Below, piece after piece: positions 1-41,648 of a DNA stretch of 41,648 nucleotides. The first letter of the stretch is position 1; each line of letters begins with the position of its first letter. A program made the position numbers and the translations under genes. The DNA is taken from NCBI GenBank assembly GCA_029262065.1, contig JAJDAC010000004.1, forward strand, positions 1-41,648, written 5' to 3'. The stretch comes from Candidatus Krumholzibacteriota bacterium (GTDB lineage Bacteria; Krumholzibacteriota; Krumholzibacteriia; JAJRXK01). Under the pieces are notes generated by a model. That model was not told the origin of the DNA and made no database searches. It saw nothing but the letters and a program-made list of their open reading frames with translations.

Positions 1-2920
1 CAACTTCGGAATCGAATTGCGCTCCAGCGTTTTTGATAAGCTCGGCAACGGCGACTTCCGGCTCGCGGCGTTCGCGATACGGACGACTTGAAGTCATGGC
101 ATCGTACGCATCGACCACCGAGAGAATCCTGGATGTCAACGGAATGTGATCGCCACTCAAACCCTCGGGATAACCACTGCCGTCCACCCGCTCGTGATGG
201 TAGCGAACGATCTCGTTCAACTCGTGCGATGACATGAAAGGCTCGAGCAGGTTGACGCTGCTGTCAGGATGCTCGTGGATGGCCTGCACATCCTTTTCGT
301 CGAGCGGTCCGTGCTTGCGCAGGATGTCTTCGTCTACCCGCACCATCCCCACGTCATGAATCACGCAGGCGTACTGCAAACCCAGGACTTCCTTGCGCGT
401 CAGGCCCATGCGGCGCCCCAGATCCATCGCCAGTCGAACGGCCAATCGGCTGGTCCCCTCGGGGCTCGACTGCAGGGCGATCATGGCCTCAAGCGCTGAA
501 ATGGTACGGTTGAGTTCGTTGCGCGTATCCTGGAACTCCATCGCCCGCGAAATCGCCAGAGCCAGCTTGCGTGTCAAGGTGATCAAGAGGCTCAGGTCGT
601 CGGGGTAGAACGCCTCGCCGGTGAGTTTGTTGTTGCAGTTGACCACACCCACGATTTCACCGCTCATCTCCAGCGGCACGCTGATGAGCGAGTTGGTCTC
701 GTACTGTGGGTTGTTCTGAATCTCCAGGCCATCGGCTACTTCCACGTTCTCGACCAGAAGGGGCTTGCCGCTGGCCGCCACGCGACCCGCGATGCCTTCA
801 CCCAATTTTACTTCGGCGTCGCGCACCACTTCCTCTTCGAGGCCGTAGGCCATCTGCACGAACAATGTCTGGCGATCTTTGCTGAGCAGCATGATCGACA
901 CGATCTTGCAGTCCATATACTCGGAGATCATGCGCACGAGCATGCGCGTCATGTGATCGAACTCGGAACTGTGGGCCAACGATCCCAGCACCGTTTCCCG
1001 CGAATCGTTCGTGAGCTGTTGCTTGGGAATACTGAACGTAAAACTGGCACCTCGACCATATCCACCGTCGACCCGCACGCGGCCGCCGTGTAGTTCCACG
1101 ATGTTGCGAACGATGGTCAACCCCAGTCCCGAACCCTCGTGGGTTTGCTCGGCATCACCGCGCACGCGGTAGAACTGCTTGAACACATGCTCTACTTCGG
1201 AATCGGGAATTCCCGGCCCCTCATCGCGGACCTCGACTTCGAACATGGAGGCCAACTCCACGGCCGTGACGTGAATGGTGCTTTCCTCCGGCGCGTACTT
1301 CACCGCGTTGGCCAGGAGGTTCACGAATACCTGCTTCAGCAGATCGCGATCTACTTCGACCCGCGACGGCGAGTCCGGAACGCCGACGTCGAGTTGCAGC
1401 CGCTTGGCGTCGATCTGTGGTTTCACACTCGACAAGCTGTCGTGGATCAGCGCCTCGATATCGATCGGCGACCGCTCAAGATCCCGGTTCCCGAACTCTA
1501 TTTGCGAGAAATCCAGAATGCGGTTCACCATTCGTAGCAGGCGGTCGGTCTCCTGCCGAATGACTCCCAGGAATTCCCCGCGCTGGGGAAAGTCGGGCAT
1601 GGCAACATTGGTCAGCAAGGCATCTGAGTACGCGCCAATGGCCGTGAGCGGAGTCTTGAGTTCGTGGCTGGCGATGCTCACGAAGTCAGCCTGCATCTTG
1701 TTGGCGCGGTTGAGCTCTTCGTTGACGTTGTGCAGTTCGCTCAGTTCACCGCGCATTTCAGACAGTCGAAACTCGGCCACCAGGAGCGGCTTGAGCTGCA
1801 CCGCGACATTCAATATATGAAGCACGGCGTCGGTGCGATGTTTGACAGGCTGACGCAGGCCCGCGATCAGTACCACCACGGGGCGGCCGTTCTGACTCAC
1901 CACGGTGGCCAGGTAGGAATCAGCATCGTCGTAGTCGAGAAACAATCCGTCCTGCTTCAACACCGAGAACGGGCCCTCCCAAAGGTCCCCGGTGCGGCCA
2001 TGTTTCAATTGATCGAAGACCTGGCTGCTCTCAGCCGCAAACTCGGCCCACGTGGGAATGACCTGGCGTCTCGTGGTACACACGCAACGTTGGCTGGTAA
2101 GACCGTTGTGCCAGGCGCGACCGGGCGCGCCGCCAATCGTGTCGCCGCCGGCGGGCAGAATGATGGCCGCGCCAAACACCACGTCTTCACAAACCGTGAG
2201 TCCCTGCACCACCTCTTCCAGAAGGTCTTCCGGCCCCACGACCTCGATCTGTTCCAGCGACAACTCCGACAAGCCACCAGGACGGAAATTTTCGATCCGG
2301 AAGTGCCCGGCTCCAATGTTGTCCTGGAACAAGAAGAACTGCGGGCGGAAGCGGAAGATCGTGTGCACCAGAAGTATCAGAACCACGCTGCTGAGCAGGA
2401 AGATCATTCCCGTGACGTTGGGTTGCAGGAACCACTCTTCGGTCGCCACTGGATAGCTTGAGAAGTGTGGAATACTGCCCGCGCGATCCATCGCCCAGAG
2501 CGCGGCCAGGCCCAGCGAAGAACCGGCGGCCACCGCGTAGCAGTCGCGGGATTTCTCCAACGCAACGGTGCTCAGGATCACGGGGAACGCCAGGAAGAAC
2601 AGAAAAGGGCTACTCGTGAGCCCAGTGAAATGGATTACCAGAAGATTGGTGATCACGTCGGCCACGACCCAACAGCGCACCAGCAACCGCGTGCCGTCGA
2701 CGCCCTTTTCCATCAGCAGATGCCGTTGTCCGGCGTACCAGAACCCGACGTTCCAGGCGAAACCCAGGCTCAGGACCACGAGTACGGGGACGACGGGAAA
2801 ATGCAGATCGGCCAGAGCACGCGCCACGAACACGATGAACGTTATGATGGCCAGTTCGATCCAGCGTACGCTGCGGGCGAGGAACCGGAAGTTGGTGTAG
2901 CTTTGAATCAGCCCGCTCAT
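1..2920 (-). CDS. Membrane sensor histidine kinase fused to GAF and HD-GYP domains (3' end outside window)
   Basis: The frame is open from the ATG at 2920 to the window edge (973 codons), so the C-terminus is missing. The first ~200 residues hold several hydrophobic membrane segments. A soluble sensor-like region follows, then a HisKA box (SHELKTPL, phospho-acceptor His about residue 419) and a HATPase domain (DEGPGIPD near 564, GSGLGLTIV). A GAF-type domain (about 655-800) and an HD-GYP domain come next; the latter shows HDVG and HHERVDGSGYPEG near residue 907, then DAYDAMTSSRPYR. The kinase half should autophosphorylate; HD-GYP domains hydrolyse cyclic-di-GMP. The gene starts 37 bp after the stop of a REC-GGDEF regulator on the same strand, which suggests a shared circuit. 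Kinase and HD-GYP halves are usually separate proteins; both are in one uninterrupted frame here. The output is inferred, not shown. Confidence 0.88.
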   Translation of the reverse strand, partial: MSGLIQSYTNFRFLARSVRWIELAIITFIVFVARALADLHFPVVPVLVVLSLGFAWNVGFWYAGQRHLLMEKGVDGTRLLVRCWVVADVITNLLVIHFTGLTSSPFLFFLAFPVILSTVALEKSRDCYAVAAGSSLGLAALWAMDRAGSIPHFSSYPVATEEWFLQPNVTGMIFLLSSVVLILLVHTIFRFRPQFFLFQDNIGAGHFRIENFRPGGLSELSLEQIEVVGPEDLLEEVVQGLTVCEDVVFGAAIILPAGGDTIGGAPGRAWHNGLTSQRCVCTTRRQVIPTWAEFAAESSQVFDQLKHGRTGDLWEGPFSVLKQDGLFLDYDDADSYLATVVSQNGRPVVVLIAGLRQPVKHRTDAVLHILNVAVQLKPLLVAEFRLSEMRGELSELHNVNEELNRANKMQADFVSIASHELKTPLTAIGAYSDALLTNVAMPDFPQRGEFLGVIRQETDRLLRMVNRILDFSQIEFGNRDLERSPIDIEALIHDSLSSVKPQIDAKRLQLDVGVPDSPSRVEVDRDLLKQVFVNLLANAVKYAPEESTIHVTAVELASMFEVEVRDEGPGIPDSEVEHVFKQFYRVRGDAEQTHEGSGLGLTIVRNIVELHGGRVRVDGGYGRGASFTFSIPKQQLTNDSRETVLGSLAHSSEFDHMTRMLVRMISEYMDCKIVSIMLLSKDRQTLFVQMAYGLEEEVVRDAEVKLGEGIAGRVAASGKPLLVENVEVADGLEIQNNPQYETNSLISVPLEMSGEIVGVVNCNNKLTGEAFYPDDLSLLITLTRKLALAISRAMEFQDTRNELNRTISALEAMIALQSSPEGTSRLAVRLAMDLGRRMGLTRKEVLGLQYACVIHDVGMVRVDEDILRKHGPLDEKDVQAIHEHPDSSVNLLEPFMSSHELNEIVRYHHERVDGSGYPEGLSGDHIPLTSRILSVVDAYDAMTSSRPYRERREPEVAVAELIKNAGAQFDSEV

Positions 2921-2957
2921 GGACCTCTCCGCCCCATCCGCCGGCCCACGCCGAAAA

Positions 2958-3935
2958 TCAGACCGTTTCTTCGTCGGTGCCCACGGATTCGGCGACCGGC
3001 TCGTCGAGTGAACTGCGCCGCTCTTTCACTACGATGCTGCCCTCATGGGACTTGCCGTAGGCTTTCAGCTCAGCGGCCACATCGCTCACCTTGGCCCAGT
3101 GCCGGAAACCGCCGCCCTGGTGGGTAACGAGGGCAACCGTGAGGCTCGGGAATCCAGCGCGCATGGGATTCCCCTGCCGGTCGTGCACTTCGATGTAACC
3201 GCGCTTTAGATCCTCGGCTTCCATGAGAAAACTGCAGCGCTCCTCGAAGCGATCAACGATTTCTTCCGCGACCGCTTCTCCGGTGTCGAGATTCGTAATG
3301 ACACAGAAGTCATCGCCACCGATGTGTCCGATGAAGTCGTCCTTGGAGCCCACGTCAGCCGTGGCTTCACGGATGATGCTGGCGACGAACTTGATGCTTT
3401 CATCGCCCTTGGTATAGCCGTAGTGGTCGTTGTAGGCCTTGAAGTTGTCGATATCGATATATAGGAACGCGAACGATCGATTGCCCTCGATGCGGTTCTG
3501 CAGCTCGGCTTCGATCGCGCGATTGCCCGGAAGCCCAGTAAGCGGATTGGCCTGGCGCTGAGAACGACTCCAGTCGAGCGTGATGCGTACGCGCGCCAGC
3601 AGTTCCTGGTTGTCGTAGGGCTTGGTCAGGTAGTCGTTGGCCCCGCCCTCGAAACCCTTCACCTTATCGCCGGTTTCACCCTTGGCCGTGACGATGATGA
3701 TGGGGACCTGGCTGGTTCGGTAATCGGCCCGAAGATGATTGCAAACCTCGAACCCATCCATGTGGGGCATCATGAGATCGAGCAAGATGAGATCAGGAAC
3801 GTGCGCACGGGCGTGTTGCAGCGCCTCCTGGCCGTTGGCCGCCGTATACACCTGGTAACCGTTCTGATCCAACAAGAACTGCAAGATCCTGCGGATATGC
3901 GGCTCGTCGTCGACGATGAGAATGCTTTCCTTCAA
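2958..3935 (-). CDS. Response regulator with REC and GGDEF-type (GGDDF) domains
   Basis: A 325-residue protein. The receiver domain (about 1-120) has the acidic pocket VDDE at 8-11, phospho-acceptor Asp53 (LILLDLMMP) and the conserved Lys in YLTKPYD. A GGDEF-family domain fills the rest, opening with NPLTGLPGNRAIE and carrying GGDDF at about 206-210. GGDEF domains make cyclic-di-GMP; the fourth motif position is Asp rather than the usual Glu, and no RxxD inhibitory site precedes the motif, so activity is uncertain. I chose a TTG start at 3935 because GGAG sits 7 bases upstream and homology begins at once. An in-frame ATG at 3989 has no ribosome binding site and lies inside a predicted leader hairpin. 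The fused histidine kinase/HD-GYP gene follows directly and is the likely partner. Confidence 0.85.
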   Translation of the reverse strand: MKESILIVDDEPHIRRILQFLLDQNGYQVYTAANGQEALQHARAHVPDLILLDLMMPHMDGFEVCNHLRADYRTSQVPIIIVTAKGETGDKVKGFEGGANDYLTKPYDNQELLARVRITLDWSRSQRQANPLTGLPGNRAIEAELQNRIEGNRSFAFLYIDIDNFKAYNDHYGYTKGDESIKFVASIIREATADVGSKDDFIGHIGGDDFCVITNLDTGEAVAEEIVDRFEERCSFLMEAEDLKRGYIEVHDRQGNPMRAGFPSLTVALVTHQGGGFRHWAKVSDVAAELKAYGKSHEGSIVVKERRSSLDEPVAESVGTDEETV

Positions 3936-3980
3936 GTCCGTTCTCCGATTCTCCTCGGGCTCGGCAAAATATGCCGACCC

Positions 3981-4000
3981 GACCCCCATCCGGTGGGGTC
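3981..4000 (-). other. Hairpin at the 5' end of the predicted regulator leader
   Basis: GACCCC (3981-3986) and GGGGTC (3995-4000) form a perfect 6-bp stem with an 8-base loop. It sits at the predicted 5' end of the REC-GGDEF transcript and would cover the weak ATG at 3989. There is no T tract, so it is not a terminator. It may stabilise the mRNA, or be chance. Confidence 0.3.
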
Positions 4001-4006
4001 ATCGCC

Positions 4007-4034
4007 TTTATCCGTCGCACCCACAAACTGTCGA
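4007..4034 (-). promoter_or_regulatory. Candidate sigma70-type promoter of the REC-GGDEF regulator
   Basis: On the minus strand, TCGACA (4034-4029, one mismatch to TTGACA) is followed after 16 bases by GATAAA (4012-4007, four of six matches). The start of transcription would fall near 4000, giving a leader of about 65 nt before the TTG start at 3935. Only hexamers were read, so this is a moderate call. Confidence 0.4.
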
Positions 4035-4205
4035 TATACGAGGTTGTTTGTAGAAAACGACGTCGCGGCGCGGCCGCTGGCCACACCGTTTGCTTGATTC
4101 CTACAGGGGTTGAATGCATGGACCTTGCCAGCGGAACCGCGGCCGGAGGAGGCAGGATCGTGACCCGAAGGGGGCTGGGGGCGCGTCACAACCAGTGGTG
4201 CCGGG

Positions 4206-5240
4206 TCAGTCCTCTGCGTTTCGCCACGAGGCCAGCGGTGCCCGAGCGAACGCCGGAAGATCCAGAGGATCCCCGGTCTGGGCCAACAATCGCGTCCGGG
4301 CGGCCCAACCAATCATGGCGGCGTTGTCGGTGCAATACGCCAAAGCAGGCGGGCGAAACGTCAGGCCCTCTTGGGCGGCCAAACGACCGAATTGGTCGCG
4401 CAGAGGCCCGTTGGCGGCTACCCCCCCGGCCAGATACACCCCTCGGAGTTCCTCGTCGTGGCTTCCCCGATGGGCATTGATCGCGCGGCGGGTTTTCTCG
4501 ACCAACGTGGAAACCACCACGTCTTGCAGCGCCCACGCCACATCGCAGCGATCCTGCTGGGTGACCTCTCCCAGGCCTTCCACCGCTAGCCGAACCGCGG
4601 TCTTGAGGCCGCTGAAACTGAAGTCCAGGTCGCCGCGTTTCCAAAGGGCGCGAGGAAGCGTGAACTGCTCTGGGCGCCCGCTCCGCGCCAGCTTCTCCAA
4701 GATTGGTCCGCCGGGGTATCCCAGACCCAGAAGCTTCGCGGTCTTGTCGAAGGTCTCTCCCGCCGCGTCATCTCGAGTGCGGCCTACGTGTTCGTACACT
4801 CCGGCTCGCGGCACGTACACCGTTTCGGTATGACCGCCGCTGACCACCAACACCACGGCCGGTAGCGCCATGGGCTCTTCGATATCGTTGGCCAGAATGT
4901 GCCCTTCGATGTGGTGGACACCCACGAAAGGAACGTCCAGCGACCAGGCCAGCGTCTTCCCGAACGTGAGGCCCATGAGCACCGCGCCAATAAGCCCAGG
5001 ACCGGCGGTCGCGGCCACGGCCTGGACATCGTCCAGCTTCCAGCCCGCTGCTTCCAACGCAACCTGGGTTACGGGCAACACGTTGGTCAGGTGCGCGCGC
5101 GATGCCAGCTCGGGCACCACGCCGCCGAAGTGCGCGTGCAGATCGACCTGACTACTTACCATGTTGGAACGCACCATGGTGTCATCCACACACGCAACAC
5201 TGGTGTCATCACAGCTGGTTTCTACGGCCAGCACCCTCAT
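4206..5240 (-). CDS. tsaD: tRNA N6-adenosine threonylcarbamoyltransferase TsaD
   Basis: A 344-residue protein of normal length for TsaD/Kae1/Gcp. It transfers the threonylcarbamoyl group from TC-AMP to A37 of ANN-decoding tRNAs, working with TsaB and TsaE in the cytoplasm. Visible hallmarks are the N-terminal VETSCDDTSVA, the metal-binding HIEGH near residue 110, the VSGGHT nucleotide loop, FSFSGLKTA, and the C-terminal GGVAANGPLR with YCTDNAAMI. The ATG overlaps the nnr stop codon by 4 bp (ATGA), so the two are probably co-transcribed and translationally coupled. TsaB and TsaE genes are not in this window. Identification is firm. Confidence 0.97.
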   Translation of the reverse strand: MRVLAVETSCDDTSVACVDDTMVRSNMVSSQVDLHAHFGGVVPELASRAHLTNVLPVTQVALEAAGWKLDDVQAVAATAGPGLIGAVLMGLTFGKTLAWSLDVPFVGVHHIEGHILANDIEEPMALPAVVLVVSGGHTETVYVPRAGVYEHVGRTRDDAAGETFDKTAKLLGLGYPGGPILEKLARSGRPEQFTLPRALWKRGDLDFSFSGLKTAVRLAVEGLGEVTQQDRCDVAWALQDVVVSTLVEKTRRAINAHRGSHDEELRGVYLAGGVAANGPLRDQFGRLAAQEGLTFRPPALAYCTDNAAMIGWAARTRLLAQTGDPLDLPAFARAPLASWRNAED

Positions 5241-6802
5241 CTGACTGCCCCTTCGATATCGCGGGCCGCGCGCCCCAGGTTGTCGACCACGTCGCCCGCC
5301 ATGACTCCGGCCACTCCGTGTCGCAAGCTAGCCAGTCGACCCGCGCGACCGTGAAGGTAGGATCCCAAACAGGCGGCGCGGAAGGGATCCACACCCTGCG
5401 ACAGGAAAGTCGCAATGGCGCCGGTCAGCACGTCGCCGCTGCCCGCGGTCGCCAACTCGGGTCCGCCGGCGCCGACAACGGCCAACGCGCCGTTGGCATC
5501 GGCCACGAACGTGGGTGCTCCTTTGTGTACCACCACGATGTTCCGATCACGGGCGTACTGGGTAACCACTTCGATGCGCCGCTCTTCAATGTCCTGCGCG
5601 TCCAGGCCCGTAAGCCGCGCCAGCTCCCCGGTGTGCGGCGTAATCACGGTGCGGGGCGTGAACCTGGGAGATAACTGCAAACGATGGAAGGCGTTGAGTG
5701 CGTCGGCATCGACCACCAGGGGCGCGTCCAGCGAACCCGCCAGGCTGGCTAGCATCTGCGCGGTCTGCAAGTCAGCGCCGGCTCCCGGACCGAGCACCAC
5801 CGCTTGCCCGGGATGCCTTCGTTCGCGCACGATCGCGCCGACGTCCGGGGCCAGAGACCCGGTTTCAGTTTCTGTTACACCGTGCACCAGCGCCTCCGCA
5901 CACTGAACCGCGACGACGCTGCGTTGCGAGCCCGGCACCAGTGCCTCCACCAACCCCGCCCCCGCGCGGTAGGCACCGCGCAGAGCCAGAGCAATTGCTC
6001 CGGACATACCCCGTGAAGCGCCGACGCAGAGCACCCTTCCCGCGTCGAATTTATGGGCCAACACCGACCGCGTGGGCCACCAACCCGCCGCCAATGCGCT
6101 ATCTACAAACAACGCCGACTCACCCGCCGCTTCGACCTGCTCGCGAACGATCTCCAACGGAAAGCCCAGATCGACTCGTCGCAGCGTTCCCACGCATGCA
6201 CGCCCGGGCAAGAGAACCAGGCCCCACTTGGGAAAACCGAAGGTGAGCGTAAGGTCGAAGGCGGGCGTCCTGGGATCCACCAATCCGGAATCACCATCGA
6301 GTCCGGTGGGCGCGTCCAGAGCGATCAAACGGCGCCCCAGTTGACCCATGGCCGCCATGAGCTGGCCGGCATCATCGCGCAACGGCGGATGAAATCCCGT
6401 GCCCAGCACCGCGTCGATGACCAACCGGCCGGGGTGATCGCGATCCAACTCAACGAGGGTCTGGGCCGACGAGTCCTTGGCTCCTTGCACCGACACCCCG
6501 CTGCGCACTGCGCGCTCGTACGCCGCCAATGCATCGCCCTGCAAGCGCGACACGTCACCGGTGAGCAACACGCGCACCGCGTATCCCTGGGCGTGCAGCA
6601 CACGGGCCACCACGAACCCATCACCGCCGTTGTTGCCGGTGCCGGCGACCACCAGCGTGGTACCGGTCAGCCAGGCCCGTCGCTCCAACACGGCGCGAGC
6701 GGCGCCGCGACCGGCGCGTTCCATCAGTTCGATGCCCGGGGTTCCCGCTGCAATCGTAGCCGCGTCGATGGCCCGCATAGTCTGATTGTTCACCACGAAC
6801 AT
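5237..6802 (-). CDS. nnr: Bifunctional NAD(P)H-hydrate epimerase and ADP-dependent dehydratase
   Basis: A 521-residue two-domain protein that repairs hydrated NAD(P)H. The N-terminal YjeF epimerase domain (about 1-215) has the GTGNNGGDGFVVAR loop and VIDAVLGTGF. It interconverts the R and S forms of NAD(P)HX. The C-terminal ribokinase-like dehydratase domain (about 235-515) has PHTGELARL and the catalytic-loop motif TAGSGDVLTGAIA, and restores NAD(P)H using ADP as known for bacterial homologues. The start has GGGAG six bases upstream of the ATG. The 3' end overlaps tsaD by 4 bp; nnr next to t6A genes is a common bacterial arrangement. The 5' end faces the divergent CPBP protease gene across only about 55 bp. 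Confidence 0.95.
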   Translation of the reverse strand: MFVVNNQTMRAIDAATIAAGTPGIELMERAGRGAARAVLERRAWLTGTTLVVAGTGNNGGDGFVVARVLHAQGYAVRVLLTGDVSRLQGDALAAYERAVRSGVSVQGAKDSSAQTLVELDRDHPGRLVIDAVLGTGFHPPLRDDAGQLMAAMGQLGRRLIALDAPTGLDGDSGLVDPRTPAFDLTLTFGFPKWGLVLLPGRACVGTLRRVDLGFPLEIVREQVEAAGESALFVDSALAAGWWPTRSVLAHKFDAGRVLCVGASRGMSGAIALALRGAYRAGAGLVEALVPGSQRSVVAVQCAEALVHGVTETETGSLAPDVGAIVRERRHPGQAVVLGPGAGADLQTAQMLASLAGSLDAPLVVDADALNAFHRLQLSPRFTPRTVITPHTGELARLTGLDAQDIEERRIEVVTQYARDRNIVVVHKGAPTFVADANGALAVVGAGGPELATAGSGDVLTGAIATFLSQGVDPFRAACLGSYLHGRAGRLASLRHGVAGVMAGDVVDNLGRAARDIEGAVR

Positions 6803-6820
6803 GGAGTTCTCCCAATCGGG

Positions 6821-6850
6821 TTCACGCGTGCGTCAATTCAATGCTACAGT
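6821..6850 (+). promoter_or_regulatory. Possible promoter of the CPBP protease gene, leaderless transcript
   Basis: TTCACG (6821-6826) and TACAGT (6845-6850) are spaced by 18 bases. The -10-like hexamer ends 7 bases before the chosen ATG at 6858, so transcription would begin at or next to the start codon. No Shine-Dalgarno sequence precedes that ATG, which fits leaderless translation. The -35 match is weak. Confidence 0.35.
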
Positions 6851-6857
6851 CTGGCCC

Positions 6858-7709
6858 ATGTTCGACGAGGAAGAAAGCGCCACGGAGTTCTTCGACGACT
6901 TTCCGCCGCTTCAGATCATCATGTTTGGCATCAGCCTGGTCATCGTACAGTTTTTCCTGTGGGGTACCTTCGCCTCGTTCATTGGCAACATCTTCGTCGT
7001 GAACCTGTTGGCTTCGGCCGGCGCGCTCATTGTGTTTCCCGCCCTGCTCCTCGCGCGCCACCCACAACCCTGGCGCGAAACCCTCCGCCTTACCCCCATC
7101 GCCCCCGGTCAATGGATCTGGCTGGTGCTGCTGGCTGTGGCCCTGCTGCCGCCGGTGGACCTCCTGGGGGAACTGAACGTCCGCATGATTCCGGTTCCCG
7201 AGAGTCACCTGGAGGCCCTGTCCGAACTGACGCCGCGGGGGTTGATGGGCTGGGTTCTGGCCGTGGTATCGCTTTGCCTGATCACACCCATCGGCGAAGA
7301 GTTGGTATTCCGTGGCCTCGTTCAACAGGCCGCCCGCCGCGGGCTTCCACCGATCGTGGCCATTGGGCTGTGCGGACTGCTGTTCGCGGTCATCCACTTT
7401 CAGCCGTGGTACATCGTGCCTTTGGCTTTGGTCGGGGTGGCCTTGGGGCTGGTGTTCGAGGCGACCGGCAGCCTGGTGGCTCCCATGGCCCTGCACGCCA
7501 TGTACAACGCGGCCATCCTGATCCGACTGAACTCGAACGAATCGCTATCCGATGCGTCGGAGGCTCCGATCGAAATAGAGCAGGTGCCACTGACACCCGG
7601 AGATGCGTTTCTGGCGGCCGCCTGTCTTGTTGTGATCTGGTTGGCGTACCGCAGACTCCGGCCGGCCGAACCCTGGCCGACGACCGTGGCCGACGAAAGC
7701 TGGAGCTGA
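6858..7709 (+). CDS. CPBP family intramembrane glutamic metalloprotease
   Basis: A 283-residue polytopic membrane protein, the only plus-strand gene in the window. The CPBP (Abi/CAAX protease-like) signature is clear: EELVFRGLVQQAARRG (EExxxR motif, around residue 150), followed by later membrane segments with conserved-type His residues (VIHFQPW and LHAMYN). Family members cleave within or near the membrane or act in prenyl-protein processing; the substrate cannot be told here. A short acidic N-terminus (MFDEEESATEFFDD) precedes the first membrane helix. I took the ATG at 6858 because an upstream in-frame ATG at 6786 would overlap the divergent nnr gene and adds a poor N-terminus. The gene is convergent with a small zinc-ribbon gene; the stop codons are 15 bp apart. 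Confidence 0.85.
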   Translation: MFDEEESATEFFDDFPPLQIIMFGISLVIVQFFLWGTFASFIGNIFVVNLLASAGALIVFPALLLARHPQPWRETLRLTPIAPGQWIWLVLLAVALLPPVDLLGELNVRMIPVPESHLEALSELTPRGLMGWVLAVVSLCLITPIGEELVFRGLVQQAARRGLPPIVAIGLCGLLFAVIHFQPWYIVPLALVGVALGLVFEATGSLVAPMALHAMYNAAILIRLNSNESLSDASEAPIEIEQVPLTPGDAFLAAACLVVIWLAYRRLRPAEPWPTTVADESWS

Positions 7710-7717
7710 ACCCGCTT

Positions 7718-7740
7718 CGCAGTCTATTTCGTAGACTGCG
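7718..7740. terminator. Perfect hairpin between and across convergent gene ends
   Basis: CGCAGTCTA and TAGACTGCG form a perfect 9-bp stem with a 5-base loop. It lies just after the CPBP stop (7709) and includes the TAG stop of the opposing zinc-ribbon gene (7724-7726). The position suits a bidirectional terminator, but there is no T tract on either strand, so Rho-independent action is doubtful. Confidence 0.45.
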
Positions 7741-7918
7741 CGATATTCCGCCCAAGACTGATGTCGCCGTTGTCGATGCGGATGTTGAATCCGCAATTGG
7801 GATTGCTGCAGACCCAGGCCTTCCACTGAATCGGCGCCCCGTCGCGACCGTAGTCGGACAACGGCAGCAGCACTCCGGTATGACATTTCAAACAGGAAGG
7901 AAACTGATTCCCGATCAT
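7724..7918 (-). CDS. Small zinc-ribbon protein, function unknown
   Basis: A 64-residue protein beginning MIGNQFPSC. It has two cysteine pairs, CLKC near the N-terminus and CSNPNC about 27 residues later, as expected for a structural zinc ribbon, plus DYG, AWVC and GFNIRIDNGDI. I do not recognise a specific family. The frame also allows an ATG at 7981, but that codon overlaps a strong predicted -10 element (7980-7985), so the inner ATG at 7918 fits better. The gene appears to be a single unit with its own promoter, placed between the end of the envelope cluster and the convergent CPBP gene. A role as a nucleic-acid or protein-binding accessory would be a guess. Confidence 0.65.
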   Translation of the reverse strand: MIGNQFPSCLKCHTGVLLPLSDYGRDGAPIQWKAWVCSNPNCGFNIRIDNGDISLGRNIAQSTK

Positions 7919-7947
7919 CGCATGACCCCCGTATCCCTCACCACCCA

Positions 7948-7965
7948 ATCGGGATGCGTCCCGAT
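7948..7965 (-). other. Leader hairpin of the zinc-ribbon gene
   Basis: ATCGGGA and TCCCGAT form a perfect 7-bp stem with a 4-base loop, within the predicted 5' leader and about 30 bases before the ATG at 7918. There is no T run after it. It may affect translation or mRNA stability; the function is unknown. Confidence 0.35.
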
Positions 7966-7979
7966 CGATTCTCCTACCC

Positions 7980-8009
7980 ATTATTCCGAGGCGGCAAAAC
8001 GGGTGTCAA
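7980..8009 (-). promoter_or_regulatory. Sigma70-type promoter of the zinc-ribbon gene
   Basis: A perfect TTGACA (8009-8004) is followed after 18 bases by AATAAT (7985-7980, five of six matches). Transcription should start near 7973, giving a leader of about 55 nt before the ATG at 7918. It lies just after the end of the 20.5-8.0 kb envelope cluster and separates that unit from the small gene. Confidence 0.6.
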
Positions 8010-8023
8010 GGCCGTTTGCCCAA

Positions 8024-8038
8024 TCCCTGCCCCAGGGA
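8024..8038 (-). terminator. Weak hairpin after the envelope cluster
   Basis: TCCCTG and CAGGGA form a perfect 6-bp stem with a 3-base loop, 11 bp after the stop of the last cluster gene (8049). No clear T tract follows, so this is only a possible terminator. Confidence 0.3.
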
Positions 8039-8048
8039 GCAAGATCGG

Positions 8049-9326
8049 TCAGGTCTTCTGGGGCTTTTTCTTGGCCGCGGGGAACAGCACATTGTTCAGA
8101 ATCAAGCGATAACCCGGGCTTCCCGGATGCAGATCCAGATCGGTCGGAGGATCTCCCACCTGGTGGGTGTAGTCCTCGGGATCGTGCCCACCGTAGAACG
8201 TGAAGGTGCCACGCCCGATCATGCCGTGCAGATACTTGATTTCGTCGGTCCCCTCGACCTCAGCCAGGACCACCACGTGATCCTTCAGGAGCCTACGTTG
8301 AAAGCCCGTGGTCTGGCCCATGAACCCGTTCACCACGTTGCGATGGCACTGGGTGAGCATGGTGGGTATGGGATCGTGCTTGGCGGCGAAGTCGAACAAT
8401 GTGAAGTAATCGGCCACGGCTCCGCGTAGTCGAGCGTAGTTGCTTACGTCGATGTCGCTGAACTCGTATACGCGATAGTCGGTCACGAGTTCGAAATCGG
8501 TGAACGCCAACGTGTTCTCGTACTTCAGCTTCTCCTGCGCGTTGGGTTCGAGCGGAGTACCGTCGAATACGCGATCGACGAAATCCACACCCAGAGCAGC
8601 CAGGGAAATATCGAACGTGTCGGTAGCCGAGCACATGGCGAACAAGAATCCGCCGTTGGCGACGTACTCCTTGATGGTGAGAGCCACGGCTCCCTTGAGT
8701 TCGCGCACCGTGTCAAAGCCCAGCGAAGAGGCCATGCTTTCCATGAACCGCTCTTGTTCCTGGTACCAGTCTATGTGGCTGAAGTTGGCGTAGAACTTCC
8801 CGTATTGCCCCGTGAAATCCTCGTGATGCAGATGCAACCAATCATACTCGTTCAATCCACCGCTGAGCACTTCACGATCGAAGATCACCTTGAAGTCGAT
8901 CTCCGCGTACGTCAGGGCCAACGTCACCGCGTCATCCCAGGGTTGGAAGTTCGGCGGAGCGTAGATCGCAATACGCGGCGGCACTTCGAGCAGGACTTCG
9001 TCCATGTTTTCCTGATCGACCGTACGCCGGATGGAAGCCACTTCACTCTCATCCACGCGCTTCATCGATACGCCCATGAGACGTGCTTCCAGCTCGACGA
9101 ATGTGGATCTCGGCAGCAGAAAACTGCCGCCGCGGTAGTTCAACAACCACGAAACGGTTACGCCCTTTTTCAGCGCCTTGAATGCCAAACCATATGCCTT
9201 CAGGTGGTTGGCCTGGGTCCCGTCCATGGGAATCAGCAGCTCTTCGGCTTGCGCGGTCGCGGGCAGCTGCACGACCAATGTCAGCAGCACCACCAACGAC
9301 AGGGCCCAACGAACTCGGTGGCTCAC
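8049..9326 (-). CDS. Secreted protein of unknown function (family often mislabelled asparagine synthetase B)
   Basis: A 425-residue protein with a GTG start that overlaps the preceding TPR gene by 4 bp (GTGA). The N-terminus is a classic signal peptide ending TAQA, so the product is exported. It then reads LIPMDGTQANHLKAYGLAF and WLLNYRGGSFLLP. From memory, proteins with this opening are commonly called asparagine synthetase B in FCB-group genomes. I see no N-terminal nucleophile Cys and no ATP-pyrophosphatase SGGxD loop, so that name is not supported. Later parts (EYDWLHLHHEDFTG, GGFLFAMCSATDTFD, FTFYGGHDPEDYTHQVGDPP) resemble a periplasmic GATase-like or ThuA-like fold, loosely similar to the DUF4159 protein upstream. 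It is the last gene of the cluster and probably works with the TPR, DUF4175 and DUF4159 proteins. Confidence 0.8.
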   Translation of the reverse strand: MSHRVRWALSLVVLLTLVVQLPATAQAEELLIPMDGTQANHLKAYGLAFKALKKGVTVSWLLNYRGGSFLLPRSTFVELEARLMGVSMKRVDESEVASIRRTVDQENMDEVLLEVPPRIAIYAPPNFQPWDDAVTLALTYAEIDFKVIFDREVLSGGLNEYDWLHLHHEDFTGQYGKFYANFSHIDWYQEQERFMESMASSLGFDTVRELKGAVALTIKEYVANGGFLFAMCSATDTFDISLAALGVDFVDRVFDGTPLEPNAQEKLKYENTLAFTDFELVTDYRVYEFSDIDVSNYARLRGAVADYFTLFDFAAKHDPIPTMLTQCHRNVVNGFMGQTTGFQRRLLKDHVVVLAEVEGTDEIKYLHGMIGRGTFTFYGGHDPEDYTHQVGDPPTDLDLHPGSPGYRLILNNVLFPAAKKKPQKT

Positions 9327-11275
9327 GGCAACTCTCCCTCTGTCTCGGGTGTGTCGCCACGCAAGAGGCGCACGCGATCGCGAACGGTATCGAGGTACAC
9401 GTAGTCTTCGTGGTCGAGCAGCACCTGCTCGTACACGGTCATGGCTTCGGTCTCGCGACCCGCATCACTCAAAAGGTCGCCCTTCAGGTGCAACGCCGAA
9501 GCAGCGTATCGCGTACCGCGGTCTCCCACGGCGCTGAGCAGGGGGTGGGCATCGGTGACGTTGCCCTCTCGTATATACATACGAGCGAGATCGAGTGCGG
9601 CGCGGTCTCGAAGACCACGTCCCGGGCCGGCCGCCAGCGAACCCAACTCGGTCTGCAACGAGTCGGGCTGCAGGGTGGCACGATAGTAGAGGGCACGACC
9701 GTAGCTGGCCAAGCTACCCACGTCGGGCGCCTGTGACAGATTCTCTTCGGCCAGAAGCAACGCCAGATCGAGTGCGTCGTTGGTGTAGTCCGCGGTGGGA
9801 GCATCGAGCGCTACGGAGGCCAAACGCTCCTGCGCGGTTTGGTAGTGACCGCCCATGAAGTCCAGCATGCCCAGATGATAGTGGGCCCGACCCTGACCCT
9901 CACGGAAGCTCCGATCCTTGCCCATTGCCTTGAACACAGTACGTCCCCGCGCGGTGTCACCGGCCGCGATATAGGCGCGACCCAGACCAACCCGGGCCAG
10001 CTGCACCTGTTCGCGCGAGGCGTTGGGGCTCACGTGAAGACGCTCGTAAAGCTCTAGAGCCTCTTGCGGACGATTCAAGGCGTCTACGTAGACCGAGGCC
10101 AACCGCAACAGTGCGGTGGATGTCACGCGACTATTGGGAAACAGCTCGCCCATCTCCACGATGGCGCGGCGCGCTTCATCCAGCACGGCAAGCTGCTCGT
10201 CCTCGCCCAACGTGGCGAAGTGATCGTTCTCCAGAATGGCCAGCAGCGTGCGGTTGAGTGTGTCGTAGACACGGGGTTGCAGGCTCTCGGGGAGAGCATC
10301 ACCCGATAGCAGACCCTGAAGCATCCGGGCCGAGAGCCGCAACGACAACAGACTGCGACGGGGCGGAGTGCCAGGCAATCGGCTGTCGGCCAGCCCGGCC
10401 ATGGCCATCTGGATGATTTCCTGCAGAAACTCGGGATCATCGAGCAGCGGCTCGAGTACCGCCCACGCCGAGTCAGCATCGCCCGCGCGGTGTCGCAGCT
10501 CGGCCAGAACCAAACCAACCTGAGGCACCTGCGGGTGCGCGGCGTAGATTTCTTCGGCCACGGCGCGCACGGCCGTGAGGTCCTCGTCGGTCTCCACCAG
10601 CTCCATGATCTGTGCTCGCATGAGGCCAACGTTCAACGGACTGTCGAGAATCACGGTCAGGTACTCGCGCGATGCCTTTTCGGCCAACCCCAGCTCGCTG
10701 TAGAGCGTTCCCAGGTGCTGCGCGAATTCGTTGGGGTCGGTCACCTTCGTGCGGCCATCTTCCAACACGGCCACCGCGTCCTCGAAATGATCATGGTGGC
10801 GCAAGACGTTGGCCACGAGTCGGATCATCGATGGGTCCCCAGGCTCCTGGGCCAGCATGCGCTGGAGAATCTCGGTCGCCTCGGCCTTCTTGCCCAAAGA
10901 CAGCTTGGCCTCGGCCAGCATCTTGTGGTCAGCGGTGCCCAGATCGGGATCCTCCGCAGCGATCCGGTCTCCCACCAATGTTTCGACGTCTTCGTTGCGA
11001 TCGAGATCTTCGTACAGCCGCGCCAGTCGGCGGTAGAGGGAGTGTTCCAACGGCTGACGCTTCGCCCGGTCCTCGAGCAACGCGACGGCCTCGTCCTGGG
11101 AACCACGACGCAGCAACATCTCCACCCGACGACGGACCAGCTCTTCCGATTCGAGCGCGGCGCCTTCATCGGGCTGCGGCAACTCGAACACCTGCGCCGG
11201 CGCGATCGCACCGAGCGGCGCGACAACCAGGAACAGTGCAATAGCCATCAGCCTACTCGGGCGCGGAGCGATCAT
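9323..11275 (-). CDS. Secreted tetratricopeptide-repeat protein
   Basis: A 650-residue protein. The ATG at 11275 overlaps the stop of the DUF4175-like gene by 4 bp (ATGA), and a signal peptide follows at once (MIAPRPSRLMAIALFLVVAP, cleavage near APAQ). This is the reason to reject an upstream in-frame start at 11371. The rest is almost all helical repeats with TPR spacing, such as ALLEDRAKRQPLEHSLYRRLARLYEDL, LGTLYSELGLAEKASREYL and LHLKGDLLSDAGRETEAMTVYEQVLLDH. No catalytic domain is visible. It is probably a periplasmic or membrane-associated scaffold for the DUF4175/DUF4159 proteins encoded upstream; TPR partners are usual in such clusters. The exact role is unknown. Confidence 0.85.
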   Translation of the reverse strand: MIAPRPSRLMAIALFLVVAPLGAIAPAQVFELPQPDEGAALESEELVRRRVEMLLRRGSQDEAVALLEDRAKRQPLEHSLYRRLARLYEDLDRNEDVETLVGDRIAAEDPDLGTADHKMLAEAKLSLGKKAEATEILQRMLAQEPGDPSMIRLVANVLRHHDHFEDAVAVLEDGRTKVTDPNEFAQHLGTLYSELGLAEKASREYLTVILDSPLNVGLMRAQIMELVETDEDLTAVRAVAEEIYAAHPQVPQVGLVLAELRHRAGDADSAWAVLEPLLDDPEFLQEIIQMAMAGLADSRLPGTPPRRSLLSLRLSARMLQGLLSGDALPESLQPRVYDTLNRTLLAILENDHFATLGEDEQLAVLDEARRAIVEMGELFPNSRVTSTALLRLASVYVDALNRPQEALELYERLHVSPNASREQVQLARVGLGRAYIAAGDTARGRTVFKAMGKDRSFREGQGRAHYHLGMLDFMGGHYQTAQERLASVALDAPTADYTNDALDLALLLAEENLSQAPDVGSLASYGRALYYRATLQPDSLQTELGSLAAGPGRGLRDRAALDLARMYIREGNVTDAHPLLSAVGDRGTRYAASALHLKGDLLSDAGRETEAMTVYEQVLLDHEDYVYLDTVRDRVRLLRGDTPETEGELP

Positions 11276-14200
11276 TTGTCGCCCCCCGCGTCGAGCTTGC
11301 CTTGAATTTGACGGAAGTAGCGGCGCACGTCGTCCTGATAGTCGTGAGGCGCTTTTTCGGGCGCCAACCAACGACGCAACTGTTGTTCGTTGTCGGCGCT
11401 ACCGCGCGCGAGCGGCGACCCGGCTTGCGGCGCGAACAGCTCCTGGCCTTCGCGCGACTCGCGTCGTTTGGCGAAATCGCGCTCTCGAATCGAGCGCTGG
11501 GCATCGAGCAAGCGGGAAAGGATCTTCTCCTGCTGACGCCGCGTCGAATCGCTCAACGTGCCGCTGTCGAAGTCCTGCACGACTTCTTCGATTTCCTCGC
11601 CCAATTTGTCCAGGTCGCCCAGAATGCGACGCTCATCGTCCACCTGATCACGAAGTTCCTTGAGCTGCTGGGCGATCGACTGCTGGCGGGCGCGGAGTTT
11701 GGCCAACTCTTGGCGTTCCTGCTCGCTGAAACCGCCCTGCATGCGTTCGCGAAGCTGATCGGTCATGGAGTTCAGGCGCGACTGCTCCTGCGACATCTGC
11801 TCCATCTGTTGCGACATGGACATCTGCTCGCCGCCGCCGCCGCCTTGACCACCGGAGTTCTTGGCCGCGGTAAGCAGATTCATGACGATCTGGTTCATGC
11901 TGCCCATGGTGGTGGTGGCGGTATCCCGCGAACGACGCGAACGAGCCATGTTCAACTCATTCACACTACGGTCGAGGATCTGCGTGAGCTCTTTGAGTTG
12001 CTCGAGCAACTGTTCGCTGATCATGAAATTCTTGCGCGAGAGCTCCTCGAGATCGGCGTAGATCCGATTGGTACTGCGTTGAATGCGACCCTGCTCGCGG
12101 GTGATGGGACGAAGCTGCTGACCCTGCACGGTCTCGCGCAATGCCTCCACGATCTTCTCTTCGCTGAAGCTCAGGTTCAGCATGTCGTAGGCCAGGGCCT
12201 GAAGCTTCTCGGTGGCGTACTGCTGCGTGGCCATCTGCATACCCTGCTGACCCTCGGCCAACACCTCGTAGAGATGCACCAGGTTCTCGCGCGCCTGATC
12301 CTGCTGCTCCGCGCCTTCCTGTGGATCGCCCGCGGCCAGGCTCTCAGCCGCCTTCTGCATGGGATCGGAGGGATTGTCCTGGCTGTTCAGCGCCTGCATC
12401 GCCTGCTCGAGGGCCTGCTTCATTTCCTGCATGCCCGGGTCCATCTGCCCGTTGTTGGCTTCCTTCTGCTCTTCGATGCGATCGAGAGCCTCCTGCACGC
12501 GCTCGCGAAGCTCCTCGGCCTCTTCGGCCAACTGTTGTTGCGCTTCGGCCAACTCTTCCAGGGTCTTCGGCTTCTCGGAAGATTGCTCGGGAGATGCGGA
12601 CTCGGAGGACTCTGAAGACTGGGATTCCGACGACTCAGACGACTCGCTCTCGGAACCTTCGCTTTCGGATGATTCGCTCTCGGAGCCTTCGCTTTCGGAT
12701 GATTCGCTCTCAGAGCCTTCGCTCTCGGACGACTCGCTCTCAGAGCCTTCACTCTCGGAGCCCTCGCTCTCAGAGTCCTCGCTCTCGGAGCCTTCACTCT
12801 CGGAGCCCTCGCTCTCAGAGTCCTCGGTCTCGGAGCCTTCACTCTCGGACGACTCGCTCTCGCTACCGTCGGTTTCCTCGCCAGACTCGCCGCTTTCTTC
12901 TCCCGCGGCGTCTTCCGACGATTCCGACTCGTCGCCTTCTCCCGACGCATCGCCCGACTCGTCGTTCTCAGCAGTGTCGTTCTGCGCCAGTTGATCCAGT
13001 TGTTCCTGCGACTCCTCATCCAATTCCGAGACCTGGTCCTGCAGGTCTTCCTGACGCGACAGGTAGTCGGCTACCTCTTCGATCAGATCGCTCATCAAAC
13101 GGTCGCGCTCCAACTGCTGCAACAACTCGATCGTGCGATCGAGACGACGGTTGTACTCTTCCTGATTCGCCAACGCCTCTTCCATGGCGCGCTGGATCTC
13201 GTGCGGCTGCAGTTGGTCCATCGCGTCCTGCATGGCCTCCATGTAGTCGCGCAACCCCTGGTCGTCCAACGAGTCCATCAACTCCTGAATGACCTCCATC
13301 TTCTCCATGATCTCCATGCTGCCCGCATTGTTGCGCTGGAAATCCTCCAGCTGCTGCTGGAGTTTGGAGTTGGAGTCTTCCAGGCGATCGTGCAGTTCCT
13401 TCTGCTGCTCCAACGCCTCGCGAATCTCTTCCTGCTTGGCAAAGTCGGGCGAAGGATTCTTCTTCAACTCGCGATCAAGCCGTTCCAGATTCTCTTCCAG
13501 CTCCTCGCCTTCGGACAGAAGGTCGGTGAGCGACTCGGCCTGCTCATCGCGAACATCGCGCTCGATGTCGAATACTTCGGAAATGGTGGGTAGCCGCAAT
13601 CGGTACACGGCGCTACGCGCACTCTGACCGCCAACCAGGGCATTGTTGTCAGTGGCTTCGAGGCAGTACACCACGGTATCGCCCGGAAACAGCTCCAGCT
13701 CGTTCAAGTCCCATAGGAAGACCACACCCACTTCCTGTGAGCCTTCCTCGACGATCAACTCGGCCACCTGCGGCGACGAAGGGGCCTCTTGGCCTGGCGT
13801 GTACAAACGCGTGCGCGTCCACTCGGTTTCGTCGGCGGAACGATGCAACAGGTCCAGGCTGGCCAGACCCACATCGTCGGCGGCCAAACCAGCCACCGGG
13901 ATCGTGAGGTCACGGTCGAGCGTGCGGTCATCGCCAGGCTCGGTGATCTGCACGGTCGGCGGATCGTCGGATTGCACGGCGAAGCGGTAGACGGTCACCG
14001 CATCGCTCTCGAGTCCCTCGGAATCGGTCAGGCCGATGCGGAAACTCATATCACTGGTGACGGCGAACTCATCGGAGAATACATCGTCGTCGATCGGCAG
14101 CGACCGTGGTTCCTGTCCGTCGTCCAGGCGCCGGGCGGAAGCAAGCGGAGCACTCGACTGGCCCACCATGTGAACCATCGTGCCTTCGAGCACCGCGATC

Positions 14201-15189
14201 GTGCCACCCAGGTCTTCACGCTCGGTGGCTTCACGGCCGGTGTAGGCGGGCGGCTCGAGCCGGGCGGCGAGCGACTTGATGACGGGACGCTCGCGCACGC
14301 TCAGCTGATAGACGGGGGTGAGCAGTTCACCCTTGCGAAAACGGTAGCGGAAAGGATCTTCCACTTCGACCAGTCGGCCCGTTACGTCCACGTATGGAGC
14401 CGGATCGAGCGTGGCCTCTTCGCGCACGGTGGGGACTTCCTGCCAGAAGTCGCCGGTGCGGTTCACCAACAGGTAGACGTCTTCATCGCCGCCCAGGAAA
14501 TCACGCGCCTGCAGACGCACTTCGCCGCCCACCGCCACGCGCATGTCTTCGGTCAGCGAGAACAAACCACTGGTAGGTGTGATGCGAGCCAGATAGTTGG
14601 GATGCGCCAGCGCGGTAAAGGTCTGCTGCACGCGTTCGGGGGCGCCCCATCCCAACACCATCCAGACCACGAGCGCCAATGCCGCCAGGCCCGCGTGGAT
14701 GTGCGCGCCCACCAGGGGCACGCGCGGAGACAGTGCGGTCTTCTCGGCTTCGTCACTGGCGCGGCGCAGGATCTCGGCCACGAGTTCAGGCGAGGCTCCG
14801 TGCACCAGGGGATCACGGCGCTTGGGCGACGTGAACTGGGTGGCCGCCTCCAGCATGTTGTTGTAGTCGCCGTGCTCTTCGAGCTGACGGCTGAAACCCT
14901 TGAGGTTGGCAATGCGCCGCAGCGGGCGCATCAGCTCGAAGAAAAAGATCCAGGCCGCACTACCCACCAGCACCATCTGTACGACTCGGGCGCCCCAGGG
15001 GCCCCAGGCGGCCCAACCATTGAGCGTGATGACCGCGGCCGCGAGAAGTAGGCCCGCGCTGCCCAGAAACATGAGGGCGGCGTGCCCGGCCAGTCGCAAC
15101 CGTAGCCAGCGCAGCTCGTGGCGCAGGCGCTCTTTCAGACGAACAGCGTCGGAACTGTGCGCGGTGGAGGAAGTTGTGGAAACGGACAC
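11272..15189 (-). CDS. DUF4175-like giant membrane/coiled-coil protein with Ser-Glu repeat tract
   Basis: A 1305-residue protein. Two membrane helices lie at about 36-88 and a third at about 165-185, followed by a beta-rich extracytoplasmic region (about 190-560) with several PPTVQITEP-like strands. A long Glu/Gln-rich coiled coil follows (560-735), then a Ser/Glu/Gly/Asp tract (about 735-870), a second coiled coil (870-1080), a Gly-rich patch (QGGGGG) and a Met/Gln-rich segment (MSMSQQMEQMSQ). Three N-terminal helices, a long coiled coil and low complexity match the DUF4175 group, best known from Alphaproteobacteria, though these are longer here. The family has no proven function. It is coupled to the TPR gene by a 4-bp overlap and follows DUF4159 by 23 bp. 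The tract is encoded by DNA tandem repeats. Confidence 0.8.
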   Translation of the reverse strand: MSVSTTSSTAHSSDAVRLKERLRHELRWLRLRLAGHAALMFLGSAGLLLAAAVITLNGWAAWGPWGARVVQMVLVGSAAWIFFFELMRPLRRIANLKGFSRQLEEHGDYNNMLEAATQFTSPKRRDPLVHGASPELVAEILRRASDEAEKTALSPRVPLVGAHIHAGLAALALVVWMVLGWGAPERVQQTFTALAHPNYLARITPTSGLFSLTEDMRVAVGGEVRLQARDFLGGDEDVYLLVNRTGDFWQEVPTVREEATLDPAPYVDVTGRLVEVEDPFRYRFRKGELLTPVYQLSVRERPVIKSLAARLEPPAYTGREATEREDLGGTIAVLEGTMVHMVGQSSAPLASARRLDDGQEPRSLPIDDDVFSDEFAVTSDMSFRIGLTDSEGLESDAVTVYRFAVQSDDPPTVQITEPGDDRTLDRDLTIPVAGLAADDVGLASLDLLHRSADETEWTRTRLYTPGQEAPSSPQVAELIVEEGSQEVGVVFLWDLNELELFPGDTVVYCLEATDNNALVGGQSARSAVYRLRLPTISEVFDIERDVRDEQAESLTDLLSEGEELEENLERLDRELKKNPSPDFAKQEEIREALEQQKELHDRLEDSNSKLQQQLEDFQRNNAGSMEIMEKMEVIQELMDSLDDQGLRDYMEAMQDAMDQLQPHEIQRAMEEALANQEEYNRRLDRTIELLQQLERDRLMSDLIEEVADYLSRQEDLQDQVSELDEESQEQLDQLAQNDTAENDESGDASGEGDESESSEDAAGEESGESGEETDGSESESSESEGSETEDSESEGSESEGSESEDSESEGSESEGSESESSESEGSESESSESEGSESESSESEGSESESSESSESQSSESSESASPEQSSEKPKTLEELAEAQQQLAEEAEELRERVQEALDRIEEQKEANNGQMDPGMQEMKQALEQAMQALNSQDNPSDPMQKAAESLAAGDPQEGAEQQDQARENLVHLYEVLAEGQQGMQMATQQYATEKLQALAYDMLNLSFSEEKIVEALRETVQGQQLRPITREQGRIQRSTNRIYADLEELSRKNFMISEQLLEQLKELTQILDRSVNELNMARSRRSRDTATTTMGSMNQIVMNLLTAAKNSGGQGGGGGEQMSMSQQMEQMSQEQSRLNSMTDQLRERMQGGFSEQERQELAKLRARQQSIAQQLKELRDQVDDERRILGDLDKLGEEIEEVVQDFDSGTLSDSTRRQQEKILSRLLDAQRSIRERDFAKRRESREGQELFAPQAGSPLARGSADNEQQLRRWLAPEKAPHDYQDDVRRYFRQIQGKLDAGGDK
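12631..12855. repeat. Tandem DNA repeats coding the Ser-Glu tract
   Basis: Two adjacent 30-bp units (12661-12690 and 12691-12720) are nearly identical, and flanking half-units extend them. Next come two 45-bp units (12751-12795 and 12796-12840) that differ at one base. All lengths are multiples of three, so copy-number change keeps the frame. They encode SES/SEG/SED triplets of the DUF4175-like protein. Confidence 0.85.
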
Positions 15190-15212
15190 GGTGACTCCTC
15201 CGTGGGTGACAA

Positions 15213-15902
15213 TCAGGGCTGGGTGAGCGCGTACATGCAGACGTTCACAGCCATCTGGATGGCGGCTTCTCGTCCCTCGGGGGTGTCGCCGTGAACGGCG
15301 GGGTCTTCCAGACCGTCGCCGATATCGCTACTCCAACTATAGAAGACGGCCAATCGGCCGTTGTCAAAAATTCCAAAACCTTGCGCTGGCTCACCATCGT
15401 GCTCGTGGATCTTGGGCAGCCCCGGCAGGTCGTAGAAGGCGTGGAATATGGGGTGGCCGCTGCCCACGGGCTCCAGTTCGTGCTCGGGATAGAGTTCGCC
15501 CACCAGCTGCCGGAAGCTCTCATCCAGGCCGTAGTTGTCGTCAACCCAGAGAAACCCACCCGCGTCGAGGTACCGACGCAAGCGTTCGAGGTCGCCGGAC
15601 GACGGCCGCATGGTCCCGTGACCGGTGGCGTACAGCATGGGATATCGGTAGAGGCGCTCGTCATCGAGCGTCACGTTGGCTTCGCGGTCGCTGCACGGCA
15701 CGCCGGTACGCCGCTCGAATTCGGTGAGCAGATTGGGCAGGCTGCTGGGGTTGGCGTACCAATCGCCGCCGCCCGCGTACTGCAGGCGCCCTACGCGAAA
15801 CTGCCCGAGGTCCTCGGGGGCCTGCTCGACGCCCTGCGCCCGGACTGCGGTGCCGAAGCTCAGCAGCGAGGCCAGAGCGGACAAGAGGAGGAATATGCGC
15901 AC
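15213..15902 (-). CDS. Secreted DUF4159 domain protein
   Basis: A 229-residue protein. The GTG start at 15902 has GGAGGAG 7 bases upstream and gives a good signal peptide (VRIFLLLSALASLLSF...VRAQG); a longer in-frame extension to 16259 would overlap the kinase gene and lacks such features. The mature part is a full DUF4159 domain: FRVGRLQYAGGGDWYANPSSLPNL, YPMLYATGHG, LDAGGFLWVDDNYG, GHPIFHAFYDLPGLPKIHEHDG and a C-terminal WSSDIGDGLEDP. The fold is thought to be class-I GATase-like, but no function is established. DUF4159 genes often sit with MoxR, DUF58 and DUF4175-type genes; only DUF4175 and TPR partners are present here. It leads a four-gene run with the DUF4175-like, TPR and unknown secreted proteins. 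Confidence 0.9.
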   Translation of the reverse strand: MRIFLLLSALASLLSFGTAVRAQGVEQAPEDLGQFRVGRLQYAGGGDWYANPSSLPNLLTEFERRTGVPCSDREANVTLDDERLYRYPMLYATGHGTMRPSSGDLERLRRYLDAGGFLWVDDNYGLDESFRQLVGELYPEHELEPVGSGHPIFHAFYDLPGLPKIHEHDGEPAQGFGIFDNGRLAVFYSWSSDIGDGLEDPAVHGDTPEGREAAIQMAVNVCMYALTQP

Positions 15903-15930
15903 GAGAGCTCTCCTCCGCGGTGGGAAAAGG

Positions 15931-15958
15931 ATTGTATTTGTACGGGAACTATCAGGAA
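15931..15958 (-). promoter_or_regulatory. Possible promoter for the DUF4159-DUF4175-TPR run
   Basis: TACAAT (15936-15931, five of six matches to the -10 consensus) lies about 30 bases before the GTG start of the DUF4159 gene. The -35 position, 16 bases upstream, holds only a poor TTCCTG. It would let the four downstream genes be transcribed apart from the kinase gene. Confidence 0.3.
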
Positions 15959-15975
15959 TCGTTCCGGAAAAGCGC

Positions 15976-18900
15976 TCAGGCCTCGCTAAGCCCCACAATG
16001 GCGACGGCCCCCTGGCCTTCGGTGCGGTTCTCGAGGCGAATGCTTCCCCCCATCTTCTCCATGAGATTGCGGCAGATGACCAGCCCCAATCCAGTACCCG
16101 TGCTCTTGGTAGAAAAATACGGCTCAAAGAGCCGATCTTCCACTTCCGCGGGAATTCCGGGTCCCTCATCTTCCACCCGGACCTCGATCTGGTCGCCAAT
16201 TCTGGCGGCTGAGAGCACAACGTGGCCCTGGCCGCCCATGGCCTGGAGGGCGTTTTCAACCAGGTTTGTAAGCACTTTGACTATCCCCCCGGACGACACG
16301 TGGACGGTGTGGTCGCCGTCCTGGCGGGTTTCGACCAGTATCGAGCCATCGGCCGACGGGTACTGGGCCCGTATGTCCTCGAGGATGGAACTCAACGACA
16401 TGGTGGTCAGATCGGGCAGATCACTGCGGCCCAGCAGGCTGAACTCCGAGGCGATGTTGCGCAGCCGGGCCACCTGGCGTTCGATCTGCGAGACGTTCTC
16501 GTCGACGATCTCCTGCATGCGGGGGTGGTCATCGACGCAGGCCTGCCGGACCATCTGCGCCGCCAACTGGATGGGCGTGAGCGGATTCTTCACCTCGTGC
16601 GCGACCTGGCGGGCCATCTCGGCGTACAGGGCCAGGCGCCGACTGGCCAGTAGCTCGGTGACATCGTCGAACAACACCAGCCAACCACTCTGGCCGTCTT
16701 CCAACGCGATGGGATCGATGACCACGCGTAGGGTGCGCGGTCCATCACCGGCCGGCAGTTTGATTTCGGTGGCGACCAACCGGTCGGGCCGGGCGAGGTT
16801 TTCGATGCGCGTCAGCATTTCGTCCATGCGGCCTTCGAGCAGACGTTTGGCGGCGGCGTTGGCTTCCTGCACCGCACCCGACTCCACGATTACCAGAACG
16901 CCGGCGCTCAGACTTCCCAGAATGGCTTCGAGAAAGCCGCGACGCGCGGCCAGCTTGGCCTGACTTCCACGCAGGTCATCGGTCATCTTGTTGAACGAGC
17001 GCACGAGCTGCCCGATTTCGTCTTCGCCATGCGCCGGCAGCCGCACGTCCAGATCACCGGCGCCAACCCGCTGCGTCGCGTGCACCAAGGTCCGGATGGG
17101 GTCGACGATGCGTGCGGCCACCAACAGACCCACCCCCACCGCCAGCATGAAGGCAAGCGACGACAACCCAAAAAGAAACAACTGCGCGCGCCGCTGCTCG
17201 CGCGCGGCCTCGGTGGCGCGGGCAAACAACCGCGCCGACAACACCCCGCGGCGCGCATCCAAGGCGCCCGGCACCACCGCGAACCCCTTGGCTACATTCA
17301 GGCCCCGACCCTGATCGGACTCCACGTACAGGCGGCTGCCTCCCTCGCGCACGACGCGCTGGGCGCGCGCCGGCAACACTGGACTCACGAGTCCTGACTT
17401 CAGCAGATAGTCCTGGCTGCTCACGACCGCCCACGGTCCATCGTAGAGCGTGAGATCGGTGCCCACCGTCCGCGCAATACGACCGAGGTCCTTGTCGGTC
17501 AGTTGTCGTCGCACGAAAACGTAGGCGGGTTGCCCGGCCGGGGACGTGACCGGATAGACGCGGCCCATGAACCATTCACGACCGTTGGACTCCATGATCA
17601 ACTCGCCGTCCACGACCGAGTCGAGCATGTCACGCGCTTCCTGCGGCGACAGGTTGCGCAGACTCTCGTCCAGCAACAGGTCGCCGCTCTCGGCGAAGAT
17701 CATGACCTGACTTTCCTCGAACGGTCCCAGGTCGCGCCGAGCGGTGGTGTTCCCCGAGGCAAGCACCTCTTGCACGTACTCGCCCGAAATCAGCGCCGCG
17801 GCCATGTCATCGAGACTGGATGCCAACAGGTTCAGGGCGGTGTCCAGTCGTTGACGTACCTCGTCCAGATTCTCGCGCTTCAGGCGTTCCTGCGCACGGT
17901 GATCATGAAAGACTCCAGAGATGAGCAACGGCAACAACACCACCAAGCCGATGGCGGCCAGAAGCCGTTCCTGGAATCCGAACTCGCCAAGAAAACGTGG
18001 CCAGAGATACTTGGGACGATCGCGCACCGCGCGCAATGGTAGTGCTAGAAGGACCACCAATAGCCCGCTGGCCACGTACAGCGCGGTCAGGCGGCTGGCG
18101 TCGAGCACACGATCAGCCATGGTGGGTTCGGCGAAGGCGACCACCACACCGGATCCGGCGTTGTCGGTCTGCCACGATACCCGGTAGCGGCGATCCCCCA
18201 ATGAAATGGAACGCCACTGCTCGGGCGGCGGCAACTGATCACGACCCAGCTGCAACAACACCGGGTCGTCCGCCGCCACCACGAACTCTTCCCCCAGTTG
18301 TCCCAGCATCACGGGCTCGTCGAACTCGCGCCTTGGCGATAGCGGAGACGTGACGGCAAAGCCCAATGCGGCCGGGCCCGCCGTAACCAGGTCCATGGAG
18401 GGAGCCGGACCACGCGAGGGAAAAGGAAGGTCCACCAGCACCGCGGCCGCATCGCCGCCGGGCACGAGCAGGAGCAGATTCAACACTCCACGGTAGACCA
18501 ACACCGGGCCATGCTCGGTGGCCAACTCCACCGGCACCACCATCACTTCCTGGGTCGACCGGGCGTTGGCCCGCCACCAGGCCAACAACGGACGCGGTTC
18601 GTACCCCAGGCCCAGCTCGAACTCGCTGAGCACGCGGCCGTCGCCACCCAACAATTGCACCCGCGATCCATCACCCAGCGCGCTCAGGCTGCTTCCGGCC
18701 CATATTTCGAAGGCGGCGTTGCTTCGATCCAACACCGGGTTGGCCAACTGCTCCACCGTGGACTGATCTTTCGCAACCTCGCCCAGGACTTCTTCGAGCA
18801 GAAATCGGCGCCAGTTCACTTCACGCGCCAGTTGTTCATTGGCGTCGTCGAGCGCCACGCGCTGACGCACTCCGGCGTACACCTGCTCGAGTCCCGCGCT

Positions 18901-20562
18901 CTGCAATCCGGCCAGCCAAAGAATCACCACGAGCCCCGCCACCACGCGACGCGCGAACGAGGGGTCGCGCACGGCTGGCACCAAGGCCCAGGCCAACATC
19001 GGTTGCGCGGCACCCCAGGCCGCGGCGCCGGCCGTGAGGCCACGTTGCATGCCCCACCACCACAAGCCAAATGAAACGACCGTGACCGCCAGCGCTCCCG
19101 CACGTCCCATCCCCCGCAGCCAGTATTCCCAGCCCAGCAGTACCCAGCACACCGGGGCCAGCATGGCCAACAACATGGCCAGGTGCAGACAGAGAAACGG
19201 CACAGTGAAGAAAGGGGCCTCCAGACCAACCAACTTCGGGTTGGCATTCTCCACGGCGATTTCCTGCAGCGTGGTGTAGCAGACGGCCGAAAAAGCCGTG
19301 CCCGCCACCAACACCACCAACACCAACCATCGCGAACGCCGGTGTCCGGCCGCCTGCACCCAGGCGGGAAGCAACAACACCGCCACCGCGAACGCGGCGG
19401 CGGCCGTCAGCAGAAAGTCCAGGACGCTGCGCAGCAGGCCAAAGCCACGGGTAGTGGCAAAGTACGCGGGCTCCACCAGCAACTGGAGGTTGCCGGTGAG
19501 GTTTCCGAAGGCCAGATCCAACACACCAGCTCGATCCAGGACAAATCGGAAGCCCAACACCAAGAGCACGGCCCAGACCGCGGCCAGCCTCCGTGCGACC
19601 TTGGCCCCGGGCGCGGGCCACCGTCGCCAGGCCAGCACGCAGCCTCCGAGCAACGACAACAAGAGCGAAACGGCGACGGCTCGCGCATGTTCGACGATGG
19701 CCGCACGACGCTGATCGCGGGGCGCGGGCGCGTTGAGCGCCAACCACACCCAAGGCTCGTCCTCGGGTACCGCCACCAACCGATCGAACTCCGCATCGCG
19801 CAACGAGCCGCGCGGCGGTTCCGTCATGAGTTGCACGTCGACGCCGGTCAGGCGCGAGAGCGGTGCACCAGGTGCCTCGCCCACGCCCATGCGGGGAAAC
19901 AGTGCCCGCGTGATGCCCAGGCTCACGTCGACCGTGGCCACCCGATTGGGTTGCGAATCGTCGGCCGGATCACTTTCCACGGACACGGTCATGTAGCGAC
20001 GAAATCCATGGTCGACGATGAGGGGAAACGGTCGGAGCGGCGGACGATCGGGTCCGGGGACTTCGCCCGCCCAGGCGAGCAGTTGTCCCCCCTCCCAAAC
20101 CGCCACGCCCACGGAAAGGTCACTGTTGGACAACCGAACGGGTGAGGCCAGATCGTCCAGGTTCACCGCGCGGCCCAGGGCCGCTTCGGCCCGTGCGTAG
20201 GCCTCACCTTCCAGCGCGATCAGTGCGGCCAGGGCCTGACGTTCGCTGCGATCCAGATGCTGCTGGGTGGACTGTTGCCAACGCGGATCGCCTTCGGGCG
20301 GTAGCCAGGCCAGACGCACGGCCGAGCTCACGGCCAGGCCAAGCATGGCTACCTGTAGCAGTCGAAGGAGGTTGCGTGAGCGCGGAGAAGTTGACCAGCG
20401 TACAACCATGGACGCGGCCGCCACGGTCAGCGCCAACGCGGCCACGGCGGCCAACCAACCGGCGGGCTCAGCCACCAGCAGGGAAAGCGCGGCCAGCGCG
20501 AGCACGGTAGGAACACCGAAACTCAACGATGAAGAGAGGATGGAACGAAGACGGTGGGTCAT
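15976..20562 (-). CDS. Very large NtrY-like sensor histidine kinase
   Basis: A 1528-residue protein, about twice the usual NtrY length. Two helices at the N-terminus (about 12-55) are followed by an extracytoplasmic domain, then a block of about eight membrane helices (about 295-550), a second extracytoplasmic region, and further helices near 835 and 875. A double-sensor-like domain ends in a helix at about 1125-1145. Then come HAMP (IVDPIRTLVHATQRVGAGDLDVR, near 1150), a degenerate PAS (about 1200-1290), HisKA with phospho-acceptor His near 1322 (VAHEVKNPLTP) and HATPase (NLVENALQAM, DEGPGIP, STKSTGTGLGLVICR). No response regulator lies beside it. It is 73 bp upstream of the DUF4159 gene and likely senses envelope state for that cluster, which is an inference. 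Confidence 0.88.
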   Translation of the reverse strand: MTHRLRSILSSSLSFGVPTVLALAALSLLVAEPAGWLAAVAALALTVAAASMVVRWSTSPRSRNLLRLLQVAMLGLAVSSAVRLAWLPPEGDPRWQQSTQQHLDRSERQALAALIALEGEAYARAEAALGRAVNLDDLASPVRLSNSDLSVGVAVWEGGQLLAWAGEVPGPDRPPLRPFPLIVDHGFRRYMTVSVESDPADDSQPNRVATVDVSLGITRALFPRMGVGEAPGAPLSRLTGVDVQLMTEPPRGSLRDAEFDRLVAVPEDEPWVWLALNAPAPRDQRRAAIVEHARAVAVSLLLSLLGGCVLAWRRWPAPGAKVARRLAAVWAVLLVLGFRFVLDRAGVLDLAFGNLTGNLQLLVEPAYFATTRGFGLLRSVLDFLLTAAAAFAVAVLLLPAWVQAAGHRRSRWLVLVVLVAGTAFSAVCYTTLQEIAVENANPKLVGLEAPFFTVPFLCLHLAMLLAMLAPVCWVLLGWEYWLRGMGRAGALAVTVVSFGLWWWGMQRGLTAGAAAWGAAQPMLAWALVPAVRDPSFARRVVAGLVVILWLAGLQSAGLEQVYAGVRQRVALDDANEQLAREVNWRRFLLEEVLGEVAKDQSTVEQLANPVLDRSNAAFEIWAGSSLSALGDGSRVQLLGGDGRVLSEFELGLGYEPRPLLAWWRANARSTQEVMVVPVELATEHGPVLVYRGVLNLLLLVPGGDAAAVLVDLPFPSRGPAPSMDLVTAGPAALGFAVTSPLSPRREFDEPVMLGQLGEEFVVAADDPVLLQLGRDQLPPPEQWRSISLGDRRYRVSWQTDNAGSGVVVAFAEPTMADRVLDASRLTALYVASGLLVVLLALPLRAVRDRPKYLWPRFLGEFGFQERLLAAIGLVVLLPLLISGVFHDHRAQERLKRENLDEVRQRLDTALNLLASSLDDMAAALISGEYVQEVLASGNTTARRDLGPFEESQVMIFAESGDLLLDESLRNLSPQEARDMLDSVVDGELIMESNGREWFMGRVYPVTSPAGQPAYVFVRRQLTDKDLGRIARTVGTDLTLYDGPWAVVSSQDYLLKSGLVSPVLPARAQRVVREGGSRLYVESDQGRGLNVAKGFAVVPGALDARRGVLSARLFARATEAAREQRRAQLFLFGLSSLAFMLAVGVGLLVAARIVDPIRTLVHATQRVGAGDLDVRLPAHGEDEIGQLVRSFNKMTDDLRGSQAKLAARRGFLEAILGSLSAGVLVIVESGAVQEANAAAKRLLEGRMDEMLTRIENLARPDRLVATEIKLPAGDGPRTLRVVIDPIALEDGQSGWLVLFDDVTELLASRRLALYAEMARQVAHEVKNPLTPIQLAAQMVRQACVDDHPRMQEIVDENVSQIERQVARLRNIASEFSLLGRSDLPDLTTMSLSSILEDIRAQYPSADGSILVETRQDGDHTVHVSSGGIVKVLTNLVENALQAMGGQGHVVLSAARIGDQIEVRVEDEGPGIPAEVEDRLFEPYFSTKSTGTGLGLVICRNLMEKMGGSIRLENRTEGQGAVAIVGLSEA

Positions 20563-20654
20563 GACGCTTGCAGCGCGGGAAATCTATGGACCGGCTTGGG
20601 ATCAACGTAGCACGGAGCCGCTGACGCGAACAGGCTCCCCGCGACCGAGACTGA

Positions 20655-20688
20655 AACGAAAACGGCGGCCCCGAATGGAGCCGCCGTT
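20655..20688 (-). terminator. Intrinsic terminator after secF
   Basis: On the minus strand, AACGGCGGC and GCCGCCGTT make a perfect 9-bp stem with a 10-base loop, followed by TTTCGTTTC. It lies 36 bp after the secF stop and closes the secD-secF unit. Confidence 0.75.
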
Positions 20689-20724
20689 GCAATTTTGGGT
20701 CCCCCGGGGACCTTGAAACTCGAC

Positions 20725-21666
20725 CTAGGCCGCGACTTTGGGCTTCGCGGTTGTCGTGGTTCGCTTGCGATCCGACGAGCGCCAGTGGTACCAGGCAATC
20801 AGCACCGGGCTGGCCACGAAGATGGACGAATACGTACCCACCAGCACACCCACCACCAGCGCGAACGCGAAGTCGTGGATGACCGGGCCACCGGTCGAAA
20901 AGAGAATGGCGGCTACGAACAGGGTGGTCAGCGATGTGATGAGCGTGCGGCTGAGCGTCTCGTTGATGCTCTTGTTGATGACCGCTTCGTACGACTCCTT
21001 GCGTCGCAGGCCCATGTTCTCGCGTATCCGATCGAACACCACGATGGTGTCGTTCAGCGAGTAACCGATGATGGTAAGGAACGCGGCCAGTACCGTGAGG
21101 CTGATCTCCTTGTTCATCAACGAGAAGATGCCAATGGTAATGAGCACGTCGTGCGCCAGCGCCACGACCGCCGCCACGCCGAACTGGAACACGAATCGAA
21201 ACGTGATGTAGACGATGATGAGAACCAGGGCCAGGAATATGGCATTGAGCGCCGCCGAGCGGAGTTCGCCGCCGATCTTGGGTCCCACTCCCTCCTGCCG
21301 TCGCAACTCGATGGTCCGATCGGGGAAGGCCGCCGCCAATTCCGTGCGTACACGGCTGGCGTCACTTTCCACACCTTGCTCCGGCGATGCGGGAACGTAG
21401 ACCAAAAGCTCGCCCGGCTCGCCAAACTCCTGCAGACCCTGCACGTCGATCCCCGCTTTGGTCAGGGCATTGCGAGCCTCGCCCACGCCAATGGCAGGTT
21501 CGGTGTGGATCTCGGCCAGCGCACCACCACGGAAGTCGATGGACAGGTTGGGGCCACCGCGCACCACCAGGCTACCAATGCCGGCCAGGATGATGAGGGC
21601 TGACAACACCGCGGCAGCCTTGCGCTTGCCTACGAAGTCTAAGTTGGTGTTCGTGAGAAATTGCAT
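20725..21666 (-). CDS. secF: Protein translocase subunit SecF
   Basis: A 313-residue inner-membrane protein of normal length. The N-terminal helix precedes LSIDFRGGALAEI (the SecF/SecD periplasmic head motif), and five further helices follow at about 135-290. The family motif GYSLNDTIVVFDRIRENM and the downstream NETLSRTLITSLTTL are intact. SecF forms a complex with SecD and uses the proton gradient to pull exported proteins through SecYEG. The gene follows secD after 46 bp and has AAGGA about 11 bases before its ATG. A good terminator lies after the stop. The Lys/Arg/Thr-rich tail (SDRKRTTTTAKPKVAA) is cytoplasmic. Confidence 0.97.
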   Translation of the reverse strand: MQFLTNTNLDFVGKRKAAAVLSALIILAGIGSLVVRGGPNLSIDFRGGALAEIHTEPAIGVGEARNALTKAGIDVQGLQEFGEPGELLVYVPASPEQGVESDASRVRTELAAAFPDRTIELRRQEGVGPKIGGELRSAALNAIFLALVLIIVYITFRFVFQFGVAAVVALAHDVLITIGIFSLMNKEISLTVLAAFLTIIGYSLNDTIVVFDRIRENMGLRRKESYEAVINKSINETLSRTLITSLTTLFVAAILFSTGGPVIHDFAFALVVGVLVGTYSSIFVASPVLIAWYHWRSSDRKRTTTTAKPKVAA

Positions 21667-21712
21667 TTGCGTTCTTTTCCTTGGATTCGTTTCTGCGTCA
21701 GGTATTCGAAAA

Positions 21713-23410
21713 TTAGATGCTCAGGCTCTTGGGGGCGCGGTTGCCCAGCCAGGCCTCGTAGACCGACCGGGTGAACACGAGCGCCGCGAACATGCTCGTG
21801 AGGATTCCCACACTCAGCGTCACCGCGAAGCCCTTGATGGGGCCGGTGCCGAAGTAGAACAGCACGATGGCCGCGATGAAGGTGGTGATATTGGCGTCGA
21901 CGATGGCCCGCGTGGCCTGCGAGAAGCCCGCGTCGATCGACGCTCGCACCGATTTGCCGGCGCGCATCTCCTCGCGTATTCGCTCGAAGATCAGCACGTT
22001 CGCGTCCACGGCCATACCCACTGTGAGTATGATGCCGGCGATACCGGGAAGCGTGAGCGTAAGCCCGAAGCGCGCCAGGATGCCCATGAGCATGATCAAC
22101 GTGATCATCAGGCCGAAAGTGGCCAGCAGGCCCGCCACCTTGTAGTAGATGATCATGAACACGATCACTACGGCACCACCAATGAGTACCGACTGCACGC
22201 CCTTGTCGATGGAGTCCTGACCCAGGCTGGCACTGATCGTGCGCTCTTCCTCGATACGGATACCAACCGGGAGCGCACCGGTGCGCAGAAGCAGCGCAAG
22301 GTTGCGGGCTTCCATGTCGTCTTCGAAACCGCCGGAAATGCTCGCGCGGCCGCCGGGAATCCGGCCCAGGATGTTGGGGGCCGACTTCACCTGCTTATCC
22401 AGAACAATACCCAGCTTGCGGCCCACGTTGGCGCCGGTAACATTGGCGAACTTCACGCCGCCCTTGCGCGTGAGATTCAGGCTCACCATGAGTGCGGGCG
22501 CCCGCTGCGGGTCGGCGGTGACCACGGCGCTGGAGATCTCGTCGCCGCGCACGCGGATCTGCGTTTCCACCAGGTACAGAATGCGGGCCGGCTTACCGTC
22601 CTGGCCGGTCAACGTTTCGGTTCCCCAGAGCAGTTCGGCGTCGTTGGGAATCACGCGTTGGGCGGGGGTGGATTCCAGCATTTCCTTCAACTGGGCCACG
22701 TTGGCCTCGGACACCGGAATGCCGCCGACGGGCTCGTAGTAGGAGCCGGTAAGCGAGCTGAAGGGGCGCGCGTTGTCGACGGGATCGGCCGGGTCGTCGG
22801 TTCCCGAGGCCAGGAGATCGTCGATATCCGAACCCGTGGAGTCGGTGCTGGCCACCTCGGTGTCTTCTGCGTCTTCGCCACCGGCGGCGCGCTCGTCTTC
22901 CAGGCTTGCGTCGCCGCTATCGTTGGCCGCCTCGGAAGTCAGCTTGCCGCTGAGAGCCTGATCGAGCCGCGCGATGAGCGGCGTGACCTGGTCTTCTCCC
23001 TGCACCATGCGGAACTCGAGACGCGCGGTGGTGCCGATGAGCTTGCGCGCCTGATCGATGTCACTCACACCAGGCAGCTGCACGACGATGCGGTTTCCCT
23101 CGCGCTGGATGACCGGTTCGGTCAGACCCATTGTGTCGATGCGCATGCGAAGGATCTCAATGGTGCGCTCCATGGCGTCATCGAGGCTTTCATCGCCCAG
23201 CTCTTCTTCTTTCAACTCGATGGCCATGTAGATGCCACCCTTGAGGTCGAGCCCCAGGGAGATGGCGTCCTGTTCGACCTTGGCCCGATCATCGGCCGAG
23301 ATGTCGTCGGGAAGGCCCTGGGCCATGCGTAGCGTGGGGTACAGGCTCCAGAGCGACCACAGCACGACCACGGCCACGAGCAGGAATTTGATCTGAAGGG
23401 AACGGTTCAT
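21713..23410 (-). CDS. secD: Protein translocase subunit SecD with acidic periplasmic insert
   Basis: A 565-residue protein that pairs with SecF. The N-terminal helix (FLLVAVVVLWSLWSLYP) is followed by LGLDLKGGIYMAIEL, the conserved head motif of the first periplasmic domain. The C-terminal membrane part has LPGIAGIILTVGMAVDANVLIFERIREEMRAG, the hallmark proton-path region. About residues 152-215 form an Asp/Glu/Ser/Ala/Gly-rich stretch (for example GGEDAEDTEVASTDS) with no helix-forming hydrophobics, which looks like a flexible insert in the periplasmic P1 domain. I start at the ATG at 23410, directly before the membrane anchor, although no Shine-Dalgarno is evident. An in-frame extension to 23527 would begin inside the promoter. 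Confidence 0.96.
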   Translation of the reverse strand: MNRSLQIKFLLVAVVVLWSLWSLYPTLRMAQGLPDDISADDRAKVEQDAISLGLDLKGGIYMAIELKEEELGDESLDDAMERTIEILRMRIDTMGLTEPVIQREGNRIVVQLPGVSDIDQARKLIGTTARLEFRMVQGEDQVTPLIARLDQALSGKLTSEAANDSGDASLEDERAAGGEDAEDTEVASTDSTGSDIDDLLASGTDDPADPVDNARPFSSLTGSYYEPVGGIPVSEANVAQLKEMLESTPAQRVIPNDAELLWGTETLTGQDGKPARILYLVETQIRVRGDEISSAVVTADPQRAPALMVSLNLTRKGGVKFANVTGANVGRKLGIVLDKQVKSAPNILGRIPGGRASISGGFEDDMEARNLALLLRTGALPVGIRIEEERTISASLGQDSIDKGVQSVLIGGAVVIVFMIIYYKVAGLLATFGLMITLIMLMGILARFGLTLTLPGIAGIILTVGMAVDANVLIFERIREEMRAGKSVRASIDAGFSQATRAIVDANITTFIAAIVLFYFGTGPIKGFAVTLSVGILTSMFAALVFTRSVYEAWLGNRAPKSLSI

Positions 23411-23439
23411 TGAAGTTGGCGTCCGGTTGTGAAGAAGGC

Positions 23440-23467
23440 AAAAAAACCGCCCGAGCGGGCTCGAGCG
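23440..23467 (-). terminator. Terminator-type hairpin inside the secDF leader
   Basis: On the minus strand CGCTCGAG, a CCCG loop and CTCGGGCG form an 8-bp stem (one G-U pair), followed by G and seven Ts (23446-23440). It has all the marks of an intrinsic terminator. It lies downstream of the predicted secD promoter (23500-23527) and 30 bp before the secD ATG, so it is either the terminator of the deacetylase gene with partial read-through or an attenuator for secDF. Confidence 0.7.
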
Positions 23468-23499
23468 TAGACGGATGCGAATTGTCGGAAAACCCGCCA

Positions 23500-23527
23500 A
23501 GTATACTCTGATAGAGAGCTGTGTCAA
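23500..23527 (-). promoter_or_regulatory. Strong sigma70-type promoter upstream of secD
   Basis: A perfect TTGACA (23527-23522) is followed after 16 bases by TATACT (23505-23500, five of six matches). This is the best-matching promoter in the window. Transcription should start near 23494, about 85 nt before the secD ATG at 23410, and would run through the terminator-like hairpin at 23440-23467. Confidence 0.7.
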
Positions 23528-23557
23528 TCGAGCCAGGGGAGAGTGGCTCGCCGAGCT

Positions 23558-24748
23558 CTATTGGGGCAGCTCGAAGGCCAGATCCCGGGCGAACACCAGC
23601 TCCACGTCCGTGGGCTCCAATTGGGGCACCACCCGCCGCAGGGCCTCGGCGGTGGCCGGTTTGATGTGGCCGATGGCCACGGCATTGCCCCGGGTCCGGG
23701 CCAGATCCACCAGAGCCCAGAGCCGCCGCTCGACCAGGTCGGGGTCGTCGGTATCGTCGTCCAGGAAGCCATCGTTGCGCAGAGCCGGCAAATCAAACTC
23801 CCGAGCCACCCGGTAGGCCACCGATTTGGGGCTGGTCAGGCTGTCCAGGAACAGCAGACCGCGGTCGGCCAGCACCGGCATGACCGCCGCCATGGTGGCC
23901 CGACTGCGGGTAGCCTCGCTTCCCATGTGGTTGTTCAGCCCCTCCACGCCGGGCAGATCGTCCAGGCACCGCTCGAGCAGCGCGCGGATCTCATCGGGTT
24001 CCATGCCGACCCAGATCGCCGGCTGATCGGCGGCGAGGACAACCGCCGCTTCGGGCTCCATGGGCATGTGCAGGAGACACCGCTTGCCCACGCGATTGGC
24101 CTCGGTGATCACGCGGCGCGAATATTCCAGGTTGGGTAGTACAGCCAGGGTCAGCGGGAAATCCATGTCCAGCATCTCGCGCGCCACCGAGTTCAGGTGG
24201 TAGCCCCAGTCATCGATGACGATCGCCAATCGGCCCTTGGGCAGCGGTGGCGCGGGCGGCGCCGCGGCCAGCGGTTCGGCCGACGCCGTCGTTTCGTAGG
24301 CCAGCAGCCGGTGGGTCAACCGCCGCGCGGTGCCCAGGTGCATCTCGAGCCGGGGCCCTCCGTCGATCTGGGTCCGCTCGCCCTTGTGGACCGCGCCACC
24401 CCCCTCGACCACGGCCTCGGTCACGGCCACGTTCAGCTCGAGTAGGGGTACCCCCGTACGGACGGTCACCGTGGCTGGCCCATCTTCGGCCGGCGCCACC
24501 GAAACGTCGGTGGACGCCACACCCACGCTCTCGAGCGCGGCCAGGATGCGCAGCTCCAGATCGGTCCGTGACCAGGCTTCGGCCTGGGCCACGCCCAGAT
24601 GCGAAAGAACGATCTGCCCCGCGGGACTCTCGGCCCATTTCACGGCGGCGATGCCCACGGCCACGCCCAGCACCGATATCAGGGCGAACGCCCTGATCTT
24701 GGATCGGGAGTTTGCCGAGCCACGTTTCGAAGTACGTTTGCGAGCCAT
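23558..24748 (-). CDS. Divergent polysaccharide deacetylase (YibQ-type)
   Basis: A 396-residue protein. A Lys/Arg/Ser-rich N-terminus precedes one membrane anchor (about 19-37), so the catalytic part should lie outside the cytoplasm. An Ala/Pro linker (PLAAAPPAPPLPKG, about 160) leads into the divergent deacetylase domain: AIVIDDWGY, LTLAVLPN, CLLHMPMEPE, GLNNHMGS, LLFLDSLTS, and GHIKPAT near the C-terminus. These match the DUF610/YibQ branch of the NodB-like fold; its substrate is not established, but peptidoglycan or envelope glycans are likely. AGGG precedes the ATG by 7 bases. It stands between two terminator-like hairpins and so may be a single-gene unit. Confidence 0.88.
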   Translation of the reverse strand: MARKRTSKRGSANSRSKIRAFALISVLGVAVGIAAVKWAESPAGQIVLSHLGVAQAEAWSRTDLELRILAALESVGVASTDVSVAPAEDGPATVTVRTGVPLLELNVAVTEAVVEGGGAVHKGERTQIDGGPRLEMHLGTARRLTHRLLAYETTASAEPLAAAPPAPPLPKGRLAIVIDDWGYHLNSVAREMLDMDFPLTLAVLPNLEYSRRVITEANRVGKRCLLHMPMEPEAAVVLAADQPAIWVGMEPDEIRALLERCLDDLPGVEGLNNHMGSEATRSRATMAAVMPVLADRGLLFLDSLTSPKSVAYRVAREFDLPALRNDGFLDDDTDDPDLVERRLWALVDLARTRGNAVAIGHIKPATAEALRRVVPQLEPTDVELVFARDLAFELPQ

Positions 24749-24803
24749 TGGCGCACCCTAACCAGCCGTCACGGCCGGCTCAACGACAAAGACGAACATA
24801 AAC

Positions 24804-24834
24804 AAAAAGCCCCCGGGCGATCGGCCCGGGAGCT
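24804..24834 (-). terminator. Strong intrinsic terminator after the 24.9-25.5 kb lipoprotein gene
   Basis: On the minus strand an 11-bp stem (AGCTCCCGGGC with GCCCGGGGGCT, one U-G pair) with a 5-base loop ends in TTTTT then GTTTATG. It lies 27 bp after the stop at 24861. It separates the lipoprotein gene from the deacetylase gene. Confidence 0.85.
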
Positions 24835-24860
24835 TTGGAATCAGCAAGTTTCGGTGCGAT

Positions 24861-25493
24861 CTAGACTTCGTCTCGACCCAGGTCGCGCCAGAACTTCAGT
24901 CGCCAGACCTGCACCGTGATGTCGTCGACGACTTCCTCGGCTGGCACCAGGTAGAACTCCTGGAGACCCGACACTTCGGAGATGTCGCCGTTGGTGTAGG
25001 TAACGGACATTTCGACTTCAAACGTCCTTCCGACCGTACCGGCAAACTCGTCGGGGACCTGACTTGTCCACCCCGAACCCTGTGCAATCAATTCCAGAGC
25101 GATGGTCTGGACTGGTTCCTGCGGGTCTCCGTTGGGCCTGGTACCGGGTTGACTGTTGAACATGTTATCGGCCGACTGAACGTCGCGAGCCCGATCCCAG
25201 CTGGCGCCCTGACCGATGTCGTCAACTTCCTGCGGTGCGAAGTAGAACACGAATCCCTCGTCGAGCAGCCGAACGTACTCAACGTCGTTCAGCTCGTTCC
25301 AGGACTTCACCAGAAGCTCGATGAGCTGGTCTTCGGTTTCGGCCGGGTCAAACGGAATGTCGGGTTCCGTGGGTGTATCAATGACCGTGTCGTCCGGCGA
25401 GAAAATGCCGCAACCACCGAAAAGCAGCGAAAACGCCAGCAAAGCGATGGGCAGCAAGAGGTTACGATGTAGTTTGGTGCTTTGGGAAAGCAT
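24861..25493 (-). CDS. Lipoprotein, possible NTF2-like fold, function unknown
   Basis: A 210-residue protein. The ATG at 25493 starts a lipoprotein signal (LLLPIALLAFSLLFGGC, Cys about residue 26). The mature part runs WNELNDVEYVRLLDEGFVFYFAP, then SWDRARDVQSADNMF, several strands, and VQVWRLKFWRDL near the end. The helix-then-strand opening and the Trp-rich final strand resemble NTF2/SnoaL-like domains, but I recognise no family. The next gene upstream encodes a lipoprotein with the same layout, so the two look like diverged paralogues. The gene has its own promoter (25546-25574) and a strong terminator, so it is expressed alone. An in-frame extension to 25634 would run through that promoter and was rejected. 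Confidence 0.75.
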   Translation of the reverse strand: MLSQSTKLHRNLLLPIALLAFSLLFGGCGIFSPDDTVIDTPTEPDIPFDPAETEDQLIELLVKSWNELNDVEYVRLLDEGFVFYFAPQEVDDIGQGASWDRARDVQSADNMFNSQPGTRPNGDPQEPVQTIALELIAQGSGWTSQVPDEFAGTVGRTFEVEMSVTYTNGDISEVSGLQEFYLVPAEEVVDDITVQVWRLKFWRDLGRDEV

Positions 25494-25545
25494 GACCTCT
25501 GATGGACCTCCGATTATGTCCCCCAAAAAATTGGTTCTAAGGGAC

Positions 25546-25574
25546 AGGATAGCAAATTCCGGGTCACCAACCAA
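25546..25574 (-). promoter_or_regulatory. Candidate promoter of the 24.9-25.5 kb lipoprotein gene
   Basis: TTGGTT (25574-25569) and TATCCT (25551-25546) are spaced by 17 bases, with the -10 four of six. The start would lie near 25539, about 45 nt before the ATG at 25493. The rest of the 25494-25656 gap holds GC-rich inverted repeats without a T tract. Confidence 0.45.
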
Positions 25575-25656
25575 GGGGCCCGGGTGAACTTCCCAGGGGT
25601 GGCCAGCGAGTGGCCGGGCCGGCCAACGAGGCACCGACCGGAGGGTCTAGCAAGAG

Positions 25657-26181
25657 CTACTGGACGAGGGCTCCTCTCAACTGGGCAAAGGGGAAGTTCG
25701 AGTCCTTCTCTTCCCAACGCGTGATCTGGAACACGCCCGCGTTGGTCTCGAGCGTGTAGAACACCTCACCAGTATACGTGGTTCCGCCGATCGTGAACTC
25801 ATAAGTTGCTTCCACCAGCACGGGGTCCGATCCACCAGGGGGATTCACGTCGGACACCCGGGACCTAGAGGAAATCGTGCCACCCGATGCGACCAAAGCG
25901 CTTATGAACCTTTCCTCTTCTTCACGCCCCCAGGGCTGCACCACATTGGCCGCCTCGCTGGGGGCTGGAATGTAGACGAAATCCTCGGCGATCTGATCGA
26001 GGTAGGTGAAAGCCTGGCGGCATTCCAGCGATCCGTCGATGTTCTCGAACACGTCGTCAAAGGTGGCGCTGTCGTTGGCCTCGTAGCAGAGCACACCGCC
26101 GCCGGTGTCGGGGTCGCGCGTATCGAAAAGGCACCCGGCCAGGGTCAGCGACAAGATCAGGGTAACGGGAAGAATCTTCAT
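25657..26181 (-). CDS. Lipoprotein, possible NTF2-like fold, paralogue of its neighbour
   Basis: A 174-residue protein. The ATG at 26181 opens a short lipoprotein signal with a perfect lipobox (LTLAGC, Cys17). The mature part reads CRQAFTYLDQIAEDFVYIPAP, then WGREEEERFISALV, strands, and VFQITRWEEK. The order 'TYL..DFVYIPAP - W.REEE - final strand ending in a W' parallels the 24.9-25.5 kb lipoprotein, which suggests a shared NTF2-like fold. The function is unknown. It lies 23 bp after the outer-membrane barrel gene and is probably co-transcribed with it. GGAG is 12 bases before the ATG. A possible earlier in-frame start at 26241 would overlap the barrel gene and has a His-rich N-terminus with no signal. 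Confidence 0.75.
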   Translation of the reverse strand: MKILPVTLILSLTLAGCLFDTRDPDTGGGVLCYEANDSATFDDVFENIDGSLECRQAFTYLDQIAEDFVYIPAPSEAANVVQPWGREEEERFISALVASGGTISSRSRVSDVNPPGGSDPVLVEATYEFTIGGTTYTGEVFYTLETNAGVFQITRWEEKDSNFPFAQLRGALVQ

Positions 26182-26204
26182 GGTCGCAAGCAACTCCTGC
26201 ACGC

Positions 26205-28250
26205 CTAGAACTTCATGGTGATGGTGCTGTTGGCGATCCAATAGCGCTCGCTCTCGGCGCGTACCCGAGGCCCATACGCGAGCACACGGGTCACGTTGAC
26301 CGACACATCCAGCTTACCCGTGAACAGCTTCTTGGTACCCGACAGCTTCATGCGAATGTCTCCGCTGTCTTCCGAGCGCGTGGTTACCCCCGCGGTATTC
26401 TTGTCGCGCAGGAATTCGCGCTCACTGTCGACGGCGAGGTCGAAGATGCTGATCGGAATGTTGATGTCGGCGCGCACCCGGTGGGTGAATCGCCGCAGGT
26501 CCGTCCGAAATGAAATCTGCCCCGGGGTCACGTCGGCCTGACGCGTGCCGTTGCTACGAAAATCCAGCGCGTACTCGGCGTTCAACTTGGCGTTGCGGGG
26601 CAACTGGTATCCCAACTTGCTGACCACCTGGCCCTGCTTGTTGAACCGGTCCCGACTATCCGACGTATGGAAGTCGATGAAGATGATCTGCATGCGATAG
26701 TTCTGCTCGAGCGTGATCTTATCGGTGGCGAACCATCGGTAGCCTCCGATGACCGAGAACAGACGATCTTCCTTGTTGTTGCTCGTGCTCTCGGACGCCA
26801 GATTCACGAGGCGCGTCACGCTGATCGAACCACTGGCGTTCAACTGCAGGTTTGGAATGGCCCGGCTTACGATACGCGCGTCGGCACGGTCGATGAGCTC
26901 GTCGCGGTCGCGGTTGTTGCCCTCTTCCTCGAACAGGTTCTGCTGCAGGCGCTGACCGAATGAGAGCGTGAGATCGCTCTGACTGAAAAGTCGCTGCGAC
27001 ATCTCGAACTTGGCTTCTTCGGTGCGACGCGTCTCCCGCCCCCGGAACGAAGTGTTGCCCTGGAATCTCCGGTCGTCCCACCGATTTCCCACGGTGTAAC
27101 TCACGGTAAGACTGCCGGCCTCGGCGTAGCGGAAGTCGAGACCCAGGTCGATTTCGTCGTTGCCTCGGCGCAGCAGCCCCTGTTCGTTCAACGTCCAACG
27201 GGTCTCGGTAAGGTCGTAGCTACCCACACCTCTCACATTCAGCACCGGTAGTACCCGGTACGAGAGCGCGCCGTTGATGCGGTCGCCGCGGCGCCGTTCC
27301 TGCTCGTTGCTCACCGGCCGCTCGGCCCCCACCGTATCGATGACACCGTTGGTGTTGCGGCGGAAATCCAGGCGATCTTCGATGTACACCGCTCGTTGAA
27401 CGTCGGTGGAGAAATTGAACCGGTGGCCTTCGTACTCCACCTTGGTAGCCAACGTGTCCTGACGGGAATTCGAGTTGGCCTCCAATCCGCGCAGCTCATT
27501 GTTGCCGCTGGCCCTCTTGTACCCGAATCGTCCCTCGACCGACAGGTCGCCGCGATCGAACGTCCACAGGCTCGTTACTCCGCCACTGGCGTCGGTGCGC
27601 TTCTCGGTGGTTTCGCGGTTCACGCCGTCGTGATCGAAGACGTCTCCCGACAGGCTGAAGGCGTGTCCGAACCCCTTGGTCAATTCGCCACCGCCACGGA
27701 ATGCCAACGCGCCACGATAGTCTTCAGACTCGCGCGCGGTCACGTTGTCCACGCCAAACACCGTGATGTCTTCGTCGTACTTGTTGCTGAAATTCAGATT
27801 CATTTTCAGCAGGTCGCCCAAGGGGCGATCGTAGGCCGTGGTGAAATCGCGCCGGTATGCATCGCGCTCCTGCTGTCGGTACCGGCGATCGGCGATGGTG
27901 AACGAACTGGCGGACGTGCCGCCGCCGAACAGCTGCGCACCGTTGGAAAGCTTGCCCTCGAGCGACACGTCGGAGACCGTGGCGCCCACCTTGCCGGTGA
28001 GCGTGTTGCTCACATTGGATATCCAGGCGAAGGACGGCGCCTCCTGCTGCATCTGAGCCAAGACGCTGTCAGGCACAGAGGATCCAAGTTCGGCTGACTC
28101 GCCCACCCGGGACAGGAGGTTTCCCGATCGCGTGGAGTCAGCCGCCGCCGCGGAGGAGGAATCGGCCGCCGCGGGCGATTGCGCCAGAAGAATCTGGGGC
28201 CGGCCGCTCGCCAGCAGCGCCAGCACCAATAGGAACCACGCGTTCCTCAT
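26205..28250 (-). CDS. Outer-membrane beta-barrel protein, no recognised family
   Basis: A 681-residue protein. A signal peptide (MRNAWFLLVLALLASGRPQILLAQ) is followed by an Ala/Ser-rich linker. From about residue 90 the sequence is a long run of alternating polar and hydrophobic strands with aromatic ends and Asp/Arg-rich loops (for example LSVEGRFGYKRASG, HRFNFSTDVQRAVYIED, GSLTVSYTVGNRWDD, NAKLNAEYALDFRSN). It ends SERYWIANSTITMKF, with the C-terminal Phe typical of BAM-assembled barrels. There is no plug, POTRA or TonB box I can recognise. The ATG overlaps the rsmA stop by 4 bp, so it is translated from the rsmA transcript. The lipoprotein gene that follows may be a partner. The function is unknown. 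Confidence 0.8.
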   Translation of the reverse strand: MRNAWFLLVLALLASGRPQILLAQSPAAADSSSAAAADSTRSGNLLSRVGESAELGSSVPDSVLAQMQQEAPSFAWISNVSNTLTGKVGATVSDVSLEGKLSNGAQLFGGGTSASSFTIADRRYRQQERDAYRRDFTTAYDRPLGDLLKMNLNFSNKYDEDITVFGVDNVTARESEDYRGALAFRGGGELTKGFGHAFSLSGDVFDHDGVNRETTEKRTDASGGVTSLWTFDRGDLSVEGRFGYKRASGNNELRGLEANSNSRQDTLATKVEYEGHRFNFSTDVQRAVYIEDRLDFRRNTNGVIDTVGAERPVSNEQERRRGDRINGALSYRVLPVLNVRGVGSYDLTETRWTLNEQGLLRRGNDEIDLGLDFRYAEAGSLTVSYTVGNRWDDRRFQGNTSFRGRETRRTEEAKFEMSQRLFSQSDLTLSFGQRLQQNLFEEEGNNRDRDELIDRADARIVSRAIPNLQLNASGSISVTRLVNLASESTSNNKEDRLFSVIGGYRWFATDKITLEQNYRMQIIFIDFHTSDSRDRFNKQGQVVSKLGYQLPRNAKLNAEYALDFRSNGTRQADVTPGQISFRTDLRRFTHRVRADINIPISIFDLAVDSEREFLRDKNTAGVTTRSEDSGDIRMKLSGTKKLFTGKLDVSVNVTRVLAYGPRVRAESERYWIANSTITMKF

Positions 28251-29053
28251 GCCGCGTGCTCCTGCAGCCAGGCGTCCAGCTCCATGTAGTTGGCGCGCGT
28301 GAGCTGTTCGGGTCGCTGCGACATGGAGAATCCTACCTGGGCTTCCAGGGTTTGAACGTCGTGCACTGAGAGTCCATTGCGCCGGCGCAGCAAACCACCG
28401 ACTTGTTTGCGACGTTGCTGGAACAGGTCTTTTACCAGACTCACACACGAGTCCGTTAGGTTTTCCGGGTTCGCGCGTGGCTTCAGCTCCACCACGGCCG
28501 AATCGACGCGGGGTGGCGGCAGGAACGATCCGGGCTTCACCACGAACAAGCGACGGATATCGGCCGTAGACCCCAGCAGAACGGTCAGGATGCCGTACTC
28601 CTTGGTGCCCGGCGAGGCCACGAGCCGTCGCGCCACCTCCGACTGCATCATGACCACGGCGCCACGGCAATTTGGCTTGGACAGCGCCGGCATGAGTGCG
28701 AACAGGATGATACTGGTGATCTGGTAGGGCAGATTCCCAGCGAAGGCCATGTCGGCCTCGTGCACATGCTGCGCCAGATCTTCCCGCGCCAGATCGGTCT
28801 TGGTTACGCGCAGATCCCGACCGGCAGCCTCGGCGCGCAGCAGTTCGATCATGCGGTCGTCCAATTCCAGGCCGTGCACGGGCAACCCCTCGTCGAGCAG
28901 CGCGAAGGTCAGGGCACCCGCTCCCGGGCCCAATTCCACGACCTGTTCGGGTCCGAGGTCGCGGACCGCGGCCACGATGCGCGACAGAACCCGCCGGTCG
29001 TCCAGAAAGTGTTGGCCCAGACGCTTGTCCAGACGCAGGCCGTACTTCCTCAA
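28247..29053 (-). CDS. rsmA: 16S rRNA (adenine1518/1519-N6,N6)-dimethyltransferase RsmA
   Basis: A 268-residue enzyme that dimethylates two adjacent adenines in the helix 45 loop of 16S rRNA, a late step of 30S assembly. Visible motifs are KRLGQHFLDD, the SAM-binding VELGPGAGALTFALL, the acidic ELDDRM, and the catalytic NLPYQITS, then FLPPPRVDSAV and a C-terminal helical domain. The reading frame stays open far upstream to 29683, but that part overlaps tatD in another frame. No ATG occurs near the homology start. TTG at 29053 gives 16 residues before KRLGQHFL and a normal length; a CTG at 29077 has GAGG 7 bases upstream and is the alternative. The 3' end overlaps the barrel gene by 4 bp. About 200 bp separate it from tatD. 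Confidence 0.93.
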   Translation of the reverse strand: MRKYGLRLDKRLGQHFLDDRRVLSRIVAAVRDLGPEQVVELGPGAGALTFALLDEGLPVHGLELDDRMIELLRAEAAGRDLRVTKTDLAREDLAQHVHEADMAFAGNLPYQITSIILFALMPALSKPNCRGAVVMMQSEVARRLVASPGTKEYGILTVLLGSTADIRRLFVVKPGSFLPPPRVDSAVVELKPRANPENLTDSCVSLVKDLFQQRRKQVGGLLRRRNGLSVHDVQTLEAQVGFSMSQRPEQLTRANYMELDAWLQEHAA

Positions 29054-29249
29054 AAGGGCTGTTTGTGAAATCGACAGGGCGCTACCTCGAACCGCTTGGG
29101 GTGCGTGGGACGGTATTGTTCGAAATGCGCGAAACCGCGCACGGTAGCCGAGTTGCGTAGGAACCTCCGCTGGAGGCGCGGATGGCGTGTGGAGGGGCGA
29201 CGCAAAGCGTTGTCGCTGGCAAAAGTCTATCCAACGGGATCCCGCGGTG

Positions 29250-30077
29250 TCAACGGCGGGGCGGAACGGGGCAGGTCGAGGGTCGCACATCCCACACCTC
29301 AGGGGGCAACTTGATGGCGAAAACCGCTTCGACGGTACGGGCCAGGGAGTCGGACAGGGCGTCGATATCCACATCCAGCAATTCGGCCAGCACCCGCGCC
29401 GTTTCGCGAACGTAAGCCGGCTCGTTCCGCTTGCCGCGCCACGGCTGCGGTGGTAGCCACGGAGCATCGGTCTCGAGCACGAAGCTCTCGGCGGGCAGGC
29501 CCGCGATGGCCTGGGGGAGCTTGGAGTTCTTGTAGGTGAGCGGCCCGCCGATCCCCAGCCGGAAACCGTTGTCCACCGCCCAGCGAGCAAACTCGCCGTC
29601 GCCCGCGAAGGCGTGGAAGACTCCGCGGCGCGGAGGCAGTCCCGCGTCTTCCAGGACCCGCCGCGCGTCGTCGTAGGCATCACGCACGTGGAACACCATG
29701 GGCAACGCCACTTCGGTAGCCAACGCGATCTGGCGGCGAAACGCCGCCTCTTGCACGTCGCGGGGACTCAGATCGCGGAAGAAATCCAGGCCACACTCGC
29801 CAATCGCTACGATCGACCCCGAGTTGGCCAGTGACCGCAGTCGCTCTTCGGCCGCGTCGTCGTAGCTGGCCGCGTCGTGGGGATGGATGCCGGCGGTCGC
29901 CCAACTGGAGTCGTCCTGTTGAGCCAAGGCCAGCGCATGATCGATCGATTCGCCGTCGAAGCCCACGTGGATGAACGCTCCCACACCGGCGGCCTGGGAT
30001 CGTAGTTGCACGGCCTCGCGATCGTCGTCGAACTCCGCGCGCCCCAGGTGCAGATGCGTGTCGATCAGCGCGGCCAC
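29250..30077 (-). CDS. tatD: TatD family metal-dependent hydrolase (DNase-like)
   Basis: A 275-residue TIM-barrel enzyme. Metal ligands of the family are all visible: DTHLHLG at the N-terminus, GECGLDFF (Glu), VFHVRDA (His), VFHAFAG (His) and LETDAPWLPP (Asp). TatD proteins are 3'-5' exonucleases or related phosphoesterases. I use the GTG at 30077, with AAGGA 6 bases upstream and ALIDTHLH directly after; it overlaps the holB stop by 13 bp. An ATG at 30104 in the same frame is possible. The order holB-tatD is common in bacteria, so the call is secure; the cellular role is less clear. Confidence 0.93.
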   Translation of the reverse strand: MAALIDTHLHLGRAEFDDDREAVQLRSQAAGVGAFIHVGFDGESIDHALALAQQDDSSWATAGIHPHDAASYDDAAEERLRSLANSGSIVAIGECGLDFFRDLSPRDVQEAAFRRQIALATEVALPMVFHVRDAYDDARRVLEDAGLPPRRGVFHAFAGDGEFARWAVDNGFRLGIGGPLTYKNSKLPQAIAGLPAESFVLETDAPWLPPQPWRGKRNEPAYVRETARVLAELLDVDIDALSDSLARTVEAVFAIKLPPEVWDVRPSTCPVPPRR

Positions 30078-31189
30078 GCGGCGTCCTTGCCTTCTGTGTC
30101 GCAAATGCGCTGAAACGTATCGGTGAGGACCAGAGCCACGTTGACGTTACGCATGACATCACTGCGAGCCCGCATGAGATCGCTGGCCATGCTCGTCGCG
30201 CGCCGCGAGTCCAACCGGCCGGCGTGGGCGGCCAGTCGCTGTTTCGAGGCCGGCGCCAACTGAGCCCCTTCGGCCAATCGCGCCACGGACAGCAGATCGG
30301 CCACCAGGAAATCGATCAGACGCACCGCGACATCACGACCAGCACTGAGGCTGGCGTCGCCACCCTTCTTGGCCTTCATCTTGGGAGCGGCCTCGGCCGC
30401 CTTCAGCAACGCCACACGGCGTCCCGCTACCAATGCCTCGAACACCTCGGCTGACCAATCGCTCAGCTCGCGCGAGCTGGGGTCGATCATGTCGATGGCG
30501 CGGCGTGCGTTGGCACCACTGACGGTGGCGATGCGAGCGGCATCCGGTACCGACAGTCCGTGGCGCTCGGTCAGATGCTCGGCCAGCGCCTGTTCAGTGA
30601 GCGGCGGCACCATGACCCGGGCACATCGCGAGCGGATGGTCAGGGGCAGCAAGTGGGGCTGGTGGGTACACAGAATCAAGAGGGCGGTGGGCGGCGGCTC
30701 TTCCAGGGTCTTGAGTAGCGCGTTGGCCGCGGCGCGGTTCATACGATGCGCATCACCCACCACCACCACGCGGTGCTGGCTCTCGAACGGATGCAGCTCC
30801 ACGAATCTACGAATGGCCCGCACGGTAGCCGGATGGGGATCGTCGGCGTCACCGATGGAAATGATGGCATTGCCGGGCTGACGCATGCGCGACAGCGGGT
30901 CCTGGGATTTGCCGCGCAGGAGTTCGCGGTAGTCATCGATCTTCAGCCCGGTTTCGGCCGGAAACACGTACAGCAGATCGGGGTGCTGAAGTTCGGCGGC
31001 TTTGCGAAGCGCGCCTTCGGCGTCGGCGACATCGCGACTCAACGCGATCTCGGCCAACGCAAACGCGGCGGCCTCCTTGCCCGACCCTTCCGGGCCAACC
31101 AACAACAGACTCTGGGACAATTGTCCGGTGCGAGCACGCTCGGCCAAACGAGCGAGACCCGGCGCGCGACCTAGCACGTCCAGCGTCAC
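30065..31189 (-). CDS. holB: DNA polymerase III delta' subunit
   Basis: A 374-residue AAA+ clamp-loader subunit. Near the N-terminus are Walker A (GPEGSGKEA) and the conserved helix RTGQLSQSLLLVGPEG. Later come RVVVVGDAHRMNRAAANALLKTLEEPPP (Walker B/sensor region typical of delta') and TIRSRC, the SRC motif that supplies the arginine finger to the neighbouring DnaX subunit. It helps load the beta clamp at primer ends. The C-terminal region (about 270-374) includes a Lys-rich linker (KMKAKKGG). The gene starts 58 bp after the envC stop and overlaps tatD at its 3' end, so it probably belongs to the long mfd-to-lipoprotein series. Confidence 0.93.
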   Translation of the reverse strand: MTLDVLGRAPGLARLAERARTGQLSQSLLLVGPEGSGKEAAAFALAEIALSRDVADAEGALRKAAELQHPDLLYVFPAETGLKIDDYRELLRGKSQDPLSRMRQPGNAIISIGDADDPHPATVRAIRRFVELHPFESQHRVVVVGDAHRMNRAAANALLKTLEEPPPTALLILCTHQPHLLPLTIRSRCARVMVPPLTEQALAEHLTERHGLSVPDAARIATVSGANARRAIDMIDPSSRELSDWSAEVFEALVAGRRVALLKAAEAAPKMKAKKGGDASLSAGRDVAVRLIDFLVADLLSVARLAEGAQLAPASKQRLAAHAGRLDSRRATSMASDLMRARSDVMRNVNVALVLTDTFQRICDTEGKDAAWPR

Positions 31190-31247
31190 GAGAAACCTCG
31201 GGGGGAAGCCAGGGACTGGTTCAGCGGGTCGGTTTCAGCGCGAGTGG

Positions 31248-32426
31248 TCAGCGAGACTGAGATGACGCGAGCCACTGCAACGGATCGAGCGGTTCCTTGC
31301 CCTTGCGCACCTCGAAGTACAATTGGCTGCCGTTGAGCGAACCAGTATCGCCAACCTCGCCAATGACGTCGCCTTTGCTCACGACGGCGCCTTCCTGGGA
31401 GAAGACCTCCGACGCGTGGGCGTAGAGCGTGTAGTAGCCGCTGCCGTGGTTGACGATAATGCACTTGCCGTAGCCGGGCAACCAGTTGACGTAGTCCACC
31501 GAGCCCGGTCCCACCGCGCGGATGGGAGTTCCCATGGCCGCGCCTATGTTGATGCCCTTGTTCAGCACCACGGTCTTGAACTCGGGGTGCACCGACCGAC
31601 CAAAGGGCTTGATGACCGGCCCATCCACGGGCCAAGGCAAGACACCACGAGCCAGCGAAAACTGTGGGGCTCCCGGAATGGGGGCAGTGGCCACGCGTTT
31701 GCGCTCCAGATCATTCAGCAGGTCCTCCATGCGCCGAGCTGCTTCCTGGAGCTCCGTCAACGAGGCTTCGAATATTTCGCGTTCCTTGCGGATGTCCCCC
31801 AACGCGCCCTCGCGGTCGCCGCGCAGGCCGGTCAGCCTTGCCTGCTCGTCGCGGGCCTCGCTTTGCATGGCATGTACTTCGGCCAATCGCTCGCTCACGC
31901 CAATCTGCCGGTCGCGCACGCCGCGCTGATCAGCCAGGACCTCTTCGATCAGTTTCTGCTCGGTCCGCACCACGTGTCGACGGGCGTTCATGACCAACGC
32001 GATCTGGTTTACGTTGCCGGCGGTGAGCACGACCTCGAGCGGGCTCGGACGCTTGTGCATGTACATGTCGCGCAGGTGGGCGGCCAGGCGCTCCCGACGC
32101 GCCACGACGCGCGCCTGCCCTTCGCCAATTTCCGCTTCCAGTACGCGCACCTCGTCCATGACGGTAATTTCGCGCGCTTCGAGACCTTCGAGCAGTTCAC
32201 GCACCAGTGCCTGCTCTTGTTCCAGGATGTTCAGTCGCTCCAGCTGGCTTTTCTCCACGGCAACCAGCTCGCTGGTGCGCGCACGTTGCTCGGCGATGCG
32301 TCGACGCAGTGCCTTGAGTTCTTCGCTGGAAGCGTCCGAGTTATCGCCCTGGCTCGGGGTAGCCAGTATCAACATGGCGGTGAGGGCCATCACGAATGAC
32401 AGAACCAGGGAATGAACAGACCTCAC
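31248..32426 (-). CDS. envC: EnvC-like murein hydrolase activator with degenerate LytM domain
   Basis: A 392-residue secreted protein. The GTG start has GGAG 5-6 bases upstream. A signal peptide (about 1-27) is followed by a long coiled coil (about 30-260) and a LytM/M23 domain (about 280-390). The M23 fold is clear (WPVDGPVIKPFG, GTPIRAV, GYGKCIIVNHGSGYYTLYAH), but the zinc ligands are changed: NKGINIG replaces the usual HxGxD and QLYFEVR replaces HLHFE. E. coli EnvC has the same losses and works as an activator of amidases, not as an enzyme. ftsE and ftsX lie directly upstream, as needed for an FtsEX-EnvC complex that opens septal peptidoglycan. The amidase partner is outside the window. 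Confidence 0.9.
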   Translation of the reverse strand: MRSVHSLVLSFVMALTAMLILATPSQGDNSDASSEELKALRRRIAEQRARTSELVAVEKSQLERLNILEQEQALVRELLEGLEAREITVMDEVRVLEAEIGEGQARVVARRERLAAHLRDMYMHKRPSPLEVVLTAGNVNQIALVMNARRHVVRTEQKLIEEVLADQRGVRDRQIGVSERLAEVHAMQSEARDEQARLTGLRGDREGALGDIRKEREIFEASLTELQEAARRMEDLLNDLERKRVATAPIPGAPQFSLARGVLPWPVDGPVIKPFGRSVHPEFKTVVLNKGINIGAAMGTPIRAVGPGSVDYVNWLPGYGKCIIVNHGSGYYTLYAHASEVFSQEGAVVSKGDVIGEVGDTGSLNGSQLYFEVRKGKEPLDPLQWLASSQSR

Positions 32427-32438
32427 CGGCGCTCCAAA

Positions 32439-33311
32439 CTAGAGGCTCAGGTGGCGACGCAACGCCAGCGTGCTGCCGCCCGCGCCAAGCAGCGTGCTGA
32501 GCATCACGAAGCCCAGCATCTGCCCGTTCGCGAAGAAGTAGATTCCGTCGACCTGCTGGCTCAGGAACCGATAGGTGATCACCAGGACCAACATGGCGAT
32601 GCCGCCGGCCAGCGCTCCTTGTAGGGCGCCACTCAACAGGTAGGGCAAGCGGATGAACCAGTTGGTCGCGCCCACCAATTTCATGACCTCGATCGTGGTG
32701 GAACTCTCTTCGATCGTCAGCCTGACCGTGTTGCTGATGACGAACAGAGCCGACGCCAGCACGAGCAACCCGACCAACAGGTCCACCAATACGAACGTGC
32801 GGGTAACGCGGTCGAGGCGCTTGACCCACTCCACGTGCGCGACCACCTCGTCGACCACCGGATAGCCGGAAATCGTGGCCTTCAATTCCTCCAACCGCTC
32901 AGCCGCATTCAGATCGGGTGACAAACGAATTTCGAAGGACGCCGGTAGCGGATTGGCCGTCAGGGCGTCGAGCAGATCGGCGTCTTCGCCCAACTCCTGC
33001 CTGAATTTCTCGATGGCCTGCGCGGGCGTCACGTACTGGACGGCCAGTACACCCTCGGTGCCCTCGAGGTCGGCGCGCAGCCGCGCCCGGTCGTCGGCGT
33101 GAATGTCGTCGCGCAGGAATACAGTGATGTCGATCTCGCCGCGCACAGTCTGCAGCACACGATCCAGATTGATGGTCACCAAACTGAATAGCGCCAACAT
33201 GAGCAGAGCCGAACCCATGATGACCACGGCCACCGTTCCGCTGACCTTGCGACGGTGCATGCCGTTCAAGCTCTCGCCCACCAGGTGACGTAGTTGGGTG
33301 GTGTTATACAT
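32439..33311 (-). CDS. ftsX: Cell-division ABC permease FtsX
   Basis: A 290-residue protein of normal FtsX length. Helix 1 (VAVVIMGSALLMLALFSL) is followed by the periplasmic loop (about 50-165) with IDITVFLRDDI, then three helices (about 170-275), giving the four-helix FtsX layout. The cytoplasmic segment NTVRLTIEESSTTIEVMKLVGATNWFIR is the family's conserved region that contacts FtsE. The ATG has GGAGAGCGCG just upstream and overlaps the ftsE stop by 8 bp. An in-frame extension to 33449 lies inside ftsE and was rejected. With FtsE it passes ATP-driven motion to EnvC, whose gene follows after 12 bp. Confidence 0.95.
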   Translation of the reverse strand: MYNTTQLRHLVGESLNGMHRRKVSGTVAVVIMGSALLMLALFSLVTINLDRVLQTVRGEIDITVFLRDDIHADDRARLRADLEGTEGVLAVQYVTPAQAIEKFRQELGEDADLLDALTANPLPASFEIRLSPDLNAAERLEELKATISGYPVVDEVVAHVEWVKRLDRVTRTFVLVDLLVGLLVLASALFVISNTVRLTIEESSTTIEVMKLVGATNWFIRLPYLLSGALQGALAGGIAMLVLVITYRFLSQQVDGIYFFANGQMLGFVMLSTLLGAGGSTLALRRHLSL

Positions 33312-34200
33312 CGCGCTCTCCGGTGGTGGGCAACACGCCAGCCTCCCACTGCTCGACTTTGCGTTGCTGCAGCTCGGCGTCTTGGGTCTGGATGCGTCGG
33401 TCGGCCAGCACGCGGGTCGACGGCGAAACGCGCCGGCCGCGTTGCACATCAGCCTCGATGCTGCCGTCGGCCAGGGATATGACCCGCTCGCCGTACTGCT
33501 TCACCATGAGGTGATCGTGCGTGGTCATGACCACGGCCGTGCCGCCGGCGTTGATCCGGAACAGGATATCCAACACGTCCTGGCTCACTTCGGGATCCAG
33601 GTTTCCCGTGGGTTCGTCGGCCAACAGAATCTTGGGACGGTTGACGATGGCTCGGGCAATAGCCACGCGCTGTTGTTCGCCACCGCTGAGGGTCCGCGCC
33701 TTCTGCTTGCGCTTGTGGTACAGCCCCACCCAGTTCAACACCTGCGCCACGTTGCGCTTGATGTCGGCGCTGGGCACTCCCACCACCATCTGGGCAAACG
33801 CCACGTTGTCGAACACGCTACGTTCGTCGATAAGGCGGAAATCCTGGAACACCATGCCGATTTCACGCCGCAGTAGTGGTATCTGTTTGCGCTTCATGCG
33901 GGTGCTCAGGAAATTACCCACCATGACCTGACCGCTGGTGGGAAACTCGTCCATGGTGATAAGCCGCAGAACACTGCTCTTGCCCGCGCCTGAGGCGCCC
34001 ACCACGAACAGGAATTCACCGTTGTTCACCTGGAACGAAACATCGTTCAGCGCGCGATAGCGGCCGTAGTCCAGGTCGACGTGATAGAACGAGATAACCG
34101 CGCGATGATCAATGACGCGCGGGGCGGAGTCGCCCGAAGGGTTGTTTGGCTCGAGTTGTTGGCCCATGGACCCGTGGCGGGGTTTGAGGCGACGGCGCAT
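33304..34200 (-). CDS. ftsE: Cell-division ATPase FtsE
   Basis: A 298-residue ABC ATPase. The core has Walker A (GASGAGKSS), the Q-loop (GMVFQDFRLI), the signature LSGGEQQRVAIARAIV, Walker B (ILLADEPTGNLD) and the switch His (TTHD). The order ftsE-ftsX-envC makes the identity firm. There are about 35 extra N-terminal residues before the normal FtsE start (AVISFYHVDLDYG) and an extra C-terminal tail of about 50 residues rich in Arg and Gln (VQRGRRVSPSTRVLADRRIQ). The start is uncertain: ATGs at 34200 and 34167 both lack a Shine-Dalgarno. A 24-bp hairpin (34210-34233) lies directly upstream. Confidence 0.93.
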   Translation of the reverse strand: MRRRLKPRHGSMGQQLEPNNPSGDSAPRVIDHRAVISFYHVDLDYGRYRALNDVSFQVNNGEFLFVVGASGAGKSSVLRLITMDEFPTSGQVMVGNFLSTRMKRKQIPLLRREIGMVFQDFRLIDERSVFDNVAFAQMVVGVPSADIKRNVAQVLNWVGLYHKRKQKARTLSGGEQQRVAIARAIVNRPKILLADEPTGNLDPEVSQDVLDILFRINAGGTAVVMTTHDHLMVKQYGERVISLADGSIEADVQRGRRVSPSTRVLADRRIQTQDAELQQRKVEQWEAGVLPTTGERDV

Positions 34201-34209
34201 TTGACGCGG

Positions 34210-34233
34210 GAGCCGGAATCCTGCACCCGGCTC
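34210..34233 (-). other. Hairpin just upstream of ftsE
   Basis: GAGCCGG and CCGGCTC form a perfect 7-bp stem with a 10-base loop in the 74-bp gap between the SurA-like gene and ftsE. No T tract follows, so it is not a normal terminator. It might be an mRNA processing or translation-control element. Confidence 0.3.
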
Positions 34234-34274
34234 GACATTGTCAGCTCAGTATTGCAACAACAAGGCCATCCCTG

Positions 34275-35669
34275 TCACGCCTTGATGTTCATATAGAACC
34301 TGTCGCGGAGTCCGGCGATGAAGCCCTTCAGCTCCGCTTCGATTTTCCGCTCGGTGATGATCTGGCGCAAACGGGGCTCCACCTCCTCGAACGACAGAGC
34401 CTCGCCCTCGGCCTTCTCGGTGACCTTCAGGATGAAATAGCCCGAGCTGGCCTCGATCGGTTCGCTGACCTGACCCTCGTCGAGGTTCTGAACGGCCTCG
34501 ATGAACTGCGGGTTCAGACGGTCGAATGTGAATTCTCCCAGGTCGCCGCCGCGGTCACGGGTCGAGGGATCATCGGAGTGGACCCTGGCCAATTCGGCAA
34601 AGTCCTGACCAGCAGCGGCCAATTCCCACACCTTGCGGGCCCGCTCCAGGGCCGCGGCCCGATCCGACTCGCCAACCTCCAGGCGCAACATGATCTGGCG
34701 CAGCTCGACCTCGGTGTCGGTCTTGGATTCCAACCTCAAGAGGTGCAAGCCGATTTCGGTCTGAACCCAATCGCTGACCTCGCCCACGTTGAGCTTCCAG
34801 GCCGCGTCGTCCAGCGCCGTGCTGAAGAGGTCCCCGCGCGCGAACGACCCAATGAGCCCGCCACGTCCGGCGTTGGGACCCTGGGAGAACTGACGCGCCG
34901 TCTCGTCGAAGGAGATCCCCGCGTCGAGCTGCTGCTGAATGGCAGTCATGCCCTCCTGAAGCCGGTCCTGCGCATCGGTCGAGAGCTGGGGCACGATCAG
35001 GATGTTCGCCAACCGCAGGGAAGCGGGCTTGCTGGGAAACTGGTCCTGATTCTCGTCGTAGAACGTTCGTACCTCGGTATCGAGGACCTCGACCTTGGGC
35101 CGAATGTGGATGTTGATCATCCGGCTGGTGTAGAAACGGTTGCGATTCAACTCGCGGTGTCTGGCCTCGAGATCGTTGAAGGTCATTCCCAGTCGCTGCA
35201 GTTCCTGTTCCAGCGCGCTGCGTGTGCCGAAGCGGTCTATCAGGCTCTGAAGGTCCTGCGCCACGGCGTTTTCGAGTTCATCTTCGGAAATCTCGATGCC
35301 GTCGACCTTGGCCTGGGCCACCAGGAACTTCACCTCGACCAGTCGATCGAGCATTTTCTGGCGCACCTCGACGGGATTGTCAGGAATCTCCACACCGTTG
35401 GTTTGGGCTTCGAAACGGTAGCTTTCGATCTCTCGCTCAAGGTCACTCAGCAGAATGCACTCTTCGTCCACCACGGCCACCACTCGGTCGACCAGTTGGG
35501 GACTCGCGCCAGCCTCGGTGGGCGGCGCGACACTGTCTGGTGCGGACTCAGGGCGCCCTGTTTCTTCGGTCGGCAGCTGTGGGTCCGTAACCTGCGCCAA
35601 GACCGCGGCCGGTAGTAGAGCCACGACCAACAGGCCCGACAGGGCCAGATTTCCGACGTTGCGCGTCAC
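34275..35669 (-). CDS. surA: SurA-like periplasmic chaperone with two parvulin domains
   Basis: A 464-residue protein. The GTG start overlaps the stop of the preceding parvulin lipoprotein by 4 bp (GTGA) and begins a signal peptide ending VLAQ. A Pro/Glu-rich linker leads to the SurA N-domain (LVDRVVAVVDEECILLSDLEREI). Two parvulin domains follow: about 210-315 (ANILIVPQL, FDETARQFSQGPNAGRGGLIG, GLHLLRLES) and about 320-425 (ELRQIMLRL, FAELARVHSDDPSTRDRGGDLGEF, SGYFILKVTEK). SurA helps outer-membrane proteins reach BAM. The domain order matches E. coli SurA, though the linker makes it longer. An in-frame extension to 35783 lies inside the neighbouring gene and was rejected. Confidence 0.92.
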   Translation of the reverse strand: MTRNVGNLALSGLLVVALLPAAVLAQVTDPQLPTEETGRPESAPDSVAPPTEAGASPQLVDRVVAVVDEECILLSDLEREIESYRFEAQTNGVEIPDNPVEVRQKMLDRLVEVKFLVAQAKVDGIEISEDELENAVAQDLQSLIDRFGTRSALEQELQRLGMTFNDLEARHRELNRNRFYTSRMINIHIRPKVEVLDTEVRTFYDENQDQFPSKPASLRLANILIVPQLSTDAQDRLQEGMTAIQQQLDAGISFDETARQFSQGPNAGRGGLIGSFARGDLFSTALDDAAWKLNVGEVSDWVQTEIGLHLLRLESKTDTEVELRQIMLRLEVGESDRAAALERARKVWELAAAGQDFAELARVHSDDPSTRDRGGDLGEFTFDRLNPQFIEAVQNLDEGQVSEPIEASSGYFILKVTEKAEGEALSFEEVEPRLRQIITERKIEAELKGFIAGLRDRFYMNIKA

Positions 35670-37420
35670 GAAGGGGAGTTTCCGAACAGGCGATCCAGTT
35701 CCTCGCCGACCGGCGCCGTGGGTTCGAAGATGGCCTTGTCGAGGGCATCGGGATACCGACGAATGAACATGCCTGACTTCCATTCTTCCACTCTCTGTTT
35801 GAACAACGCTTCCTCACGCTCGCCCTTGAGACGGTTACCCACGGGCAACTGCACCTGTTCGTAGCTTGGCTGACGGCCCTCGTTCAGTTCGGCGCAGCGG
35901 ACGATGAGCCACTGACCTGGCTGAACTTCGCGGGGAAACGTGATCTCGCCCTCGTTCTCCAACGAAAACACCATTTCGTGGTACACGCTATGGGTATGCT
36001 CGGTTTCGGCCGAGAACGTCCCCATGTCACCCTTCTTTTGCAGCACCTCGCCCGGCGTGCCGTACATGGCCAGAAGGTCGCCCCAGGCCTCGCCGTTGAG
36101 GGCTTTTTCGCGCGCCGCGAGAGCTTCTTGCTCGGTCGATGCAATGAGGGCTTCGGCACGGCGGTGCTCATGGACAAAGAACTCGTCCTTGATTTCTTCC
36201 CAGTAGGCCTTGAGTTCTTCGGGTGAGATCCGAATCTGGTCGCGAACCATCTCTTCGTGCAGGCGCGTTACCAGACTCTCCTCGCGACGGTTCTTGAACT
36301 GGTCGAGGTAGGCCACCGAATCCATGAAGCCACGATCCTTGGCTGCCACCGGCAACATCTCGCGGATCGCGATTTCCTGCAGATGCCGACGCAGTCCGGC
36401 CACCCGGCGATCCTGACGCGGGCGCCCAAAGACCGACAGCTCGTTGTAGTAGTCGAAGTAGCGACGTAGCGTCCACGCCTGATCGTGGTAACGCATGAGC
36501 TCCATATCCATATTGGCCGGAGCCAGATTCAAGGGCAGGAGCTCTTCTCTGGGCGTCGGCGGGTCGAGCGGTGCGTCCGGCGGCAGCGCTTCCCACACCA
36601 CCCGCATCGCGTCGAGATCCAACTCGAAGTTGTAGTCTTCGAACATGCCCAGGATGAATTGCTTGGTGAGCAACGCGTCCTTGCGCTTGCGGATGCTCGC
36701 CATCACCTCTTCGCGCATCTCGTCGAGAGGGCGAACCCGTTCCATCTCCTGACCATCGACGCGAACCACGAAATAGCCGTAGCTGGTTTCGATCGGTTGG
36801 CTTACCTCACCCACCGCCAAGTCGAATACGACGAGCTCGAAGTCATCGACCACGGTGCCGTATCGCAGCGTGTTGGTGTACTGACCATCCTGCGAACCCA
36901 GGCTCAGGCGATCACCGACGGCACGCCAGTCTTCGCCGCCGTCCACCAGGCGCCGGGCTTCCACCGCGTCGGACTCCCAATCGAAAAGCATGTAGCTGAT
37001 CTTCAACGCACGGGCAAAGTTGTCGTAGTAGTCGATGATCTCCTCCTCGGAGACCTCGATCGCCTCGCCGCGTACCGCCCGTCGCATGTCGGCCACGGCG
37101 GCGAAGTCGGCCACGGCCTTCGCCTGCTGATCGGCCGATCCGTCTTCGGCAAAGCCCAGTTCCTCGGCTTTGATCGCCATGACCTCTTTGTTGATCATGA
37201 TCTCAAGCAAATCGAGCCGGCCATCGCGCGTATTGATGTTCGCGGGCAGGAACTGAGGGTCCATGTTGTTCATCTTGTGCTCGAAGTACTCCAACGTAAT
37301 CACGCGGTCTTCGATTTCGGCGACTTTGACCTCGCTCTTTTCCGGGCTGGAGCAGGCCACCATCGAAACGATGGACAGCAGCACCACCAGGGCGAGCGAC
37401 GCGGGGCGAACAGAAACCAT
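35666..37420 (-). CDS. Large parvulin-type peptidyl-prolyl isomerase lipoprotein
   Basis: A 584-residue protein. The ATG at 37420 has AAGGAG 10 bases upstream. A signal peptide ends MVACSS, with Met at -3 of the lipobox, so lipid attachment is likely but not certain. Two parvulin-like units are seen. The first (about 135-245) runs from LKISYMLFDWESDAVEARRLV to VSQPIETSYGYFVVRVDG. The second (about 400-530) runs from HRRAEALIASTEQEALAAREKAL to VQPGQWLIVRCAE and has weaker active-site features. It probably folds exported proteins at the inner or outer membrane. It lies between mfd (33 bp) and the SurA-like gene (4-bp overlap), so two PPIase-type chaperones are made from one message. A GTG at 37447 is an alternative start. 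Confidence 0.85.
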   Translation of the reverse strand: MVSVRPASLALVVLLSIVSMVACSSPEKSEVKVAEIEDRVITLEYFEHKMNNMDPQFLPANINTRDGRLDLLEIMINKEVMAIKAEELGFAEDGSADQQAKAVADFAAVADMRRAVRGEAIEVSEEEIIDYYDNFARALKISYMLFDWESDAVEARRLVDGGEDWRAVGDRLSLGSQDGQYTNTLRYGTVVDDFELVVFDLAVGEVSQPIETSYGYFVVRVDGQEMERVRPLDEMREEVMASIRKRKDALLTKQFILGMFEDYNFELDLDAMRVVWEALPPDAPLDPPTPREELLPLNLAPANMDMELMRYHDQAWTLRRYFDYYNELSVFGRPRQDRRVAGLRRHLQEIAIREMLPVAAKDRGFMDSVAYLDQFKNRREESLVTRLHEEMVRDQIRISPEELKAYWEEIKDEFFVHEHRRAEALIASTEQEALAAREKALNGEAWGDLLAMYGTPGEVLQKKGDMGTFSAETEHTHSVYHEMVFSLENEGEITFPREVQPGQWLIVRCAELNEGRQPSYEQVQLPVGNRLKGEREEALFKQRVEEWKSGMFIRRYPDALDKAIFEPTAPVGEELDRLFGNSPS

Positions 37421-37453
37421 GGAAATCAGACTCCTTGCGAAGGCCACGACACG

Positions 37454-40400
37454 TCAGCGTGCGGACTTCTTAACTCTTTGATTTTGTGTGTCTTCGAGAA
37501 CTGCAGAGGCCAGGCGTTCCAGCACGACGAGCGCGGCGGAAAGCCAGGTCTCGCGAGAGGCCTCAGCTGTCATTTCAAGCCGTTGCACCGCATTGAACGT
37601 CAGCCGGGGTTTTCCGGTTCCGACCAATTGTTTGAGGGTAGTGGAGTCGGGCTGGCGATCGCCAGCGAAAACCATGCGAACACCGTGGCGAAGCCCCTTG
37701 ATCTCGTCGATTCCGCCAAGTAGCGCCCTCAGCTTCAATCGCGTGATATCCACCAGGGCCGCGACCGGCGGAGGGGGAGGCCCAAAACGGTCCCGTAGTT
37801 CCGCGGCGAGGCCGTCCAGCTGACGTTCGTCACTCACCCGGCCAAGTTCACGATACCAGCGCAATTTGGCCTCGGGGTCGGCCACGTACTCGTCGGGCAG
37901 GAACGCCGACACCCGCAGGTCCACTTTCACGTCCTGGAGCTTGGGCAAGCCTTCGCCCTTGAGCGCGAGAATCTCTTCTTCCAGCAGCTTGCAGTACAGG
38001 TCAAACCCGATCGCGGCGATGTGCCCGTGTTGGGTATCGCCCAGGATGTTGCCAGCCCCGCGAATCTCGAGATCGCGCATGGCCACGTGGTAGCCACTGC
38101 CCAGGTCGGTGAATTCCTGAATGGCGGCCAACCTCCGCCGGGCGTCCGGGCTGAGAGTGAGCCCCGTGGGTACCAGCAGATGCGCGTAGGCCTGATGCCG
38201 ACTGCGGCCCACCCGGCCACGCAACTGGTACAGCTGGCTCAGCCCAAACCGGTCGGCGCGGTCGATGATGATCGTATTCACGTTCGGCATGTCGAGACCG
38301 CTCTCGATGATCATGGTGGTGACGAGCACGTCATACTCGTTCTCCAGGAAGTCGCGCATGATCTCTTCGAGTTGCATCTCGCTCATCTGCCCGTGGGCTA
38401 CGCAGACCTTGGCCTCGGGTACGGTCTTGCGTACCAACGCGGCCATGGCGTCGATGGTCTCGACCCGATTGTGCACGAAGAACACCTGCCCGCCGCGATG
38501 CATCTCACGCAGGATTGCCTCGGCGATCAACGCTTCGTCGAACGCAGCTACTTCGGTGTGGATGGGAAGGCGATCTCGCGGCGGCGTGGCGATGATCGAC
38601 ATGTCGCGCGTACCCATGAGGGACAGGTACAAGGTTCGTGGAATTGGCGTGGCCGAGAGCGTGAGCACGTCCACCTGCTTGCGCATTTCCTTCAGGCGCT
38701 CCTTGTGGCGCACGCCGAAACGCTGTTCCTCATCGACGATCAGTAATCCCAGATCCTTGAAGCCTACGTCGCGGCTGAGGAGTCGGTGCGTACCAATGAG
38801 GATATCGACTTCGCCCGCGGTCGATCGCGCCGTGGTTTCCTTCTGTTCGGCCGGTGACTTGAATCGACTCAACACCTCCACCTTGACCGGGTAGTCACGC
38901 AGTCGCTGCGAAAACGTCTCACCGTGTTGCTCGGCCAACAGCGTCGTGGGGCACAGGACCGCCACCTGCTTGCCGTCCATCACCGCCTTGAACGCGGCTC
39001 GCATGGCCACTTCGGTTTTCCCGAACCCCACGTCGCCACACACCAAACGATCCATCGGCCGCGACTGTTCCATGTCGGCCTTGATCGCGGCTACCGAAGT
39101 CAGCTGATCGGGGGTTTCCTCGTGCACGAACGAATCTTCCATTTCGCGCTGGTAGTGACCGTCGGGCTCGTAGGCATGCCCCGGAAGCGACGCTCGCGCG
39201 GCGTACAATGTCAGCAGCTCCTGAGCCATGACCTGGATGGCCTTGCGAGCCCGCTTCTTGACGCGATCCCACTGGCCGCCACCCAGTTTGTGCAGCGTGG
39301 GCTCGTCCTGCTCTCCCAGCTCATAGCGTTCCACCAACTGCAGCTTGTCGGTGGGAACGTAGAGCCGGTCCTTCTCGGCGTATTCGATGAGCAGGCATTC
39401 CGACTCGACGCCCTCGGCGGTAATGCGTCGCAGACCCAGGAATCGGCCGATGCCGTGATCCACATGGACGCAGTAGTCACCCGAACGCAACGCGCTTGGA
39501 TCGGCGATCCGCCCGGCGCCGCGAAACCGTGCGCGGCGCGAAGTGCGGCGATACCGATCGAACAGTTCATGATCGGTGAACACGGCCAACTGTGCACCAC
39601 GCCAAACGAATCCGCGGCTGATGGAACCCAGTCGGATTTCGGGTGCCTGCATCGCAAGGTCCGCGGACTGCTCAGACACCAGTTCGCGCAGTCGATCCGC
39701 CTGCCCCTTGTTGTCGCAGAACAGAATACTTTGCAGCCCCTTTTCACCCAGGGCCGCCGACTGTTCGAGCAACGCGGCCACGTCACCGTTGCCCTTGGCC
39801 TGCGCGGTCACTTTCGCGGGCACCGGTTTCACTTTGGCCGGTGGCCCCAGACCGTCGCCACCGGAAACGATGAGATCCCCCGTCCAGATCGTGGAGAATG
39901 CCTGGGCCTGGCGAGCCAAGTCGGCCGTCGGAGCGATCAGTTCATGGGTGTCGGGAACCGGATCCCCCCGCTTCACGCGCTCGGCGCGCATGCGAGTGGT
40001 CTCGCTTTCGATGTCTTCGTTGCGCTCGTTCAGAGCTTCGGTGTCGAACCAGACGAGCGTGGCGTCATCATCCAGATAATCGAGGTAGGTCACCTGCGGG
40101 TGGAAGAACGGTGCAAGGCCTTCCAACCCGGCGAAGTGCAGACGATCCTGCAATCGCTCCATCAGATCGGTTCGGTCGTCCTCGGTGACCTCGGCGTGGG
40201 CCTCCACGCGCGCCATGGCATCGACAAGGTGGTCATCGTCCATGAGCAACGGCGCGGCGGGAATTATGGTGGCGCGCTCAAGGACGTCCCGACTGCGCTG
40301 GTCGGTGGGGTCGAAGGTGCGGATGGATTCAATTTCGTCGCCGATCAGTTCGATCCGGAGGGGCAACCCATGGCTGGGGCTATAGACATCGATCAACCCA

Positions 40401-40963
40401 CCGCGCAGAGCCATATCGCCCGGCTGTTCGACGACCCCGCCGGGCCTGTACCCCATCATGGACAACCACTCACCGAAGTCTTCGGTATCGACCTCTTCAC
40501 CCACCGCCAATTCGCGTCGGCCCCGCGCCAATGTGGCTCGAGACATGACCTTGTGTCGGAGGCCATAGATGGTGGTAACGAAGATGCCCGGTATCTTGCG
40601 ATCCAATAGGTCCAGACCGGCCTGGACACTGGCCTGGATCTCGCGCGTGGGCGACTTCCGGTCGAACGGAAGGATCTCGAGTTCGGGCAGATAGGAGACG
40701 CTGGCCACATTCCAGGTCTCGAGGTCATCGCACAGCGCTTCGGCCGTGGCCAGATCGGGCGCGACCACCAGCCAGGTCCCGCCCCGATGACGATACGCGC
40801 TGGCCAGCAGTGCCGAACCCGAAGCCCCCGCCAGCCCCGACACAGCCAGACGTAACGCTCCGCCGGAGGCCGCGACACTGGCGAGGCCTTCCACGGCGGT
40901 CACGCCGTCGAGAAGCTCTTCCAGGGGAACGAGCTGCTCAGTTGAATCTTCCGGTCGATCCAT
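37454..40963 (-). CDS. mfd: Transcription-repair coupling factor Mfd
   Basis: A 1169-residue protein, normal for Mfd. The N-terminal UvrB-like part (about 1-330) is followed by the RNA polymerase interaction domain (DYCVHVDHGIGRFLGL, ECLLIEYAEKDRLYVP, about 480-545) and a RecG-like translocase: Walker A GDVGFGKTE near 645, DEEQ box (VDEEQRFGV) near 743, LSATPIPRTL, and motif VI-type QLRGRVGRSRHQAYAHL. A TRCF C-terminal domain follows (DLRVSAFLPDEYV). Mfd removes RNA polymerase stalled at DNA lesions and brings in UvrA. It is the first gene of the long minus-strand series. The region upstream is unreliable contig end, so its promoter cannot be read. Confidence 0.97.
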   Translation of the reverse strand: MDRPEDSTEQLVPLEELLDGVTAVEGLASVAASGGALRLAVSGLAGASGSALLASAYRHRGGTWLVVAPDLATAEALCDDLETWNVASVSYLPELEILPFDRKSPTREIQASVQAGLDLLDRKIPGIFVTTIYGLRHKVMSRATLARGRRELAVGEEVDTEDFGEWLSMMGYRPGGVVEQPGDMALRGGLIDVYSPSHGLPLRIELIGDEIESIRTFDPTDQRSRDVLERATIIPAAPLLMDDDHLVDAMARVEAHAEVTEDDRTDLMERLQDRLHFAGLEGLAPFFHPQVTYLDYLDDDATLVWFDTEALNERNEDIESETTRMRAERVKRGDPVPDTHELIAPTADLARQAQAFSTIWTGDLIVSGGDGLGPPAKVKPVPAKVTAQAKGNGDVAALLEQSAALGEKGLQSILFCDNKGQADRLRELVSEQSADLAMQAPEIRLGSISRGFVWRGAQLAVFTDHELFDRYRRTSRRARFRGAGRIADPSALRSGDYCVHVDHGIGRFLGLRRITAEGVESECLLIEYAEKDRLYVPTDKLQLVERYELGEQDEPTLHKLGGGQWDRVKKRARKAIQVMAQELLTLYAARASLPGHAYEPDGHYQREMEDSFVHEETPDQLTSVAAIKADMEQSRPMDRLVCGDVGFGKTEVAMRAAFKAVMDGKQVAVLCPTTLLAEQHGETFSQRLRDYPVKVEVLSRFKSPAEQKETTARSTAGEVDILIGTHRLLSRDVGFKDLGLLIVDEEQRFGVRHKERLKEMRKQVDVLTLSATPIPRTLYLSLMGTRDMSIIATPPRDRLPIHTEVAAFDEALIAEAILREMHRGGQVFFVHNRVETIDAMAALVRKTVPEAKVCVAHGQMSEMQLEEIMRDFLENEYDVLVTTMIIESGLDMPNVNTIIIDRADRFGLSQLYQLRGRVGRSRHQAYAHLLVPTGLTLSPDARRRLAAIQEFTDLGSGYHVAMRDLEIRGAGNILGDTQHGHIAAIGFDLYCKLLEEEILALKGEGLPKLQDVKVDLRVSAFLPDEYVADPEAKLRWYRELGRVSDERQLDGLAAELRDRFGPPPPPVAALVDITRLKLRALLGGIDEIKGLRHGVRMVFAGDRQPDSTTLKQLVGTGKPRLTFNAVQRLEMTAEASRETWLSAALVVLERLASAVLEDTQNQRVKKSAR

Positions 40964-41648
40964 AGGTTCGAGTTCCCGCCGCGATTTGGCGGAGGAGGAA
41001 GGTATCTACGACCGGGGTTGGTGACAACCCCCCTGCGGCGGGGGGCCGGGGAGATTGCCGGGCGGGGATTCGGCGGGGAGGCCGGGGCGCGTGAATATGT
41101 CTCGCTGCGCTAAGCCGCACTCCCCCCTGGCCGCGGCGGGCTGTTGTTTGTTTGGGGGTTGGTGTAGGCGGCCAGGGGGTCGTTTGCGGAACCGCGCCGC
41201 GATAAATATACACCCGCCCCTAGTCCCGAGGTAGGGGGGCGGGGAGCATAGATCCTGCGGAGTGTTTCTGCGGCTAGGCCCGCTCTGAATGAACATAGAG
41301 TATTGCCGAACAACCCGGGACTGGCCCAGCTAGGACCAACGAGGCAGGAACCATGTCCCCGGCGCTCTCCCGCGGTGACCGGCCCATGTGCGGCTAGTTC
41401 GCGGGCAGGCGAAGCGAGAAGGCATCCCTTCCCAGCGAGCCGGCCGCCCATCTCGGGACGAGGGGCGGGGGGGGGGGGGGGGGGGGGGGGTGCCCCCCCC
41501 CCCGCCCCCCCGCCGCCCCCCCCCGCCCAGCTGCCCGACGTTGGCACCGGGATAGAACTCGCCCGCGCGGTGCCGTTGGGTGTCAGCGCGCTGGCAACGT
41601 CATCTGTGCGCGCGTGGCACGCACGGGGCCAGTGGACAGGCAGTCTGG
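40964..41648. other. Contig-end region without credible genes; 24-base G run
   Basis: I see no gene, tRNA or clear promoter in these 685 bases. The frames present are GC-rich and full of Pro, Gly and Arg. From 41462 to about 41528 the sequence is a run of Gs (24 uninterrupted at 41467-41490) followed by C tracts. This is more like sequencing or assembly error at a contig end than biology. Confidence 0.75.

Follow-up and report, generated by a model that had tools for sequence, protein, structure and literature searches.

Whether a large sensor kinase and the four genes downstream of it form a kinase-controlled envelope cluster, and whether the lack of adjacent MoxR and DUF58 genes sets that cluster apart, is the question raised by the window, the 41,648-base stretch of DNA analysed here, which is the entire contig C4 of a 5.8-Mb genome from the class Krumholzibacteriia (Krumholzibacteriota). 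A sequence-only reading had proposed both. Pfam searches and reading of the open reading frames bore out the presence of all five genes, encoding the kinase, the DUF4159, DUF4175 and TPR proteins and a protein here called UNK425, at 8049-20562 on the minus strand (Table 1).

Layout of the cluster

From upstream to downstream on the minus strand, the gene order is polysaccharide deacetylase, SecD, SecF, kinase, DUF4159, DUF4175, TPR, UNK425, YjeF, TsaD and a receiver-GGDEF protein. The start codons of the DUF4159 and TPR genes were corrected (Table 1) before the intergenic gaps were calculated. The kinase and DUF4159 genes are separated by 73 bp, and the downstream genes are as tightly spaced as had been described, with 23 bp between DUF4159 and DUF4175 followed by 4-bp overlaps at DUF4175/TPR and TPR/UNK425. 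A minus-strand terminator scan found no terminator-like hairpin in the gaps between the five genes; the one intergenic minus-strand site of this kind in the cluster follows SecF and precedes the kinase gene, which suggests that the kinase may head its own transcript. Downstream of UNK425, a small zinc-ribbon-like ORF is probably the next transcription unit; the promoter-like site ahead of it is a consensus match only, and UNK425 is followed by the same small protein in locus L069. Rfam, tRNA and PHROGs searches gave no matches.

Table 1 Position and supporting evidence of the cluster genes and flanking features in the window
Feature	Coordinates	Strand	Evidence
Zinc-ribbon-like ORF, 64 aa, downstream of UNK425	7724..7918	-	Promoter-like site 8009-7980
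UNK425, secreted, 425 aa	8049..9326	-	No Pfam family; predicted GATase1-like fold; invariant Cys232
Secreted TPR protein, 650 aa, ATG start at 11275	9323..11275	-	Pfam TPR families
DUF4175 inner-membrane protein, 1305 aa	11272..15189	-	PF13779 E=1e-14; TM prediction
Secreted DUF4159 protein, 229 aa, GTG start at 15902	15213..15902	-	PF13709 E=2e-58; AGGAG upstream of start
Sensor histidine kinase, 1528 aa	15976..20562	-	Pfam HAMP, HisKA, HATPase_c; hydropathy; AlphaFold2; PDB fold matches
Intrinsic-terminator-like hairpin, SecF/kinase gap	20661..20688	-	12-bp stem, 4-nt loop, T-rich tail
SecF, upstream neighbour	20725..21666	-	PF02355 E=7e-65
SecD, upstream neighbour, true start probably within ORF	21713..23527	-	PF22599, PF21760, PF02355

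Predicted products of the five genes

Hydropathy and an AlphaFold2 model (mean pLDDT 77) divide the kinase into TM segments, a first extracytoplasmic region (residues ~86-280), a multi-TM block (~281-578), a second extracytoplasmic region (~579-815), two TM segments, a dCache-like third region (~886-1130) with PDB fold matches to the dCache receptors McpB, PctC and Mlp24, and a further TM segment followed by HAMP, HisKA and HATPase_c domains. With the phospho-accepting His in HisKA (H-box AHEVKNPLTP) and no receiver domain, it has the make-up of an orthodox sensor histidine kinase. The operon itself lacks a response regulator gene, and the receiver-GGDEF protein (2958-3989) has another kinase beside it. 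That second kinase (3-2920) carries HisKA, GAF and HD domains, and a similar pair is found in L062.

Kinases of 1217-1281 aa with the same TM and sensor topology occur in Bacteroidota, Balneolota and Chlorobi and match the window kinase over nearly their full length (hhalign probability 100%, 1126 columns). They keep the same order of regions, although they are ~250-300 residues shorter and are not located beside DUF4159. These homologues led to rejection of the idea that the kinase is unique to Krumholzibacteriia, and by sequence the window kinase qualifies as a member of a wider FCB multi-sensor kinase family. Both in Chlorobi (L156) and in some Krumholzibacteriota, the kinase gene comes after a DUF4783-like gene. 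In some families a small secreted protein is encoded between SecF and the kinase (L048:15405-15899, with similar ORFs in L044, L053 and L055); the L048 protein matches DUF4783 with E=0.0003, just short of the curated cut-off.

The DUF4175 protein has about three N-terminal TM segments, a DUF4175 region at residues 306-549 and a coiled-coil-like C-terminal part, as well as a long acidic Ser/Glu/Gly low-complexity tract (residues ~785-870). Signal peptides are predicted for the DUF4159 protein, the TPR protein and UNK425, and these, together with the TM segments, strongly indicate that the cluster products are located in the envelope.

UNK425 has no match in Pfam, NCBIfam or, by sequence, the PDB. 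The top PDB matches of its AlphaFold2 model (pLDDT 82) are STM3548 (E=4.7e-6) and GH42 enzymes, with modest TM-scores of 0.33 by query and 0.53 by target, and its identity to the matched structures is 10-14%. STM3548 (PDB 2gk3), the GH42 enzymes and 4d1y are GATase1-like proteins, and UNK425 is accordingly predicted to adopt a GATase1-like fold. All 38 aligned sequences, which come from many phyla, have Cys232, located between strand 227-231 and helix 234-243, which in the predicted fold would be the place of a nucleophile elbow. UNK425 shares this Cys position and the predicted fold with the GATase1-like proteins, from which it differs in being secreted and in having no Pfam family. Invariant His, Glu and Asp residues accompany Cys232 in the alignment of the 38 sequences, and some of them may form a catalytic Cys-His-Glu triad with it. 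The conserved C-terminus of UNK425 is basic (AAKKKPQKT in the window), its last K and T being invariant in the 38 sequences; it is disordered in the AlphaFold2 model, and such conservation is unusual for a disordered tail. DUF4159 has an invariant Asp-Asp near a motif comparable to that of Cys232, with no Cys there. DUF4159 and UNK425 were set aside as detectable sequence relatives, since their profile match is short and weak (16 columns, probability 24%).

Distribution of the gene set, the kinase and MoxR-DUF58 clusters

Of 20 class relatives whose loci were read closely, 13 have all five genes with order and strand unchanged; contig ends cut several of the remaining seven. Among 80 genomes of the phylum, DUF4159 is present in 72 and UNK425 in 74, and most of the 80 give a single long match to the profile of the kinase sensor regions. 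In 59 of the 64 phylum genomes with both genes on one contig, the kinase directly precedes DUF4159 in the same orientation, a count that omits split cases, many genomes being draft, and that comes from related genomes of shared ancestry rather than from independent events. In 42 of 45 genomes, UNK425 is encoded 3-9 kb downstream on that strand. The kinase-DUF4159 gap is -4 to 21 bp in seven relatives (L044, L045, L048, L049, L051, L055 and L059), with 4-bp overlaps in L055 and L059. Within the class, the kinase is therefore a fixed partner, and the link withstands the comparison that the sequence-only reading had named as able to refute it, a kinase located elsewhere in relatives. The five exceptions to adjacency comprise three genomes with the two genes 3-6 kb apart (G012, G019, G027) and two with them far apart (G015, G022); parts of the gene set are dispersed in G015, G022 and G026. 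In G012, ~4 kb encoding a transglutaminase-like protein and a CstA-like transporter (identified by eye) separates the kinase from DUF4159 (L050:10764-14405).

A UNK425 profile scan of GTDB representative contigs gave at least 593 matches, the best 80 of which are from Krumholzibacteriota, Cloacimonadota, Latescibacterota, Neomarinimicrobiota, KSB1, Eisenbacteria, Kapabacteria, Ignavibacteria, Bacteroidota, Zixibacteria and others. Identity to the UNK425 of the window is 52-72% for 37 diverse homologues, and all 25 cross-phylum genomes tested, which were chosen for carrying UNK425, also encode DUF4159. Neomarinimicrobiota, KSB1, Eisenbacteria and others have DUF4159-DUF4175-TPR-UNK425 in this order but no kinase with it, and in several FCB phyla the set usually has neither kinase nor MoxR alongside. 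TPR-UNK425 is found with the other two genes not nearby in Ignavibacteria, Chlorobi and Balneolota, and the DUF4159-DUF4175 pair in Kapabacteria and Chlorobi. In L069, DUF4159 directly follows SecD-SecF with no kinase between, and the genome has HAMP-level kinase matches only. In a plasmid search UNK425 had no match, and DUF4159 matched nothing beyond a lone gene on a Corynebacterium plasmid and a Gemmatirosa replicon that lacks annotation. The Corynebacterium gene (L154; NZ_CP015623.1, 129740-130357) is 43% identical and is located amid resistance genes and IS elements.

The four genes are thus a real gene set, worth study, and not a chance neighbourhood. Their recurrence without the kinase outside the class marks the kinase as accessory, either gained in the Krumholzibacteriota lineage or lost elsewhere, and together with the dispersed genomes indicates that co-location is not obligatory. 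Of the proposed kinase-headed envelope cluster, the linkage in the class and the envelope location stand, whereas the kinase itself proves dispensable in Neomarinimicrobiota and other phyla.

The kinase could instead be an independent envelope sensor that came to sit next to a conserved but unrelated group of genes and stays there by inheritance, with conserved synteny and no functional coupling. The kinase-free gene sets of many phyla, the Bacteroidota kinase homologues unlinked to DUF4159 and the conserved order of the entire 30-kb neighbourhood all fit this explanation, which we consider unlikely because the linkage has been kept despite sensor regions only 21-26% identical between families, because kinase and DUF4159 overlap in two loci, and because a second association occurs in Prolixibacter, where ~2 kb separates the kinase from a full-length TPR homologue (302 bits) and a DUF4783-like gene with a weak match.

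MoxR and DUF58 are absent from the window, as had been noted, and both occur twice elsewhere in the genome, in a Bat-type operon on contig C46 and a MoxR-DUF58-BatA/VWA cluster on C41, ruling out their loss from the genome. Their absence failed as a special trait of the cluster: nearly all FCB loci read of the DUF4159-DUF4175-TPR-UNK425 lineage have no adjacent MoxR, and Krumholzibacteriota usually keep MoxR-DUF58-VWA at a distance upstream. In G001 and G002 the window end runs into C41, which places MoxR-DUF58-BatA/VWA ~31 kb upstream on the same strand; across 16 Krumholzibacteriota genomes, the closest DUF58 gene is likewise upstream on that strand, at a distance of 29-106 kb and never nearer. 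This linkage is not kept in G008, G015 and G022, each assembled as a single contig. The intervening block encodes Mfd, SurA-like PPIases, FtsE-FtsX-M23, HolB, TatD, KsgA and SecDF and is generally conserved, so plain synteny may explain the linkage.

This arrangement bears on a further explanation, in which a MoxR-dependent, Cmd-like complex has been split in two, the ATPase half still acting from 30-100 kb away and the kinase being an ordinary regulator. Besides the 16 genomes, Eisenbacteria G087 and the genome G091 share the upstream arrangement at 32-38 kb, in Latescibacterota L070 MoxR-DUF58 comes shortly after UNK425, and Pedobacter (L173) has a classic cluster with DUF4159 divergent to MoxR-DUF58-BatA-DUF4175. 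Against this, Pedobacter, Fulvivirgaceae and KSB1 carry a MoxR-linked DUF4159 plus a separate stand-alone DUF4159 in one genome, which suggests two lineages of these families and perhaps paralogous systems, and on cluster profiles window-type DUF4159 and DUF4175 far outscore their MoxR-linked counterparts; a split complex appears improbable. Chance neighbourhood is ruled out by the five-gene order in 13/20 relatives and the 59/64 kinase linkage, a recurrence in order and strand far beyond chance expectation.

Possible role in the envelope

The closest described systems resemble the cluster in part. The cmdC and cmdD genes of Rhizobium leguminosarum, we assume, correspond to the DUF4159 and DUF4175 families. 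The window cluster shares these two families, present together, and the envelope setting with cmdA-cmdD and other MoxR/DUF58 clusters, and differs from them in having no adjacent MoxR or DUF58 and in having UNK425, a TPR protein and the kinase. Mutants of cmdA-D (RL3499-RL3502) have envelope and morphology defects, according to a published account (PMC5700661). AdvA, a DUF4175 protein of Acinetobacter baumannii that acts in cell division (PMC7481262), is likewise a membrane protein, although it differs in architecture, its DUF4175 domain and TM helices all being within the first 200 or so residues. The Bat (Bacteroides aerotolerance) operon shows a theme of MoxR, DUF58, VWA and TPR; the cluster has no MoxR, DUF58, BatA/BatB VWA or BatD gene, and a true Bat-type operon is located elsewhere (C46, L060). 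The Riemerella Bat operon is regulated by the two-component system PhoPR (PMC11834572), an example of genes of this kind under a kinase. A literature search, with most subscription papers outside its reach, found none naming DUF4159 and one naming DUF4175.

The best reading of the cluster is a putative periplasmic envelope-maintenance module, kin to MoxR/DUF58/DUF4159 clusters and placed in this class under a multi-sensor kinase. The DUF4175 protein would anchor in the inner membrane and extend into the periplasm, where it would probably be joined by the exported DUF4159, TPR and UNK425 proteins; in such an assembly DUF4159 would be the scaffold, and UNK425 an enzyme-like component acting on some envelope substrate. 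The kinase gene precedes the other four, and through an unlinked response regulator its product could adjust how much of the module is made, or how active it is, in response to a signal from the envelope; the MoxR-DUF58-BatA/VWA cluster ~31 kb upstream may supply the AAA+ remodelling partner found next to these families elsewhere. Complex formation, the enzymatic role of UNK425, the direction of signalling and the MoxR partnership are steps that we infer. Stated more specifically, the cluster would be the version found in Krumholzibacteriota of an envelope gene set that is ancient in the FCB group, fronted by a three-sensor kinase and with a distant MoxR partner, a tentative proposal that falls a little short of probable. 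A bolder and doubtful version would make DUF4159-DUF4175-TPR-UNK425 an undescribed, widespread FCB envelope machine, with UNK425 as its enzyme (secreted and cysteine-hydrolase-like), under dedicated three-sensor kinase control in Krumholzibacteriota and with kinase homologues controlling dispersed parts in Bacteroidota.

Being secreted and so conserved across phyla, UNK425 likely does something basic to the envelope; it occurs in many FCB phyla, cultivated Pedobacter and Prolixibacter included, yet has no Pfam family. By bringing the parts together and suggesting a candidate regulator, the Krumholzibacteriota operon makes the question testable in cultivable Bacteroidota.
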